64,000 nt of DNA from Fluctibacter corallii (lineage in GTDB: Bacteria; Pseudomonadota; Gammaproteobacteria; Enterobacterales; Alteromonadaceae): the NCBI RefSeq assembly GCF_025751585.1, contig NZ_JAOWKX010000011.1:1-64000 (forward strand), written 5' to 3'. A model generated the notes under the pieces. It worked only from the letters and a program-made list of their open reading frames with translations, made no database searches and was not told the DNA's origin. The translations under genes were made by a program, and so were the position numbers. Positions 1 through 64,000 of this stretch are shown piece by piece (within the stretch, counting starts at the first letter, position 1; the number at the start of each line of letters is the position of its first letter).

Positions 1-145
1 AAATCGAAAATATGAATTTTTGTTGTTGACACTCTTTTAACGAGTGCCCACACAGATTGTCTTGTTATCAAATTGTTAAAGAACTTGCTCTTTAGAGCAG
101 CTACTTTCGTAGCAGCTTGAGACGTTGTTAACTCTCTCAAGCGAG
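1..145 (-). promoter_or_regulatory. rRNA operon leader with boxA antitermination site
   Basis: Read on the minus strand this is the 5' transcribed leader of an rRNA operon whose 16S gene must lie just left of position 1. A boxA-like element, AGTTCTTTAACAA, is at 73-85, close to the E. coli rrn boxA. It is followed by the ACAATTTGATAACAAG and TCTGTGTGGGCACTCG stretches typical of gammaproteobacterial 16S leaders. A short hairpin (GCTGCTACGAAAGTAGCTGC) lies upstream of boxA at about 97-117. BoxA binds the NusB/NusE antitermination complex. The 16S gene itself is not in the window. Confidence 0.85.
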
Positions 146-151
146 GCGCGC

Positions 152-179
152 ATTTTACAGCGCTTGGTTTCGATGTCAA
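152..179 (-). promoter_or_regulatory. rrn promoter P1 (proximal)
   Basis: On the minus strand the -35 is TTGACA (174-179), the spacer is 16 bp and the -10 is TAAAAT (152-157). The discriminator GCGCGCC just downstream is GC-rich, as in promoters under ppGpp/DksA growth-rate control. It is the closest of three similar promoters to the rRNA leader. Confidence 0.85.
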
Positions 180-321
180 CTGTTTTTTTAATTTATTTTC
201 AAAATTAACGTTTGTTGCATCGTGCGTCAGACTTAGCTTTCAGCTTGCTGACTCACTCATTAAAACATCGTTCTACTGAGTGATTCGAAAGTGTCGCTTG
301 ACTCTCCCGAAGCGGATGCGC

Positions 322-349
322 ATTTTACCGCGCTTCGTTTTGATGTCAA
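322..349 (-). promoter_or_regulatory. rrn promoter P2 (middle)
   Basis: Minus-strand -35 TTGACA (344-349), 16-bp spacer, -10 TAAAAT (322-327), followed by GCGCATCC. The core and spacer are nearly the same as in the proximal promoter, so the array probably arose by duplication. Confidence 0.82.
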
Positions 350-443
350 CACTTTTTTTTCAATGAATTTCGGTGTTGGCCTCAATCTTGCTTACATCTT
401 AAACACCGTCGCTTTGTCGGCGTCTCCGTAAGAAGAGGCGCGC

Positions 444-471
444 ATTTTAGAGATTATTGAGGAAGAGTCAA
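444..471 (-). promoter_or_regulatory. rrn promoter P3 (distal)
   Basis: Minus-strand -35 TTGACT (466-471), 16-bp spacer, -10 TAAAAT (444-449), and the GCGCGCC discriminator again. Its spacer differs from those of the other two promoters, but the -10 and discriminator are the same. Confidence 0.78.
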
Positions 472-661
472 CACTAATTTTTAAATTTATTGAATTTAAT
501 TAGAAAAGTCTAAAACACACACCAAACCTGGTTGTTAATTGGCCTTTTGCGTTATTTAGGTGTAAGTTATGTTAGTTAAATGTTACTTCGTTAAACTCTT
601 TATAGAATTCGTTGTCTCATAATTGGTCGCTAAATATATATATAATAAAATTGGGTAGAAG

Positions 662-1441
662 ATGAAAACGATACTTTCTATAGCTTTACTAAGTATTAGT
701 AGCTTTTCCGTCAGTGCTTATCAAACACAAACATCACAGACTCAATCTATAAATAATAACTTAACTTCTGATTTTGTAGAAAGGCAAGTCAGTAAAAGCA
801 TGTCTATTGGTCGAGCGGTGAAAAGTATAATTAGTCATTACCCTCATGAAACAGAAACGGTCGTTAGCACAGCTCTTGATCTCTATCCCGACAGGTATAA
901 GGAAATTATACACGCTGCCATATCCGCTCAGCCGGCCATGACCGAGACAGTAGTGACCGTAGCTATCAATAAAGGTATTACTAGTTGCAGTAGTGTAGTA
1001 GAAACTGCTATCGCGGCAGAACCTAGCTATGTTGATTTCGTAGTTAACGCTGCAGCCAATACCACGCCTAATGAACTTGATGAAATAGTAAGAGTCGCCG
1101 TTATTACAGAACCTGACTCGGCTGACTATATAGTACAAACGTTGGCGCAGTCGCATCCGAATAGAATTGCCGAAATACTTAAAAGCGCCGTAAACGCAGT
1201 ACCGTTTGTAGGTGAATATATGGTAGATGCGCTTTTAGCAGTTTTCCCAGGGAAAGCGGAAAAGGTAGTCACAACCGCAGTAAGAGAAGTCAACTCTGAA
1301 AATGAATACATGCGAAAGATCTTAAAATCGGCAAGTGATGCAGGTGTAAAGAAAGACGATCTGATGATTTATGCTAAAAATGCTGGTGCGGATGAAGAAC
1401 AAATCGAAATTATTCTTTCTAGTGTTAATGAAAGCAATTGA
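662..1441 (+). CDS. Secreted protein made of 15-residue repeats, unknown function
   Basis: 259 aa. Residues 1-19 look like a Sec signal peptide ending SVSA. From about residue 60 to 215 the protein is a run of nine or ten 15-residue units with the pattern (D/E)xx(V/I)VxxAxxxxPxxx, for example DEIVRVAVITEPDSA, DYIVQTLAQSHPNRI and AEILKSAVNAVPFVG. The last ~40 residues are charged and not repetitive. The regular Ala/Val/Pro spacing suggests a helical solenoid. No catalytic motif is visible and I do not recognise a named family. It stands alone, divergent from the rRNA promoters and convergent with the ribosomal operon. An AT-rich TATAATA-type -10 lies just upstream. Confidence 0.75.
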   Translation: MKTILSIALLSISSFSVSAYQTQTSQTQSINNNLTSDFVERQVSKSMSIGRAVKSIISHYPHETETVVSTALDLYPDRYKEIIHAAISAQPAMTETVVTVAINKGITSCSSVVETAIAAEPSYVDFVVNAAANTTPNELDEIVRVAVITEPDSADYIVQTLAQSHPNRIAEILKSAVNAVPFVGEYMVDALLAVFPGKAEKVVTTAVREVNSENEYMRKILKSASDAGVKKDDLMIYAKNAGADEEQIEIILSSVNESN

Positions 1442-1680
1442 TAATTACTCTCTTATCTTACAGAGAAGGTTTTGATTGCCTTTAAATAGTATCATTGTAA
1501 AAGTGAAATGCATTACCTACGGTAAACACATACTTGCAAATCTAATTGTTTCTTAAGTACTTAGTTTCGCTAGCTGTACTAGATTGCTTTATTCGAATGC
1601 TCTCTATTCTGCCTTTATCTATAATAATTCAGACATATTAAAAACTGATTTTGCCACGATGCCACTTTTTAAAGACATAA

Positions 1681-1705
1681 AAAAACCCGGATTAACCGGG
1701 TTTTT
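1681..1705 (-). terminator. Terminator of the alpha ribosomal operon (bidirectional form)
   Basis: The inverted repeat AAAAACCCGG / CCGGGTTTTT has a 5-nt loop and a T-run on either strand. It lies 17 bp past the rplQ stop and probably ends the minus-strand ribosomal transcript. It could also stop plus-strand transcription coming from the repeat-protein gene. Confidence 0.9.
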
Positions 1706-1721
1706 TTATTGGAACAGGTAA

Positions 1722-2120
1722 TTATTCCGCTGCTGCTTCAGTTTCTTCAACTTCTTCAACAACAGGGCGGTCAACCAATTCAACGTACGCCATAGGCGCA
1801 TTATCACCAGTACGGAAACCACATTTAAGAATGCGAATATATCCACCTGGGCGAGACTCATAACGTGGGCCTAGCTCGTTGAACAATTTACCTACTACCT
1901 CTTTATCACCCGTACGTGCCATAGCTAGACGACGGTTAGCTACGCTATCTTGCTTAGCTAGTGTGATTAGAGGCTCAATTACGCGACGCAGCTCTTTAGC
2001 CTTTGGCAAAGTCGTTTTGATGATTTCGTGCTTCACCAAAGAGCCAGCCATGTTTTTGAACATCGCCTGACGATGACTGCTGTTGCGATTTAACTGACGA
2101 CCACTCTTACGATGGCGCAT
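1722..2120 (-). CDS. rplQ: 50S ribosomal protein L17
   Basis: 132 aa, near the family's usual length. It begins with the characteristic basic [17 protein letters not shown] segment and ends with the common acidic Glu/Ala-rich tail. L17 sits near the polypeptide exit of the large subunit. Last gene of the alpha operon, 41 bp after rpoA and followed by the operon terminator. Confidence 0.98.
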
Positions 2121-2161
2121 AGCTCTATCCTTCTTTACAAATCAGTGTTAATGCAATCTGA

Positions 2162-3151
2162 TTAATCTTTCTCAGCGATGCTTTCAGGCGGCCAATTTTC
2201 TAGGCGCATACCTAAAGACAATCCGCGAGAAGCCAGCACGTCTTTAATCTCAGTAAGAGACTTTTTACCAAGGTTAGGCGTTTTAAGTAGCTCAACCTCA
2301 GTGCGCTGTACCAGATCACCAATGTACTGGATAGCTTCAGCTTTCAAACAGTTTGCAGAGCGAACAGTAAGCTCAAGATCATCAACCGGGCGAAGTAAAA
2401 TCGGATCAAATTCCGGCTTCTCTTCTTTTTGCTCCGGTACAGACATGTCACGAAGTTCCACGAATGCGTCTAACTGTTCAGCTAAAATAGTAGCTGCACG
2501 ACGAATCGCCTCTTCGGGATCTAACGTTCCGTTAGTTTCCATGTCAATGATAAGTTTGTCTAAATCTGTGCGTTGTTCAACACGTGCAGATTCAACATTG
2601 TAAGCAATACGCTCAACTGGGCTGTATGAAGCATCCACTAACAAACGACCGATTGGTCGATCATCTTCTTCAGAGGAACGACGAGCTGAAGCAGGTACGT
2701 AACCACGACCCATTTCTACTTTAATGCGCATGCTTACTTCAGCATCACCAGTCAAAGTACAAATGACATGTTCGGGGTTTACGATTTCAACATCACCGTC
2801 ATGCTGGATATCACCAGCAGTCACAGGGCCCGCACCCGACTTAACTAAAGTTAACGTCGCTTCAGTCTTACCTTCAAGACGTACTGCTAACCCTTTAAGG
2901 TTCAGCAGGATCTCGATAACGTCTTCTTGAACACCTTCTTTGGTGCTGTATTCATGCAAAACGCCGTCAATTTCAACTTCAGTCACTGCACATCCAGGCA
3001 TAGATGACAGAAGAATACGACGAAGTGCATTGCCTAGTGTGTGTCCAAAGCCACGCTCTAGAGGTTCTAGAGTTACTTTTGCACGGGTAGGCGATACGTT
3101 ATCAATTTCGACTAACCTTGGTTTTAGGAATTCAGTTACAGAACCCGACAT
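2162..3151 (-). CDS. rpoA: DNA-directed RNA polymerase subunit alpha
   Basis: 329 aa, the same length as in E. coli. Residues 1-235 form the assembly domain (motif [20 protein letters not shown] near residue 34). Residues about 250-329 form the C-terminal domain that binds UP elements and activators, including the [19 protein letters not shown] helix and the [11 protein letters not shown] segment. Encoded between rpsD and rplQ as usual, which ties polymerase assembly to ribosome synthesis. No anomalies. Confidence 0.99.
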
Positions 3152-3173
3152 TGTTTCCTCTCTTGATTAGGCT

Positions 3174-3794
3174 TTACTTAGAGTAAAGTTCGACGATCAA
3201 CTGTTCGTTAATTTCAGCAGACAAGTCTGAACGCTCAGGAATACGCTTGAAAACGCCTTCCATCTTCTTGCTGTCTACTTCAATCCAAGTTGGTTTCTCA
3301 CGCTGGTCCGCCAACTCTAAAGCAGCAACGATACGCGCTTGCTTTTTCGCTTTTTCACGAACGGATACAACGTCTTCAGCAGAAACGTTAAAAGAAGGTA
3401 TGTTAACAACTTTACCGTTTACCATGATAGCTTTATGACTTACTAGCTGACGTGCTTCAGCACGCGTGCTTGCAAAACCCATACGGTATACAACATTGTC
3501 AAGACGCTGTTCTAAAAGTTGTAGCAGGTTTTCACCTGTATTGCCTTTTAAACGCGCAGCTTCTTTATAGTAATTACGGAACTGCTTTTCCAATACGCCA
3601 TACATACGACGTACTTTTTGCTTTTCACGTAACTGAACACCGTAGTCAGATAGACGGCCACGACGGGCACCATGCTGACCAGGCGCAGTATCAATTTTAC
3701 ATTTCGAGTCAATTGCTCGAACGCCACTTTTAAGGAACAGGTCAGTTCCTTCGCGGCGGCTAAGTTTGAGTTTAGGACCCAAATATCTTGCCAT
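3174..3794 (-). CDS. rpsD: 30S ribosomal protein S4
   Basis: 206 aa, the same length as in E. coli. The N-terminal [18 protein letters not shown] segment and the S4 RNA-binding fold ([20 protein letters not shown]) are clear. S4 nucleates 30S assembly. It is also the translational repressor of its own operon, and its target lies before rpsM (see 4560-4640). It has the zinc-independent form of N-terminus, without the four Cys of C+ S4 proteins. Confidence 0.99.
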
Positions 3795-3818
3795 GATCTT
3801 TCTCCAACAGTCCGTCGA

Positions 3819-4208
3819 TTAAACGCGACGTTTTTTCGGTGGACGACAACCGTTGTGAGGAATAGGCGTCACATCGGTAATATTTGTGATTTTGTAACCT
3901 GTAGCATTCAGGGCACGGATAGCAGACTCACGGCCTGGACCTGGACCTTTAACGAATACTTCAAGGTTCTTCAAACCGTATTCCTGAGCTGCTACACCAG
4001 CGCGCTCAGCAGCAACCTGTGCAGCGAACGGAGTAGATTTACGTGAACCACGGAAACCTGAACCACCAGACGTTGCCCAAGCCAAGGCATTACCTTGACG
4101 GTCTGTAATTGTCACAATAGTGTTGTTGAAAGAGGCATGAATATGAGCCATACCATCAGCAACTTGACGTTTTGCGCGCTTACGCGCACGAGTAGGTGCT
4201 TTTGCCAT
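3819..4208 (-). CDS. rpsK: 30S ribosomal protein S11
   Basis: 129 aa, standard length. Contains [19 protein letters not shown] and the C-terminal [18 protein letters not shown] signature. S11 is part of the 30S platform, near the Shine-Dalgarno/anti-Shine-Dalgarno helix. It lies between rpsM (15 bp upstream) and rpsD (24 bp downstream) in the alpha operon. Confidence 0.99.
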
Positions 4209-4223
4209 ACTTTAATCCCCCGC

Positions 4224-4580
4224 TTACTTCTTAATAGGTTTACGAGGACCTTTACGTGTACGCGCATTAGTTTTAGTGCGCTGACCACGTAGAGGCAAGC
4301 TACGACGGTGGCGAATACCACGGAAGCAACCTAGGTCCATCAAACGTTTGATGCTCATTGAAACTTCACGACGTAGATCACCTTCAACAGTGAATTTAGC
4401 TACTTCGTCACGAAGTTTATCGATTGTTGTTTCATCAAGATCTTTGATCTTGGTTGACTCTGCAACACCAGCATTGGCACAAATGCTTTTAGCACGAGTT
4501 GGGCCAATACCGTAGATCGCTTGAATAGCGATTACAGTATGCTTGTGTTCAGGGATGTTAATGCCAGCGATACGGGCCAT
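4224..4580 (-). CDS. rpsM: 30S ribosomal protein S13
   Basis: 118 aa from the start [20 protein letters not shown]. An in-frame ATG three codons upstream is possible, but it lacks family support and would sit inside the S4-control leader. The basic tail [18 protein letters not shown] contacts P-site tRNA and the subunit bridge. First gene of the alpha operon. The start codon with codons 2-3 (GCCCGT) takes part in the S4 pseudoknot. Confidence 0.98.
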
Positions 4581-4640
4581 TAACAGCACTCCTCTAGTTA
4601 AATTGTCATCGGCCTAAAAAGCCCGTTAGGATACTTACCC
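4560..4640 (-). promoter_or_regulatory. S4-binding autoregulatory leader (alpha-operon pseudoknot)
   Basis: On the minus strand the region before rpsM reads AGTATCCTAACGGGCTTTTT, then TAGGCCGATG, then GAGGAGTGCTGTTA and the start codon. This closely follows the E. coli alpha-operon leader in both sequence and order. ACGGGC (plus 4621-4626) can pair with GCCCGT at codons 2-3 of rpsM (plus 4572-4577), the defining pseudoknot helix. By analogy S4 binds here and traps the initiation complex, repressing rpsM, rpsK, rpsD and rplQ. Confidence 0.8.
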
Positions 4641-4663
4641 GACGAACAAATTGCAAATTTAAG

Positions 4664-4698
4664 GTTGGGATACCTTGTAAGTAAAGGGACATCCCAAC
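4664..4698 (-). other. Stem-loop between rpmJ and the alpha operon
   Basis: GTTGGGAT (4664-4671) and ATCCCAAC (4691-4698) form a perfect 8-bp stem with a 19-nt loop, just after the rpmJ stop. There is no T-run on either side, so it is not a simple terminator. It may be a processing or pausing site at the spc/alpha junction. Confidence 0.5.
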
Positions 4699-4708
4699 AC
4701 CGCGTAGA

Positions 4709-4825
4709 TTAGCCTTGCCTTTGCTTATGCTTAGGGTCAGAGCTGCAGATCACACGCACAACGCCGTTGCGCTTAATGACTTTACAGCTGCGGCAAATCT
4801 TCTTAACGGATGCACGAACTTTCAT
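4709..4825 (-). CDS. rpmJ: 50S ribosomal protein L36
   Basis: 38 aa: starts [20 protein letters not shown] and ends [12 protein letters not shown]. Cys11, Cys14, Cys27 and His33 form the zinc ribbon of C+ type L36. Last gene of the spc operon, 23 bp after secY. The type of L36 matters because Zur-regulated zinc-free paralogues occur in many bacteria. No such paralogue is in this window. Confidence 0.97.
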
Positions 4826-4848
4826 TTCACCACTCCGTAACTGCTAAC

Positions 4849-6168
4849 TTATCGGCCGTAGCCTTTAAGATTCGCTTTTTTAAGAACAGACTCATATTGA
4901 TGTGACATCAAATGTGTCTGCACCTGCGCCATGAAATCCATGATTACCACTACAATAATTAGTAGTGATGTACCGCCGAAATAGAATTGTACATTCCAGG
5001 CGATAAGCATGAACTCAGGCACCAAACAAATAAAGGTAATATAAAGCGCACCAGCCAAAGTAAGGCGAGTCATTACTTTATCGATATACTTGGATGTTTG
5101 CTCGCCCGGACGAATACCAGGAACGAACGCACCAGATTTTTTCAAATTATCTGCTGTCTCACGCGGGTTGAATACCAACGCCGTGTAGAAGAAGCAGAAG
5201 AAAATAATCGCAGCTGCATACAACATCACATACAGAGGTTGTCCAGGAGACAACATCAGTGCCACATCTTGTAACCAAGACGCAGACTCATTCTGACCAA
5301 ACCAACTAGCAATAGTTCCAGGGAACAAAATAATACTAGAAGCAAAGATTGGTGGAATGACACCCGCCATATTTACCTTTAACGGTAAATGTGTACTTTG
5401 CGCAGCAAACACCTTGCGGCCTTGCTGACGTTTAGCATAGTTTACAACGATGCGACGCTGTCCACGCTCAACGAATACTACAAAGTACGTGATGGCTATC
5501 ATAATCACGCCAATCAGCAACAAGAATAATAGATTCAAGTCACCTTGTCTGGCTTGTTCCGCCGTTTGACCAATCGCTGTTGGTAAACCTGCAACAATAC
5601 CAGTAAAGATCAGAATAGAGATACCGTTGCCGATACCTCTCTCTGTAATTTGCTCACCTAACCACATTAAAAACATGGTACCAGTGACAAGGCTTACTAC
5701 CGCTGTAAAGTAAAAACCAAAACCAGGATTAATCACCAATCCTTGAATAAGATTTGGTAAGTTCGTCGCGATACCAATTGCTTGGAACGTTGCCAACACT
5801 AGCGTGAAATAACGCGTGTACTGACTAATCTTGCGACGTCCTGCTTCACCTTCTTTTTTCAACTCCATCATCGGCGGATGCACTACTGTGAGCAACTGCA
5901 TGATAATTGAAGCCGAAATATAAGGCATGATTCCAAGAGCCAGAACTGAGGCACGTTCAAGTGCACCACCAGAGAACATGTTAAACATTTCTACGATAGT
6001 ACCTTTTTGTTGCTCAAATAATTGAGCCAACACCGCGCCATCAATACCAGGAATAGGCACATATGAGCCAAGTCTAAATACAATGATCGCACCCAGTACG
6101 AACAACAATCTTGATTTAAGCTCGCTCAAGCCACCTTTTGCGCTTGAATCCAATCCTGGTTTAGCCAT
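4849..6168 (-). CDS. secY: Preprotein translocase subunit SecY
   Basis: 439 aa with about ten membrane segments. It is the channel subunit of the SecYEG inner-membrane translocon. The plug region (VPIPGIDG near residue 53), the GIGNGIS loop and the C-terminal [17 protein letters not shown] tail are all present. It sits between rplO (5 bp upstream) and rpmJ, its conserved position in the spc operon. Confidence 0.99.
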
Positions 6169-6173
6169 CTAGC

Positions 6174-6608
6174 TTATTCCTCTACTTTACCGCCAGCTGC
6201 TTCAATCGCTGCACGGGCGCCTTTAGTTACCTTTAAACCGCTTACTGTAATAGCGCGTGAAATCTCACCGCTCTTAACAACTTTAACGTGAAGCATGTCT
6301 TTCTTAACAAGACCAGCCGCTTTCAAAGTGTCTAGAGAAACGATTTCACCTTCTACCTTAGCAATTTCATTCAACGTAACTTGGTCAGAAACCAAAGATT
6401 TACGTGAAGTGAAACCAAACTTAGGTAGACGACGCTGGATTGGCATTTGACCGCCTTCGAAACCTGGCTTAACAGAACCGCCTGAACGACTCTTTTGACC
6501 TTTATGGCCACGACCACCAGTTTTTCCAAGACCAGAACCAATACCACGGCCCACACGCTTTTCAGAATGTTTAGCTCCTGGTGCAGGAGCAATAGTGTTC
6601 AAACGCAT
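6174..6608 (-). CDS. rplO: 50S ribosomal protein L15
   Basis: 144 aa, standard length. The Gly-rich basic N-terminus ([20 protein letters not shown]) threads into 23S rRNA, and the C-terminal domain is the usual L15e/L18e-like fold. It lies 3 bp downstream of rpmD and 5 bp upstream of secY, the conserved spc order. Confidence 0.99.
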
Positions 6609-6611
6609 TTC

Positions 6612-6794
6612 TTACTCCTCCACGATCTCAACCATGTAATATACACGGTTGATCATGCCACGAACGGCTGGAGTATCTTCCAGCTCACGAACATGACCGA
6701 TGCGACGTAAACCTAAGCCAGTCAAAGTAGCTTTGTGCTTAGGTAGACGACCAATAGAGCTTTTAGTTTGCTTTACTTTAATCATCTTAGCCAT
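6612..6794 (-). CDS. rpmD: 50S ribosomal protein L30
   Basis: 60 aa from [20 protein letters not shown], chosen over an in-frame ATG two codons upstream because family members start at MAK. GGGG lies 10 bp upstream and overlaps the end of rpsE. Contains the L30 signature [15 protein letters not shown]. Confidence 0.97.
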
Positions 6795-6800
6795 GTTCAA

Positions 6801-7301
6801 TTACCCCAAAATTTCTTCTACAGGCAATCCACGCTTAGCAGCAACTTGCTCAGGTGACTTCATATCAGTCAGAGCGTTGATAGTTGCGCGAACAACGTTG
6901 ATTGGATTAGTAGAACCGTAACATTTTGAAAGTACGTTCTGTACACCAGCCACTTCTAGTACTGCACGCATCGCACCACCGGCGATGATACCCGTACCTT
7001 CTGATGCAGGCTGCATATAAACTTTAGAGCCTGAGTGACGACCCTTAATTGGGTGCTGTAGAGTGTTACCGTTTAGGTCAACAGTCACAAGGTTGCGACG
7101 TGCTTTTTCCATAGCTTTCTGGATAGCAGCAGGAACTTCACGTGCCTTACCATATCCGAAACCTACACGACCATTACCGTCACCAACTACCGTTAAGGCA
7201 GTGAAGCTAAAGATACGACCACCTTTAACTACTTTAGATACACGGTTTACGGCAATTAGCTTCTCTAACAGTTCACCGTTTTGAACTTCAACTTTAGCCA
7301 T
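6801..7301 (-). CDS. rpsE: 30S ribosomal protein S5
   Basis: 166 aa. An N-terminal double-stranded RNA-binding fold ([20 protein letters not shown]) is followed by the S5 C-terminal domain ([19 protein letters not shown]). S5 affects decoding accuracy and contributes to the mRNA entry helicase. It lies 9 bp downstream of rplR in the spc operon. Confidence 0.99.
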
Positions 7302-7310
7302 AATTAACTC

Positions 7311-7664
7311 CTAGAACTGAAGACCAGCTTCGCGAGCTGCATCAGCCAATGCTTTAACTCGACCGTGGTACTTAAAGCCGCTACGATCAAACGCAACAGA
7401 TTTAATGCCTTTCTCGATAGCTCGTTCTGCAATCGCTTTACCAACTGCTGCAGCTGCTTCAGCATTACCTGAATATTTCAGGTCTTTGCGAATGTCTGCT
7501 TCAACAGTAGAAGCTGCCGCCAACACTTCAGAACCGCTTGCAGCGATTAGCTGAGCGTAAATGTGGCGTGGTGTACGGTTTACAACCAAGCGATTAACGG
7601 CCAGTTCACTAATTTTTTTGCGTGCGCGGGTAGCGCGACGCAAGCGAGCTGCTTTCTTATCCAT
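7311..7664 (-). CDS. rplR: 50S ribosomal protein L18
   Basis: 117 aa from [20 protein letters not shown], the start used across gammaproteobacteria. A longer in-frame start at 7676 would add only MGDT and overlap the end of rplF. L18 binds 5S rRNA together with L5. It ends with the conserved [17 protein letters not shown]. Confidence 0.98.
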
Positions 7665-7676
7665 CGTATCACCCAC

Positions 7677-8210
7677 CTACTTTTTCTTAGCTTCTTTACG
7701 ACGCACAACTTCATCAGCGTAACGAACACCTTTACCTTTATAAGGCTCTGGTGGACGGTATCCACGGATGTTAGCTGCTACTTGACCTACCAACTGCTTG
7801 TCAGCGCCTTTGACGACAACTTCAGTTTGGCTAGGAGTTTCTACGGTAATGCCCTGAGGCATTTCGTATACTACAGGGTGTGAGAAGCCTAGAGTTAGAT
7901 TAAGCTTGGCACCTTGTGCTTGAGCACGGTAACCAACACCAATCAACTGAAGCTTTTTCTCAAAACCTTCTGATACACCGATAACCATTGCGTTAAGCAA
8001 AGCGCGAGCTGTACCAGCTTGAGCCCAACCATCAGCAAAACCTTCACGAGGTGCTACTTTAAGTTGATTCTCTTCCTGTACAACTTCAACCGCGTCGTTA
8101 AACGTACGGTTCAATGTACCTTTACTACCTTTTACTGTGATATCTTGACCAGCGATAGTGATTTCTACGCCAGACTTGATTTCAACAGGAGCTTTAGCTA
8201 CACGTGACAT
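7677..8210 (-). CDS. rplF: 50S ribosomal protein L6
   Basis: 177 aa, same length as E. coli. Two tandem L6 domains are visible, the second carrying the signature [14 protein letters not shown] near residue 155. L6 lies near the factor-binding site of the large subunit. Thirteen bp separate it from rpsH upstream. Confidence 0.99.
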
Positions 8211-8223
8211 TGATATTCCTCCG

Positions 8224-8616
8224 TTACGCTACATAACCGATGATCTCACCGCCCATGCCTGCTTTACGCGCAGCACGGTCAGTCATCACACCTTTTGAGG
8301 TTGACACGATAGCAACGCCCAAACCACCCATAACCTTTGGAAGCTCATCTTTTTTCTTATAGATGCGCAGACCAGGACGGCTTACACGTTCAATGCTCTC
8401 GATTACTCGTTTGCCTTCGAAGTACTTAAGAGTAACTTCCATTACAGGCTTAACGTCACCAGTGACAGAGAAGTCTTCGATGTAACCTTCTTCTTTCAAA
8501 ACTTTTGCGATTGCAACGCGTAGTTTTGAAGAAGGCATAGCTACAGCAACCTTCTGTGCCATTTGGCCGTTACGGATGCGGGTAAACATATCCGCGATAG
8601 GATCTTGCATGCTCAT
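8224..8616 (-). CDS. rpsH: 30S ribosomal protein S8
   Basis: 130 aa beginning [18 protein letters not shown], with the C-terminal [16 protein letters not shown] signature. S8 binds helix 21 of 16S rRNA. In E. coli it also represses the spc operon through a site near rplE. I could not confidently assign that site here. Confidence 0.99.
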
Positions 8617-8628
8617 ATTCGCTACTCC

Positions 8629-8934
8629 TTACCAGCTGGCTTTTTTCAAGCCAGGGACTTCACCGCGCATAGCTGCTTCGCGCAACTTGATACGGCTAAG
8701 GCCAAATTTGCGTAGGTAACCGTGAGGACGGCCAGTTATACGGCAGCGGTTTTGCTGACGTGAACGAGCTGAATCACGAGGAAGTTGTTGTAGCTTAAGA
8801 ACAGCATCCCAACGCTCTTCTTCAGAAGCGTTAACATCGCTGATAATCGCCTTAAGCGCCGCACGCTTTTCTGCGTACTTTGCTACTAGCTTCGCGCGTT
8901 TTACTTCGCGCGCTTTCATTGATTCTTTTGCCAT
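8629..8934 (-). CDS. rpsN: 30S ribosomal protein S14 (long, zinc-free form)
   Basis: 101 aa, the long C-minus form of S14. It begins [20 protein letters not shown], ends with the family signature [14 protein letters not shown]-like block (here [17 protein letters not shown]), and lacks the CxxC pairs of the short zinc form. It lies between rplE and rpsH. Confidence 0.99.
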
Positions 8935-8945
8935 AACCCTACACC

Positions 8946-9485
8946 TTATTTTCTGAATGGGAAGTTAAACGCATCAAGCAATGCTTTTGCTTCCGCATCT
9001 GTACCTGCGCTAGTAGTGATAGTGATATCCATACCGCGCACCTTATCAACTTTATCAAAGTCGATTTCAGGGAAGATGATTTGCTCACGAACACCCATGC
9101 TATAGTTTCCACGGCCATCGAACGACTTAGGGTTCAAGCCACGGAAGTCACGGATACGAGGAATTGCAATTGAAACTAGACGCTCAAAGAATTCCCACAT
9201 ACGTTCGCCACGTAGGGTTACTTTACAGCCAATCGGATAACCTTCACGGATTTTGAAACCCGCAACAGATTTACGAGCAACGGTAACAACTGGTTTTTGA
9301 CCTGCGATAGCAGCCATGTCAGCTGTTGCATTCTCAAGAACCTTTTTGTCCGCTACTGCTTCACCTAAACCCATGTTTAGAGTGATTTTTTCAATCCGAG
9401 GGACTTGCATGACGCTTTTGTAACCGAACTGCTTAGCAAGTTCCGCCACTACTGTTTCTTTATAGAAATCATGCAGTTTCGCCAT
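8946..9485 (-). CDS. rplE: 50S ribosomal protein L5
   Basis: 179 aa from [20 protein letters not shown], matching the family start. An in-frame ATG four codons earlier is less likely. A GGAGAG sequence lies 13 bp upstream of the chosen ATG and only 2 bp before the earlier one. L5 binds 5S rRNA and contacts P-site tRNA. The [19 protein letters not shown] and [10 protein letters not shown] segments are typical. Confidence 0.97.
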
Positions 9486-9501
9486 CGTACTCTCCAATTA
9501 A

Positions 9502-9816
9502 TTAAACTAGCTCACCGTTAGACTTGAAGAAACGAACTTTCTTCTCGTCTTCGAAACGGAAACCTACGCGATCCGCTTTACCCGTTTGAGGGTTAACGAT
9601 CGCTACATTAGAAACGTGAATTGAAGCTTCTTTCTCAACGATACCACCAGGGATATTCAATTGAGGGTTAGGCTTCTGGTGTTTTTTCACCAAATTCACA
9701 CCTTCAACGATCAGACGGTCTTCAGAAGTAAGAACTTTAAGGACTTTGCCTTGCTTGCCCTTATCCTTGCCGGCCAATACGACTACTTCATCATCACGAC
9801 GAATTTTTCTAGCCAT
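9502..9816 (-). CDS. rplX: 50S ribosomal protein L24
   Basis: 104 aa, standard length, with the KOW motif near the N-terminus ([20 protein letters not shown]). L24 is an early assembly protein of the 50S subunit near the exit tunnel. Second gene of the spc operon. Confidence 0.99.
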
Positions 9817-9828
9817 TATCGTGACTCC

Positions 9829-10197
9829 TTATAGTACCTCAGGGGCCAGTGAGATGATCTTCATGAAGCTATCGCCACGAAGCTCACGGGTTACCGGTCC
9901 AAAGATACGCGTACCAATTGGTTGCTTGTTTGCATTTAGCAAAACAGCTGCGTTGTTGTCGAAACGGATTGTTGAACCGTCAGGACGACGAACGCCTTTT
10001 TTAGTACGCACCACCACTGCATTCAGTACGTCACCTTTTTTAACTTTACCGCGAGGAATTGCTTCCTTGACGGTAACTTTGATGATGTCACCGATATGTG
10101 CATAACGGCGATGCGAGCCACCTAGAACCTTAATACACTGAACCCTGCGAGCGCCGCTGTTGTCGGCAACATCCAGGTTAGTTTGCATTTGGATCAT
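9829..10197 (-). CDS. rplN: 50S ribosomal protein L14
   Basis: 122 aa from [19 protein letters not shown]. The frame stays open 30 codons further upstream, but that extension has no family counterpart. Contains the L14 signature [21 protein letters not shown]14 contacts 16S rRNA in bridge B8. First gene of the spc operon. No rpsQ lies upstream, which is unusual. Confidence 0.98.
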
Positions 10198-10330
10198 TGT
10201 TAGTGCTCCGCTGTTGTTAAGACTCTCTCGAGTCGTTTCCGCTGTTAAAACCAACAAAAATTGCTGGTTTAATGTACATACCCCCACAAAAAGGGCGCGA
10301 AATGATAACAGAAAATAACGCTGGGTGATA
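10198..10330 (-). promoter_or_regulatory. Probable spc operon promoter region and leader
   Basis: On the minus strand a -10-like TATCAT (plus 10302-10307) is followed by the GC-rich TTCGCGCCC, resembling the discriminators of the rRNA promoters. No strong -35 is apparent 16-18 bp upstream. A leader of about 100 nt follows, with AGCGGAG about 9 bp before the rplN ATG. Because the S10 operon is not upstream, the spc operon needs its own promoter, and this is the best candidate. Confidence 0.4.
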
Positions 10331-10534
10331 GTTGAATTTGAAAAAAAATTAAACAGTTAAAAGAAGGGTATTGGCAACTAATTTTGTCGCCTACCAAAAC
10401 GATATAAGTGTCTATTTTTTAAACTATTATAACGCACTTCTGCTCATTCGCAGATACCATCAATTTGGCTTAATGATGCAATATTCAAGTGTTCCTTCGG
10501 AAAATATTTTCCGCCAACGACTGTTTTTGGACAT
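10331..10534. other. Intergenic stretch with no gene seen
   Basis: AT-rich spacer between the spc promoter region and the terminator of the acyl-CoA ligase gene. I found no tRNA, repeat or remnant of rpsQ or other S10-operon genes on either strand. Confidence 0.6.
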
Positions 10535-10560
10535 AAAAAAGGAGCGACATTGCGCTCCTT
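10535..10560 (-). terminator. Terminator after the acyl-CoA ligase gene
   Basis: Stem AAGGAGCG (10539-10546) with CGCTCCTT (10553-10560) and a 6-nt loop. On the minus strand it is followed by a T-run (plus 10535-10540). It lies 41 bp past the stop of the ligase gene. Confidence 0.88.
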
Positions 10561-10600
10561 ACTGCACTCTTAATTTTTAGCTTCTAGTGAAATGCATTCA

Positions 10601-12238
10601 TTAGGCAAAAACAACGTCACCCTTGTGGTTTTGATTGATTACGCCATCTAGTTTCTCTTCAATAACATGGCGTTTAACTTTCAAAGTTGGTGTTAGTAAA
10701 TTGTTTTCTATTGTCCACGGTTCTTCAAGTACAACAATACGATCAAGCACTTGATGGCTTTCAAGCTTACCATTCACCTTCTCTAGCGTTTTACGCAGCG
10801 ACACTTCAATCTCGTCTTTAGGCAACGTTTTAGCTTCATCAGATAACACAACTAATGCAATCGGTTGCTTGAGACTACTCCCCGTTACACATACCTGTTC
10901 AATATTAGAATTTTCCATCAGCAATGACTCAATGGGCACTGGCGTGACATACTTACCCTTCGCGGTTTTAAAGATGTCTTTTAATCGACCCGTTATTCTC
11001 ACATAACCTTCATTGTCGATTTCACCTTTATCTCCTGTACGCAGGAAGCCATCTTCTGTAAACACTTCTGCAGTTTTTTCAGGCTCTAGATAATATTCCC
11101 GCATGTTACAAGGCCCTTTCACCTGCAACTCGCCATCTTCCGAAATGCGCAAGGTAACCCCTTCGTAGGGGCGACCAATACTGCCGACCTTATCTAAACG
11201 GAAGGGAACACAACTCGTACCGTAAGCACTATTTTCTGTCATTCCCCACCCTTCGGAGATTTGCACTCCAATTCGGGCAAACCAACGAATTGTAGACGGT
11301 GAAATCGGCGCTGATCCGCTGGCACAAAGTCGCGCGCTATTCAAGCCCAGCTGTTCGCGTATCTTTTTCGCAACGATTTTATTGATAATAGGAATAGACA
11401 AAAGAATGTTTAGCTTTTTCTGAGGCATCTTTGCCAACACGCCCATTTGGAATCGTGTCCATAGTCTGGGAACAGACACAAATAACGTAGGGTCACACCA
11501 TTTAATGTCGCGCTGGAACGTATCTAACGACTCTAAGAAATGAATCTCAGATGCCGAATAAAAACTGGCTGATTCTATCAATACTCGTTCGGTGATATGC
11601 GCCAGCGGCAAGTAACTTAAAATTCGGTCGTTCTCGTCAACATTCAATTCTTTCAATGAATTTGACGCAGCCCAACTGATAGAGCGATAAGGGTGCACCA
11701 CGCCTTTAGGATTGCCCGTACTACCCGAGGTGTAAATGATGGTCATAACATCATCTAAATCTGGAATAGGGTTACCTTCCAGCGGCTCATGCTCCAGCAT
11801 TTCTGCCCAACTGATGTTGGCCATATCTTTTACATAAGAAAAACCAATGGTGGGTACTTCATCGGGAATGGCTGCGAATTGTGCATCGGCATCATCCAAT
11901 TTTCCCATGAATATCGCTTTGCAGCCCGCGTGCTTCAAGACATATTGTATTGTGTCTTTCCCCGCTGTTGGGAAAATAGGAACTGAGACGCAGCCAGCCA
12001 ACATAATGGCCATATCTGCAATAAACCACTCTGCACAGTTTTTAGAAAGAATAGAAATGTGGCTACCTTTCTCTAAACCGAGCTTGTGAAGACCAGCAGC
12101 GACACGCCTTACTTGGTCGTCAAAGCCTTTCCATGTATACGTTTTAATATCGCCATCAACAGGCTGTTTCAAAAAGATTTTATCTGGGCGTTTCTCAACT
12201 TGTTGATAAAACGACTCTAACGGGGTAATCAAAGACAT
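10601..12238 (-). CDS. Long-chain acyl-CoA synthetase (AMP-binding enzyme)
   Basis: 545 aa from MSLITPLESFYQQVEKRPDK. The frame extends 20 hydrophobic codons upstream, but family members start near here. ANL-superfamily motifs appear in order: P-loop YTSGSTGNPKGV near residue 172, GWGMTE near 330, LRTGDKGEID near 400, GRLKDIFKTAKGKYVTP near 415 (hinge and catalytic Lys region). It activates a fatty acid to acyl-AMP, then acyl-CoA. It follows the alpha-oxoamine synthase gene by 150 bp on the same strand, so it may supply that enzyme's acyl-CoA (inference). Its own terminator follows. Confidence 0.93.
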   Translation of the reverse strand: MSLITPLESFYQQVEKRPDKIFLKQPVDGDIKTYTWKGFDDQVRRVAAGLHKLGLEKGSHISILSKNCAEWFIADMAIMLAGCVSVPIFPTAGKDTIQYVLKHAGCKAIFMGKLDDADAQFAAIPDEVPTIGFSYVKDMANISWAEMLEHEPLEGNPIPDLDDVMTIIYTSGSTGNPKGVVHPYRSISWAASNSLKELNVDENDRILSYLPLAHITERVLIESASFYSASEIHFLESLDTFQRDIKWCDPTLFVSVPRLWTRFQMGVLAKMPQKKLNILLSIPIINKIVAKKIREQLGLNSARLCASGSAPISPSTIRWFARIGVQISEGWGMTENSAYGTSCVPFRLDKVGSIGRPYEGVTLRISEDGELQVKGPCNMREYYLEPEKTAEVFTEDGFLRTGDKGEIDNEGYVRITGRLKDIFKTAKGKYVTPVPIESLLMENSNIEQVCVTGSSLKQPIALVVLSDEAKTLPKDEIEVSLRKTLEKVNGKLESHQVLDRIVVLEEPWTIENNLLTPTLKVKRHVIEEKLDGVINQNHKGDVVFA

Positions 12239-12388
12239 GTATGCGCTACCTGCTATTAAAACTATCCAGAACAGGTAGCGTAAAACTATTGTAAACAAAA
12301 TGCTAACAGTAGTTTTTAATCACGTATATAAATTCTATTTATAATGGTAATTATTCAACCAAACGGCATTGTTAGCACCTACCACACC

Positions 12389-13633
12389 TCAAAACGCACG
12401 CTTAAATGCTTTTTCAATAAAGGCGACTTCTTCCGCTGATAGATATGTATCGAGCAAGTCGCTCAATGTCTCTACAAGAGTATGGATATCTGAAAACGAA
12501 AGATGGTTTGTGATGCCTAACCGCAAACCTGTTCTGTTCTTAGATACCGAAGGATAGCACACCGCAGAGGCATAAAACCCCTTTTCCATAAGTGCTTTAG
12601 CAATTTTATTTGTGACGTCTTGCTTTCCAAGGCCAATATAGCGAATTGGAGTTGCGTTATTTGCGATGAGTGGCACGTTCCATTTTTCACACAAGCGATT
12701 AAACAACGTGACACGTTCAGACAAATCAGCCTGCAATCGTGTAACCGTTCCATCTAGGTGAAGTTTTGCAGAAGCCACGGCGGCCCCGAGCACAGGCGGT
12801 GATACCGGGCTTCCCCAGTAGAAAGGCCCACCCAATAACCTAACACGATCACGACTCGCTTTATCTGGGAACACAACGCAGCCCCCGCCCGCGCCAAATG
12901 CCTTAGTAAACGAATGGGCAACATACATTCTCTCATGTTGCCCGCATTCCAACGCATATCCTCTTCCATGTTTACCATACCAACTTAAACCGTGGGCATC
13001 GTCTACGTATAGTTTCAGATTTGGATAACTATCAAGTAAGGCCAATAATTCCGGAATTGGCGCATAATCGCCGTACATGGAATACAACCCATCGATGAGA
13101 TACCACACTGTTTGCCCTTTGCGCGTCGTAAGAATATCCGTCAACGCAGACAAATCGTTGTGACGAATTGTTTGGTTCGTAATGCCACGGTGAACTAAGT
13201 AGTCACTGGTTAATTTCAAGCAGTGGTGAGATTGAATATCTAACACGAGATGATCAGCATCATCGACTAGAATCGGTAAGGTCGCAATATGTCCAATCGC
13301 CGTACTAAGGTTCACTGTAACTGGTGCGTGAAAGATTCGTTCTAGCAGTATCTCTAACTCTTCGTATAGGGGGCACTGCGCGAATGCCCGACATGAAGAG
13401 TATTGCGTACCATATTGACTCGCTGCCAGGCTTGCACCTTGCGCCAAACGCGGGTCTAGCTCTAACCCCAGATATGAACATGACGATAAATTAATCATCG
13501 CTTTGCCGTTCACATCAAATTTGCCGTCGTGAAAGGGGGTACTATCTGGCGTTACAAAAAATAATCCTTCATTGATAGCCGCTCGCCCGCTTTGCTCCAT
13601 TAATGCCAATTGCTGTTGAAAATTCGTTCTCAT
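12389..13633 (-). CDS. Alpha-oxoamine synthase family PLP enzyme (CqsA/Spt/Kbl-like)
   Basis: 414 aa. The fold type I alpha-oxoamine synthase layout is clear: NLSSCSYLGLELDP near residue 48, SHHCLK near 134, the PLP pocket motif YVDDAHGLSWYGKHGRG near 212, and the PLP lysine in SFTKAFGAGGG near 241. Such enzymes condense an amino acid with an acyl-CoA and release CO2 (serine palmitoyltransferase, Kbl, BioF, CqsA). It has no tdh or bio neighbours, which argues against Kbl and BioF. Its partner is a long-chain acyl-CoA ligase, which favours a long-chain aminoketone or sphingoid-like product (inference). AAGGATG lies 7 bp upstream of the ATG. Confidence 0.85.
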   Translation of the reverse strand: MRTNFQQQLALMEQSGRAAINEGLFFVTPDSTPFHDGKFDVNGKAMINLSSCSYLGLELDPRLAQGASLAASQYGTQYSSCRAFAQCPLYEELEILLERIFHAPVTVNLSTAIGHIATLPILVDDADHLVLDIQSHHCLKLTSDYLVHRGITNQTIRHNDLSALTDILTTRKGQTVWYLIDGLYSMYGDYAPIPELLALLDSYPNLKLYVDDAHGLSWYGKHGRGYALECGQHERMYVAHSFTKAFGAGGGCVVFPDKASRDRVRLLGGPFYWGSPVSPPVLGAAVASAKLHLDGTVTRLQADLSERVTLFNRLCEKWNVPLIANNATPIRYIGLGKQDVTNKIAKALMEKGFYASAVCYPSVSKNRTGLRLGITNHLSFSDIHTLVETLSDLLDTYLSAEEVAFIEKAFKRAF

Positions 13634-13742
13634 GATTCATCCTTGCCATTTGGTTAAAAAGGAATCAGAGATTAACATGAGAGAGCAAAATATTAACCCA
13701 GCAACTGGTCATTCAAGTGAGTGGAAAATTTTACAATCAAAT

Positions 13743-13771
13743 AAAAAAACGCCAGCAATATCAGCTGGCGT
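13743..13771 (-). terminator. Terminator after rlmB
   Basis: Stem ACGCCAGC (13749-13756) with GCTGGCGT (13764-13771) and a 7-nt loop. The minus-strand T-run corresponds to the A-run at 13743-13749. It ends the rnr-rlmB transcript. Confidence 0.92.
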
Positions 13772-13798
13772 GATTACACTGTATTGGCAAGATAGAGG

Positions 13799-14536
13799 TT
13801 AGCCTCGTTGCCTTACAATTTCGTATAAGCATATGCCTGTTGCCACAGACACGTTTAAGCTAGACACTGATCCTGCCATCGGCAACTTCACTAGCTCGTC
13901 ACAATTTTCGCGCGTGAGTCTGCGCATGCCTTTCCCTTCCGCTCCCATTACCAGTGCTGTTGGGCCAGTCAGTTTTGTATCATAAAGGGTCTGCTCTGCT
14001 TCGCCAGCCGTACCCACTATCCATACACCCGCTTTTTGTAAGTCTTTCAATGTGCGCGACAAATTGGTGACTTGAATCAACGGTACAGTTTCTGCCGCAC
14101 CACAGGCGACTTTTCGTGCCGTGGCGGTCAATTTTGCAGATTTGTCTTTTGGCACAACAATCGCGTCAACGCCTGCTGCATCAGCGGTACGTAAACACGC
14201 TCCTAAATTGTGAGGGTCTGTAACACCATCAAGCACCAACAAAAACGCTTGCTTAGCATTGGCGACAATGTCATCAAGGTCGGTTTCTGTAAATTGCTTA
14301 CCGGGTTTCGCTCGCGCAACCACGCCTTGGTGCTGTTCACCGTCAACCTTGTCATCTAACACTCGACGCTGGCAAAACTGGATTGAGATACCAAAGCGTC
14401 TTGCCTGATTAATAATATGCGTTAACCGCTCGTCGTCTCGCCCCTTAAGAACGAACATTTCAATGATTCTTTCTGGCTCACGGCTTATCACAGCGTCCAT
14501 TGCATGGATGCCATATAGCCATTCTTGTTGTGCCAT
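13799..14536 (-). CDS. rlmB: 23S rRNA (guanosine-2251-2'-O)-methyltransferase
   Basis: 245 aa, the usual size. The N-terminal substrate-binding part is followed by the SpoU/TrmD knot with its three motifs: [16 protein letters not shown] near residue 133, [11 protein letters not shown] near 197 and [17 protein letters not shown] near 217. It methylates the ribose of G2251 in the peptidyl-transferase P loop using S-adenosylmethionine. It lies 2 bp after rnr, the same pairing as in E. coli. Confidence 0.96.
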
Positions 14537-14538
14537 GG

Positions 14539-16848
14539 TTACTTCTTCCTACTTTTTGACGGTTTCTTTGCTTGCGAACGCTTGCCTTTTGGGGCGCTAC
14601 GCTCATTGCGCTTTTGTGAGGCTTTTTTACTGACTTTTTTGACAGGGATAGCTTTTCCGCCTTTGCCCCGCGCTTGTTTAACATCGAGAATAAAGTCGAT
14701 TTTGCGCTCATCAAGATTGACTGCAGCAACCTTTACTCGCACTTCATCTCCCAGTCGGTATTGCATACCTGAGCTTTCCCCCATCAAACACTGGCGTACC
14801 TCATCATAATGGTAATAGTCATTCTCTAAAGACGAGATATGCACAAGACCATCAATATGAAACTCCGTTAGTCTGACGAAAAAACCAAAGCTGGTAACAG
14901 AGGCAATCACGCCTTCAAACTTATCGCCAACGTGATCGAGCATGAATTCACACTTCAACCAGTCTGCGACATCGCGCGTTGCATCATCAGCTCGGCGTTC
15001 TGTCATTGAGCATTGTTCGCCCAGAGATTCCACCTCTTCCACTGCGTATGATTTGCCGCCAGTTTTCGATTTTCTCTCAGCCAGTTTATCTAACACAGCC
15101 TTAATCGCTCGGTGTACGACCAAGTCAGGATAACGCCGTATCGGAGACGTAAAGTGTGCGTATGCGTCGAGCGCCAGCCCAAAGTGTCCGATATTGTCGC
15201 AATCGTAAACGGCCTGTTTCATCGAACGCAGTAGCATTGTCTGAATTAATTCCTGATCAGGGCGATTGCGGATTTTCTCTACCACATCTGTGAAATCTTG
15301 CGGCTTCGCCTCTTTGCCAATTTTATGCTCTATGCCCACTTCTTTCAGATACGACATAAAGCTGACTAAACGCTCTTCATTGGGTTCATCGTGAATTCGA
15401 TACAACCCCTCGGCCTTGTGCTTTTCTAAAAATTTCGCGGCTGAGACATTAGCCAAAATCATGCACTCTTCAATAAGCTTGTGAGCATCATTTCTGACTA
15501 CAGGCACGATATGATCGATTTTACGCTGCGCATTAAAAATGAATTTATTTTCTTGGGTTTCAAATTCAATCGCACCGCGTTTTAAACGACTGCGCTTTAA
15601 CGCACGATACATATCGTGCAAATTGCGCAAATGAGGTACATGCTCTGCGTAGCGCTTATGTAATTCAGGATCGCCTTGCAGAATATCCCATACTTTCGTG
15701 TAAGTTAGCCGTGCTTTTGAATTCATGACTGCTTCATAAAACTGAAAGTCTTGCAGTAACCCTTTAGGCGAAACCGTCATTTCACACACCATACATAGCC
15801 TGTCGACGTGTGGATTTAATGAACATAAACCGTTCGACAACACTTCAGGCAACATAGGAACAACTTGTTCAGGAAAATACACTGAATTGCCACGGTTAAT
15901 GGCTTCCTGATCAAGCGCGGTGCCGGGGCGAACGTAGTAACTAACGTCCGCTATAGCAACCCAAAGTTGCCAACCGCCATCATCAAGAGGCTCACAAAAC
16001 ACAGCATCATCAAAATCCCGCGCATCTTCGCCGTCAATGGTCACAAGAGGCAATTGGCGCAAGTCTACGCGATTGGTTTTGGCTTGTTCAGGCACCTCTT
16101 CTGTCAGTCCGTCTATTTGACGACTGACGCTGTTTGGCCAAACATGTGGAATATCAAAGGTGCGAAGCGCCATTTCAATTTCCATACCGGGGGCCATGTG
16201 CTCACCCAATACTTCTTTGATTTTCCCTACCGCATTCACGCGTTTGCGGGGACGCTGTGTTAACTCTACCACAACAATATGTCCCTGACGCGCGCCATTA
16301 ACGTGCTCAGGTGGGATAATAATTTCCTGACAGATTCGGCTATCGTCAGGTATCACTACGCCAAAACCACTTTCAAAATAGTAACGCCCTACTATTGGCT
16401 CTTCTCTTGGCTCAATCACTCGAACAATTCGTGCTTCGCGACGGCCTCGATTATCTTGGCCACTTTCTTTTGCCAAAACGATATCGTCGTGAATCAAAGT
16501 CGCCATTTGCGGTTGACTAATGAAGAGATCTTTTTCACCGTCTTCGCGCTTTAAAAAACCGAAACCGTCACGATGCCCAATGACGCGCCCCTTGATCAGC
16601 TCCATTTTATCCGCGAGACCATATTTTTTCTGGCGATTGAATATTACCTGACCTTCCCGCTCCATCGCCCGAAGACGGCGCTGAATACCCACTCGATTTT
16701 CTTCGCTGTGTGCGTTAACACGCTCACAAATTTCCAAAAATGATAGCGGTTTTTTGGCTTGAGTTAGGGTATCAAGCAGATGCTCCCTACTTGCCACAGG
16801 GTTTTCGTACTTTTCTTTTTCGCGTGCGTAATACGGATCGTCGCTCAT
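14539..16848 (-). CDS. rnr: Ribonuclease R
   Basis: 769 aa. Order: an N-terminal winged helix (about 20-85), two cold-shock domains, the RNB catalytic domain with acidic cluster [15 protein letters not shown] near residue 268, an S1 domain near 640-725 ([17 protein letters not shown]), and a Lys/Ser-rich basic tail. It is a 3'-5' exoribonuclease that degrades structured RNA and acts in rRNA quality control. Cotranscribed with rlmB. A minus-strand TATAAT lies upstream. Confidence 0.97.
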
Positions 16849-16872
16849 TAAATACCAGCGCTATATGTGTGG

Positions 16873-16896
16873 GGAAGTGTTAGACTTCCGATTATA
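16873..16896 (-). promoter_or_regulatory. Candidate rnr promoter -10 and adjoining hairpin
   Basis: A minus-strand TATAAT (plus 16891-16896) lies 43 bp before the rnr ATG. The hairpin GGAAGT-loop-ACTTCC (16873-16889) follows directly, so it would fall at the 5' end of the transcript. No good -35 is seen. The hairpin could equally be a weak stop for the upstream fre gene. Confidence 0.35.
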
Positions 16897-16930
16897 TTAA
16901 AGTATGGCTGCATTCACAGTCCTATGTAGA

Positions 16931-17641
16931 TTAAATAAATTCGTAAGCATCACCGAAAAGGTGCTCTAGTATCAGCCCTTTTTGATGAAACTCTTCTCGG
17001 GCCACGCCTGCCATTTCAAAGCGCCCAGCCAAATAAACATAATAGGGTTCCAAGCTGACAAAATCTTCTAATACCGCTTTATGTACCCACCCGGTTTTGC
17101 CCGACCATGCTTCTGGTGGCTCTTCCAGTACAGGCACAAAGCGGAAATGTTTGTTAGATTCTGCAAGCGCATTTAATTCATCATATTTGTACATGTCTTG
17201 CAATGTACGAGTGCCCCAATACAAAAATAGAGGCTCACTCACATCGCCAGCTAGCATTTCTTTAAGTAAAGAATAGGTATAAGAGAAGCCCGTGCCGCCA
17301 GCCATAAGAATTGTTGGACGAGGCAGATTTTCTCTTAAGTATGCTTTGCCATGACCGCCATCAACGTCAACTCGCCCATCAGCGAGCATTTTATCAAGCA
17401 CCTCAGTGGCATAGCTGTTTGCTGGCCCCGCGCCAATGTGCAGTTCTAACGTATCCACGTTGTCACTGGGTGCAGTGGCAAGAGAAAAAGGACGCTTGTC
17501 TTCCTCGCCCATTACTACGCGAATATATTGACCGGCTTTAAAAGGTAGAGGTGAAGCAGGCAACAACGTCACTTTATGAACCACATCAGTAAGAGGTTCA
17601 ATGCGTGTTACCTGACATTCTGTTTGTGCGTATGCTTGCAT
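16931..17641 (-). CDS. fre: NAD(P)H-flavin reductase
   Basis: 236 aa, close to E. coli Fre (233). The N-terminal flavin-binding barrel has RPFSLATAPSD near residue 50. The NAD(P)H-binding domain carries LMAGGTGFSYTYSLLKEM near 111, and YLAGRFEMAGVARE is near the C-terminus. It reduces free flavins with NAD(P)H. Position 20 bp downstream of ubiD is conserved with E. coli, where the reduced flavin is thought to serve UbiX/UbiD-linked steps. Confidence 0.93.
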   Translation of the reverse strand: MQAYAQTECQVTRIEPLTDVVHKVTLLPASPLPFKAGQYIRVVMGEEDKRPFSLATAPSDNVDTLELHIGAGPANSYATEVLDKMLADGRVDVDGGHGKAYLRENLPRPTILMAGGTGFSYTYSLLKEMLAGDVSEPLFLYWGTRTLQDMYKYDELNALAESNKHFRFVPVLEEPPEAWSGKTGWVHKAVLEDFVSLEPYYVYLAGRFEMAGVAREEFHQKGLILEHLFGDAYEFI

Positions 17642-17661
17642 ATTTTTATCACTTTATATTT

Positions 17662-19128
17662 TTAATCTAGTCCAAGCGAAGGCCATAGTTCGTCGACGCG
17701 TTTTTTAACATCTTCGTCCATTTCAATAGGAACACCCCATTCTCGATCTGTCTCGCCGGGCATCTTATTTGTCGCATCCAGCCCCATTTTCGAGCCGAGC
17801 CCTGAAATAGGTGACGCAAAATCCAGATAATCAATCGGTGTATTTTCGATCATAGTCGTATCTCGCGCAGGATCCATTCGGGTTGTAATCGCCCATATGA
17901 CATCGTGCCAATCGCGCGCGTTCACGTCATCGTCACATACAATAACAAACTTGGTGTACATAAACTGTCTTAGAAAAGACCAGACACCCATCATTACACG
18001 CTTTGCATGACCGGGATATTGCTTTTTCATGGTGACAATCGCCAATCGATACGAACAACCTTCTGGCGGTAAATAAAAATCGACAATTTCAGGAAACTGC
18101 TTTTGCAATATCGGTACAAACACTTCGTTTAATGCTACGCCAAGTATGGCTGGCTCATCGGGTGGCCTGCCTGTATAAGTAGAATGATAGATTGGTTTTT
18201 TACGATGGGTAATATGGGTAACTGTAAACACCGGAAAATCATCGACTTCATTATAATAGCCAGTATGATCTCCGTAAGGCCCTTCAGGTGCAGTTTCGTT
18301 GGGGGCAATATACCCTTCAAGCACAATTTCTGCACTTGCTGGAACCTGCAAATCATTTGAAACCGATTTAACCACTTCGGTTTTCTCACCACGCAATAAA
18401 CCCGCAAACGCGTATTCAGACAATGTATCTGGTACAGGCGTAACCGCGCCTAAAATGGTAGCGGGATCGGCCCCCAGCGCAACGGACACTGGATAATTCT
18501 CGCCCGGATGTGTCTGACAAAACTCTCTGAAATCGAGCGCGCCTCCGCGATGAGACAACCAACGCATAATCACCTTGTTCTTACCCAATACTTGCTGTCG
18601 GTAAATCCCAAGATTCTGGCGCTTTTTAAAGGGCCCCTTGGTGACCGTTAAGCCCCATGTAATCAAAGGTGCAGCATCCCCTGGCCAGCAGCGCTGAATC
18701 GGCAATGCCGTTAAATCGACGTCATCACCGCTTAATACGACTTCCTGACATGGCGCTTTTTTGACTTCTTTTGCAGGCATATTCAGCACTTGTTTAAACA
18801 CAGGCAGCTTTTCCCATAGATCTTTCAATCCTTTAGGTGGCTCTGGCTCTTTAAGGTACGCCAGTAATTTGCCTACGTCTCGAAGCGCGTCTACAGAGGG
18901 TTGCCCCATTCCCATGGCAACACGTTCAGGGGTGCCAAACAGATTTGCCAACACGGGTACATCATACCCTTTCGGGTTTTCGAAAAGGATGGCTGGACCG
19001 CCTGCTCGTAAGGTGCGGTCAGCGATTTCCGTCATCTCTAAATCTGGATCTATCTCTGCTGTTACGCGCTTTAACAGGCCTTTATTTTCAAGTTGTCGGA
19101 TAAAATCTCGTAAGTCTTTGTATTTCAT
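17662..19128 (-). CDS. ubiD: 4-hydroxy-3-polyprenylbenzoate decarboxylase
   Basis: 488 aa from the ATG at [20 protein letters not shown], which matches the family start. A TTG ten codons upstream is in frame but less likely. Prenylated-FMN decarboxylase of ubiquinone biosynthesis. Family features include [20 protein letters not shown] near residue 178 and [20 protein letters not shown] near 280, which contains the catalytic Glu/Asp region. First gene of the ubiD-fre pair. A TATAAT is 29 bp upstream (plus 19158-19163). Confidence 0.96.
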
Positions 19129-19223
19129 ATTGAATGGGAGTACGCTTGATTGTGTCAATTATAAACATCTGTGAGCGTAAGTACGAGTCATACTGAATAT
19201 CGCACACAGATTAAGGATGAAAA

Positions 19224-19727
19224 GTGCGGTTTTATAGAATAAAAGCGACGTTTTTGATCATTTTTGGGGTCTTCTTTCCCATGACGGTACAGGCTTGTTC
19301 TGAGCCGGCGCACCGACATTTTGATTTCTGGCTCGGCAATTGGCACGTCTACACCCCTTCTGGCGATCTAGCCGGAGAAAACCTTATCTCTAAAACATTA
19401 AAAGATTGTGTCATTGAAGAATACTACACAACGGCGTCGGGCTTTGCTGGCAAAAGTATAAACATGTACAACAAGCACAGCCAACAATGGCAACAAATGT
19501 GGGTGGATAACACAGGCACGATGCTTACTCTCATTGGCGGATTGAACGAACACGGCGACATGGTCCTATCTGCCGCAGGCAAGTCTTCGCAAGGGGAGCC
19601 TCTCACCCACCGAATCACTTGGACACCCAAGAAAGACGGCACAGTAAGACAACACTGGCAAATGCAGCTAAGTCATCACAATGATTGGCAAACTGTATTT
19701 GACGGTATCTATAAAAAACGCGATTAG
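19224..19727 (+). CDS. Exported DUF1579-like protein
   Basis: 167 aa from a GTG start with AAGGA 6 bp upstream. A hydrophobic signal sequence runs through residue ~24. The VQAC site could be a lipoprotein or ordinary signal cleavage. The mature part opens with HFDFWLGNWHVYTP, the (D/N)FWxGxW motif seen in DUF1579-type proteins, and continues as a beta-rich domain with WQQMWVDN and HRITWTP. Function is unknown. Transcribed divergently from ubiD and followed closely by the TIGR02647 gene. Confidence 0.7.
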   Translation: MRFYRIKATFLIIFGVFFPMTVQACSEPAHRHFDFWLGNWHVYTPSGDLAGENLISKTLKDCVIEEYYTTASGFAGKSINMYNKHSQQWQQMWVDNTGTMLTLIGGLNEHGDMVLSAAGKSSQGEPLTHRITWTPKKDGTVRQHWQMQLSHHNDWQTVFDGIYKKRD

Positions 19728-19755
19728 CGTTTACATTGAAACATGGAGAACATCG

Positions 19756-19992
19756 ATGGCTTTTAATGAACAAATGACAGAAGAGCTTAACCTGTTACTT
19801 AAGTTTCCGACAAAAAGCTTAATGCAGGGGCTAAAGATTCATCAAGATGCAGACCCAACTATGATCTCAGCGGCAAAGCGGTTGTTTGATAAAGGTATCA
19901 TTACCCAGCAAGATGGCGGATACCTTACTGATCTTGGACATGATTTAATTGAACATGCACAAGTTATTGAGTCAGCATTGACTCACACCTAA
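19756..19992 (+). CDS. TIGR02647 family small protein
   Basis: 78 aa from MAFNEQMTEELNLLLKFPTK, chosen because GGAGA lies 7 bp upstream. The frame extends further into the preceding gene. The family signature includes GLKIHQDADPTMISAAKRLFDKGIITQQDGGYLTDLG in outline (key words HQDADP, LFDKG, GYLTDLG). Family members are short, probably winged-helix-like proteins of gammaproteobacteria with no established function. Probably cotranscribed with the exported protein upstream. Confidence 0.8.
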   Translation: MAFNEQMTEELNLLLKFPTKSLMQGLKIHQDADPTMISAAKRLFDKGIITQQDGGYLTDLGHDLIEHAQVIESALTHT

Positions 19993-20045
19993 ACCCTATA
20001 TTCTGACTGCGTAGTTAGGGTTGATGTGCAGAGATTGAATTTGTG

Positions 20046-20053
20046 GCCGATAC
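20046..20053 (+). promoter_or_regulatory. Possible FliA-type -10 element upstream of motX
   Basis: GCCGATAC differs at one base from the sigma-28 -10 consensus GCCGATAA and lies 35 bp before the motX start. The matching -35 (TAAA at 15 bp) is absent. A sigma-70-like TATAAT (about 20071-20076) is also present. Assignment is therefore weak. Confidence 0.3.
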
Positions 20054-20087
20054 TAACAACATAGGCAGTATATAATAGTATGTAACC

Positions 20088-20714
20088 ATGATGACGCGTA
20101 TCACTACAGGTATTTTTATTCTGAGCTTTTTGCTCAGTGCGCAAAGCCGTGCACAAGAGGTTAAAGCGGTGCAACTTTACAGTCAGGATGAACTTATCCA
20201 GATGATTAATAAGAATGAACATCTGGATCGCGTCGTGATGGACCGTTGTCAGCTTGTGCAAGATATCGAGGCACGCGCCGAAACCCTTAAAGTTCCTGCC
20301 TATCAGTTTTTGTGGGGCGACATGCTGGCATGGGGCGTGTGCATTGATGCAGAACCCGCTCGCGGAATCGAATTTATGAAAGATGCGGCTAACCAAGGAC
20401 TACCCGCGGCGCTAGAGCAACTTGGACGGTATTACGCGCAGGGCAAGCTAGTTCAAATGGATAAATCTCGCGCGGTGGTTTACCTTCGAGAAGCGTCTTC
20501 GTTGGGCAACCTAAAGGCGCAAGTGCAGTTGGCTGAATTGTTTTTAGGTGGACATGGCAGCCCATACGATTATGTTGATGCCTATCACTGGTTATACAAT
20601 GCCGTCACCAACGATGAAAAGACACACAAGAAGATTGCCCAATGTTTGGCGGGGTTGGAAAAATTAATGCATCCTAAAGCAGTGCGTCAAGCGAAGCGTC
20701 CGCTCGATAGTTAA
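20088..20714 (+). CDS. motX: Sodium-type flagellar motor protein MotX
   Basis: 208 aa, close to Vibrio MotX (about 211). Signal peptide to residue ~22 (AQSRAQ). Two or three Sel1-like repeats follow, with hallmark stretches NEHLDRVVMDRCQLVQDI, PAYQFLWGDMLAWGVC and QGLPAALEQLGRYYAQGKLV. MotX lies in the periplasmic T ring and, with MotY, holds the PomAB stator around the Na+-driven polar flagellar motor. No other flagellar gene is adjacent, which is usual for motX. Confidence 0.93.
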   Translation: MMTRITTGIFILSFLLSAQSRAQEVKAVQLYSQDELIQMINKNEHLDRVVMDRCQLVQDIEARAETLKVPAYQFLWGDMLAWGVCIDAEPARGIEFMKDAANQGLPAALEQLGRYYAQGKLVQMDKSRAVVYLREASSLGNLKAQVQLAELFLGGHGSPYDYVDAYHWLYNAVTNDEKTHKKIAQCLAGLEKLMHPKAVRQAKRPLDS

Positions 20715-20760
20715 TAAGCAAGCTCTCTTTTGAACTCGCTTTTTCACCTATCCCATGTCG

Positions 20761-21402
20761 CTATTCATGCGCAGGCTGCACAAAGGTTTCAAATTGATTA
20801 GGCAAATAGCTCACTAAGTCTCCCGACAAAGCTACATACTTTGTCATCGCCTGTGGCAGAGACTGGAAAATAACCGGTAATTTCTCGATTAAGCCGTCAT
20901 TGCCCACCCGCTGAGCCTGCTGTTTCGCCAACGGCACATTCGCAAAGGTAGAAAACATTTTCAGGCAGTGGGTTAAATCGCGCTTCATTTCAGGCAAATC
21001 GTCTGGCTGCTTCTTCGCTTTACACTGCCAAGCATGCTGCCATACACCTTCTAATTGCGCATGCGCTGACAATAATCCGGCTAAAAATTGGCATGCGGGT
21101 GCGTGAAGATCTTCGGCGTAGTCGCAATGGGGTGGCAATACAATGGTTTCGTCACGCATATGTTGAAGCTGAAATTGCAATAACGACATAAGCACATGGC
21201 TTAACGTGTCGGCTTGTTCCGTTGATGCGAGTTGCCCTCGTGCTTTTAATGCCCACACTAACCACTGTTCGGGCATGGGAATTTCAGGCGCTGACGACAC
21301 GCCAAAAATGAGTCCACGAACAAAATATGCATCCTCAATGATACCCTTTAATTCGCCTTCACATAGGCGTTCTAATTCGTTTAGCGCTTCTGCTTCGTTC
21401 AA
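20761..21402 (-). CDS. UPF0149 (YgfB/YecA-like) family protein
   Basis: 213 aa, all-helical. The family pattern shows in the N-terminal GIIEDAYFVRGLIFGVSSAPEIPMPEQWL-like region (key words VRGLIFG, PEQWL) and the later APACQFLAGLLSAHAQLE segment. There is no C-terminal SEC-C zinc motif (CxCxS...CC/CH), so it resembles YgfB more than YecA. Function is unknown. It converges on motX and is divergent from the Zur-controlled receptor gene. Confidence 0.72.
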   Translation of the reverse strand: MNEAEALNELERLCEGELKGIIEDAYFVRGLIFGVSSAPEIPMPEQWLVWALKARGQLASTEQADTLSHVLMSLLQFQLQHMRDETIVLPPHCDYAEDLHAPACQFLAGLLSAHAQLEGVWQHAWQCKAKKQPDDLPEMKRDLTHCLKMFSTFANVPLAKQQAQRVGNDGLIEKLPVIFQSLPQAMTKYVALSGDLVSYLPNQFETFVQPAHE

Positions 21403-21547
21403 AGCCCTGTCTCTCTATTTGTTCTCTGAAAGCAATGTCATCTCAGACTACACTCATAGTATGTGTGGGAATCGTCTGATGAAAGCGAATTATAACGATT
21501 TGTTTATTTTTATGTAAAAAAGACTTGATTCAGGATAAGCACATAGT

Positions 21548-21577
21548 GTTACTATATAACAAAAGTTATAATATAAC
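21548..21577 (+). promoter_or_regulatory. Two tandem Zur operators
   Basis: GTTATAATATAAC (21565-21577) matches the core of the gammaproteobacterial Zur box exactly and is palindromic. A second, slightly imperfect copy, GTTACTATATAAC, is at 21548-21560, 17 bp away centre to centre. They lie 20-49 bp before the receptor start and should overlap its promoter, so zinc-loaded Zur would repress it. Confidence 0.85.
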
Positions 21578-21596
21578 ATTCTATTCAGAGGCATCC

Positions 21597-23858
21597 ATGA
21601 AAACACCTGCATTGTCATTAATCGGTTTAGCCGTGATGACCAATATGGCGCTGGCACAAGACAAAATTACGCATAAGGACGAGTCAGAACTTGAGAAGCT
21701 AGTTATTACCGCATCTCCTTTATCTCGCTCAGTTTTAGAGTCAGCGACACCAGTGACAATTATTGCGGGTGAAGAACTTAAGAATAAGATTTCTCCAACA
21801 CTAGGCGAAACCCTAAAAGATTCACCCGGCGTACACAGTTCTTACTTTGGGCCGGTATCAAGCAGCCCCATCATTCGAGGTTTAGATGGCCCTCGCGTAA
21901 AAGTGGTTCAAAACGGGCTTGATGTATCGGATGCGTCTCGCGTTGGCCCAGATCATATCGTCTCTACAGAGACATCCACTGCAACGCAAATCGAGATACT
22001 CCGTGGCCCTGCAACATTGCTTTACGGAAGCGGTGCAATAGGCGGCGTTGTGAACGTGGTAGACAATAGACTGCCTTACGAGCGCCGCGAAGAAACCGAC
22101 GTTGAAGTTCTTTACTTGCACGATACTGTGTCAGACGAGAACACGGTGTCTTTAAACGCCGATGGCGGAACAGGCAACTTTGTTTGGCACGTTGATGGCT
22201 TTAAACGTAAAACCAATAATTATTCGCTACCTGATGGCATCCGTCACGATGATATTCACGAAGAAGATGAACATGATGGTGACGCGCATCTTGACGAATT
22301 AGATAGTTCATTTATTGATGCAAATGGCTTTACTGTCGGTATGGGTTACGTAACCGACGACACCCGCTTCGCATTTTCTTATGGCAAACTAAAAAGCGAT
22401 TATGGCATTCCCGGCCACAGTCACGGTGGTCACGGTGAAGAAGCTCATGAAGGCGAAGACCACGACGAAGATCATGACGAAGCACATGGCGACGAAGCAC
22501 ATGGCGACGAAGCACATGGCGAGGAAGCACATGGCGAGGAAATCAGTGTATTTGGTCGACTCGACCAAGACAGATATCAAGCGAAAATCGACTGGTTAAA
22601 TCTTGATGGCTTTTTCACTGAAGTTCACTTGCACGGTGCCTATACAGACTATACACATGCTGAAATTGAAGGAAATGAAGTCGGCACGGAGTTTTTCAAC
22701 GAAACCTTTGAATCGCGTCTTTGGGCTAAACACGAACCCATAATGGGTTGGCATGGCGTCGTGGGTGTGACAATGACCCAAAGCGACTTTTCAGCACAAG
22801 GTGAAGAAGCGTTCACGCCCCCAAGCGACACTGACGTGTTAGCCTTATTCGTTCTTGAAGAAAAACGCACGGGTAATTTCTTATGGCAACTCGGTGCCAG
22901 AATTGAAGACGAAACCATTAAACCTGAAGACATTGAACACGCTCACGAAACGGAAGAAGAACATGACGCTCATGAGTTGAACATTGATGAGCAGTCTTTC
23001 ACTGCATTTAGCTTGTCTGCGGGCGTGGTGTATTCTTTGGCAGACAATCAAACAGTTGCATTCAATTACGCACGTTCAGAGCGTGGATTATCGGCAGCTG
23101 AACTGTTCGCGAATGGACCTCACATCGGCACCAACACTTACGAAGTCGGTGCTTTTTATGACATTGAGATGCACGATGGTGACGCAGAAATTATTACAGG
23201 CGCAATATCGGTAAAAGAAGAGATTTCTAATAATCTCGATATAACCTATCGCGCACAAACGCGCCACACCGACTTCTCAGTCAGTGTGTTTTACAACGAT
23301 GTAGACAATTACGTTTTCCAACAAGACACTGGCTTATTTGCAGAAGACGCCCATGCTCACGATGAGGATCATGCCGACGAAGAGATGCATGAAGAAGAAG
23401 GCGAAGCGTTACCAATTTATCTCTTCAGACAACAAGATGCCAAGCTCTATGGTCTAGAAATGGAATTCGATTGGCATATCAGTGACAGTCTTCGCTTAGA
23501 CACGTTTGCAGATTACACGCGCGCTGAACTAGACAACGGAGAAGACGTGCCGCGTATGCCGCCACTACGTATTTCCAGCGCACTCCATTACGAATTGTCA
23601 GACTGGCATTTTGAATTAGGTGCAACCTATTACGCGAAACAAGACAAGGTTGCGCCAGGTGAGAACGAGACAGACAGCTACACACTAGTGAACTTTGCAG
23701 TCAACTATTACACCTCATTCAATGACACTGACATGACCTTCTTCCTTAAAGGAAACAATGTCACAGATCAGGAGGCACGTGTGCACTCATCATTCTTAAA
23801 AGACGAAGCACCGCTTCCAGGCAGAGGATTTGTAATGGGCACACGTATCACTTTCTAG
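21597..23858 (+). CDS. TonB-dependent zinc receptor, ZnuD-like, with His/Asp/Glu-rich loops
   Basis: 753 aa from MKTPALSLIGLAVMTNMALA (signal peptide). CAGAGG lies upstream of the ATG, and an upstream in-frame start overlaps the Zur boxes. The plug domain has LVITASPLSRSVLESATPVT, PGVHSSYFGPVSSSPIIRGL and EILRGPATLLYGSGAIGGVV. A 22-strand barrel follows and ends in Phe. Extracellular loops are packed with His and acidic residues at about residues 220-240, 275-315, 445-460 and 590-620, as in ZnuD, and probably gather zinc. The Zur boxes upstream agree. It imports metal across the outer membrane using TonB energy. Confidence 0.93.
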   Translation: MKTPALSLIGLAVMTNMALAQDKITHKDESELEKLVITASPLSRSVLESATPVTIIAGEELKNKISPTLGETLKDSPGVHSSYFGPVSSSPIIRGLDGPRVKVVQNGLDVSDASRVGPDHIVSTETSTATQIEILRGPATLLYGSGAIGGVVNVVDNRLPYERREETDVEVLYLHDTVSDENTVSLNADGGTGNFVWHVDGFKRKTNNYSLPDGIRHDDIHEEDEHDGDAHLDELDSSFIDANGFTVGMGYVTDDTRFAFSYGKLKSDYGIPGHSHGGHGEEAHEGEDHDEDHDEAHGDEAHGDEAHGEEAHGEEISVFGRLDQDRYQAKIDWLNLDGFFTEVHLHGAYTDYTHAEIEGNEVGTEFFNETFESRLWAKHEPIMGWHGVVGVTMTQSDFSAQGEEAFTPPSDTDVLALFVLEEKRTGNFLWQLGARIEDETIKPEDIEHAHETEEEHDAHELNIDEQSFTAFSLSAGVVYSLADNQTVAFNYARSERGLSAAELFANGPHIGTNTYEVGAFYDIEMHDGDAEIITGAISVKEEISNNLDITYRAQTRHTDFSVSVFYNDVDNYVFQQDTGLFAEDAHAHDEDHADEEMHEEEGEALPIYLFRQQDAKLYGLEMEFDWHISDSLRLDTFADYTRAELDNGEDVPRMPPLRISSALHYELSDWHFELGATYYAKQDKVAPGENETDSYTLVNFAVNYYTSFNDTDMTFFLKGNNVTDQEARVHSSFLKDEAPLPGRGFVMGTRITF
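22476..22540 (+). repeat. 15-bp tandem repeat coding for a His-rich loop
   Basis: Four consecutive copies of a 15-bp unit (GACGAAGCACATGGC and one-base variants) plus a partial fifth. They encode (D/E)EAHG pentapeptides in an external loop of the zinc receptor. In-frame copy number changes would lengthen or shorten the metal-binding loop. Confidence 0.9.
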
Positions 23859-23876
23859 TTTTTGCTGAGGCAACGG

Positions 23877-23919
23877 CTCATACCAGATTAGCTTGGTTGT
23901 TTGGTATGAGTCGCTTTTT
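23877..23919 (+). terminator. Terminator of the zinc receptor gene
   Basis: CTCATACCA (23877-23885) pairs with TGGTATGAG (23902-23910), a 9-bp stem with a 16-nt loop. It is followed by TCGCTTTTTC. It lies 18 bp after the stop codon. Confidence 0.85.
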
Positions 23920-24010
23920 CTTCCCCTTTCACTCTCTTTCGCTTTTGAGCCACTGCTGATAGGCTGCTACCCTCCCTTCAAACCATTAAAAATACAATCA
24001 GGCAAACAAC

Positions 24011-25204
24011 ATGAAAAAATGGGGTTCGGGATTATTCGTCACCGCGGCATTTATTGGGCCAGGTACAGTTACCACCGCAAGCGTGGCCGGCGCACAATTC
24101 GGATATGCTTTGTTGTGGGCATTAATGCTATCGGTTATCGCGACTGTGGTGCTTCAGGAAATGGCCTCGCGCTTGGGCATGGTAACCCGTCAAGGCTTAG
24201 CTGAAACTCTGCGAGACATTCTGCCTTCTGGACTTCTTCGTATTCTTATTTTATTACTCATTGTAGGTGCCGTTGGACTTGGCAACGCAGCTTATCAATC
24301 GGGAAATATTACGGGTGCAGCGCTAGGCATTAGCCAATCTATTGGCGGCAGCATGACCTTGTGGAGTCTCATAATTCCGTTGATTGCGTCACTGATATTA
24401 TTGTCGGGTAAATATCCTTTAATTGAAAAAGCATTGATTGGATTGGTCGGCATAATGAGTGGCGTATTCCTAGTCACCATGTATGTGACACGGCCGGATT
24501 GGGGTGCGATGATAGCGGGCCTTACGTCTCCCTCTATTCCTGACGGTGCAGTGCTTGTCACGTTTGCATTAATTGGAACCACGATTGTACCGTATAATTT
24601 ATTCTTACACGCCAGTGTCGTTGCAAAGCAGCAAACAGAGGTCTGTAATCCAACTCATTTGCGTCATAATCGTATCGACTCCGCCATATCCATCGGTGCT
24701 GGAGGGTTGATTACATTTGCCGTGATGTCGTGTGCGGCCAGTGTATTTTTTGCGTCAGGATTACCGATAGATGCAGGCAACATAGGCCATCAACTCACAC
24801 CTCTTTTAGGCGACTGGGCGGGCCACTTTTTTTCCCTTGGGCTATTCAGTGCGGGGCTAACCAGTGCCATCACCGCGCCATTAGCTGGCGCCTATGCCGT
24901 ATGCGGTGCATTAGGTTGGTCAACACACTTGAATTCTCGTCGCTTTCAAATGACTTGGTTAGTGATTATGTGGGCGGGCGCACTCGTTGCCACGATGGGA
25001 TTTAAGCCATTAGCAGCCATCGTCTTTGCACAGGCAGCCAATGGGTTATTGTTACCCATCATTGCCATATTTTTGATTTGGGCAATGAATAAAGCTACCT
25101 CACTTGGCGAGTATAAAAACGGCATACTCTCGAATAGTGTCGGTAGCTTTGTCGTGTTGTTTGTTGTCGGTTTAGGCGTGTATCGCCTATTCACGGCCTT
25201 TTGA
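24011..25204 (+). CDS. Divergent NRAMP-family metal transporter
   Basis: 397 aa with about 11 membrane segments. The NRAMP fold is recognisable, but the first unwound helix reads GPGTVTTAS (residues 16-24) where canonical members have DPGN. The TM6 motif reads IVPYNLFLH (about 190-198) where they have (V/A)MPHNLYLH. So the Asp, Asn and Met that coordinate Mn/Fe are replaced. Substrate is therefore uncertain: another divalent ion such as Mg, or a different coordination scheme. It follows the zinc receptor but has its own start after a terminator. It overlaps the converging lyase gene by 18 bp. Confidence 0.85.
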   Translation: MKKWGSGLFVTAAFIGPGTVTTASVAGAQFGYALLWALMLSVIATVVLQEMASRLGMVTRQGLAETLRDILPSGLLRILILLLIVGAVGLGNAAYQSGNITGAALGISQSIGGSMTLWSLIIPLIASLILLSGKYPLIEKALIGLVGIMSGVFLVTMYVTRPDWGAMIAGLTSPSIPDGAVLVTFALIGTTIVPYNLFLHASVVAKQQTEVCNPTHLRHNRIDSAISIGAGGLITFAVMSCAASVFFASGLPIDAGNIGHQLTPLLGDWAGHFFSLGLFSAGLTSAITAPLAGAYAVCGALGWSTHLNSRRFQMTWLVIMWAGALVATMGFKPLAAIVFAQAANGLLLPIIAIFLIWAMNKATSLGEYKNGILSNSVGSFVVLFVVGLGVYRLFTAF

Positions 25205-26323
25205 TAGTCGCCTGACAGCTTCTTCTAGATCGGTGCGCGGACAGGCGAAGTTTAATCTTACGCACTGTTTGTCGCCAAAATCAGCACCTGGCGAAGGGCC
25301 TACGCCCAACTCTTCGAAATACTGCATCGGGTTATCTACTCCCAAGCCCGATGCATCAACCCAAGCCAGAAACGTTGCCTCGGAGGGGATCACCGACAAG
25401 CCCGGTAGTTGATTGATTTGCTCACATAAGTAATCACGATTTGCACGCAAATAATCAATTTGTGCTGCATGCCAATCGTCACATTCTGTTAATGCCGCTT
25501 CTGTAGCCACCAGCCCAAGAATAGTCACCCAAGGTAAGTGCCCTAACGCGGCTTGCGAGAATCGCCGTCTAAGGGTTTTATCAGGAATGATCGCAAATGC
25601 CGTACCTAAACCAGCAATATTGAACGTTTTGCTGGCTGCCATTAAAGTAACAGACCGATTCGAAAGTTCAGGAACGCGGCCAGCAGGAATATGTTTGGCG
25701 TTCTCATCTAGAATCAAGTCACAGTGTATTTCATCAGAACACAACACCACATTATGGGTGACGCAAATATCACGTACGCGCTCAATTTCCGATTCAGTTA
25801 ACACCGAGCCCACAGGATTCATCGGGTTACACAAGATCATTAATTTGGTGTTAGGGTGTTTGGCTTCTTCTTCGAGTCGGTCAAAATCCAATGTATAGCG
25901 GCCATCCTGCATAACGGTAGGAATGTTGATTCCTTCCAGCCCGTTGATGCGCGGAGACGCCAGTAAAGGGGGATAATTAGGCGTTTGAACTAAGACTCTG
26001 TCGCCAGCTTCACACACCGCCTTAGAAGCCACATTGAACCCAGGTACGACACCCGGTATCCACACAATCCAGTCGCTCTCTATGTGCCAATCGTGCTTAT
26101 CGGCTAACCAACGCTGCACAGCTCGATTCGCTGGCTCATACTGTGTCGGCAAATGGTATCCGAATACCCCATGCTCAACACGTTGATGTACTGCATGCTT
26201 AATCGGTTCTGCACATTCAAACTCACTGTCGGCCACCCACATAGGCAGAATGTCTTTGCCACGGTATTTTTCCCACTTGTAAGAATAAGTCTCTTTTCTA
26301 TCGACGGGCTTTGCAAAGTTCAT
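25187..26323 (-). CDS. PatB/MalY-type C-S lyase (aminotransferase class I/II fold)
   Basis: 378 aa. Key features: LPMWVADSEFECAEPI near residue 26, GYHLPTQYEPANRAVQRWL near 55, the Asn-Pro motif CNPMNPVGSVLT near 164, SDEIHCDLIL near 195 and the PLP lysine in SKTFNIAGLGTAFA near 232. Members cleave cystathionine or other cysteine S-conjugates to pyruvate, ammonia and a thiol. MalY also modulates MalT in E. coli. No mal genes are nearby, so PatB-type cystathionine beta-lyase activity is favoured. Confidence 0.9.
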   Translation of the reverse strand: MNFAKPVDRKETYSYKWEKYRGKDILPMWVADSEFECAEPIKHAVHQRVEHGVFGYHLPTQYEPANRAVQRWLADKHDWHIESDWIVWIPGVVPGFNVASKAVCEAGDRVLVQTPNYPPLLASPRINGLEGINIPTVMQDGRYTLDFDRLEEEAKHPNTKLMILCNPMNPVGSVLTESEIERVRDICVTHNVVLCSDEIHCDLILDENAKHIPAGRVPELSNRSVTLMAASKTFNIAGLGTAFAIIPDKTLRRRFSQAALGHLPWVTILGLVATEAALTECDDWHAAQIDYLRANRDYLCEQINQLPGLSVIPSEATFLAWVDASGLGVDNPMQYFEELGVGPSPGADFGDKQCVRLNFACPRTDLEEAVRRLSKGRE

Positions 26324-26418
26324 TCAGGCTCCTTTTCACTGAGTATTAGACGAATTGAACACTCATCATACGGCAATCTATCCGTAGGTTGTAGTTTCCT
26401 TTCCACCAGCTATTTAGG

Positions 26419-26467
26419 TTGATTTGGATCAAATCGTCTCACGACGACATTCAGGATAATAGACTCA
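26419..26467 (+). promoter_or_regulatory. FNR-type activator site and class II promoter
   Basis: TTGATTTGGATCAA (26419-26432) is a perfect match to the FNR consensus TTGATnnnnATCAA. A -10-like GATAAT lies at 26455-26460, giving a start near 26467. That places the FNR box centre at about -41.5, the classic class II activation position. It should drive the DUF2892 gene under low oxygen. Confidence 0.8.
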
Positions 26468-26486
26468 ACCAATGAGGAGAATCATT

Positions 26487-26720
26487 ATGAAACAGAACGT
26501 CGGTATTCTTGATACAGCTATTCGCTCAATCATCGCTTGTGTGCTTTTAACGCTTGCCGTTCAGGATATGTACTCTACAGCAACCAATGTGGCTTTGGTG
26601 ATAGTAGGATTGGCGCTTTGGGTTTCTTGTTCAACGGGTGTGTGTTACATCTACAAAATGCTGGGCATTGATACCTACCCCGATTTTTCTGATGACTCTT
26701 ACGCCGGCACACACAAATAA
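26487..26720 (+). CDS. DUF2892 (YgaP-TM-like) small membrane protein
   Basis: 77 aa from MKQNVGILDTAIRSIIACVL, with AGGAG about 8 bp upstream. Two hydrophobic segments (about residues 10-24 and 28-48) flank a short turn, and WVSCSTGVCYIYKMLGID carries two Cys. This is the transmembrane domain that in YgaP is fused to a rhodanese, but here it stands alone without one. An FNR box upstream suggests induction under oxygen limitation. Confidence 0.82.
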   Translation: MKQNVGILDTAIRSIIACVLLTLAVQDMYSTATNVALVIVGLALWVSCSTGVCYIYKMLGIDTYPDFSDDSYAGTHK

Positions 26721-26723
26721 AGG

Positions 26724-29123
26724 TTAAAAAAGGGTTGCTTGGCGATTGCTTAGTGAATCAAAAGAAAGATCAATAAAAGGAAGGATGGCATCAGCAACGG
26801 GCTTTAACTGTTTGTCGATGTAATGGTCATAATCAGGAGAATGGGTGACATACTCGATAGGTTGAGGCCCGGCTGTTGTAATAATATAGGCAATCGCACC
26901 ACGACGCTGATAGCGCAGCGGCTTTGCCTGCGCTGCGTTTATCTCGTCTGCCAACCTTGCCGCTCTCACATGAGGCGGCACATTTTTTTCGTAACTTTCA
27001 AGCGGCCGCCTCAAGCGCTTTTTGTATACCAACTTTTCATCAAATCTGCCTTGTCGCGTGCCATTAACGACATCGGTGATATAGTCAGTGACGTCTTCTC
27101 CCTTAAAGACCATTTGGTACAGAGTGCGCTGAAACTCTTGCGCTAACTGCGTCCAATCAGACCTGACCGCTTCTAGTCCTTTAAACACCATTTCTTCGGT
27201 GTGATTGTCTGACAATTTAAGTCCTGCGTAGCGTTTTTTACTGCCCGTATCATGACCACGAATCGTTGGCATCAGAAAGTGACGAAAGTAGGTTTCAAAT
27301 TCGATTTCAAGCGCACTGGTGAGACCATATTTTTCAGATAATTCCGTCTGCCACTTTTGATTAATATGTTGTTGCAGCATCACACCAATGTTTTTTGCGT
27401 CTTCTGACGTATGTTCGCCTTTTAACCACACAAACGTTGAGTCTGTGTCGCCATAAATCACGTCAAACCCTTGTGCTTCAATCCACTTTGCGGTGGTTTG
27501 CATAATCTCATGGCCACGCATTGTAATAGAGCTCGCAAGACGCGTATCGTAAAACGGACACCCACCCGACCCTAGCACGCCATAAAATGAGTTCATGAGA
27601 ATTTTGATGGCCTGTGAGCGTGCCGCATCGTTTTGTCGCTTAGCTTCATCACGCTGTGACCACAATGTAGTGATAATGTCAGGCAAGAAGTGCTTTTTGC
27701 GGTGAAATACTGCACCTTTAAAACCAGGAATACTGTCAGTGGGTGTTTTCAATCCTTCATGTAGGCCCAATGGATCAATTTTGAAGGTTCGAATAATGGA
27801 TGGGTAAAGGCTTTTAAAGTCTAGCACCAACACATGTTCGTACAATCCGGGCTTGGAGCTCATGACATATCCGCCGGGGCTTGCCAAGCCTCCATCAAGG
27901 GGACGATTGGGAGATATGTAGCCTGCCCGGTGAAGCTTTGGCAAATATACATTGATAAATGCCGCCACTGATCCGCCTTGCCTATCTAGCTCTAATCCTG
28001 TTAACTGACTACGAAGAACAAGAAAGCTGAGTATGTTCGTTTTCTCGAAAATATCCCAAACCAATTCACAATCAACCAAATTGTATTTGGCTAATTTGAG
28101 TTTGTTGTGCTGAAAATCATGTTTTATGGCAGCAAGACGATTATCGACATCATCACTGTCTTTACCTTTACCCAATAAACTCTGAGCGACAAACTCTAAA
28201 GAGAAACTGTCAAAATGGTAGGTAGCCGTTTTGAGTGCATCAATGCCATCAATCACCATACGGCCCGCAATAGTAACAAATCCAGAAGCGGGTTCATGCC
28301 TACGAGGGCGCCAGCTCATTTTTTCGCCCTCACGTCCCAAATAAAGCGGTACTCTCAAACGCTCTGCGGCTTCATAGAGCACCTTAAAATCAAAATTAAT
28401 GACATTCCAGCCAATAATAATATCAGGATCAATATCTTGAATAAGCAATGCAAATTCACGAAGAAGTTCAGTTTCATCCGCTACCCATTGAAGCCAGTCG
28501 GGCTGAATGTCGGTGTCAGCATTCGACGATATCGGATGCTCAGGCCCAATCATCAACACTTTTTTTAAAGAAGAGCTGCTCACGCCAACTGAATACAGTT
28601 CGCCATGCTCGCTACATTCGATATCTAACGAAATGAGATTGAACGACGGCATGTATTGGCAAGGCGCAATTTTATGGATGTGATAGCTAGGATACCGTGG
28701 GTGATGAGAGCCGGCATGAGAAACCGTTACACGTGCACTGCCGTATACAAACCGCTCCATTAGAAATCGGTCAGACAATCGAATATCATCTTCGTATGTC
28801 TCTATCCCAGCTTCATGCAAACATTGTCGCGCACGGTTCGCCAACATCACTTTGTCGAAATAAAATCCGCACACGGACGTTTGCTCAAAGGTGTTTAAAT
28901 CAAGCGCTTTGCACTCGTGTGCTATACGCGCCTGATTTAACCGTTTGCTGGCCGATTGCTGCTGCTCAGCAATTAAAAAGAAAACACTTTTTTGCGGCGT
29001 AGAAATCAGCTTTACTGGGCCATTGTCGGTCACCAAGGTGTAAGTCAGATAAGAATGTGAGCCCGACTCATCTAAGCCTCGGCTCAACAAAAACCCTTCT
29101 ATCTGCTCATACTGTGAAGCCAT
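26724..29123 (-). CDS. polB: DNA polymerase II (family B)
   Basis: 799 aa, near the E. coli length of 783. The N-terminal exonuclease has ISLDIECSEHGELY near residue 164 and IIGWNVINFDFKVLYEAAER near 236. The polymerase has LDFKSLYPSIIRTFKIDP near 430, the KILMNSFYGVLGS fingers motif near 509 and YGDTDSTFVWLKG near 556. It replicates past lesions and restarts stalled forks, and is SOS-induced in E. coli. It starts 11 bp after the phosphatase gene, so the pair is probably one operon. Confidence 0.97.
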   Translation of the reverse strand: MASQYEQIEGFLLSRGLDESGSHSYLTYTLVTDNGPVKLISTPQKSVFFLIAEQQQSASKRLNQARIAHECKALDLNTFEQTSVCGFYFDKVMLANRARQCLHEAGIETYEDDIRLSDRFLMERFVYGSARVTVSHAGSHHPRYPSYHIHKIAPCQYMPSFNLISLDIECSEHGELYSVGVSSSSLKKVLMIGPEHPISSNADTDIQPDWLQWVADETELLREFALLIQDIDPDIIIGWNVINFDFKVLYEAAERLRVPLYLGREGEKMSWRPRRHEPASGFVTIAGRMVIDGIDALKTATYHFDSFSLEFVAQSLLGKGKDSDDVDNRLAAIKHDFQHNKLKLAKYNLVDCELVWDIFEKTNILSFLVLRSQLTGLELDRQGGSVAAFINVYLPKLHRAGYISPNRPLDGGLASPGGYVMSSKPGLYEHVLVLDFKSLYPSIIRTFKIDPLGLHEGLKTPTDSIPGFKGAVFHRKKHFLPDIITTLWSQRDEAKRQNDAARSQAIKILMNSFYGVLGSGGCPFYDTRLASSITMRGHEIMQTTAKWIEAQGFDVIYGDTDSTFVWLKGEHTSEDAKNIGVMLQQHINQKWQTELSEKYGLTSALEIEFETYFRHFLMPTIRGHDTGSKKRYAGLKLSDNHTEEMVFKGLEAVRSDWTQLAQEFQRTLYQMVFKGEDVTDYITDVVNGTRQGRFDEKLVYKKRLRRPLESYEKNVPPHVRAARLADEINAAQAKPLRYQRRGAIAYIITTAGPQPIEYVTHSPDYDHYIDKQLKPVADAILPFIDLSFDSLSNRQATLF

Positions 29124-29134
29124 GAATATGAAGG

Positions 29135-29638
29135 TTACTTTTCAACCGACGAAATAATAGTTTGAGACTGTGACACAAGCGTATTGGTGTCATCGGAAAA
29201 TGTCAGTATAAACAAATCGCCGAACTCGGTTTCTGCGATTGGCTGCGCAACACCGCCCAAAGCCTTAACTAGCTGAGGCGTCGTATTACTGTGACCCACC
29301 ACTACGGCACTTTGTTGTTGGGTGAGTAATGTTTGTGCGAAAGCCTCTAGATTACGCGGGTCATACACATTCACATCCAAGGCTACCGCTTTTGCATAAG
29401 GCGCAATGGTTTGTTGGGTGCGGTTATAGTCTGTGCTGTACAGCGTTTCTATTTGGTGATCTTTTAAAAACGCAACTAAGTTTTGAGCGCGCATTTGCCC
29501 AACCTGTGTCAGCGAAGGATTGGGAACATCATGCTGTTTATCATAGTGGCGAGTGAGATAAAGTGTGTATTCAGCCGCACTGACATTTACCGACAGCATA
29601 GACACCAGGGCAATGAGACATCCTATCATTCGAACCAT
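29135..29638 (-). CDS. Periplasmic histidine-phosphatase-superfamily protein
   Basis: 167 aa with a signal peptide ending near SVNVSAA. The phosphatase fold has the nucleophile motif as LTRHYDKQH near residue 28: His is kept but the usual RHG is RHY. A second conserved His is in VVVGHSNTTPQLVKALGG near 115. The family removes phosphate from small molecules or proteins, and the substrate here is unknown. It lies directly upstream of polB on the same strand, an unusual operon partner. Confidence 0.85.
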   Translation of the reverse strand: MVRMIGCLIALVSMLSVNVSAAEYTLYLTRHYDKQHDVPNPSLTQVGQMRAQNLVAFLKDHQIETLYSTDYNRTQQTIAPYAKAVALDVNVYDPRNLEAFAQTLLTQQQSAVVVGHSNTTPQLVKALGGVAQPIAETEFGDLFILTFSDDTNTLVSQSQTIISSVEK

Positions 29639-29677
29639 ATTAATATCCTATAACATCAAATAAACAGCCTCGTAATA

Positions 29678-29697
29678 TACTGTATATTTGACCATAG
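29678..29697 (-). promoter_or_regulatory. Possible degenerate LexA box upstream of the phosphatase-polB pair
   Basis: Read on the plus strand, TACTGTATATTTGACCATAG has a perfect left half of the LexA consensus (TACTGTATAT). The right half is poor, with CCAT in place of ACAG. It lies 40-59 bp before the phosphatase start, where an SOS operator for polB would be expected. Confidence 0.35.
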
Positions 29698-29724
29698 GTC
29701 ACTCATCACGTGTATTTACGTCAA

Positions 29725-30879
29725 TTAGAAAAACTCTAGCTCCTGAAAATCGTCTTCGTCATCTTCTTCATCATGCTCCGATTCAATCGCCTCTTGTAAT
29801 ATGGCATTAAAGTCGTGGAGTAATTCACTGAGAGATTTGAGTGATTCGTCGTCATTACGTTGTTTGATTTCCTTTTCAATCATATTGGCAAAGAAGCTTT
29901 CTTGTTCTTCGGTTAAATCTAATTCGTGAAAGCTCAAAGAAATTTTAGTGGTGATGTTTTCCACCGCTTGCCGTTTACTCTCTGCCAACTCGATAATCGC
30001 ACCCTGCAAGCGTTGTAGAATATCATTCATGGTATGTTGTGCTTTTACCAAAGTGTTATGCTCCTTTAAGGCAATAACACGTGACTCGACGGCGGGCACA
30101 AGCTTGGCGCCCATGTCTAAAATTGCATCATAGGTGGTGCCGTCTTTGTCATTAATTTGCTTCACAAACAACGACGTATGCTGATCATTAAACATGAGGC
30201 GTTTACCAAACCGATAAATACGCCCTTCGTTCACCAATAAATCAAACACTCGTAGCGTGCGGTCATCGCATACTTCGTCATTCCAATCAAAGGTATGTAC
30301 TTCGTCTTGTACACGAAACTGAATGGCTGCGAAAATGTTTAACAACTCAAGGTTTTTCAATACTTTTCTGGCGATACGCTCATAGCTGCTCGCGCGGTTG
30401 AGGTCGGCAATGATCTCAAGCCCAGTGCCGTAAAATGCAGCCTGACTCAATGTATTTGCTAATACCGATTGCGTAGCTTTACGCTCTTTTTTCTGTTTTT
30501 TTGCCTGTTCGATTAACCCAACAATACGAAGCATGCTTTCGTGAAACACAATGACATTGAAGGGTTTTTTAAAATAATCATAAATGCCAGCTGCAAAGGC
30601 AGATTTAATCACAGTTTCATCTTCAATTTTACTCACCACCACCACCGCTGGCGGGTCAAGGGCGTCGTCGGTCGCAATGGTTTTACAAATTTCTAATCCA
30701 TCTTGATTATCAAAACTGATTTCAGTAATCACTATTTCATAATCTTTTTGAGAGACAGCGGATAACACATTCGACGCATCGGGTAAAACGTCAACATCAA
30801 AGTCTTCCCCAAGAATCATCTCAAGAAGTTCTCTTTCCGTTTCGTTTTCTTCAACGATTAGAAGTCGTGGTTTACTCAT
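29725..30879 (-). CDS. Response regulator with Asp-to-Glu pseudo-receiver
   Basis: 384 aa from MSKPRLLIVEENETE. Residues 5-125 are a receiver domain. The acidic pocket is Glu10-Glu11 rather than Asp-Asp. The phospho-acceptor position holds Glu53 (EIVITEISFDNQDG), aligned eight residues before the conserved Gly. The Ser near 84 and Lys in YDYFKKPFN remain. Glu may mimic the phosphorylated state. Residues 150-280 form a mixed domain of unknown type, 285-320 a helix, and the tail is very acidic (EHDEEDDEDDFQELEFF). It is divergent from a chemosensory operon that lacks CheY, so it may be that system's output (inference). Confidence 0.82.
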   Translation of the reverse strand: MSKPRLLIVEENETERELLEMILGEDFDVDVLPDASNVLSAVSQKDYEIVITEISFDNQDGLEICKTIATDDALDPPAVVVVSKIEDETVIKSAFAAGIYDYFKKPFNVIVFHESMLRIVGLIEQAKKQKKERKATQSVLANTLSQAAFYGTGLEIIADLNRASSYERIARKVLKNLELLNIFAAIQFRVQDEVHTFDWNDEVCDDRTLRVFDLLVNEGRIYRFGKRLMFNDQHTSLFVKQINDKDGTTYDAILDMGAKLVPAVESRVIALKEHNTLVKAQHTMNDILQRLQGAIIELAESKRQAVENITTKISLSFHELDLTEEQESFFANMIEKEIKQRNDDESLKSLSELLHDFNAILQEAIESEHDEEDDEDDFQELEFF

Positions 30880-31123
30880 ACTTACCCTCATTCTCGCAGC
30901 GCATTTGTAGACTCGTTATGAAACCGTGTCTTCGATTCAACACCCATACAAGGATAAAGATAGGTGCTTGCAGCCAAACTTGCTTATAAAAAATAAGGTT
31001 TTAGGCAATTTTTTACTTTTTCATGTTTTTGCAATATTGCTTGTTTCTAACTATTTTTAAAATCGAATCGTCAATTCCCTATGCAGTTCAAGTGGGTAAA
31101 TCAGTAAACCTAACGAGGGCTGT

Positions 31124-31396
31124 ATGTCAAAGAAAACAGTTGTCGCCCCAAAAGAGCTGACCGTAGCCAATGCCAAACAAAGTAAAGAAGACTGGCTCGC
31201 TCAATTGAGTGAACACCAGCATTTGCGCCTTGACCTAAGCGAAATGGAAGAGATTGACACCTGCGGTGCACAATTGTTGTGGTTCTTTCATCAATGCATC
31301 ATTGCCCCCAAAACCGTCTCATTTTTTGGTTTAACTGAGCATGCAAAACGCGCTTTGGCTATCATTGGCATGCAAGATCTTCCGTTGGAGAAATAA
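31124..31396 (+). CDS. STAS-domain protein of the chemosensory operon
   Basis: 90 aa, a single STAS fold like SpoIIAA anti-anti-sigma factors. The phosphorylation loop reads DLSEMEEIDTCGAQLL, with Thr where many members have Ser (DLSxxxxIDSxGxxLL). It starts the operon with only 2 bp before cheA. STAS proteins usually switch partners when phosphorylated, or bind nucleotide. A matching serine kinase or anti-sigma factor is not present here. Confidence 0.85.
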   Translation: MSKKTVVAPKELTVANAKQSKEDWLAQLSEHQHLRLDLSEMEEIDTCGAQLLWFFHQCIIAPKTVSFFGLTEHAKRALAIIGMQDLPLEK

Positions 31397-31398
31397 GC

Positions 31399-33477
31399 AT
31401 GGATTTGCTGAATGTCTTTTTGGAAGAAGCGCGAGAACACCTCAATGCGCTTGAAGAGTCCCTGTTGGTGTTGGAGCAAAGCCCGTCAGATGCGAGCGAA
31501 ATCAATACTGCATTTCGTGCAATGCATACCATCAAAGGCTCTGCTGGCATGGTGGGACTTGACCATGTTTCCTATTTTACCCACCATGTCGAAACGTTAT
31601 TCGATCAAGTACGTAAGGGAATTATTCGTCTTGATCACGCCAGTATCAGTTTATTGCTAGATGCAAAAGATCATGTGGAATCGCTGATATTCAAAGAGTC
31701 ATCGAATGAAATGATGGCAATCAGTGAACAGCTCATTCACCGCCTGCAAGACATCGCCCCCACCGAACATGCCGTTACACCAGAGGCGGAAATACCTCCA
31801 TCACAACTTGACGAAGGAGAAGGTTATTGGCGGATAACCATCGCGCCAGACGAAAACGCATTTGTCGACGGATTTGACTGCATGCCAGTACTCAGAGAGC
31901 TGCAATCACTTGGCGACAGTGCACTCACCGTCGGTTGGCGTGAACAACCCCAGCAAGAAAGCTTCGATCCATTGAAATGTAACTTGGTTTTTTTGTTGTT
32001 GCTAAGCGCAGATGTCAGCAAAGACAGCATCCATGATGCCTTTATGTTTGTTCAGGACGACTGGCAAATCGACATTGATCGGTTGAGCTTTAATGAGTCA
32101 GACAAGTTAGGCGATATTCTTCAAGATATCGGCGCAATAGATAAAGCCAAAATAGAAGCAATACAAAACAGCAAGCCGAAATTGGGTGAATTATTGTCAG
32201 AATCGGGCCTAGTGTCTGAAAAGACGGTCGATCAGGCGCTTCAGCAACAAGCATTTATCCGCAAAGAAAAAGAAAAAACCACGCCGAGCCAGCCTACTAT
32301 CAAAGTCCCGTCGAATAAACTAGATCGACTGATGGATTTAGTCAGTGAGCTGGTTATTGTGCACTCCGCGATTAGTCAAGTTTCTTTGGTTAACGACATT
32401 GAAGCGCTAGACACTGCCAGCGAGGAGTTGGGTCGGTTAACCGCCGAGCTTCGCGACACAACATTTTCAGTCAGAATGCTACCGATTGGCTCCACATTTG
32501 GCCGCTTTCGACGTTTGGTTAGAGACTTGTCTCGTGAACTTGGCAAACAAGTACAACTGGAAACCTATGGTGCCGATACCGAACTAGACAAAGTCGTGTT
32601 AGAACGCTTAGGCGATCCTCTCGTGCATATTCTACGCAATAGCCTTGACCACGGCATAGAGATGGCAGACGTTCGTCAAGCCGCAGGCAAATCTTCTCAA
32701 GGCACCATTAAACTAGAAGCCACCTATGAAAGTGGTAGCGTAAAAATTACGGTATCTGACGATGGCGGCGGTTTGCATGCCGATAAAATATTGGCCAAAG
32801 CCATCGAACGTGGCGTGGTCTCAGCTGAAGACAACTTATCGGTACATGAGATTCAAAATTTGATTTTTGAGCCTGGATTCTCAACCGCCGCGAAAGTATC
32901 AGATGTCTCTGGTCGCGGCGTCGGTATGGATGTCGTGAAAACCTCCATCGAAGCATTACAAGGCCAGGTAACGATTGATAGCGTGCAAGGAAAAGGCACT
33001 GCCATCGCGATTACCCTGCCCATGACGCTGGCGATTATTGAAGGTTTGTTAGTACGTATAGGCATCGAGTATTACGTCATTCCACTGAATACGGTGCAAG
33101 AGTGTATTGAAGAGCAAACCACCGAATCGATGTTGCATCAAAGTACCCGTGTGATTAATTGCCGCGGCGATTACATCACCTGTATCAATCTCAGACAACT
33201 ATTCCACGTTAAGCAAGACATGCCTAAATTGCAGCAAACCATCATCTGTCGTGCACAGGAGCAACAATTTGGTCTGTCGGTGGATGAAATTGTCGGCCAG
33301 CGGCAAACCGTAATTAAAAACCTCAGTCCATTATATCGACACACAACCGGATTACTCGGGGCAACAATACTCGGAGACGGCAATGTTGCCCTCATACTCG
33401 ACATCAACGACCTATACGACAGTTGTCAGCTGTCTGATTCATACGAAAATATGCCCGCGGAGACGCCACCATGCTGA
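31399..33477 (+). CDS. cheA: Chemotaxis histidine kinase CheA with atypical middle region
   Basis: 692 aa. An HPt domain with phospho-His43 ([13 protein letters not shown]) is followed at about 137-235 by a domain of about 100 residues beginning [19 protein letters not shown]. Residues ~235-295 hold a [20 protein letters not shown] helical element in place of a standard P2 CheY-binding domain. The dimerisation helices ([20 protein letters not shown]), the ATPase ([29 protein letters not shown]) and the C-terminal CheW-like domain are standard. It overlaps the next gene by 7 bp. It phosphorylates CheB here; no CheY is encoded nearby. Confidence 0.95.
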
Positions 33478-35513
33478 AAAAGATTAACCTGAACACTCTG
33501 GTGCTGGCCGGTTTTATCGTACTTATCGCGATAATGGCGGGCAGTGCTTTTATGGCAATTAACAACGCCTCAAAGTTAAACGACCAATCTGACGCTGTCA
33601 TTGCCGGCCCTGTGGAGCGGGTTAAGCTCGCCAGCAGAATGCGACAAGATATGCTAACGGTGTCTTCAGAAGTCAGAAAGCTGGTGCTATCTCGTGATAT
33701 CAATGAAATGCAGCGTATTTACCAGACAATACTATCTGAAGAAGGGCAATTCACAGAACGTCTTTCGGCGCTGAAACAGATTGTATTGCCAGAAAATAAA
33801 AGTCGCGTCGCGGAAATCGAATCGATTGCCAATCGATATACGGGCGTGGTGGCAGAAGTGTCTCGCCTAAGTCAATTAAACTCGAATGCCATCGCCCGAA
33901 AGATCAGCGAAGAAGAGGCCTTTAGCGCTCACACAGATATTAAAGATCGTATCAAGCGGCGACGAGAATCACTAGAGAGTGAAATTAACGCCATGACAAA
34001 CACGAGCCGCATTAAACAACAGATAGATACGTTGTTTGTGTTTAGCCGAATTGATCGAGGCATCGCAGAACTACTCAGGCTAGAGAAAAACCTGATAATG
34101 GCAAGAAGCCAAGAAAACATGAAGGCAGACGACAGCGCCATGAACCGCGTCGAGGAAGATGTTAACGCAGCTATAATACAATTGAAAACCATTCTCCCTA
34201 CAGACGAAGCCTTTATCAGTGACGTACAACGACGATTCACAGACTATAGAAACATACAAAAGCGAGTGGCTGAAAAGTCTATGGAAAATGGTAACGCTCG
34301 CGCGTTTGACTTGGTGGTAAATGAGGGTGAAGGCTTACTTACACAATTGGAAACCTTACTAAAACAATTGATGGAAAGTAACGAAGTTTCATTGCAAAAG
34401 TCTACCGAAGAAAGCACCGCAAATTACCTCAATGTTCGCCGCAACCTAATCATGACGGCCATCGGTTCAATCATTATTGCCATTGCCGTTGCCGTTTTAG
34501 CCACGCTGCGCATAAAGCAAGTCTCTCAAGCCTTGTCTCGTATTGGCGAGGGCGATTTGAACCAACATTTTGATAGTGGCTATGCAGAATCAGATTTATA
34601 TGCCGTTCTTAAACGCATGAATGACAAATTAAAAACGGTAGTCAGTGATGTACAGATGGCATCGTCCAACGTGACTGTTGGCAGTGGAGAGCTGTCCTCA
34701 ACAGGCCAGCAGATTGCACAAGGCGCCACAGAGCAAGCCGCGTCACTGGAAGAAATTGCATCGGCAATGGAAGAAATGTCTTCGAATATTACTCACACCG
34801 CGGATAACGCCAGACAAACAGAGCAAATCGCGCAGCAATCGGCACAAGACGCAGAAGAATCTGGCAAAGCGGTGGTTAGGTCTGTACAAGCAATGCAAAA
34901 CATCGCTGAGAAAATCAATATTATTGAGGAAATCGCACGACAAACCAACTTACTCGCCCTGAATGCGGCTATAGAGGCGGCACGTGCTGGAGAACACGGA
35001 AAAGGCTTTACCGTGGTGGCCGCTGAAGTGAGAAAACTTGCTGAACGTAGTCAATCTGCCGCAGGTGAAATTGTAGAGTTATCCCGAGATACGCTAGAAG
35101 TCTCTGAAAAAGCCGGCAACATGCTAGAGTCGTTGGTTCCTAATATCCAACGTACATCGCAGTTAGTGCAAGAAATTAGCGCCGCAACGGTTGAGCAAGA
35201 TAAAGGCGCAGCGGAAATTAATAAAGCCTTGCAGGAGCTTGATCAAGTCGTTCAGCAAGCTGCAGCATCAGCAGAACAAATGGCGTCAACATCAGAAGAA
35301 TTAAGTGCCCAAGCCGAGCAAATGAATGAGAGCATGTCGTTCTTCCAACTTGACGCTATGCATACCACCAGCCAGTCACGCCGCCCTTCACCTCCGAGTA
35401 AACCCAACTTTAAAGCGAAACCCCATGTCGGCCTTAAAAAGCCAGCATCAAGTGAAAATAAAACCATTGATTTAGATCTTGATGATAATGACGATGACTT
35501 TGTGAAGTACTAA
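33471..35513 (+). CDS. Methyl-accepting chemotaxis protein
   Basis: 680 aa. TM1 at about 9-29, a long helical periplasmic region to ~322, TM2 at about 325-347, HAMP, then the signalling domain. The highly conserved tip is [20 protein letters not shown] near residue 487. The tail ends DDDFVKY without an NWETF-type CheR/CheB docking pentapeptide. It is probably the dedicated receptor of this array. The ligand is unknown because the sensor region is a generic helical bundle. The ATG lies inside the end of cheA, which implies translational coupling. Confidence 0.95.
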
Positions 35514-35525
35514 GAGGGCAGAACG

Positions 35526-36044
35526 ATGGAAGAAGCGAGCATTAAAAAGTTACAAGTTCTGTCATTCTTTCTCGATCAAGATTGTTTCGGGGCGGAGATA
35601 AGTGCAATTCAAGAAGTGATCGAATATCGCCCCATTACACGCGTGCCGCGCTCACCTGACTTTATGCTGGGCGTCATTAACCTTCGCGGACAAGTGATAC
35701 CCGTCGTAGATTTACGCCTGTATTTTTCACTCAACGTCTCTGAGCCTACGGTGAATACCTGCATTATTATTATTGACGTCAAACTATCGGGTGAATCTTT
35801 TGCTTTAGGGTTACTGGCTGATAGCGTAAAAGAAGTCGTCGAATTAGACACCTCAGACATTAAACCGCCCCCAAAACTTGGCAATGTCATTGATAACAAA
35901 TTTATTCTTGGCATGGTGGAGTATAACAAGCTGCTGATTATCTTATTGAGTCTGGCTCGCATATTCTCAGATGATGAACTCCAGCATATTGCGGATGGCA
36001 GTGAGCCTTCAGAAACCGTAATAGAGGAAAGTGATGGAACGTGA
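35526..36044 (+). CDS. cheW: Chemotaxis coupling protein CheW
   Basis: 172 aa, one CheW/SH3-like domain. Typical features are CFGAEISAIQEVIEYRPITR near residue 21 and MLGVINLRGQVIPVVDLRL near 47. It links CheA to the receptor array. A 20-residue acidic tail follows the domain. It lies 12 bp after the receptor gene and overlaps cheR. Confidence 0.95.
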   Translation: MEEASIKKLQVLSFFLDQDCFGAEISAIQEVIEYRPITRVPRSPDFMLGVINLRGQVIPVVDLRLYFSLNVSEPTVNTCIIIIDVKLSGESFALGLLADSVKEVVELDTSDIKPPPKLGNVIDNKFILGMVEYNKLLIILLSLARIFSDDELQHIADGSEPSETVIEESDGT

Positions 36045-36846
36045 TAGGCTCACACCCCGCGATCATGCGCGTGTAGCCAGCTTCATCCACGACAGCGTAG
36101 GCATTCAACTTCCTGAACAAAAACGTAACCTCGTTGAGTCGCGCTTGCGTAAGCGCCAAAACGCGCTATCCATTCCCTCTTTGGGTGACTACATTGACTA
36201 TGCATTGAGCACCAAAGAAGAACATATCCACCTAATTGATAATTTGACCACAAACAAAACGGAGTTTTTTCGTGAGGCAAGCCACTATCCCGTGCTCGAA
36301 ACTCACGTAACGAATTGGCGACGTTCCCAATCGGAGAAACAGCACTTTCACATTTGGAGCGCTGGCTGTTCAAGCGGAGAAGAACCTTACACCTTGGCGA
36401 TGGTACTTAAGCCATTATTGGGGCAACATTTTTCTATTACCGCCACCGACATTTCACTGGAAATGTTAGAGATTGCCAGCAAAGGGTTGTATTTACGCAA
36501 TCAAATTCAGCCCATTCCAGAAGGCGTAAGAAAACGTTTTCTACTCAAACACCGAGACAAAACCAAACCCATTATTAAAATCTCTCAAGATATTCGCCAG
36601 CACATTCGTTTCGGGCAGTTTAATTTGTTGAATGACAACTATGCTGCGATGCCGAAGTTCAATGTGATCTTTTGTCGCAATGTGATGATTTATTTTAGCG
36701 ACGACATTCGCCAGCGCATTATTCGACAGTTTTTGAATAAACTGACAGATGATGGGCTTCTGTTTATCGGCCATTCTGAGTCGATTCGGGGTATCGAAGG
36801 CATTGAGCAACTGGTTCCCACTGTGTATAGGAAAATCTCATCATGA
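36034..36846 (+). CDS. cheR: Chemotaxis protein methyltransferase CheR
   Basis: 270 aa from the ATG at 36034, with AGGAA 5 bp upstream (a GTG directly before it is also in frame). The N-terminal helical domain is followed by the SAM-dependent methyltransferase core: NKTEFFREASHYPVLE, IWSAGCSSGEEPYTLAM, ITATDISLEML and FNVIFCRNVMIYFSDDIRQR. It methylates Glu residues of the receptor. The stop overlaps the cheB start in ATGA. Confidence 0.96.
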   Translation: MERDRLTPRDHARVASFIHDSVGIQLPEQKRNLVESRLRKRQNALSIPSLGDYIDYALSTKEEHIHLIDNLTTNKTEFFREASHYPVLETHVTNWRRSQSEKQHFHIWSAGCSSGEEPYTLAMVLKPLLGQHFSITATDISLEMLEIASKGLYLRNQIQPIPEGVRKRFLLKHRDKTKPIIKISQDIRQHIRFGQFNLLNDNYAAMPKFNVIFCRNVMIYFSDDIRQRIIRQFLNKLTDDGLLFIGHSESIRGIEGIEQLVPTVYRKISS

Positions 36847-37934
36847 GCCAACCAGCCATCAAAGTGATGTTAGTAGACGACTCTGCACTGGTTAGGCAAT
36901 GCTTTACTGAAATATTTAAGTTGGCAGATGACATTGCGCTCATTGATGTTGCCCCCGACCCTTACATCGCCGCACAAAAGATGCGCAAGCGGGCCCCCGA
37001 TGTGCTGCTTCTTGATGTAGAAATGCCCCGCATGGACGGGCTCACATTTTTACGTAAACTTATGGAGCAACACCCCCTTCCCGTGGTTATTTGCTCAACG
37101 CTTGTAGGCGACGGAAGTGATTCTCGTATTCGTGCGTTAGAAGCAGGCGCAGTCGATATCATCGTCAAACCCACCGTGGCTTTAAAGGAATTTGTATCTG
37201 CTGAACATGAGCATATTTTTGATATCATTCGCGCGGCTGCGCAAGCCAATGTCAGGCAACTAAGTAAAAAGAAAGCCACCAAACAGAAACTGTCGGCAGA
37301 CGCCGTTGTCTCTCGTGGGCAGACGCACAAAGCTATGGCAGAAACCACTGAAAAGATTATTCTTATTGGTGCATCTACAGGTGGCACAGAAGCCGTTCGC
37401 TCCGTATTGGAATCAATGCCACTGGATTGCCCCGGTATCGCTGTGGTTCAACATATGCCAGAAGGGTTTACTCGTTCCTTTGCTAATCGACTCAATCAGA
37501 TATGCCGCATTACTGTAAAAGAAGCCTCTGACAATGAAAGTATTATTAAAGGCCACGCGTATATCGCGCCTGGAAATCAGCACATGTTAATTAAACGCAG
37601 TGGGGCCCGATACTTTATCAGCCTAAAAGAAGGCCCTCCCGTTTCTCGCCACCGCCCCTCTGTTGATGTACTGATGCGCTCGGCGGCAAATGTCGCAGGC
37701 AGCAATTGTGCTGCGGTTATTCTCACTGGCATGGGGGATGATGGCGCAAAAGGCCTATTAGAATTACGTGAAGCAGGAGGCAAAACCTATTCTCAAAATG
37801 AAGCCACCTGTGTGGTGTACGGCATGCCAAGGGCCGCGCATGAATTAGGCGCATCGCTGTCTGAGTTACCGTTAGAGAAAGTAGCATCGACGCTCTTAAA
37901 TGCCACTGGCTATAGCATTCGAAGCAGAAAATGA
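36843..37934 (+). CDS. cheB: Chemotaxis protein-glutamate methylesterase CheB
   Basis: 363 aa. The receiver is intact (VMLVDDSALVRQ and phospho-Asp in LLLDVEMPRMDG), and a linker of about 40 residues follows. The esterase has Ser in LIGASTGGTEAVR, His in VVQHMPEGFTRSFANRL and Asp in ILTGMGDDGAKGL. It demethylates or deamidates the receptor and is activated by CheA phosphorylation. It is coupled to cheR and cheD by ATGA overlaps. Confidence 0.97.
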   Translation: MSQPAIKVMLVDDSALVRQCFTEIFKLADDIALIDVAPDPYIAAQKMRKRAPDVLLLDVEMPRMDGLTFLRKLMEQHPLPVVICSTLVGDGSDSRIRALEAGAVDIIVKPTVALKEFVSAEHEHIFDIIRAAAQANVRQLSKKKATKQKLSADAVVSRGQTHKAMAETTEKIILIGASTGGTEAVRSVLESMPLDCPGIAVVQHMPEGFTRSFANRLNQICRITVKEASDNESIIKGHAYIAPGNQHMLIKRSGARYFISLKEGPPVSRHRPSVDVLMRSAANVAGSNCAAVILTGMGDDGAKGLLELREAGGKTYSQNEATCVVYGMPRAAHELGASLSELPLEKVASTLLNATGYSIRSRK

Positions 37935-38449
37935 ATCAAAAAAATCCGAAAAAACTGGTACTCAACATCGGCGAACTCGTGTTTGGGCGCGGTAACCGCA
38001 TTGTTCACACCTTGCTGGGTTCGTGCATTGCCGTCACCTTATGGCACCCCGACAGAAAACTCGCAGGCATCTGCCATTTTGCGCTCCCAGATAACAAAAC
38101 CACACCAGACAGACATATCGATTGTCGCTACGCTGAAGACTGCTTTAAAGCGTTCGAAATAGAAGCTAAAAAGCGCCACGCAGATTTATCTAAATTCACT
38201 GCAAATATATATGGCGGCGGCAACATGCTGGGAAAGCCGCCTGCGAACTTGCATTTTTCTAAGCATGATTTACCCATGGAAGTCGCACCTGTAGGCGAAA
38301 AGAATGCGCTGATTGCGTTAACCCTTTGCCACAAACATGGCGTTCAGGTAGACACTGTCGATGTAGGTGAATTTGGTTACAGAAAACTGACGTTCGACAC
38401 CCGAAATGGTCAAAGCAATGTCACCTTTGTTGCTAGCGACAAAGCCTAA
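37931..38449 (+). CDS. cheD: Chemoreceptor glutamine deamidase CheD
   Basis: 172 aa. The catalytic Cys is in HTLLGSCIAVTLWHPDRKLA and the His in AGICHFALPDN, the normal CheD pair. The third catalytic region FTANIYGGGNML-type is also present. It deamidates receptor glutamines. Last gene of the chemosensory operon, followed by a terminator. Confidence 0.95.
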   Translation: MNQKNPKKLVLNIGELVFGRGNRIVHTLLGSCIAVTLWHPDRKLAGICHFALPDNKTTPDRHIDCRYAEDCFKAFEIEAKKRHADLSKFTANIYGGGNMLGKPPANLHFSKHDLPMEVAPVGEKNALIALTLCHKHGVQVDTVDVGEFGYRKLTFDTRNGQSNVTFVASDKA

Positions 38450-38513
38450 TGTTTCCCTGAAGTCCTCCGTTCAGGGTAGTAGTTATTAAGCATAAAGAGA
38501 TTTAACAGCAAAG

Positions 38514-38543
38514 AAAAAAGGCAGATATCACTCTGCCCTTTTT
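38514..38543. terminator. Bidirectional terminator between cheD and parC
   Basis: GGCAGA (38520-38525) pairs with TCTGCC (38532-38537) around a 6-nt loop. An A-run lies before it and a T-run after it, so it works on both strands. It separates the converging cheD and parC genes. Confidence 0.88.
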
Positions 38544-38570
38544 GCTTTTCGATGTTTGTTTTTGTTAGCG

Positions 38571-40883
38571 TTAAACGGTGTTTTCTCCATCGCTTGGCGC
38601 ATCTACGTCTAACGCTTGTTCAGCGGATGCCGGTAAATCCACCTCGATGCTATCTACACGCTGCAAACCGCGAGGCAATTTGTTACCGCGACGCCCACGT
38701 TCACCTTGATAATGTTCTAAATCGGCAGCCGATAGCGTCATGCTACGCTTTCCTGCTACGATCTTCACATGCGCACCATCAGGCACCACGGCCAGCACTT
38801 TTACAAACTCTTCTCGGCTTTGTGCTTTAGCTGAAGGTATATTGATGATCTTGTTGCCCTTACCTTTACCTAAACACGGTAAGTCACGCAGTGGGAACAT
38901 CAACATACGCCCCTCATTAGAAATCGCTAAGCACCAGTCGGTATCTAAATGTTTAACCGACATCGGAGCTAATGCTTTACCACCGGATGGAATGGTTAAA
39001 AATGCTTTACCCGCTTTATTTTTGCTAACCATGTCAGCAAACTTGCCGACAAAGCCGTACCCTGAATCTGAGGCCATCAAGAAACGCTGTTCGTCATTGC
39101 CCGTCAATACATGCTCAAAGGTTTCGCCACCAACAATATTAAATCGTCCGGTGAGTGGCTCGCCCTGACTTCGCGCCGACGGCAAACTGTGAGCATCACA
39201 TGAGAACGTTCTACCTGAACTGTCTAAAAAGACAACCGGTTGATTACTCCGGCCTTTGCTACTGGCCCGATAACTGTCTCCTGCTTTGTAGCTCAATCCT
39301 TCAACGTCAACATCATGCCCTTTGGCACAGCGCGCCCACCCTTTTTCTGACAACACAATGGTGACCGACTCAGACGGCACCAGCTCTTTTTCAGACAGGG
39401 CTTTAGCCTCGTTTCGCTCAACGATAGGCGAACGTCTGTCGTCTCCGTACTTTTCAGCGTCGGCAAGAATTTCTTTTTTAATCAACGTTTTTAAGCGGCG
39501 ATCTGAACCCAGCAATTGTTGAAGCTCATCACGCTCACGCGCCAGCTCGTCTTGCTCACTGCGAATTTTGATTTCTTCCAATTTCGCTAGATGACGAAGC
39601 TTTAATTCAAGAATCGCCTCGGCTTGCTTATCCGACAACCCAAAACGCGCCATAAGTTCTTTTTTAGGCTCATCTTCATGACGAATAATATGAATCACTT
39701 CATCGATATTCAAAAAGGCAATCATTAAACCTTCAAGAATATGCAACCTTGCCAGCACTTTATCTAAACGGTGCTGTAAACGACGTACAACCGTATCTTT
39801 TCTGAATGTCAGCCACTCAGTGAGAATCACCCTTAGGTCTTTTACTTGTGGGCGGCCATCTAAGCCAATCATGTTCAGATTAACACGGTAGCTTTTTTCT
39901 AAATCGGTAGTAGCAAACAGGTGTTGCATCAGCTGCTCAATATCCACGCGGTTTGAGCGAGGGCTAATCACGATGCGGGTCGGATTCTCATGATCAGACT
40001 CATCCCGTAAGTCGCTTACCATGGGCAGCTTTTTACTTTGCATTTGCGCCGCAATTTGCTCTAGCACTTTGGCCCCTGACGCCTGATGCGGAAGCGCGGT
40101 CACGACAATCTCGCCGCTCTCTTCCTGAAATACCGCTCGCATTTTGATTGAGCCACGCCCAGTTTCGTACAATTTTTGAATATCAGCACGCGGCGTAATA
40201 ATTTCAGCTTCGGTAGGGTAATCAGGCCCTTGTACAAAACCTAACAAGTCAGCAAGCTCAGCTTTACTGTTATCAAGCAAGTGGGCGCAAGCATTGGCCA
40301 GTTCTCGCACGTTGTGAGGCGGAATGTCCGTTGCCATACCGACAGCAATGCCGGTTACGCCATTAAGGAGAATGTGCGGCAATCGTGATGGCAATACTTT
40401 CGGTTCTTGCAACGTACCATCAAAGTTGGGCGTCCAATCTACGGTTCCTTGGCCTAACTCATTCAGCAATACCTCACTGAAGCGAGATAATCGTGCTTCG
40501 GTGTATCGCATTGCCGCGAACGATTTAGGATCATCTGGGGCGCCCCAGTTACCCTGACCGTCTACGAGTGGATAGCGATAAGAAAACGGCTGTGCCATCA
40601 GCACCATCGCTTCATAGCAGGCAGAATCACCGTGTGGATGAAATTTACCCAGTACATCACCCACCGTTCTGGCAGATTTTTTATACTTTGCGGTGGCGCT
40701 TAGCCCTAAGTCTGACATCGCATAGATAATACGGCGTTGAACGGGTTTTAAGCCATCACCGATATGGGGAAGCGCCCTGTCCATAATGACGTACATCGAA
40801 TAATTTAGGTAGGCGTCTTCAGTGAAGCGACGCAGTGGTAACTGCTCTATACCATCACTGTTAATACTGATTTCATCACTCAT
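38571..40883 (-). CDS. parC: DNA topoisomerase IV subunit A
   Basis: 770 aa. The breakage-reunion domain has the active Tyr in [10 protein letters not shown] near residue 120. The quinolone region is [17 protein letters not shown] with the sensitive-type Ser. The C-terminal beta-pinwheel follows from about 490, with repeats such as [12 protein letters not shown] and [14 protein letters not shown]. It decatenates daughter chromosomes with ParE. parE is not adjacent here. Confidence 0.97.
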
Positions 40884-40957
40884 ATAGATAAGAAGTCATT
40901 GTTATTGTTTTTACTAAAGTGCCAAGGGCGCATCGACATGTTCTGTATATAGAACCA

Positions 40958-42073
40958 TTACTGCTCATAGGTTACCCTATAAATGACATCAGCGAAATCA
41001 TCAGATACCAGCAAGCTGCCGTCAGGTAACGGCAAAAAAGCGACAGGACGGCCGATAACGCTATCGTTTTTGCTATCTAAAAACCCGTCTATAAAGGGCT
41101 GATATTGGGTAACTTTACCGTCTTGTATCGTGGCCATCATCACGCGGTAACCCGATTTAGTGGTGCGATTCCATGACCCATGCTCAGCCACCAGTAGTCT
41201 GCCCTGATATTCTTTTGGAAACATTGCTCCATCATAAAAATGAATGCCTAATGGCGCGACATGAGCCAGCAAATTATACGCAGGCAATGTATAGTCTGCG
41301 GCTTTCTTATTTACGCCAAACTCAGGATCTTGCACATAGCCACCGTGATAGTACGGATAGCCAAAATGCTCACCCAATTTACTGACTTCATTAAGTTCGC
41401 ACGGAGGCAAGTTATCGCCCATCCAATCGCGACCATTGTCGCTAAACCACAGGCGTTGTGTATCAGGATGCCAATCAAACCCGACACTGTTACGCACGCC
41501 TTTGGCTGCAATTTCTTTTTTCCCTGTGTTTAAGTCAAAGCGCAAAATGGTGGCGTAATCAGGATTATTAAATTCTTTGTCATGGTTCGGGTCGCAAATA
41601 TTACACGGTGCGCCAACTGGCACATACAACCAACCGTCTGGGCCAAAATCAATGTTCTTCCAGCCGTGATGCTTTTCTGTTGGTAAACCATCAATAACGA
41701 CTTCCGATTTGGGCGCTGACGAGTAAGTTTGATCAATATTGGTGAACTTGTGAATTTTACTCACTTCAGAAACATACAAATCACCGTCTTTATAGGTTAC
41801 GCCCGATGGCATATTTAATTTGTCTGCCAGTTGAATGACCTCGTCCGCTTTAAAATCGCCGTCTTTGTCTACCACAGCATGCAGCAAGCCTGCCCCGCGA
41901 CTGCCCACATACACCACACCATTTTTACCGAGTGCCATTTGACGAGCATTTTTAACATTTTCAGCATAAACGGAAATAGAAAAGCCCTCAGGCACCGTAA
42001 GCGACTCAACAGATACTGCGAATGAAGGCGCTGCAACGGCAACAGATAAGGCCACTGTCAAAGACTTAATCAT
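40958..42073 (-). CDS. Periplasmic PQQ-dependent sugar (sorbosone) dehydrogenase-like protein
   Basis: 371 aa. Signal peptide ending near AAPSFA. A six-bladed propeller follows, with LTVPEGFSISVYAENVKNAR, NIDFGPDGWLYVPVGAPCNICDP and GVRNSVGFDWHPDTQRLWFSDNGRD, features shared by soluble glucose and L-sorbosone dehydrogenases. The paired Cys in PCNIC and the final DDFADVIYRVTY are typical of this subfamily. It probably oxidises an aldose or aldehyde in the periplasm if PQQ is available. Substrate not determinable. Confidence 0.85.
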   Translation of the reverse strand: MIKSLTVALSVAVAAPSFAVSVESLTVPEGFSISVYAENVKNARQMALGKNGVVYVGSRGAGLLHAVVDKDGDFKADEVIQLADKLNMPSGVTYKDGDLYVSEVSKIHKFTNIDQTYSSAPKSEVVIDGLPTEKHHGWKNIDFGPDGWLYVPVGAPCNICDPNHDKEFNNPDYATILRFDLNTGKKEIAAKGVRNSVGFDWHPDTQRLWFSDNGRDWMGDNLPPCELNEVSKLGEHFGYPYYHGGYVQDPEFGVNKKAADYTLPAYNLLAHVAPLGIHFYDGAMFPKEYQGRLLVAEHGSWNRTTKSGYRVMMATIQDGKVTQYQPFIDGFLDSKNDSVIGRPVAFLPLPDGSLLVSDDFADVIYRVTYEQ

Positions 42074-42216
42074 GGTATGATCCTGTTTTTAGTGTAGATT
42101 GTGGTTATCGTGACACGATTTTATTTCGTCATGACACTTTAACCCATCGTAATCAATTGCCATAGCTTATTAAGCAATGTTTTAATGCAATTTAACGATT
42201 ATAAAATGTATTTACT

Positions 42217-45200
42217 ATGTTGAACTGGTTTCTGTTTATTTTTACGTTGTTAGCAAGTTGCACGTCAGCCCTTGCTCAACCTTCAGTTCAACTTATCGAT
42301 AGCGAAGAAGTGATCCGGCTTTCCAGTCATGTGACCATGTACAGAGAAGACGGGCGCGAACTATCGCTACAACAAATCGTAAAGCGTACAGATGAATTTA
42401 AGCGCGTAGTATCCGATTCAGCAAATTACGGTTTTCATGACAGCGGCGTGTGGTTGCACGCGACCTTCAGCAACGTGACCGACACCGACTATTGGGTAGT
42501 TGATTTAAGTTACTCTCAGCTTGATAAAGTGGATTTTTACTTAATGTCTGGTGACGATCTACTTGCTCAATCCAGTGAAGGAAAGTTACGCCCAAGCCAA
42601 CAGTTCCGCTTCCCTACCCTTGAAGCGACGTTGCCCTTTGCCACTCAACTCGATCTATTTGTCAGGCTTGAGACGAATGCAAGCAACATCATCGCGCCGA
42701 TGGAAATACAATCAAAGACAGTCCATACACGCACGTCATTCTACGATACGTTAATTTGGGGACTGTTTTACGGCGGCCTGATCATTCTCGCAATTTACAG
42801 CTTGATTCTTTATCCCAGCAAAAAAGAGAAGAGCATGCTTGCCTATGTGGTGTTTGTTCTTTCCGTTGTGATTTGGCAATTCAGCTGGGGTGGACATCTG
42901 CAAATGATGTTTCCTGTCTCTTTTACGGTATGGCTTGGTCAGCATATCGATTTGGTGTATGTATTAATTGCATTTACGTCAGGTATCTTCACCTATATTT
43001 TTCTAGATATTCGGGACACATCCCCTCGCCTTGCTCCGATTATTGAAACCTGTTTAGCCGCACTGGCGGTACTTGGTGCCTGTTCGATTTTCAATTTAAT
43101 CCCGCCTCTTTGGCAAAATGGATTAGTATTTGTTGTCGCAATATTGGCAACATCAAGCTACTTATTAGCTGGATTTGAAAGTTATTTAAATCACTTTTAT
43201 TCATCGCGCTACTTTATTCTTGCTTGGAGTTTGCTAGGTGCTGGAGCGTTAATTGGTATCATGAATTTGATTGGTGTGTTGCCCAGCAATTTTTTCACCA
43301 CCTACTGCTTCCAATTCAGTGTGTTCTTGCAAGCGTGCTTGTTCTCTGTGGCATTGGTAGACAAAACTCACAGTGAGCTTGAAAGAGAGATCCAGCAGGC
43401 TACCGATGATCTTCGAAACAATATGGAGTTTATTGAAGAACAAAATGTTCGGCTAGATATTGCCCGCAAAGATGCAATAAAGGCGAGTCATATTAAATCG
43501 CAATTTTTGGCAAATATGAGCCATGAAATTCGCACACCGCTCAATGCGATTTTAGGCTTTAGTAAAGAGCTCACTCAGTTATCTCTAAGCGAAGAAAAGC
43601 AAGAACAAATACGTATTATTAATGCAGCCGCAGACAGCTTACTCGGTATCGTTAACGATGTACTCGACGTTTCAAAAATTGAAGCGGGTAAATTGCAAAT
43701 TAACAATAACCCCTTCTCTCCCAATCAGCTTGTAGAAGAAATGGTGAGTGTGATGTCAAAGTCGGCACACCAGAAAAATCTTGAATTTGTTTTAGATTTA
43801 GATCCGCTGCCGAATAAACTAATTGGTGATGTGATGAGGATTAAGCAGATCCTCAACAACCTACTGAGCAATGCATTAAAGTTCACACCAACAGGATATA
43901 TTAGCTTACGTGTTAGAGGTAAAAGTCTTGAACATGGCATGTACGAACTCACATTTAACGTAGAAGATACGGGCATCGGTATTAGCGATACCGACCGAAA
44001 AAAGCTATTCAGTGCTTTCTCGCAAGTAGATGATGCGCTGAGTCGTTCCTACCAAGGGACGGGATTGGGATTGGTGATATGTCAGCAACTCGTCAAACTA
44101 ATGAGAGGCACCATAAACCTTAAAAGTACACCCGGTGAAGGCAGTTGCTTTATCATTTCGTTGCGCCTGAATCTGTTAAATGCAAACACAGCCTTAACCA
44201 CGAGCGAAAACTGGCGACGCAAGCCTGTTTTACTGATTGACCCTAATCCATTTACTCGACGAGCCTCTTCTAGAATGCTAACTTTACTTGGCTGTCGCGT
44301 TACCAGTGCAGAACGGATGGACTTCCTAACCGTGTCTCAGCATGACGCCAATCAGCGCTTCGATACATTGTTTTTAACACTTCCTCATGCGTACGCAAGC
44401 AAGCGCCAAGATACGATGGAGTTGGCCGCACATTTTCCTGTAAACAATATTGTTTTACTCTTCTCTGGCGCAGAGCCCGTCTTTCGCTCTATGCATTTGG
44501 AGTCTAGGGTAAATGGGCGGATTCGCTTACCATTAACACCAGCCAAACTAGATAATTTGTCTGCCGCCCCGACAGAATCCGGGCACAGCCAACTGCAAGA
44601 TAATTTGCAATCTTTACCAAGAGCGCGCGTATTGGCCGTAGATGATATGGAAATGAACCTTCGATTATTGAAAACATGGTTGAAGCCGTCTCCGCTTGAA
44701 CTCACACTGGCCTATTCAGGCGAAGATGCCGTCTCCCTTTGTCAAAAAGAAGAGTTCGATCTCATATTGATGGACGTGCAAATGCCCAATATGGATGGTT
44801 TACAAGCAGCGCAAGCAATTCGCCATACAGAGTTAAATATTGGTACCCCCATCATTGCCGTTACCGCACACGCATTTAAAGAAGAACAAGAGCGTTTGTT
44901 GTCATCAGGTATGGATGATTATTTGCCTAAACCGTTAGATTTAAATGAATTAATCGTGTTGATTAAGCGTTGGTGTGGCTCGCTGATTAGTGAACCGATT
45001 TCTGTGCCTAGTTTAGATTGGGATCTCGCGGTTACCCGTGCCAATCACAACAAAGACGCAGCCAAAGATATGCTTATGGCATTTAACGAGCAATTGCCTG
45101 CTATTTTGCTACAAATTGAAAGTAGTTGGAAAACCCACGATCTGACTGCGACACAAAACCTTGTCCATAAGCTACATGGTGCCTGTTGCTACACGGGCGT

Positions 45201-45378
45201 ACCTAAATTGCAATCGCTATGCGACGAAATTGAAAGCAAACTGAAGAAAAACACCACTCATAAACTGGCAGAGCGTATTTCTGTGTTGCTTAGCGAAGGA
45301 GAACTGGTGGTGTCGGCTATCGAGAAGCAACTTAATGATCTTGGTGATGTAAACGCACCTGATTTTGGCACTGCCTAA
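42217..45378 (+). CDS. Hybrid sensor histidine kinase with 7TMR-DISM input and phosphorelay domains
   Basis: 1053 aa. Signal peptide; periplasmic 7TMR-DISMED2-type domain (~30-165); seven-helix membrane domain (~178-378); coiled coil; HisKA with NMSHEIRTPLNAILGF (His near 435); HATPase with LNNLLSNALKFTP and DTGIGISDTDRKKLF; a degenerate receiver (~668-785) with no phospho-Asp; an intact receiver (~803-924) with FDLILMDVQMPNMDG; and an HPt with LVHKLHGACC (His984). The layout recalls BarA/GacS kinases but with a carbohydrate-type input module. No cognate regulator is adjacent. It converges on and overlaps the DUF2982 gene by 47 bp. Confidence 0.92.
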   Translation: MLNWFLFIFTLLASCTSALAQPSVQLIDSEEVIRLSSHVTMYREDGRELSLQQIVKRTDEFKRVVSDSANYGFHDSGVWLHATFSNVTDTDYWVVDLSYSQLDKVDFYLMSGDDLLAQSSEGKLRPSQQFRFPTLEATLPFATQLDLFVRLETNASNIIAPMEIQSKTVHTRTSFYDTLIWGLFYGGLIILAIYSLILYPSKKEKSMLAYVVFVLSVVIWQFSWGGHLQMMFPVSFTVWLGQHIDLVYVLIAFTSGIFTYIFLDIRDTSPRLAPIIETCLAALAVLGACSIFNLIPPLWQNGLVFVVAILATSSYLLAGFESYLNHFYSSRYFILAWSLLGAGALIGIMNLIGVLPSNFFTTYCFQFSVFLQACLFSVALVDKTHSELEREIQQATDDLRNNMEFIEEQNVRLDIARKDAIKASHIKSQFLANMSHEIRTPLNAILGFSKELTQLSLSEEKQEQIRIINAAADSLLGIVNDVLDVSKIEAGKLQINNNPFSPNQLVEEMVSVMSKSAHQKNLEFVLDLDPLPNKLIGDVMRIKQILNNLLSNALKFTPTGYISLRVRGKSLEHGMYELTFNVEDTGIGISDTDRKKLFSAFSQVDDALSRSYQGTGLGLVICQQLVKLMRGTINLKSTPGEGSCFIISLRLNLLNANTALTTSENWRRKPVLLIDPNPFTRRASSRMLTLLGCRVTSAERMDFLTVSQHDANQRFDTLFLTLPHAYASKRQDTMELAAHFPVNNIVLLFSGAEPVFRSMHLESRVNGRIRLPLTPAKLDNLSAAPTESGHSQLQDNLQSLPRARVLAVDDMEMNLRLLKTWLKPSPLELTLAYSGEDAVSLCQKEEFDLILMDVQMPNMDGLQAAQAIRHTELNIGTPIIAVTAHAFKEEQERLLSSGMDDYLPKPLDLNELIVLIKRWCGSLISEPISVPSLDWDLAVTRANHNKDAAKDMLMAFNEQLPAILLQIESSWKTHDLTATQNLVHKLHGACCYTGVPKLQSLCDEIESKLKKNTTHKLAERISVLLSEGELVVSAIEKQLNDLGDVNAPDFGTA

Positions 45379-46021
45379 GCAAAGACACAAATTCATCTTT
45401 GCTGCGATCAAGTTCAGCACTAGAAATAAAAATATCGTAACCTAAGCGCTCTCGTAAGTTACGCATTCTATTAGCAAACATGGCTTTGATTCCAGTAATC
45501 ACACGCCCATCAGCAAATTTAAAGGTGTCATTTTCAATCAACGATTCGCTGTAGAATTGGCCTGTCTTGCAATTATCATTTTGTAGCAATAAGGCGCGCT
45601 GCTCCATTAATAAATGCGATGCCAAACGAGGACTAATCGAATCTAAAAAGGGCGCATACTCATTAATTTTGATGCCTATCAAATCGAGCTCTCTCAAATC
45701 AATACCGTGAGACACCCTCGGCGTGTCAATGCGAATAATGTTCTTCCACGTCAACGACCACTTACCTACTCGGTGATAATACGCAATATCTTGCCTTGAA
45801 ATCACCATGCTGTGCTCGGGTTCACGCAGCTTAAACCAGCCAATCAATATTGCAACGATAGACGCACTTAATAGAAATATGGCAGACAAGTTAATTGCAG
45901 TCGGTAAAATTGCAAATAACAGCAATGAGAAACCGCCGCCAGCACAGCCAATCGCTAAGCAGGTGATTCCGTTTTTCTTGGCTTCAGGCCGAATCATTAA
46001 TGCATCATCACTACCAGACAT
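45332..46021 (-). CDS. DUF2982 family membrane protein
   Basis: 229 aa from MSGSDDALMIRPEAKKNGIT. An upstream in-frame ATG adds five residues. Two adjacent hydrophobic segments lie at about 20-60. A cytoplasmic PH-like region follows with MVISRQDIAYYHRVGKWSLTW and LDSISPRLASHLLMEQRAL. The family is restricted to Alteromonadales, Vibrionales and relatives and has no known function. Its start overlaps the end of a 49-codon ORF upstream, so the two are probably translated together. Confidence 0.8.
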   Translation of the reverse strand: MSGSDDALMIRPEAKKNGITCLAIGCAGGGFSLLLFAILPTAINLSAIFLLSASIVAILIGWFKLREPEHSMVISRQDIAYYHRVGKWSLTWKNIIRIDTPRVSHGIDLRELDLIGIKINEYAPFLDSISPRLASHLLMEQRALLLQNDNCKTGQFYSESLIENDTFKFADGRVITGIKAMFANRMRNLRERLGYDIFISSAELDRSKDEFVSLLRQCQNQVRLHHQDH

Positions 46022-46160
46022 AAAAATACACCACAAACATAATTAACGCCCACAGCAAGATTAGTCGCCATTGCTTACAACGCTGACACTGCGTATTCCA
46101 CCAGCGAGCGAACAAAGTGCGATCTCGCGATTTGTCAGAACGCTTATCGGAGAATTGCAT
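46011..46160 (-). CDS. Small membrane protein, 49 aa
   Basis: Starts MQFSDKRSDKSRDRTLFARW and ends with a hydrophobic segment, LILLWALIMFVVYFYVW. The first half is strongly basic with two Cys (CQRC). Its stop overlaps the start of the DUF2982 gene by 11 bp, and it follows the RND permease by 66 bp. It has the form of a single-pass inner-membrane peptide. No family was recognised. Position and overlap are the main evidence that it is real. Confidence 0.5.
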   Translation of the reverse strand: MQFSDKRSDKSRDRTLFARWWNTQCQRCKQWRLILLWALIMFVVYFYVW

Positions 46161-46226
46161 TTTTTACGCCGCTACCCATGAAATTGTTCATAACTTCATT
46201 GTACGACGTTGCAGCAAAACCTCAAG

Positions 46227-49200
46227 CTACTGCAAATGGGTGGCTGTCACCGCTCCAAGTGTGGTTGATTCAGAAGAAGCTGATGCTCCTCTGAGCTTGC
46301 CTTTTCTCGCTAAATGCCCAACGACTAATGGTGTAAACACCAGCGAGAGCAAGACAGAAAAGCCGACGCCACCCGCTAGCACAACAGCCAAAGGTGGCCA
46401 GAATGTTCCTTCACTGAACAGCAGCAACGGAATAAATCCGCCCACCGTCGTGAAGGTAGTCGACAAAATGTGTCTGCTGCAACTCATGGTTTCTGACACA
46501 ATGGCGTCAGCGTTACCTTGCCGTGCATTTGGATTTGCCTTGATAGCGGCAATGACCACAATTGATCCGTTAATCGCCACGCCAATTAGCCCTGCTGAGC
46601 CTAACAGTGGATTAAACCCAATCGGTAATCCCGATAACCACAAACTAAACATGCCCATTCCCACAGACAATATCGCGACGGATGCAATCACCAATGCCAA
46701 TCGTACACTTGAGAAAGTGATAATTAAGGTGGTTACCATCAACACCAACAATACGGGAGCATATGCAGCTAAAAGCCCTAACGCCTCTTGCTGTTCATCA
46801 GCGTCACCTGCCATCTGCAATCGGTAACCATCAGGCAAGGCAAACGCATCAGAGCGAAGCAATGTCTGAAGGCGATTGCTCACATCTACCGCTGTAACGC
46901 CGGGCATCAGAAACCCTTCCACGATATTGACACGCTCTCCGTCGAGGCGGGTAATACTGCTAACGCTGGGTTCTATGTAAAGGTCGCCAAGCGCGCCTAC
47001 TGTCAGGGCGGGCGCATCTGAGTGTGGAATCGGCCTATTTGCATAAGCATGCAAAGGCATGGCAGACAACGAATTCATATCGCTACGCTGTGCTTCGGGC
47101 ACACGAATACGCACGGGAATTTCTTCGGTTCCCTCTAATATACTGCCTCCAACGCGCCCATCTAATGCGCCTTGTAATTGCGCCGCAATATCTGCCAATG
47201 ACAGCCCAGCCAATGCGCTTACATCACGATGTACGTCTAGGCGTATTTCTGGCTCACCAAATGATACCGTTGCCGTTGTATTAATCACGCCAGGTTGTGC
47301 CCCCATATGTCGGCGCACTTCCTCCCCCAAGCGATTCAACACCTCGATATCTGGACCAAATATTTTAACACCAATCGGCGCAGATATTGGTGGGCCTTGC
47401 CCAAACGCTCTTACCACTACTTTTAACTGCGGAAAGTGGTCGTCTAATTTGTGTTGAAGCGCTGGGATTAACGCTTTGGCACGCGCTACACTCTCTGTTG
47501 ATATCACCGCTTGAGCAAAATGTGGGGTATTGTCTCGCGTCATCACCTGATTGTAATACACCGAGGGTGTCGAACCTCCCACCAACCATGTAACTTGCTC
47601 TACACCCGATTCGCTCTGAACAAACTGATTCACCGCCTCGACCTCTTTTCGGGTGGCATGAATAGACGTGCCTTCTGGCGTCCAAACATACACTTCAAAC
47701 TGGTCGCGGTCTGCGCTTGGGAAGAAAACATTACCTAGCTGGCCAGCCAATACAAAGCCTCCGAGAGAAAACACCACTACCGCCGCAACGGGTAGCCAAG
47801 GCTTCTCGACAGCTGCAGTCAGCCTTGTTTTATACCACGTAGTCAAAGGAGAAAAGCGTATCCCTTCTTGCCACCAATGCCCCGTAAGCTGTTGTTCCTG
47901 CGATACAGCCTCTTGCCCTCTTGGTAAGTATCGTGCTGCAAGAGCAGCAATAATCGTTAATGAGATAAACAACGACCCAATTAACGCCATGACAACAGAT
48001 ATCGCAATAGAACCAATAAAGTCTCCGATATTTCCCGATAACAGAAAAATCGGCATGAATCCGAGAATGGTGGTTAAGGTTGAAGCCAATAGCGGCGAAA
48101 ATAAATGTTTAAGGCTCTTTACCAATGCATCAATGCGAGTGCAGTTCGCATCTAGCAAGTGCTGTCGAATCTCATCGGTAATCACAATGGCGTTATCAAT
48201 CAACAGCCCAATAGCGATGATAATACCGAATATCGACATTTGATGGATTTGTTCGTCAAAAAAGCCAAGCGAAAAGACTGCAAACGCCGCACACAAGGGC
48301 AAGGCTAAACCCACGATCCATGACGAGCGCCATCCCATAAATAGGAAAATTACTGCCATCACCACCAAACAACCCAGCAATAAATTCTGAGTGAGCTCAG
48401 TCAAACGCGCTTCGGTGTACACATTTTGCTCAAAAACAATACTGGCTTCTACTGTACCATTATGACGCTGATTAAACGTCGCTAATGCTGCTTTCGCACG
48501 CTCAGTCCAAACATCAACACGCACGGTGGTTTGCATCCGCGCAGCCACAAACACCACGCGCTCACCGTTCACAAAGGCAATATCTTGCGGTGGATTACGC
48601 CACTGACGTGATACGGATGCAATATCCCCTAACTTCAAAAAGCCACCCGTTCCGGTGTCAGCAATTGGGATTTGTCTAACAACTTGCACACTATCTAGCG
48701 CGGTGGCAATTTGTAGGCGCTTATTTTGTGTTTCATCACGCAGTACACCAGCAGGTAATTTAGGATCTGCGCCCGCAATTTTTTGACTCAGTTGCGCGAA
48801 TGTAATACCTGAATAAGCAAGCTCGAAAGGATCCACTTCGACGGTGATTTCTTCATCTAAATGGCCGTAAGTGCGTACTAATTCTGTGCCACTGACATTT
48901 CGAAGCGTGTCTGCTAGCTCACTCGCCATACGCGACACGATGGTCATAGCCTGCTCATTGTCAGGTGCTCCATCCAAAGTCGCAGACGGTGAAAGAGCCA
49001 CCAGCAAAGTAAACGCAGTTGCCCCCCGCTGATCTTCTAAAATGGGTTCACCTGCACCTTGAGGAAACTGCTGGTACGCGTCGGCAAGACGGTCGCGAAT
49101 TTTTGAAAATATTTGCTCGTTAGTATCATTCGATACCCATGGCTGTAGCTCTACTGTCATGACTGAAATCCCCGCCCGAGACGTGGAGCGTATTTCATTG

Positions 49201-49451
49201 ATTTCATGCAGCTGACGCAATTCATCTTCAATAACATCGCTGACTAAGGCTTCAACCCGTTCAGCGTTCGCGCCGGGATACGGCGTGATAACCAGTACAT
49301 TGCGCAGGTCAATACGTGGGTCTTCAAGACGTGGCAGATTAGTTACGGCTGAATATCCGGCCACTAAAATTACAATAATAGATAGTGCTAGTAAGTGCCC
49401 ACTTCTAAAAAATACCGAGTACCAAGGTAATCGCTTCTGTTCACTACTCAT
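46227..49451 (-). CDS. RND-family efflux permease (HAE1-like)
   Basis: 1074 aa with the RND layout: TM1 near residues 15-33, a large periplasmic loop (PGANAERVEALVSDVIEDEL), a central membrane block containing the proton-relay region LLIDNAIVITDEI near 415-425, then a second half repeating this pattern. The N-terminal LPRLEDPRIDLRNVLVITPY is typical of HAE1-type drug or solvent pumps. It pairs with the membrane fusion protein gene, overlapping it by 8 bp. No outer-membrane factor is encoded nearby, so it probably uses a TolC-like protein from elsewhere. Confidence 0.94.
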   Translation of the reverse strand: MSSEQKRLPWYSVFFRSGHLLALSIIVILVAGYSAVTNLPRLEDPRIDLRNVLVITPYPGANAERVEALVSDVIEDELRQLHEINEIRSTSRAGISVMTVELQPWVSNDTNEQIFSKIRDRLADAYQQFPQGAGEPILEDQRGATAFTLLVALSPSATLDGAPDNEQAMTIVSRMASELADTLRNVSGTELVRTYGHLDEEITVEVDPFELAYSGITFAQLSQKIAGADPKLPAGVLRDETQNKRLQIATALDSVQVVRQIPIADTGTGGFLKLGDIASVSRQWRNPPQDIAFVNGERVVFVAARMQTTVRVDVWTERAKAALATFNQRHNGTVEASIVFEQNVYTEARLTELTQNLLLGCLVVMAVIFLFMGWRSSWIVGLALPLCAAFAVFSLGFFDEQIHQMSIFGIIIAIGLLIDNAIVITDEIRQHLLDANCTRIDALVKSLKHLFSPLLASTLTTILGFMPIFLLSGNIGDFIGSIAISVVMALIGSLFISLTIIAALAARYLPRGQEAVSQEQQLTGHWWQEGIRFSPLTTWYKTRLTAAVEKPWLPVAAVVVFSLGGFVLAGQLGNVFFPSADRDQFEVYVWTPEGTSIHATRKEVEAVNQFVQSESGVEQVTWLVGGSTPSVYYNQVMTRDNTPHFAQAVISTESVARAKALIPALQHKLDDHFPQLKVVVRAFGQGPPISAPIGVKIFGPDIEVLNRLGEEVRRHMGAQPGVINTTATVSFGEPEIRLDVHRDVSALAGLSLADIAAQLQGALDGRVGGSILEGTEEIPVRIRVPEAQRSDMNSLSAMPLHAYANRPIPHSDAPALTVGALGDLYIEPSVSSITRLDGERVNIVEGFLMPGVTAVDVSNRLQTLLRSDAFALPDGYRLQMAGDADEQQEALGLLAAYAPVLLVLMVTTLIITFSSVRLALVIASVAILSVGMGMFSLWLSGLPIGFNPLLGSAGLIGVAINGSIVVIAAIKANPNARQGNADAIVSETMSCSRHILSTTFTTVGGFIPLLLFSEGTFWPPLAVVLAGGVGFSVLLSLVFTPLVVGHLARKGKLRGASASSESTTLGAVTATHLQ

Positions 49452-50613
49452 AATGCCCCTTTGCAGCCATTACGCCTGCATTTTGCATAACTGCGACGAC
49501 CATTTGGTTCGGCACCAGACGGTGTACGCCAGACACCACCACCAATTCATTATCGGTAAATGTGCCTCTTACAAAGGCTTTGTTGTCTTCGCTGTACAGA
49601 AGCTCAACCGATTTGGCGATTACCTGCTGCTTTTGTGTATCGGCGACGGTGTACAGCGTCCAAAGCCCGCGCACACCACTATTGAGTGCAGATTTTGGCA
49701 CCCAAAACCCCTTTTCCTGAATCACTTCTCGCATCGCCAATGCAATCAAATCACCAGGTAATAATGTGTCCTGCCCTTCGTCTAGCGTGAATATCACATC
49801 AACAGTTCGGGTCTGTAGATTACGATTCGGACTCGCAGATTTCAGCTTCGCAGCGTACTGTTTCTCTCCAACGTTGAGGTAATGAACTGTCTGTTTGTTT
49901 TTGTTCGAAAACGTTCGCGCATGACGCATCGGCATGGCGAATCGAGCTTCAAGCTCACCAAACTCTCGAAGCGTGATAATGGGTGCACTAGGCGATATTA
50001 CGCTACCTGCGTCTTTATATTGGGCAACCACATAGCCATCAAAAGGCGCACGTATTTGAGACTTTTCAAGCTCCACTTGCAGGCGTTGTATGTTCGCGTT
50101 TATCTCTTCACGCGTAGCACGCACCGACTTGAGTTGCTGCCGCGATTCATCTAAGCGCTGTTTCGAATCTAAATTTCGCTGGCTTAAATCTTCTACACGT
50201 TTAAGGGTTGAAACTGCCAACGCTTCGTTAGCATCATTACGTTTTTGGGCGGCTTTTTGTGCATTAAGCTGCGCCTGCAAACGACTTGAATCAAGCTCGG
50301 CTAATACGTCGCCAGCTTTTACATAGTACCCTTCATCCACATTCATTGACGCTAGCTTTCCCGCAAATTCAAAGCCCAAATCTGCAGTTCGGCGCGCTTC
50401 TATATTGCCATACACGATACGTTGCTGTTGGTAGGCCTGTTGTTGCTCAAGCGGAACAACATTGACTTGATGTAATTTGGCTTGATTGAAGTCGTCGCCA
50501 TTTGATGCATCACCGGCAAACACCAGCAACGCCACCAAACCAATAAATGGAACAAGCAAAGCCGCCGAAATTTTTATAAAATCGGTCTTTGCAGACGTGG
50601 ATGAAAGGTTCAT
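49444..50613 (-). CDS. RND efflux periplasmic adaptor (membrane fusion protein)
   Basis: 389 aa. N-terminal membrane anchor (about 15-34). Lipoyl half-motifs GFEFAGKLASMNVDEGYYVKAGD and KSQIRAPFDGYVVAQYKDAG flank a coiled-coil hairpin (about 110-180). Beta-barrel and membrane-proximal domains follow. It joins the permease to the outer-membrane channel. Transcribed divergently from the TetR regulator across the operator at 50660-50689. Confidence 0.94.
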   Translation of the reverse strand: MNLSSTSAKTDFIKISAALLVPFIGLVALLVFAGDASNGDDFNQAKLHQVNVVPLEQQQAYQQQRIVYGNIEARRTADLGFEFAGKLASMNVDEGYYVKAGDVLAELDSSRLQAQLNAQKAAQKRNDANEALAVSTLKRVEDLSQRNLDSKQRLDESRQQLKSVRATREEINANIQRLQVELEKSQIRAPFDGYVVAQYKDAGSVISPSAPIITLREFGELEARFAMPMRHARTFSNKNKQTVHYLNVGEKQYAAKLKSASPNRNLQTRTVDVIFTLDEGQDTLLPGDLIALAMREVIQEKGFWVPKSALNSGVRGLWTLYTVADTQKQQVIAKSVELLYSEDNKAFVRGTFTDNELVVVSGVHRLVPNQMVVAVMQNAGVMAAKGHYE

Positions 50614-50659
50614 ACGGATTTTTCGCTAAATACGTCTTGATATGTTGAGATGTAATGCA

Positions 50660-50689
50660 GTCTAGTCTATAAATACTAGACCGTCTAGT
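50660..50689. promoter_or_regulatory. TetR-type operator (overlapping palindromes)
   Basis: ACTAGACCGTCTAGT (50675-50689) is a perfect palindrome around a single central base. A third half-site, GTCTAGT, at 50660-50666 makes a second inverted repeat with ACTAGAC (50675-50681), 8 bp apart. It lies in the 108-bp gap between the divergent efflux and regulator genes, where the local repressor should bind. Confidence 0.82.
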
Positions 50690-50721
50690 TTGGTAATTAA
50701 AATTTAACATTTAGGTAGCTG

Positions 50722-51387
50722 TTGCGCGTGACTTTAGAAACCACTCAAATCGATGTAAACCCTACGGGAAATAAAGCAGGACGCCCAAAAAGTATCGAAA
50801 AGCGGAAACGCATTTTAGACGCTGCCACCGATCTATTTCTAGCCAATGGTGTCAGTTCAACATCAATGGATATGGTCGCCACGACGGCGGGTGTATCAAA
50901 GCAAACGGTCTATTCACACTTTAATAGCAAAGATGACTTATTCGCGGCTGTTATCAGTCAGAAGTGCGGTGAATACCAATTGGATAAAACCGCGTTACTC
51001 GACCCAAATCGCGAGCCTAAAGCGGTGCTGCATGAGTTTGGTTCACGTTTTGTATCACTACTTCGAGACAAACAAGTCATTGCCATGCATCGCATCGTGA
51101 TAGCAGAGGGGGCGAGCAATCCGAGAGTGGCAGAAATCTTTTATGAGTCAGGCCCAGTTTCTGAGATTAATTTGCTTACAGAGTATTTTTATCATAGTCC
51201 CCACTTTACGCTCTCAGAAGATATGGCGCGTCACGCTGCGGTATGCTTGTTAAACCTACTAAAGGGGCACTTTCATTTCACGGAAATGCTGAGCTTGCCG
51301 TGCGACCTATCGGAAATAGATGAGAGTGAACATGTTTCGCGCACGCTCGCGCAGTTTTTTGCCATTTTGGATCATCAAGCGCTTTAG
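50722..51387 (+). CDS. TetR/AcrR-family regulator of the efflux genes
   Basis: 221 aa. The start is uncertain: a TTG at 50722 with AGGT upstream, or a GTG two codons later. The HTH is STSMDMVATTAGVSKQTVYS followed by HFNSKDDLFAAVI (about residues 45-78). The C-terminal half resembles the AefR-like TetR ligand domain, with VIAEGASNPRVAEIFYESGP near 125. Divergent position and the palindrome between the genes indicate it represses the pump and probably itself until an effector binds. Confidence 0.9.
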   Translation: MRVTLETTQIDVNPTGNKAGRPKSIEKRKRILDAATDLFLANGVSSTSMDMVATTAGVSKQTVYSHFNSKDDLFAAVISQKCGEYQLDKTALLDPNREPKAVLHEFGSRFVSLLRDKQVIAMHRIVIAEGASNPRVAEIFYESGPVSEINLLTEYFYHSPHFTLSEDMARHAAVCLLNLLKGHFHFTEMLSLPCDLSEIDESEHVSRTLAQFFAILDHQAL

Positions 51388-51423
51388 CAGAGAACACAAA
51401 TGTTAAGCCCAGCAATCGCCAAT

Positions 51424-52365
51424 TTACAGTTTTTCAGCTTCGATGTGTCCAACACGAAATACACTCATGTCTTCTGCAAAACTGATACTGCCAGAATAAT
51501 GCTGCCGAATGGCTTTAGTGGTTTCTAGTTCTATCCCGTTAGTGCGATTCATGCGATGAGAAATAACAATATGAGGTGTGCCGATATCTCGCGCTAGCCT
51601 GCCAATCTCAGTGGGTGTCATGTGTAAGGCTTTAGCCTCTTTTGACGCCTCTTCTGGTATAGCATTGTGCATCACCACAATGTCACTCCCTTTGGCTAAT
51701 CTGGCAAAACCATCTGTTTTGTTTGTGGTATCTCCAGAAAAGCTAATAGAGCACGCGCCAATATCAACGCGCCACCCTAACGCTGCAACGGGCCCATGAT
51801 CCACGCCAATCCCCCGTACTTTTATTGCATCATTGATAGCAAAGCTCACGGGATTTCGTGTATTCAGTCCAATGTCTTGGGTTGTAATTTTGTAGTCGCT
51901 GTCTGTGCCAGAAAGAATATACTCTTTCAGGTAAGGGTACGTGCTGCTTTCTCCTAATAATCGAGAGATATACACAGATGTGGCTGGCATCAATGCATTA
52001 CCCGCTGGCCCCAAGATACGCATTGGCATCGTTCGGCCAGTAAAGTAACTTCCTTTAATATAGGCAGGTAAATCGTTAACGTGATCAACATGTAAATGAC
52101 TGAGCAAAATAGCCTCGACATCATTCACATTCGCCTTTGCTTTTCCGAATGCTAAACTCGTTCCTGAGCCAGCATCAATGAGCACTTTGGCCCTGTTCTC
52201 GTGCCACAGCAAGTAACCTGTAGATGCACGTCCGTCATTCAGCTCTGGCCCACCTGAACCTAATACTTGCAATACCACGTTTCGCGCTTTGCATGCCCCA
52301 TGAGCAGTAAAGCTAGCTAAAACCACCGACATTAATAATGTGTATTGAAGTAATCGTGTGTACAT
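51424..52365 (-). CDS. Secreted MBL-fold metallohydrolase
   Basis: 313 aa from MYTRLLQYTLLMSVVLASFT (signal peptide), chosen over a start eight codons upstream. The dinuclear zinc motif is ILLSHLHVDHVNDLPA near residue 96. Further ligands lie in SFSGDTTNK, VVMHNAIPEE and VISHRMN. The architecture resembles RNase Z-superfamily phosphodiesterases/arylsulfatases rather than beta-lactamases. Periplasmic location argues against tRNA processing. Substrate unknown. It converges on the TetR gene. Confidence 0.85.
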   Translation of the reverse strand: MYTRLLQYTLLMSVVLASFTAHGACKARNVVLQVLGSGGPELNDGRASTGYLLWHENRAKVLIDAGSGTSLAFGKAKANVNDVEAILLSHLHVDHVNDLPAYIKGSYFTGRTMPMRILGPAGNALMPATSVYISRLLGESSTYPYLKEYILSGTDSDYKITTQDIGLNTRNPVSFAINDAIKVRGIGVDHGPVAALGWRVDIGACSISFSGDTTNKTDGFARLAKGSDIVVMHNAIPEEASKEAKALHMTPTEIGRLARDIGTPHIVISHRMNRTNGIELETTKAIRQHYSGSISFAEDMSVFRVGHIEAEKL

Positions 52366-52555
52366 AGTGTTTTCCAGCACTTTCAACAAGTTAACCTATT
52401 CCTGAACTTATCCTAGTGCATTTTTCAGACAATCTCGACTCATTTATGTGATTCCGTTTTTATTCCCTGATTCAAGAGCGAAAAGGATGCGTTCTGTTAA
52501 GAAGGTGTGCTAAATTAAAGCCGATAGGGATCATTTTCGGGCAAACAATAAAGGT

Positions 52556-52954
52556 ATGTACTTCGTGAGAGTGATAGGAATAGTTTCAGCGGTTGCACTG
52601 GTATCAGGGTGCAGCGGTGCTTTTTCTGCTAAACAGGAAGCACCCCCATCCATCATGCCCACGAATACTACACCGCTTTCCCTTGTTGATATGCATTATG
52701 CCGACCCTGTCGCCGACGCCAATTTGGCTGCAGGTAATCAGCGCTTTGCTTTTTTGATGACACAAAACGACGAGACGATTCCAGGGCTGCAACTGACAGT
52801 CAATGAGCAATTAGCCTTAAAAGATCGGTGCGGTGTAAAAGTCGTGACCGGAGATGCCAGCGTCATCAACCAGTATATTGCGCAATACAATCTACAAATG
52901 TTGAATGCCTGTCAAAAATTCGCTCCACTTTCGGTAGTCAATCAAGCCAATTAA
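52556..52954 (+). CDS. Small lipoprotein, unknown function
   Basis: 132 aa. The lipobox LVSGC at residues 16-20 predicts lipidation at Cys20. After a low-complexity linker (APPSIMPTNTT) a short domain of about 100 residues follows, with DANLAAGNQRFAFLMTQNDE and two Cys (DRCGVKVV, NACQKFAP) that could form a disulfide. AAAGG lies just upstream of the ATG. No family recognised. It precedes pyrB by 88 bp. Confidence 0.72.
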   Translation: MYFVRVIGIVSAVALVSGCSGAFSAKQEAPPSIMPTNTTPLSLVDMHYADPVADANLAAGNQRFAFLMTQNDETIPGLQLTVNEQLALKDRCGVKVVTGDASVINQYIAQYNLQMLNACQKFAPLSVVNQAN

Positions 52955-53042
52955 CTACGAATTTCGTTGCGTTATTCATCCCCTTTCGGCTTCGCTTTTG
53001 TTAAAATCCTTTTCCAACCTGCAATCAACATGCTGAATATTG

Positions 53043-54056
53043 ATGAAATTCACTGGCAATCACATTCTTTCGGTTAATCAATTCGACCGTGAGGCAATTC
53101 AAACGGTATTCAACACCGCCGATCTTATGGTTCCTTATGCACGCCGCGACAAACGTACAACGGTGTTAGATGGCGCAATTTTAGGAAACCTCTTTTTTGA
53201 GCCAAGTACACGTACACGAGTTAGTTTTGGTACGGCATTCAATTTATTAGGCGGTGAAGTGAGAGAAACCACAGGCATGAGCAGCTCTGCGTTGGCAAAA
53301 GGCGAATCGCTTTATGACACAGCCCGCGTATTGAGTGGATATTCTGATGTTATTGCAATGCGTCATCCCGACGCTAACTCTGTTGCAGAATTTGCGCAAG
53401 GCAGCCGCATTCCCGTCATCAACGGTGGCGATGGCCCCAATGAACATCCAACCCAAGCGTTGTTAGATTTATATACCATCAGCAAAGAACGTCAATCTCA
53501 CGGAGAGTCTGTTGATGGACTTCATATTGCCATGATCGGTGATCTGAAATATGGCCGAACCGTACACTCACTATCAAAGTTATTAAGTTTGTATAACAAC
53601 GTGCGGTTTACGTTGATTGCACCGAACGAATTGGCCATGCCTGACTATATTCTCGATACCATAGACAATGCAGGACACCGCATCACCATCACTGACCAGC
53701 TAGATGGCAGTGTTGATGCTGATATTTGCTATCAAACCCGCATTCAGGAAGAGCGCTTTCCTAGTCAGGAAGAAGCCAATAAGTATCGTGGAAAATTTCG
53801 TCTGAATCAGGCGATTTATACCAAACACTTTCAATCAAAAACCGTCATCATGCACCCATTACCGCGCGACTCCAGAGCCGACGCAAATGAGCTTGATAAC
53901 GACCTCAACCAACACCCTAATCTCGCCATTTTCAGACAAACTGACAATGGCGTACTTGTACGAATGGCACTGTTCGCTCTAACGCTCGGCGTCGCGGATA
54001 AAGTGCGTCAATATGAACGTGATGTCACGTGGTACAGCAATAAGAATCAAGCGTAA
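53043..54056 (+). CDS. pyrB: Aspartate carbamoyltransferase catalytic chain
   Basis: 337 aa, slightly longer than E. coli PyrB (311). The carbamoyl-phosphate motif FFEPSTRTRVSF is near residue 55. HPTQALLDLYTI lies near 136 and IMHPLPRD near 270. It makes N-carbamoyl-L-aspartate in pyrimidine synthesis. No pyrI regulatory chain follows, so allosteric control cannot be assumed. A TTG one codon upstream is in frame, but the ATG at 53043 is the likelier start. Confidence 0.96.
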   Translation: MKFTGNHILSVNQFDREAIQTVFNTADLMVPYARRDKRTTVLDGAILGNLFFEPSTRTRVSFGTAFNLLGGEVRETTGMSSSALAKGESLYDTARVLSGYSDVIAMRHPDANSVAEFAQGSRIPVINGGDGPNEHPTQALLDLYTISKERQSHGESVDGLHIAMIGDLKYGRTVHSLSKLLSLYNNVRFTLIAPNELAMPDYILDTIDNAGHRITITDQLDGSVDADICYQTRIQEERFPSQEEANKYRGKFRLNQAIYTKHFQSKTVIMHPLPRDSRADANELDNDLNQHPNLAIFRQTDNGVLVRMALFALTLGVADKVRQYERDVTWYSNKNQA

Positions 54057-54059
54057 ATT

Positions 54060-55343
54060 ATGCAAAAATCTCAACAATTATTTGAACGTGCTCAACAGCA
54101 CATCCCTGGTGGCGTTAACTCGCCAGTTCGTGCATTTAAAGCGGTAGGTGGAACGCCTCCATTTATCGAGCGAGCAGACGGCCCGTATATCTTCGATGCC
54201 GATGGCAAACAATACATTGATTATGTGCAGTCATGGGGCCCGATGGTACTTGGACACAATCACTCAGGCATTCGCCAAGCCGTCGTCGCTGCCGCAGAAA
54301 AAGGGCTTAGCTTTGGCGCACCAACCGAAGCCGAAGTGATCATGGCAGAAATGGTCAGCGATATGGTGCCATCCATGGAGATGGTTCGTATGGTGAATTC
54401 AGGCACTGAAGCCACCATGAGCGCCATCCGCTTGGCACGTGGTTATACGGGCAAAAACAAGTTATTAAAATTTGAAGGGTGCTATCACGGTCATGCCGAT
54501 TCATTGCTAGTAAAAGCGGGATCAGGCGCATTAACGTTGGGCGTGCCAAGTTCTCCTGGTGTACCTGACGACATCGCAAAACATACCTTAACCCAAGAAT
54601 ACAATAACCTGGATTCAGTAAAAGACGCCTTTAACGAGCATGGTGATGACATTGCCTGTGTTATCGTTGAACCGGTAGCAGGAAATATGAACTGCATTCC
54701 GCCTGTAGAAGGATTTTTGGAGGGCTTACGTGCCCTTTGCGACCAATACGGTGCGGTGCTTATCTTTGATGAAGTGATGACAGGATTTCGCGTTGCACAA
54801 GGCGGCGCACAAGCACGTTATAACATTCAACCTGACTTAACCTGCTTAGGCAAGGTAATCGGCGGCGGCATGCCGGTGGGCGCATTTGGCGGTAAGCGCG
54901 AGATCATGTCTCATATTGCGCCAAGTGGCCCGGTGTATCAAGCAGGCACACTATCTGGAAATCCAGTTGCCATGGCCGCAGGACTGGCGGCACTCACTGC
55001 CATTCGAGACGCGAATATGTATGATACATTGTCGAGTAATACCGAGCGTTTGGCATTGGGCATAAAAGCCATTGCTGATAAATACGATATTCCACTTACC
55101 GTGAATTATGCTGGCAGTATGTTTGGGTTCTTTTTTACAGATGTAGAAAAAGTCGTGAACTATCAACAGGCGATTAATTGTGACACAGACCGGTTTAACC
55201 GCTTTTATCACGGCATGCTGGAACAAGGTGTTTATTTGGCACCTGCGTCATACGAAGCTGGATTTGTTTCGATTGCGCATACCGACGATGTCATTACAGA
55301 AACCTTGTCTATCGTCGATAAGGTGATGGCTACACTTGTATAG
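54060..55343 (+). CDS. hemL: Glutamate-1-semialdehyde 2,1-aminomutase
   Basis: 427 aa, standard length. Features: [20 protein letters not shown] at the start, [18 protein letters not shown] near 118, [16 protein letters not shown] near 244, and the PLP lysine in [19 protein letters not shown] near 267. It converts glutamate-1-semialdehyde to 5-aminolevulinate in tetrapyrrole synthesis. It lies 3 bp after pyrB, so the two may be cotranscribed. Confidence 0.97.
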
Positions 55344-55350
55344 TTGACTT

Positions 55351-55383
55351 AAGTACCTGATTGTATTTCTCAATCGGGTACTT
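55351..55383 (+). terminator. Strong hairpin after hemL
   Basis: AAGTACCTGATTG pairs with CAATCGGGTACTT over 13 bp (one G-T pair) with a 7-nt loop. It is 7 bp past the hemL stop. The T-run does not follow directly (CTTTTTC begins about 12 bp later), so it could be a terminator or an mRNA-stabilising structure. Confidence 0.6.
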
Positions 55384-55452
55384 GTTAGCGCCGTCTTTTT
55401 CTGCCATGTTATAAGCAAGCATAGGTGGACGGAAATAACCTGAATTAACACG

Positions 55453-56559
55453 ATGATATCTGAACTGTTTAGCCAGCCGCTGTTTGTTTTTCTTCTGGTG
55501 ATTTTAACTGGCTACACAGTGCTCGTTATCGGCTTGATATGGTATATACGCAAGCTAAAAGCACCGTTAAAAAATGATGCCTTAAAGCCTTTCGTTACTC
55601 CTCCCGCACAACCAAATCCCATACAGACCGAACCGAGTAAAAATCGATTCATCGACAAAGCCGACGAAGCAACACGACTGAATCAGACCTTTCAGAAATT
55701 TGTTCCTAAACAATTTGTCGACCACTTTGCCAAGCATGGCAGCAGCACGCTCGAGTTGGGGCGTGCAGATGAAGATGATGTGGCCATACTGTTTTGCGAC
55801 ATTCGAGGGTTTACGTCATTGTCAGAGCGCATGACACCACAAGAATTAATGCGCTTTTTGAATTCTTATTTTTTGCGGATGAATGATCCCATCCACCAAA
55901 ATGGCGGCTTTATTGATAAATTTATTGGCGATGCCATTATGGCGTTATTCGATCACCCTCAAGGCTCAAACGAAGATAAAGCCAGAGACGCAATAAAAGC
56001 CGCGATAGACTTACACGCAGCGCTAAAAATGTATAACCAGCACCGTCAAAACAGCAACTATCCGCCAATCAATGTGGGCATTGGCGTGCATTTTGGCCCA
56101 GTGATTATCGGTACAGTGGGATCTGACGATAGAATGGACACCACTGTCATTGGAGACAGTGTCAATATTGCCTATCGATTAGAGGGGCTTGCCCCCTTAT
56201 TTAATGCAGATATTGTGGTCAGTGCCCAAGCATTAGACACCGCCAAGGCCAACGGCCACTTTTCCTATCGGCTGCTAGAGTGGGTAAAAGTAAAAGGCAG
56301 AGAAAATGCGGTTGAAATATACGAAATCCTTGATCATCTTCCCGCAAAGGAACGAGATCAAAAACTGCTTATTGCTGACGACATCAAACACGGCCTTGCA
56401 TTACGAAAACGCTACGCCCTCCAAGACGCACTTGATGTCTTCACCGCTGCACATGAAAAAGCCCCTAATGACGCCTTGGTACTCCATCATATAGAACAAT
56501 GCCGCATCATGCTCACCAAACCCACCCCAAAAACCAAAGACGGCGCCTTGAGGATGTAG
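55453..56559 (+). CDS. Membrane-anchored class III adenylate/guanylate cyclase
   Basis: 368 aa. One membrane helix (about 10-32), a short linker, and FQKFVPKQFVDHF, then a class III cyclase domain (about 108-290). Metal-binding Asp residues are in FCDIRGFTSLSERM and FIGDAIMALFD. The base-recognition Lys is in EWVKVKGRENAVEIYE, and TTVIGDSVNIAYRLE supplies the transition-state region. Lys and Asp at the specificity positions favour ATP. A C-terminal helical segment with TPR-like spacing follows. No sensor domain is visible. Confidence 0.9.
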   Translation: MISELFSQPLFVFLLVILTGYTVLVIGLIWYIRKLKAPLKNDALKPFVTPPAQPNPIQTEPSKNRFIDKADEATRLNQTFQKFVPKQFVDHFAKHGSSTLELGRADEDDVAILFCDIRGFTSLSERMTPQELMRFLNSYFLRMNDPIHQNGGFIDKFIGDAIMALFDHPQGSNEDKARDAIKAAIDLHAALKMYNQHRQNSNYPPINVGIGVHFGPVIIGTVGSDDRMDTTVIGDSVNIAYRLEGLAPLFNADIVVSAQALDTAKANGHFSYRLLEWVKVKGRENAVEIYEILDHLPAKERDQKLLIADDIKHGLALRKRYALQDALDVFTAAHEKAPNDALVLHHIEQCRIMLTKPTPKTKDGALRM

Positions 56560-56580
56560 TGCTAATTTTCACGGCAAAAT

Positions 56581-56640
56581 AAGCAGAGCGAGCTAGCGAG
56601 CGACTTCTCATTTTCAGTGACAATTTGCGCAAGGTGAGGT
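56581..56640. repeat. 60-bp direct repeat, copy 1
   Basis: Begins AAGCAGAGCGAGCTAGCGAG and ends GCGCAAGGTGAGGT. It matches the copy at 58356-58415 at 58 of 60 positions in the same orientation. It marks the left boundary of an AT-rich block of small minus-strand ORFs, 22 bp after the cyclase stop. Confidence 0.95.
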
Positions 56641-56755
56641 GGCATTGTCCACTTCCCCTAATACGACAAAGTTCTAAACTAGAGTTTTCCAGTTTCTCTT
56701 GGTTTGAATTTTAAAACTTCGGCATTTCTAGGTAACGAAATATCAAATAAACGCT

Positions 56756-57136
56756 TTAATCAGCCTCTGCAACATTGGACGGTTGCATGGATTCTTTATT
56801 CTTCAACTTTCTATTTCGAACCATTCCAAGATAAATGAATACCATTCCAACAATAAAAACTGCAGTGTTCCGTATATTTAGGAAACTAAATTCTGCGCCA
56901 GATGGGTATGACAGTGTATGAACAAAAGCAGTCCCCAAAAAGATCAAAGCAAAGCATCCAATGTATCCCATAACACCGCCTCGATAATCACAAAGTGCCG
57001 TTAACCCAATATAAAGGGCCACAGCTATAAGCATAAAAGGGATCGCGAAACTTGCACTATCTCGCAAAAAAACATTTGATACCCCACATACGATTAATAA
57101 GATTGCAATCAGGTAATTTAATAATTTGTAATTCAT
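56756..57136 (-). CDS. Hypothetical membrane protein of the accessory island
   Basis: 126 aa with four hydrophobic segments (about 5-22, 28-46, 53-71 and 85-103) and a basic then acidic tail (RNRKLKNKESMQ). No family recognised. It starts 21 bp after a GCGTTATGT sequence that resembles an attC end box but has no matching partner. All neighbours in the island are on the same strand, and AT content is higher than in flanking housekeeping genes. Confidence 0.6.
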   Translation of the reverse strand: MNYKLLNYLIAILLIVCGVSNVFLRDSASFAIPFMLIAVALYIGLTALCDYRGGVMGYIGCFALIFLGTAFVHTLSYPSGAEFSFLNIRNTAVFIVGMVFIYLGMVRNRKLKNKESMQPSNVAEAD

Positions 57137-57196
57137 ACTAGACTCTCGTGAAACATAACGCTTAATACCTCTTTTCTTTATTCTCTTTTTAGTTTT

Positions 57197-57292
57197 CTAT
57201 TCGAAAATAAAGATTGCTACAGTACATACCAATACAACTACAAGCATTGAACGCAGGTTCAAACAATATTTATGATATAGCTCAATCATCAT
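57197..57292 (-). CDS. Possible 31-aa membrane peptide
   Basis: Starts MMIELYHKYCLNLRSM and continues with the hydrophobic LVVVLVCTVAIFIFE. A short single-pass profile. No strong ribosome-binding site is visible. Included because it lies in line with the other minus-strand ORFs of the island. Confidence 0.3.
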   Translation of the reverse strand: MMIELYHKYCLNLRSMLVVVLVCTVAIFIFE

Positions 57293-57345
57293 TGCTGTCT
57301 TGAGTTCAAGTGAATAATGGCTTGTAGTTGCTACTTACTTCTGAT

Positions 57346-57471
57346 TTATATAATCCAGTTGAGGTAAGCTTTTTTCAAGCCTATCTCATCCTTTATTTTA
57401 CCTGCAATTAAGACACCACGAACACTCAGCATTAATATCAGTCCGAAGCAATTAAAAAGTAGATGTTGCAT
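57346..57471 (-). CDS. Possible 41-aa membrane peptide
   Basis: Starts MQHLLFNCFGLILMLSVRGV, giving a hydrophobic N-terminal helix, then the charged KIKDEIGLKKAYLNW. The frame is open eight hydrophobic codons further upstream without an ATG. No clear ribosome-binding site. Same strand and AT-rich context as its neighbours. Confidence 0.33.
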   Translation of the reverse strand: MQHLLFNCFGLILMLSVRGVLIAGKIKDEIGLKKAYLNWII

Positions 57472-57593
57472 AAGAACTGTTAAGAAAGCTAGCAGCTAAA
57501 TCAAGGGCAAAAATACCGCGCCTAACTTCCAAAAGTACGATTTGTTTGCCCTATGGAACAAAGTGAGCGAGTGAGCAGACTTTGATAGCTCCC

Positions 57594-58076
57594 TTACTCT
57601 GAACGTAAATTGAATCCCCACACCTCATGCTCACCACCTCTCACTGCTAGTGTGACGTATAGCTTACCAGATGTTCCGAACTTACTATTCTCTGAGAACT
57701 TGACCGGGTAAACGAGCCTGAACTGCTTCGTATCACCTTGATGTCCAAGAAATTCTGAATGACTGAAACCTCCCTGAATAATTGAATCGAAGTATTCAAC
57801 CAACTCATCCATAGTTTTCAAGATGTCCTTTTTGTCTATTTGCGCCTTAGAAGAATCACTAAATAGATCGTATACAGCATTGTAATCGCGGTCGTTATAT
57901 GCACTTACGAATCGTTCATAAAGCTCATCTCTTACATGTTTGTCTATATGTTCGGGTAGTGCATTCTTCGATTCAATTTGCGTTGTTGGTAAGGAATTTC
58001 TCTCTACCCCAAACCATATAGTTGCAACTAAATTTGCTACCAATAACACGATGATTGTTGCGTAAATACTTTTCAT
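57594..58076 (-). CDS. Hypothetical membrane-anchored protein with NTF2-like (DUF3887-type) domain
   Basis: 160 aa. One N-terminal membrane helix (about 4-23), then an alpha/beta domain whose opening ELYERFVSAYNDRDYNAVYD resembles the helical start of NTF2-like/DUF3887 folds. It closes with strands LYVTLAVRGGEHEVWGFNLR. The domain would lie outside the cytoplasm. Function unknown. AAAGGA lies just upstream of the ATG, so translation is plausible. Confidence 0.65.
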   Translation of the reverse strand: MKSIYATIIVLLVANLVATIWFGVERNSLPTTQIESKNALPEHIDKHVRDELYERFVSAYNDRDYNAVYDLFSDSSKAQIDKKDILKTMDELVEYFDSIIQGGFSHSEFLGHQGDTKQFRLVYPVKFSENSKFGTSGKLYVTLAVRGGEHEVWGFNLRSE

Positions 58077-58126
58077 AAAATCCTTTAAATTAAAAATAAG
58101 CGCAAACTATTACTTAACGGGTAGTA

Positions 58127-58149
58127 ACATAGCGGTGCCACCGCTATGT
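58127..58149. other. Perfect 9-bp hairpin inside the island
   Basis: ACATAGCGG and CCGCTATGT surround a 5-nt loop, between two minus-strand ORFs. A GTTAAGT sequence, which fits the attC end-box consensus GTTRRRY, lies a few bases downstream on the minus strand. The other end box is not convincing. It could be a terminator relic or a decayed cassette site. Confidence 0.4.
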
Positions 58150-58180
58150 AGCTGTTTCGACGTGTTTTTTTGCTTTTTTA

Positions 58181-58327
58181 TTAATTGCCACAATACCAGA
58201 ACATCCCAAATATAACCACCAGAAATACTGCGTTCACAATGAGGTTCGATTTAGAATTACTAATTTTGGCCTCCTCTTGCATGAAGCCAGAATTGTCTGC
58301 GATTTTTTCAAAATCAAAGGCTACCAC
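58181..58327 (-). CDS. Possible 48-aa membrane protein
   Basis: From a GTG start it reads MVAFDFEKIADNSGFMQEEA, then a Lys/Ser/Asn stretch, then the membrane helix LIVNAVFLVVIFGMFWYCGN. An internal ATG would give a 33-aa version. The composition looks protein-like in both halves. The start is uncertain because no strong ribosome-binding site is visible. Confidence 0.4.
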   Translation of the reverse strand: MVAFDFEKIADNSGFMQEEAKISNSKSNLIVNAVFLVVIFGMFWYCGN

Positions 58328-58355
58328 TGAGATGGTTTACTCGTATGCGCCAAAC

Positions 58356-58415
58356 AAGCAGAGCGAGCTAGCGAGCGATTTCTTATTTTCAGTGACAATT
58401 TGCGCAAGGTGAGGT
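58356..58415. repeat. 60-bp direct repeat, copy 2
   Basis: Same orientation as the copy at 56581-56640, with two substitutions in 60. The stretch between the copies is about 1.7 kb of AT-rich DNA holding only minus-strand ORFs. A shorter, looser similarity (GTGAGCGAGTGAGCAGACTT) occurs at 57563-57582. Confidence 0.95.
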
Positions 58416-58435
58416 TGAATGTCGTATGATTCATT

Positions 58436-58476
58436 TCTAACGCCGCATTGTACCAGCCTATATGATTCAACGCGGC
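58436..58476. other. attC-like imperfect hairpin
   Basis: GCCGCATTG (58442-58450) and CAACGCGGC (58468-58476) form a 9-bp stem with one mismatch and a 17-nt loop. One side is bordered by TTCTAAC, one base away from the attC end box RYYYAAC. The other side lacks the matching GTTRRRY. It lies about 200 bp from the integrase fragment, where a first cassette site would be. I treat it as suggestive only. Confidence 0.35.
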
Positions 58477-58494
58477 ATTATTGTTTTAGTGTAT

Positions 58495-58728
58495 TTATGG
58501 CTTTTTAATGACGTTAATTACCTGCTTCATAGCAGGATCTTCACCCGAAAAATAGCTCGCAGATGATAGGGATACCGGTAAATGCGGTGCAATCCATATA
58601 CGATGATCTTCAGCCTTCGAAGCCTGATGATACTGAGAAGAAATTATTCCCCAAACACCACTGTAAGGAAGCGTAAACCAACCAGCTTCACCAAGATGGT
58701 TTGACCGGCTCCCACTGGATTTCATCAT
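58495..58728 (-). CDS. Hypothetical 77-aa ORF next to the integrase fragment
   Basis: Starts MMKSSGSRSNHLGEAGWFTL and ends EDPAMKQVINVIKKP. Composition is balanced, with Trp-rich patches (WFTLPYSGVWG, RIWIAPHLP) suggesting a real or recently real protein. Its first 50 bases overlap the integrase fragment on the other strand. No ribosome-binding site is apparent and no family was recognised. Confidence 0.35.
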   Translation of the reverse strand: MMKSSGSRSNHLGEAGWFTLPYSGVWGIISSQYHQASKAEDHRIWIAPHLPVSLSSASYFSGEDPAMKQVINVIKKP

Positions 58729-58835
58729 TTATTCACTGGTATGGAAAGCGTCAACGCTCATCATTGGATGATAATTACGTTGAGCAATATCTTGAGCATT
58801 TGGCTGTAAAAGCAAATGTGCCACCACGAACATAA
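58677..58835 (+). pseudogene. Integron integrase (IntI) N-terminal fragment
   Basis: The frame contains HWISSFIHWYGKRQRSSLDD then NYVEQYLEHLAVKANVPPRT and a stop. This follows the core-binding domain of integron integrases (compare the Vibrio cholerae IntIA pattern HWI-x-x-(Y/F)IH(F/W)-x-x-K(K/R), then SL-x-D-x-x-VE-x-(F/Y)L-x-x-LAV, then a V and T). No N-terminal start and no catalytic Arg-His-Tyr domain remain, so it is a truncated relic of about 53 codons. It points away from the minus-strand ORF block, the geometry expected of intI and its cassettes. Confidence 0.75.
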
Positions 58836-58841
58836 GCTGCT

Positions 58842-58866
58842 GCCCGTTTAGCGGGGGCTCAGTTTT
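58842..58866 (+). terminator. Hairpin with T-run after the integrase fragment
   Basis: GCCCG pairs with CGGG(G)GC around a TTTAG loop and is followed by TCAGTTTTT. It stands just past the stop of the integrase relic, so the break in the gene may coincide with a rearrangement joint. Confidence 0.6.
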
Positions 58867-58989
58867 TGACAGTATCAGATTAAATGGTAACGAATCCATC
58901 TCACACTGTTAATTTCAGGCGATCCTGATCTAATCACATTAACTTTTCAAATGAGGCCAAGCAATTCAATTCACTTGACCTCACCAGAA

Positions 58990-59796
58990 CTATTTTAACC
59001 TGCTATTCATGACATTTTCGCTGTCAACGTTATGCAAGCGTACCTTACCAGAACCGTCATCAAGCAAAGTAAAAGAGGTAGCGGTATCCACATAAATATC
59101 GCCGCTAGCATCATCTACTTCTACACTTCCGGTTACCGTGCTGACATTGATGCTACCAGACCCATCATCGATAGAGATATTGCCTGTTACCACTTCAATG
59201 TCTATTGAGCCTGAGCCATCATCTAGTTTGATGTCGCCCGTGATAACGCGTAAATCTATGCCACCTGATCCATCTTCAATATCCAAATCACCTGTAATGA
59301 CATTCGCTGAGATATCTCCTGAACCGTCATTGATTTGAATATCACCCGCGATTGTTTGTAGCGCGATTTTGCCTGAGCCGTCGTGTACTTCAATATCATT
59401 TTCAATTTCATCTATATTGATGTCACCAGAGCCATCTTCAATATAGAGTTTGAACGTTGCCGGCACCACAACATCCAGATTAATCATGCGAACATCGTCG
59501 TTATCATCTATGATTTTGGCAACCAACACAGCATCATCAGCGTCTTTTCTCAGGCTCAGGCGATACTCTCCCTGCTCGGGATCATCTCCTACTAAGGTTG
59601 CCACCACAGATACATCCGTCGCTTTTTTATCGCCGCGAATAGTTAAATAACCCGCTGCTGCATCAACTCGTAAAGTAGAAAGCGCCTTGGCGTCAAGCGT
59701 CAGTTCTTGACGCATTTCTGAGTCCCATGCGTTTGCGGCCACCGTCATTGATAGCGCCGCAATACCCATTCCATAAGTCAGTAAAGTTTTCATCAT
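58990..59796 (-). CDS. Exported DUF4097-type protein with eight 18-residue repeats
   Basis: 268 aa. A signal peptide ends near ANAWD. After about 110 residues come eight 18-residue units, each of the form GxxxxDDGSGxIxxxxxT, for example GDLDIEDGSGGIDLRVIT and GDIKLDDGSGSIDIEVVT. This is the DUF4097/DUF2807-like right-handed beta-helix pattern, with one turn per unit and DDGSG at each corner. The Asp-rich corners could bind calcium. GAGGG lies 5 bp before the first of two adjacent ATGs. Function unknown. The membrane protein gene upstream is probably in the same operon. Confidence 0.82.
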   Translation of the reverse strand: MMKTLLTYGMGIAALSMTVAANAWDSEMRQELTLDAKALSTLRVDAAAGYLTIRGDKKATDVSVVATLVGDDPEQGEYRLSLRKDADDAVLVAKIIDDNDDVRMINLDVVVPATFKLYIEDGSGDINIDEIENDIEVHDGSGKIALQTIAGDIQINDGSGDISANVITGDLDIEDGSGGIDLRVITGDIKLDDGSGSIDIEVVTGNISIDDGSGSINVSTVTGSVEVDDASGDIYVDTATSFTLLDDGSGKVRLHNVDSENVMNSRLK

Positions 59797-59859
59797 TTTC
59801 CCTCATTTTTTATTTTTGTCGCCAATAAGATTGAAAAGGTTTAAATCACAATCCATTTT

Positions 59860-60852
59860 TTATGCTGTGGGTAAATATTTCGTAATTGGCATCGGCATCA
59901 TCGCCAGTATAGTATTGCGGCTCTTCGCCCAGTATGCAGACAAAATAAGCAGTGTTGCTCCCACTAGCATGCCTGTTAAGGCGAAGCTGTAACTGACCAA
60001 ACCGTAATTTTCCAGCACACCTGAGAAGGCATAGATCAAATATACTAACGACGAGACCATTATGGCGCGGCGATCGACTGCGATAGATACCAGTGCCAAG
60101 CCAACGTATAACGCTACAGCAACGAGTGAAGCCGCTACACTCGCGTGCCCTTCTAATAGACCTAATGAAGAAAATACTGGGTGAACAATCAGCGGTGCGG
60201 CGACCAAATGAAGCCAAAACGCTACGTCGCTAGCACGGGTAATGCGCTGCGTATCTTTGCTATCCCAATACATTGCCAATGCAAACACGAGAATACCAAG
60301 TATTGCCATAATCGGTAACACGAAGTCTTCTAGCATTGGCCACATTCTAAACATAGCCCCAACAACCGCTGCGCCCACAGCGGTGATACCCGCGGCAACG
60401 GTTATTGGCACACTAAAGCGCTTCCAATGCACAAACGCAGCCACCATAGCCAGCACAGCCGCTAACAAGAGTTGTGAACTTGTCGGCGTTGGTGTTAATG
60501 TCAGCGGAATGGCTCCAACAGACGCAATAAACGCCACGAGTAAACCGATTGCAGGTAAAGCCATTCTGCGTTTACGTACAAAAAATTCTGCCAGTCCCCA
60601 CGCTAACACAGCACAAACTGTTGCCGCCAAGGTTGGAGACACGCCACCGAGCAAGAGCACGGCCGACACTAGCATTAAGCCACTTGCTATCAACACAAAA
60701 AAATCATTGAACCCAGATAGCAATCTGAACCCTTCTTCATCCGCATGCGGCACATGTCGCGTTGACGCGATAAACTGCCTAAAAGCCGCAACGGACTCCG
60801 ATGTAAATACGCGTTCTTCTACCGCTCTGTTTAAATCATCATCTGTATACAT
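59860..60852 (-). CDS. Multi-pass membrane protein, unknown function
   Basis: 330 aa. A soluble N-terminal part (about 1-45, MYTDDDLNRAVEERVFTSES) is followed by roughly ten membrane helices. The Thr/Pro loop TLTPTPTSS and several conserved-looking loops (HWKRFSVP, MYWDSKDTQRI, VDRRAIMVSSL) resemble DUF2157-type predicted membrane proteins, but the match is by general appearance only. It lies 63 bp upstream of the DUF4097 gene on the same strand, a common pairing of a membrane protein with an exported beta-helix. Confidence 0.7.
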   Translation of the reverse strand: MYTDDDLNRAVEERVFTSESVAAFRQFIASTRHVPHADEEGFRLLSGFNDFFVLIASGLMLVSAVLLLGGVSPTLAATVCAVLAWGLAEFFVRKRRMALPAIGLLVAFIASVGAIPLTLTPTPTSSQLLLAAVLAMVAAFVHWKRFSVPITVAAGITAVGAAVVGAMFRMWPMLEDFVLPIMAILGILVFALAMYWDSKDTQRITRASDVAFWLHLVAAPLIVHPVFSSLGLLEGHASVAASLVAVALYVGLALVSIAVDRRAIMVSSLVYLIYAFSGVLENYGLVSYSFALTGMLVGATLLILSAYWAKSRNTILAMMPMPITKYLPTA

Positions 60853-61110
60853 ACCCTTCCCCTTTGTCGTTCTTTCCCAGTATGCGCCGTGTGCCTATTT
60901 GTCGCGCGAATACGCTGTGCATCATGGCGTGTATCTGTTGAATCAGCAAGAGATAGGCCAATTATTTTTTCTATATATTTCAATACGTTAAAAAATGCAG
61001 AAGAGAGATTTAATGATTTGACGAAAACAATAGGTGAGACTCACTAAAATGTGACAGTTTTGCCAATCAGATCTACATCCATTTGGTTGTCACACGATTT
61101 CTTGCCACAT

Positions 61111-61710
61111 TTACGCTATTTGTTGCTGGTTTTCAGTTAACATGCTCGGCGTATCGATGCCTCGGCGCAACCAGTTTCTACGCGGTGAAAATTGACCACA
61201 CAAATAGTCAACTTGGTCTGGCAAAATCCGGTGATTACGTAAAAAAAGCTGTTCATACTGATTGGGCTTAAATGGCACGGCAATGAGCGCCATACCCGCT
61301 TCTTCTGGTGTACGCGCCCCTTTAATGACATTGCAACGTTTGCAGGCTGTGGCGGCATTGGTCCAATTTTTCCTGCCCCCTCGAGAACGAGGAATAATAT
61401 GATCCATCGTGAGCTGTCCGCTTTTAAAGCGCCGCCCACAATACAAGCACGTATGATCATCTCTTGCAAAGAGCCATCGATTGCGCAAAGGAATATATCC
61501 AACGTTACGAGTCACCTTTCCCCTACAGCCAATAATTGAGGCAATATTCAGGCGGCTTTGTTCTCCTTCTTTATTGGTACCACCCAGCAATAACTTTTTA
61601 CTCTGACCTAGCTCGAACATAACATTGCCTAAGCAATACTGACGACAGGCTTCCTCGACACTAATCCACTCAACAGGTTGCGCACTTTGATTCAGTTTTA
61701 ATATATACAT
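61111..61710 (-). CDS. HNH endonuclease family protein
   Basis: 199 aa. The HNH core is at about residues 82-135: a zinc-binding CLYCGRRF, then LTMDHIIPRSRGGRKNWTN (catalytic His), then ACKRCNVIKGARTPEEAG. The N-terminal 80 residues (EWISVEEACRQYCLGNVMFE) form a separate region common to this housekeeping-type subfamily. The C-terminus is basic. It is a standalone nuclease with no methylase or toxin neighbours, so a role in DNA repair or mobile-element control is only a guess. Confidence 0.88.
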   Translation of the reverse strand: MYILKLNQSAQPVEWISVEEACRQYCLGNVMFELGQSKKLLLGGTNKEGEQSRLNIASIIGCRGKVTRNVGYIPLRNRWLFARDDHTCLYCGRRFKSGQLTMDHIIPRSRGGRKNWTNAATACKRCNVIKGARTPEEAGMALIAVPFKPNQYEQLFLRNHRILPDQVDYLCGQFSPRRNWLRRGIDTPSMLTENQQQIA

Positions 61711-61921
61711 GTCTACTCCATCACCTGCGATTAAAGTAATACCTTCATCAGTGTTAGCGACAAATATGACAAAATGAAGTCAACCACTGCCTTAGCAAGC
61801 ATGCGTACTGAGATATATCACTGTACTTCGCTTCTAAAGAGTGTAGTTGCTTAATCACAGAAAAGAGAAAAACTCACCTAATTCTGCGTCGTGGCGGCAC
61901 AACTTCTGCACTTTCGATTGC

Positions 61922-62836
61922 TCAGTTCCTCGCAACATGATCGCCACATGTAGGTAAAAAGTGGGTATTTAAAAATTCAATTGCCTGCGAGTGATATTCT
62001 TTTTGAGGCTGAAAATGATTACCCTCGGGCACAACAATATGCTCATGAGCAAAAGAAAATTCATGCTCGCCTAACCTTTTCATCACTTCATCAGACATTT
62101 CTTTCGACGGCCACACATGATCATATTCACCCGACACCAATAAAATCGGACCTTGAATATTTTCAACTTTGATTCTGGCCTGCTCGACAGCCGCGTGATC
62201 TTCCATTGTGATTTCATATGCGCGCCGAAAATCGCCCATCAATATCGAAGGAATAATTTTTGAAGGTAATGGCACAAACGGGACTTGTTTATCATTAAAC
62301 ATAAAAGACGATGCCTCGCCGTTTGCATACAAACTGGTGCCCGCGTACACAATATGGCTCCCTGCAAATGCTACTGCCCCCTTTATTGTGGGGAAGTATG
62401 ACGCTAGCGTAAGAGCCAGCTCGGCTCCTTTTGAACCTCCCAATACGGCCACACAACGTGAATTGATATTTGGCGCATGGCGCGCTTTTTCAATCTCCTG
62501 ATAAATGGCATTGAGAGAGATTCGGTCTAAACTCGCTGGCGTATTTTCAAGACCAAAATACCCTATCGCCAGCATAGCATATCCGGCATCTAGGTATTGT
62601 TGGCGCTCGGCTGCTCTTCTGGCAAGGGTCATACCGTTTCCGCCTTCACTGCCGCCAAAGAAAACCAGTAAGGGTTGGTTAGCACTTCCGTTGGCATACA
62701 GGCGCGTGTCGACTTGACCATAATTCTTCGGTAACACGCTGGCATCAAAAAACATCGGCGCACCAAATAAGAAACCGATTAGCAATACCAATACACCCAG
62801 AAGGCCTAAACCGCTATATTTCAGTACCTTGACCAT
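61922..62836 (-). CDS. Alpha/beta hydrolase, BAAT/acyl-CoA thioesterase C-terminal-like
   Basis: 304 aa with an N-terminal membrane anchor or signal (about 7-30). The oxyanion region is VFFGGSEGGNGM near residue 60. The nucleophile elbow GGSKGAELALTLAS is near 134 (Ser), with the acid in SGEYDHVWPS near 236 and the His in VPEGNHFQP near 274. This is the layout of the bile-acid-CoA:amino-acid N-acyltransferase/acyl-CoA thioesterase C-terminal domain. In bacteria such proteins are usually uncharacterised esterases. It probably acts at or outside the inner membrane. Confidence 0.85.
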   Translation of the reverse strand: MVKVLKYSGLGLLGVLVLLIGFLFGAPMFFDASVLPKNYGQVDTRLYANGSANQPLLVFFGGSEGGNGMTLARRAAERQQYLDAGYAMLAIGYFGLENTPASLDRISLNAIYQEIEKARHAPNINSRCVAVLGGSKGAELALTLASYFPTIKGAVAFAGSHIVYAGTSLYANGEASSFMFNDKQVPFVPLPSKIIPSILMGDFRRAYEITMEDHAAVEQARIKVENIQGPILLVSGEYDHVWPSKEMSDEVMKRLGEHEFSFAHEHIVVPEGNHFQPQKEYHSQAIEFLNTHFLPTCGDHVARN

Positions 62837-62999
62837 AGAAACTCCCTTTCATCCAATGATTGCTTTGCCAGCTTATATGATTGGGTTTACGAGATTCAAG
62901 GTGGAAATTGTAACAGGGGGAGAATGTGGAAGAACATTACCCCCAGACTGAACCAGCATACTTATCACTTACCTATTAAGATGCAGCTCCAATCCGATT
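62837..62999. other. Intergenic stretch with a G/C hairpin, no gene
   Basis: Holds an imperfect inverted repeat, GGGGG-AG-AATGT against ACATT-A-CCCCC (62916-62944), with no flanking T-run. Nothing else was recognised between the hydrolase gene and the RHS remnant. Confidence 0.5.
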
Positions 63000-63316
63000 T
63001 CAGTATGGGCAGTAGGCCATGTAACTAACACAATTCGGATTAACCAACGTGCAAAAACGTAGCCCAATCACGGGAGCGTAGTATCGCGCCTGCATATAAC
63101 TCAACCCTATGTCTGTGTCGAATTTATGTCCGGCATAGCCTATGTCGTCGACTTCGCCTTCTATACTGCTGCGGTAAGGACGGTGATTTTGGGTACCATC
63201 GGGGTTGGGGATGAAGCCGTCTTTGGCGATCAGTGGAATGCCCAGACTTTGCTAGCCAAGTAAATGTTGTTTACACCGCCTGCGGGGGTGTCTTGATACA
63301 GCAATACGTTCGTCAT
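63000..63316 (-). pseudogene. RHS-repeat protein remnant
   Basis: Minus-strand translation gives NNIYLASK, then after a frameshift LGIPLIAKDGFIPNPDGTQ, HRPYRSSIEGEVDDIGYAGH and KFDTDIGLSYMQARYYAPVI. The GYxGHxxDxxxGLxYMxARYYxPxIGRF pattern is the hallmark of the RHS core C-terminus. The following GRF/DP(I/V) residues are lost (GLRFCTLVNP). Only about 100 codons survive, so this is a relic of a polymorphic-toxin or cell-surface RHS gene. Confidence 0.75.
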
Positions 63317-63339
63317 TGATGTTTAAAATGATCATAGTT

Positions 63340-63906
63340 TTATAAGTTTCCCGCAAATCCGCGCAACTCTGCGGCGGTAATAACAAGGCCATTTGCTTCT
63401 AGCGTATCAAGGTATTCAGCAATTGTTTTAGGTGGATTTTTAAGTGCTTTACGGTGACGTTTAATGACCTGACAGACTAAACCAGGATTAAGGTCGAGTT
63501 TAAAACGTACAAAATCATCTGGGCTAATTGCTTCGATACCCCATTTGTTTAGCTCATTAGCAGGAAAATCTTTCAAGTTGAACGTTACAATAACCTAAGC
63601 GTTACGCTTAATGGCAGCAGCAAGTACATGACGGTCGTCTTTGTCTGGCAGCTGCAACCCCGCTTCTAGCTGTTCAAAATCTTCTACAAGACAATCTCTA
63701 ACATGACTATTCATTAGAAATTTTGTTCGCTCTAACTGTTCTCTGGTCAGATCTTGCCGGTTCGTTAGCACATTTCTCATCCATTCATCGTGAATTCGTT
63801 CAGTCCATCGAGCTGCAAAAATATCTGACACAGCTAAACGCATGAACAAATCACGAAGAGGTGCGGGGTATAAGATGTTGGCATCCAGTAAAGCCGTAAA
63901 GCGCAT
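63340..63906 (-). pseudogene. PIN-domain toxin-like gene interrupted by one amber codon
   Basis: The frame is continuous for 189 codons except for a TAG at 63595-63597. Before it: MRFTALLDANILYPAPLRDL, ARWTERIHDEWMRNVL and DKDDRHVLAAAIKRNA. After it: VIVTFNLKDFPANELNKWGI and further conserved C-terminal residues. The acidic PIN residues (DAN, the Glu in HDEW, DKDDRH) are intact. Relatives usually have Gln or Ser at the stop position, so one C-to-T change of CAG would explain it. The start overlaps the stop of the upstream gene in TAATG, like a toxin-antitoxin pair. Confidence 0.8.
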
Positions 63907-64000
63907 TAGTATCCCATATCTAACTCTTGTGCCTGCTTTGTCAACTCATCCAACGCTTCGAGTCGTTGACTATCGATTCTAGCCTTATAAGTTTGAATGT
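63906..64000 (-). CDS. Probable antitoxin gene, C-terminal part only
   Basis: The frame runs in from beyond the window and ends ...IQTYKARIDSQRLEALDELT, KQAQELDMGY, stop. The hydrophilic helical tail and the one-base TAATG overlap with the PIN gene fit the antitoxin partner, often a small HTH/excisionase-like protein in this toxin group. Its DNA-binding part is outside the window, so the family is not confirmed. Confidence 0.5.
   Translation of the reverse strand, partial: IQTYKARIDSQRLEALDELTKQAQELDMGY

What the first reader, a model, noticed from the sequence alone, without database searches (positions are those of the whole stretch)
56581..58866. Decayed integron-like island
An IntI N-terminal relic on the plus strand is followed, on its left, by a run of small hypothetical ORFs all on the minus strand, many with membrane segments, in AT-rich DNA with several hairpins. 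This is the geometry of intI facing away from its cassettes. Some end-box-like heptamers exist (GCCTAAC, GTTAAGT, GTTATGT), but no complete attC was found, so the array has decayed or uses an unusual site.
Basis: partly seen in the sequence, partly recalled or inferred. Interest (0 to 1): 0.72.

Follow-up and report, generated by a model that had tools for sequence, protein, structure and literature searches.

The report
Fossil integron with surviving cassette gene
This stretch is the worn-down remains of an integron, a bacterial gene-collecting platform: a scrap of its integrase gene and at least one intact captured gene survive while the recombination sites have eroded away, which is a known kind of genomic fossil.

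Summary
Window 58716-58836 (+) is a 121-bp scrap of an integron integrase gene: 83% identical to this genome's own intI, integron integrase as the only NCBIfam hit, Pfam Phage_int_SAM_4 over its cut-off. It lacks the first 30 codons and ends at a stop. The 160-aa ORF to its left (57594-58076, -) is a gene cassette by descent: 4 of 5 distinct strong relatives lie between attC sites. No complete attC survives: two covariance models built here find nothing above background in the window. Two attC 3' boxes do survive, both on the cassette strand: 58435-58449, the best match in all 64 kb, and 57153-57167 (rank 7), 16 nt before the 126-aa ORF. The genome holds a second intI (cut by contig ends) and at least six further places with attC sites, some eroded. 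So this is a decayed chromosomal integron with a retained cassette gene (NTF2-like fold, function unknown), a kind already described. A 72-bp hairpin repeat (56574-56645, 58349-58420) remains unexplained.

The parts
58716..58836 (+). intI relic: codons 31-70 of the genome's own integron integrase, in frame, ended by TAA 58833-58835
58836..58875 (+). hairpin followed by a T run directly after the relic, terminator-like
   Evidence: sequence; 58829-58885 folds at -14.4 kcal/mol
58435..58519 (-). attC remnant A: excellent 3' (R') box GCGGCGTTAGAA within 58435-58449; 5' half not recognisable, fold no better than shuffles; full-site CM score only 11.9 bits (58436-58519)
58181..58327 (-). 48-aa ORF between remnants A and B, no family match
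58110..58183 (-). possible attC remnant B before the 160-aa ORF: GTTAAGT 58112-58118, aligned with the R' boxes upstream of the cassette homologues; hairpin better than mononucleotide shuffles (z -2.5 to -3); box itself only -1.1 bits
57594..58076 (-). 160-aa cassette gene: hydrophobic N terminus (judged by eye) plus NTF2-like (DUF3887-like) domain
57512..57590 (-). position expected for the attC of the 160-aa cassette; GTTAGGC 57520-57526 (4.7 bits, chance level); site itself not recognisable (2.6 bits)
57153..57194 (-). attC remnant D: 3' box AAGCGTTATGT within 57153-57167, 16 nt before the 126-aa ORF; rest of the site missing (6.8 bits)
56756..57136 (-). 126-aa hydrophobic protein (by eye), no homologue in 394 other family genomes or 344 other order genomes (overlapping samples); a cassette by position only
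56574..56645 (+). repeat R1 (72 bp, 92% to R2), just after the cyclase stop codon; origin unexplained
58349..58420 (+). repeat R2, second copy of R1

Best explanation
The segment between the cyclase gene (ends 56559) and the DUF4097 gene (58990-59796, minus strand) is the scar of a small chromosomal integron. A complete unit once stood here: intI on the plus strand at the right, cassettes on the minus strand running left (geometry shown; former completeness inferred). IntI would have captured cassettes at attI through attC hairpins. The integrase gene was then cut down to about 40 codons and stopped, and the attC sites eroded until only some 3' boxes remain (shown). With neither integrase nor sites the cassettes are frozen in place; the intact 160-aa gene is inferred to be kept as an ordinary resident gene coding for a membrane-anchored NTF2-like protein of unknown function.
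For: IntI identity; the relic is nearest to the own intI, then to that of the relative G031. Cassette ancestry of the 160-aa ORF: 3 strong homologues in 394 other family genomes, all 3 with attC before and after; a second search added two distinct loci, one flanked by attC on both sides (Amphritea MAG: 44.0 bits before, 15.8 after) and one not (Aestuariicella). Control: the own and 29 relatives' cyclase loci plus two longer cyclase loci (32 stretches) gave one attC match up to E 10, at 12.6 bits. attC 3' boxes on the cassette strand: 16.0 and 11.4 bits, best of the island's plus strand 5.8. Alignment of the box before the 160-aa ORF with those before its homologues. Low G+C. The genome is integron-bearing: second intI and attC sites elsewhere.
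Against: No complete attC in the island: best 11.9 bits, which is background for 64 kb (E 1.3; one place elsewhere scores higher on both strands and another ties), and the model built from this genome's own sites lists none there. The 5' halves are unrecognisable: best 2.4 bits against a minimum of 9.0 in real sites. Remnants A, C and D do not fold clearly better than shuffles, and boxes B and C are at chance level on the matrix. The 126-aa and 48-aa ORFs have no homologue that shows them to be cassettes (the 48-aa ORF was not searched in genomes). One of five strong relatives of the 160-aa ORF is not flanked by attC. No relative examined shows intI at this locus.
Confidence: 0.85

Rival explanations
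1. Cassettes scattered in trans plus an unrelated scrap: IntI of the second integron inserted cassettes at non-attI genomic sites, and the intI fragment arrived separately by duplication or recombination, so a complete integron never stood here.
For: The same genome has at least six places with attC sites and no adjacent intI; insertion at non-att genomic sites is mentioned in PMC12444791 (passages). The relic resembles the own intI closely but shares no upstream or attI sequence with it, and 29 relatives have no intI at this locus.
Against: The scrap lies at the end of the array and in the orientation expected for intI; at the other places the TIGR02249 search found no match at E<=0.001.
Confidence: 0.12
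2. Unrelated intergenic debris: a stray intI scrap beside resident small genes, with attC-like boxes by chance.
For: No full attC above background; heptamer counts alone are not enriched; the 126-aa ORF is an orphan in the samples searched.
Against: 83% DNA identity to intI over 121 bp, attC-flanked homologues of the 160-aa ORF, 3' boxes beyond shuffles.
Confidence: 0.02
3. Remnant of a phage or integrative element with a tyrosine recombinase.
For: Pfam calls the domain by the general name Phage integrase, N-terminal SAM-like.
Against: Integron integrase models are the only NCBIfam hits; no PHROG hit; nearest sequence among those compared is the own intI; no tRNA in the window.
Confidence: 0.01

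Closest known systems
Pseudo-integrons (decayed intI with or without cassettes; Nemergut et al. 2008, PMC2426708)
   Same: intI destroyed by deletion and a stop codon; a second, related intI in the same genome, as that paper describes for some pseudogenes (passages)
   Different: Here only ~40 codons of intI remain and the attC sites are eroded as well
[quoted passage not shown]
   Same: Cassette-type gene(s) without a working integrase; [quoted passage not shown]
   Different: A CALIN needs detectable attC sites (two by default); none is detectable here with the models built here, so the locus would probably be missed by that definition
Multi-locus cassette regions of Alteromonas (PMC4119200)
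   Same: Marine relatives in the broad sense; cassettes at three genome places, one of them beside intI (passages)
   Different: There the region is among the most variable of the genome and the integrase is conserved; here sites and integrase are eroded

Membership tests
Integron (complete) | Full-length intI | tested here: not met
   Only about 40 codons and a stop
Integron (complete) | Integrase belongs to IntI, not other tyrosine recombinases | tested here: met
   TIGR02249 best hit, though at 23.8 bits against a whole-protein cut-off of 265; own intI 83%. The IntI-specific patch (recalled) lies outside the surviving part
Integron (complete) | attI beside intI | tested here: inconclusive
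   blastn shows no similarity of 58520-58715 to the own upstream region; attI is poorly conserved (recalled)
CALIN | Two or more attC sites detectable by covariance model | tested here: not met
   Model R1 (58 sites) rang in 41 places of two held-out arrays but gave no window hit above background; model R2 likewise. IntegronFinder's own model was not available
Decayed integron / pseudo-integron | IntI pseudogene | tested here: met
Decayed integron / pseudo-integron | Cassette-derived genes in the orientation opposite to intI | tested here: met
   160-aa ORF: 4 of 5 distinct strong relatives between attC sites; not shown for the 126-aa and 48-aa ORFs
Decayed integron / pseudo-integron | Remnants of attC | tested here: met
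   3' boxes only: 16.0 and 11.4 bits, 7 and 12 of 2000 shuffles; 5' halves and folds not recognisable
NTF2-like / DUF3887 domain (160-aa protein) | Profile and fold match | tested here: inconclusive
   DUF3887 20.1 bits, below cut-off 31.8; model pLDDT 69.7; DUF3887 structure 4hyz TM 0.49/0.64 at rank 19 by E-value

The most novel reading that the evidence does not exclude
The 72-bp repeats R1/R2 and the 97-bp tandem array at C12:279.4-280.2k are a genome-specific, possibly attC-derived hairpin element that settles directly at the stop codon of genes (TAG, then TGC...TTCACGGC, at both the cyclase and a quinone-reductase-like gene) and has helped to shape this island.
Probability: 0.07. Interest if true: 0.55.

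Novelty: new member of a known kind. Interest (0 to 1): 0.3.

Why it matters
It shows how far an integron can erode before detection loses it: no attC callable with the models used, the integrase scrap far below the profile cut-off, yet one cassette gene still open. Such scars would escape surveys that rely on intI and attC, so cassette genes turned residents may be undercounted. With attC sites in different states at several places of one genome, it is a usable example for the order of decay, but it does not change the understanding of integrons.

Tried and rejected
Rejected: phage recombinase; R1/R2 as attC sites (the models list nothing above background there; blastn finds them in the C12 tandem array but in none of the six own attC stretches compared); an unusual attC type (model R2 from 19 own-genome sites lists nothing in the island); an ancestral integron locus here (no intI by tblastn in 29 relatives' cyclase loci with about 1.5 kb flanks or in two 9-kb ones, positive control 30 of 30; in 19 of the 29 loci a gene that I call Dyp-peroxidase-like from memory lies near the cyclase, with no match in the window; in L047 and L052 it is convergent with the cyclase with a gap of about 10 nt).

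Led nowhere: the Rfam scan gave only the alpha operon leader; the DUF4097 neighbour found no relatives in genome contigs; plasmid searches with both ORFs found nothing; the 126-aa ORF has no homologue in the family and order samples, which overlap; a literature search for integron + attC + relic + decay + cassette returned no paper. The first attC finder was weak and the second had an index error and returned nothing; one search replaced it.

Limits to keep in mind: the 74 training sites were picked with intact AAC and GTT cores, so both the matrix and model R1 favour intact sites. In the core comparison 41 of the 45 rows were used (two minus-strand echoes and one chance row left out, the own C12 site moved to the own group), with 19 own sites; two weak own rows (16.4 and 12.5 bits) were dropped. 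One of the 19 (L132:4249-4371) counted as keeping GTT has a disordered end. Loss of AAC was alike in both groups (2 of 19, 2 of 41). Box C was scored one base out of register; its score in register is 4.7 bits. The shuffle test was done after looking at the boxes. The own-genome attC list is a lower bound: one search scored 150 of 703 candidates and missed the C12 site that one search found.

Full report
What was checked. The window lies on contig C2 of a 4.12-Mb, 19-contig genome that is the only one held of its genus. The finding covers the gap between a gene with an adenylate/guanylate cyclase domain (55453-56559, +) and a DUF4097 gene (58990-59796, -).

The integrase scrap. Translation of 58701-58832 hits Pfam PF13495 at 31.6 bits (cut-off 27) and, in NCBIfam up to E 1, two integron integrase models and nothing else (TIGR02249 E 2.4e-5 and NF011946 E 0.025; both far below their whole-protein cut-offs, as expected for 44 residues). 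A search of the whole genome with TIGR02249 finds three places: this one and two halves of another intI at the two ends of contig C12. The same search rings at E<=0.001 in all 14 control genomes, but over the cut-off in none, so the profile alone is not specific at low scores. At DNA level 58716-58836 is 82.6% identical to the C12 intI over 121 bp. The match starts at codon 31 and ends where the C12 contig itself ends, so the own gene cannot tell where similarity would have stopped; against the relative G031 it stops at about 58831-58844. The own intI has CAA where the relic has TAA. Among 31 integrase loci compared, the own intI is the closest to the relic, then G031. A hairpin with a T run follows.

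The cassettes. The 160-aa ORF (57594-58076, -) has three strong homologues (E 1e-40 to 4e-29) among 394 other family genomes, and three weak partial ones that I did not count. All three strong ones have an attC ending at or just before the start and another beginning between 5 nt before and 8 nt after the end of the ORF (in L121 the preceding site scores 23.4 bits, the other five flanking sites 35 to 82). A scan of named genomes returned four loci, two of which repeat these (Rheinheimera sp. A13L = L121, Colwellia sp. DT_21 = L123; judged by identical attC scores), plus an Amphritea MAG (attC 44.0 bits before, 15.8 bits after) and Aestuariicella albida (best 6.5 bits near the ORF, background). 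So 4 of 5 distinct strong relatives are cassettes. As a control, 32 stretches (the own cyclase locus, 29 relatives' cyclase loci and two longer cyclase loci) gave one match up to E 10, at 12.6 bits. The 126-aa ORF has no homologue in 394 other family or 344 other order genomes, samples that overlap; it may be a cassette by position only.

The attC question. 74 attC sites were taken from 20 stretches beside intI in relatives (17 stretches gave sites). 58 were aligned (A1) and modelled (R1), leaving out arrays L098 and L109. In those two R1 found 41 sites at 26 to 86 bits on the cassette strand, and the own site at C12:763-878 at 36.5 bits. In the whole window with filters off, R1's best is 13.9 bits at 38501-38570 (13.3 on the other strand); the best in the island is 11.9 bits at 58436-58519 (E 1.3, tied with 60460-60493; E 0.054 if only 2.6 kb are searched). 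A second model from 19 sites of this genome (R2) lists no island hit up to E 10. So no whole attC survives.

The 3' box alone does better. A 15-column weight matrix from the 74 sites gives 16.0 bits at 58435-58449 (-), the top score of the 64 kb on both strands and equal to the mean of real sites (15.7), and 11.4 bits at 57153-57167 (-), rank seven. The island's plus strand reaches only 5.8. In 2000 dinucleotide shuffles the best and second best are reached 7 and 12 times; among 231 other windows of the same size, 0 and 1 times. Against this: the 5' partner halves are not recognisable (best 2.4 bits; real sites 9.0 or more), and only the region at 58110-58183 folds better than mononucleotide shuffles (z -2.5 to -3; the others between -1.4 and +0.8). 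A box GTTAAGT at 58112-58118 aligns with the boxes before the 160-aa homologues but scores -1.1 bits on the matrix; the one at 57520-57526 scores 4.7, a chance level.

The genome. R1 finds attC sites on C15, C16, C18, C14 and at two places on C13; the list is a lower bound. In 4 of 19 own sites the GTT of the 3' box is gone, against 0 of 41 in the two held-out arrays and 0 of 11 around the 160-aa homologues (Fisher p 0.008 for 4/19 against 0/41); loss of AAC is alike (2 of 19, 2 of 41). The comparison is tilted towards intact sites, because the model was trained on them, and the groups differ in score. It fits long inactivity of the integron in this genome; the state of the C12 intI cannot be read because about 44 codons are missing across the contig ends.

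How it worked and what is left. By the established integron mechanism (recalled; see also passages) IntI recombines folded attC sites with attI. Shown here: scrap of intI, a cassette-descended gene in the right orientation, 3' boxes, loss of whole sites. Inferred: that one complete unit stood here, and that the 160-aa gene is kept because it is useful. It is full length against its cassette relatives (44 of 167 alignment columns identical in all five, the window's own included); no test of selection was made. The AlphaFold model (pLDDT 69.7, residues 1-20 below 50) resembles NTF2-like folds, with a DUF3887 protein (4hyz) giving TM 0.49 by query and 0.64 by target; the N terminus looks like a membrane anchor by eye.

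Known or new. Nearly a third of intI genes were called pseudogenes in 2008 (PMC2426708, passages including the abstract); [quoted passage not shown] clusters away from intI and intI inactivation are described in Xanthomonas (PMC12444791, passages including the abstract), and cassette regions at three genome places in Alteromonas (PMC4119200, passages). The present locus is a further, more eroded case.

Unexplained. Two 72-bp repeats lie at the left end and near the right end of the island. They share TTTGCGCAAGGTGAGG with a 97-bp tandem array at C12:279.4-280.2k; the exact 16-mer occurs 8 times in this genome, all on the + strand of the contigs, and in none of 58 other genomes. R1 and the first array copy start just after the TAG stop codon of a gene, with TGC and TTCACGGC in common. 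They are not attC by the models used.

Noticed in passing
window 56574-56645 and 58349-58420; L043 3437-4190 (G000:C12:279436-280189): Genome-specific hairpin repeat: two 72-bp copies in the window and a 97-bp tandem array beside a quinone-reductase-like gene; R1 and the first array copy begin just after a TAG stop codon; 8 exact copies of the 16-mer here, 0 in 58 other genomes.
   Followed up: partly
G000:C12:1-211 and 598368-598991 (L042, L041): A second intI runs off both ends of the same 599-kb contig with about 44 codons missing between the halves; either the contig is circular or two copies exist. Upstream lies one 104-aa ORF with an attC behind it (C12:763-878), then a seqA-like gene (name recalled).
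   Followed up: partly
L128-L133 (G000 C15:392k, C16:215k, C18:197k, C14:267k, C13:153k, C13:231k): Six places with one to several attC sites and no intI match; 4 of 19 own sites (the C12 one included in the 19) have lost the GTT core.
   Followed up: partly
window 58857-58904 and L133 6245-6292: 48 bp, 77% identical, just right of the intI scrap and near the edge of an attC cluster on C13; may be a shared boundary sequence.
   Followed up: partly
window 38500-38575: Best attC-model score of the window, outside the island (17.2 bits with R2; 13.3-13.9 with R1 on both strands); not examined.
   Followed up: no
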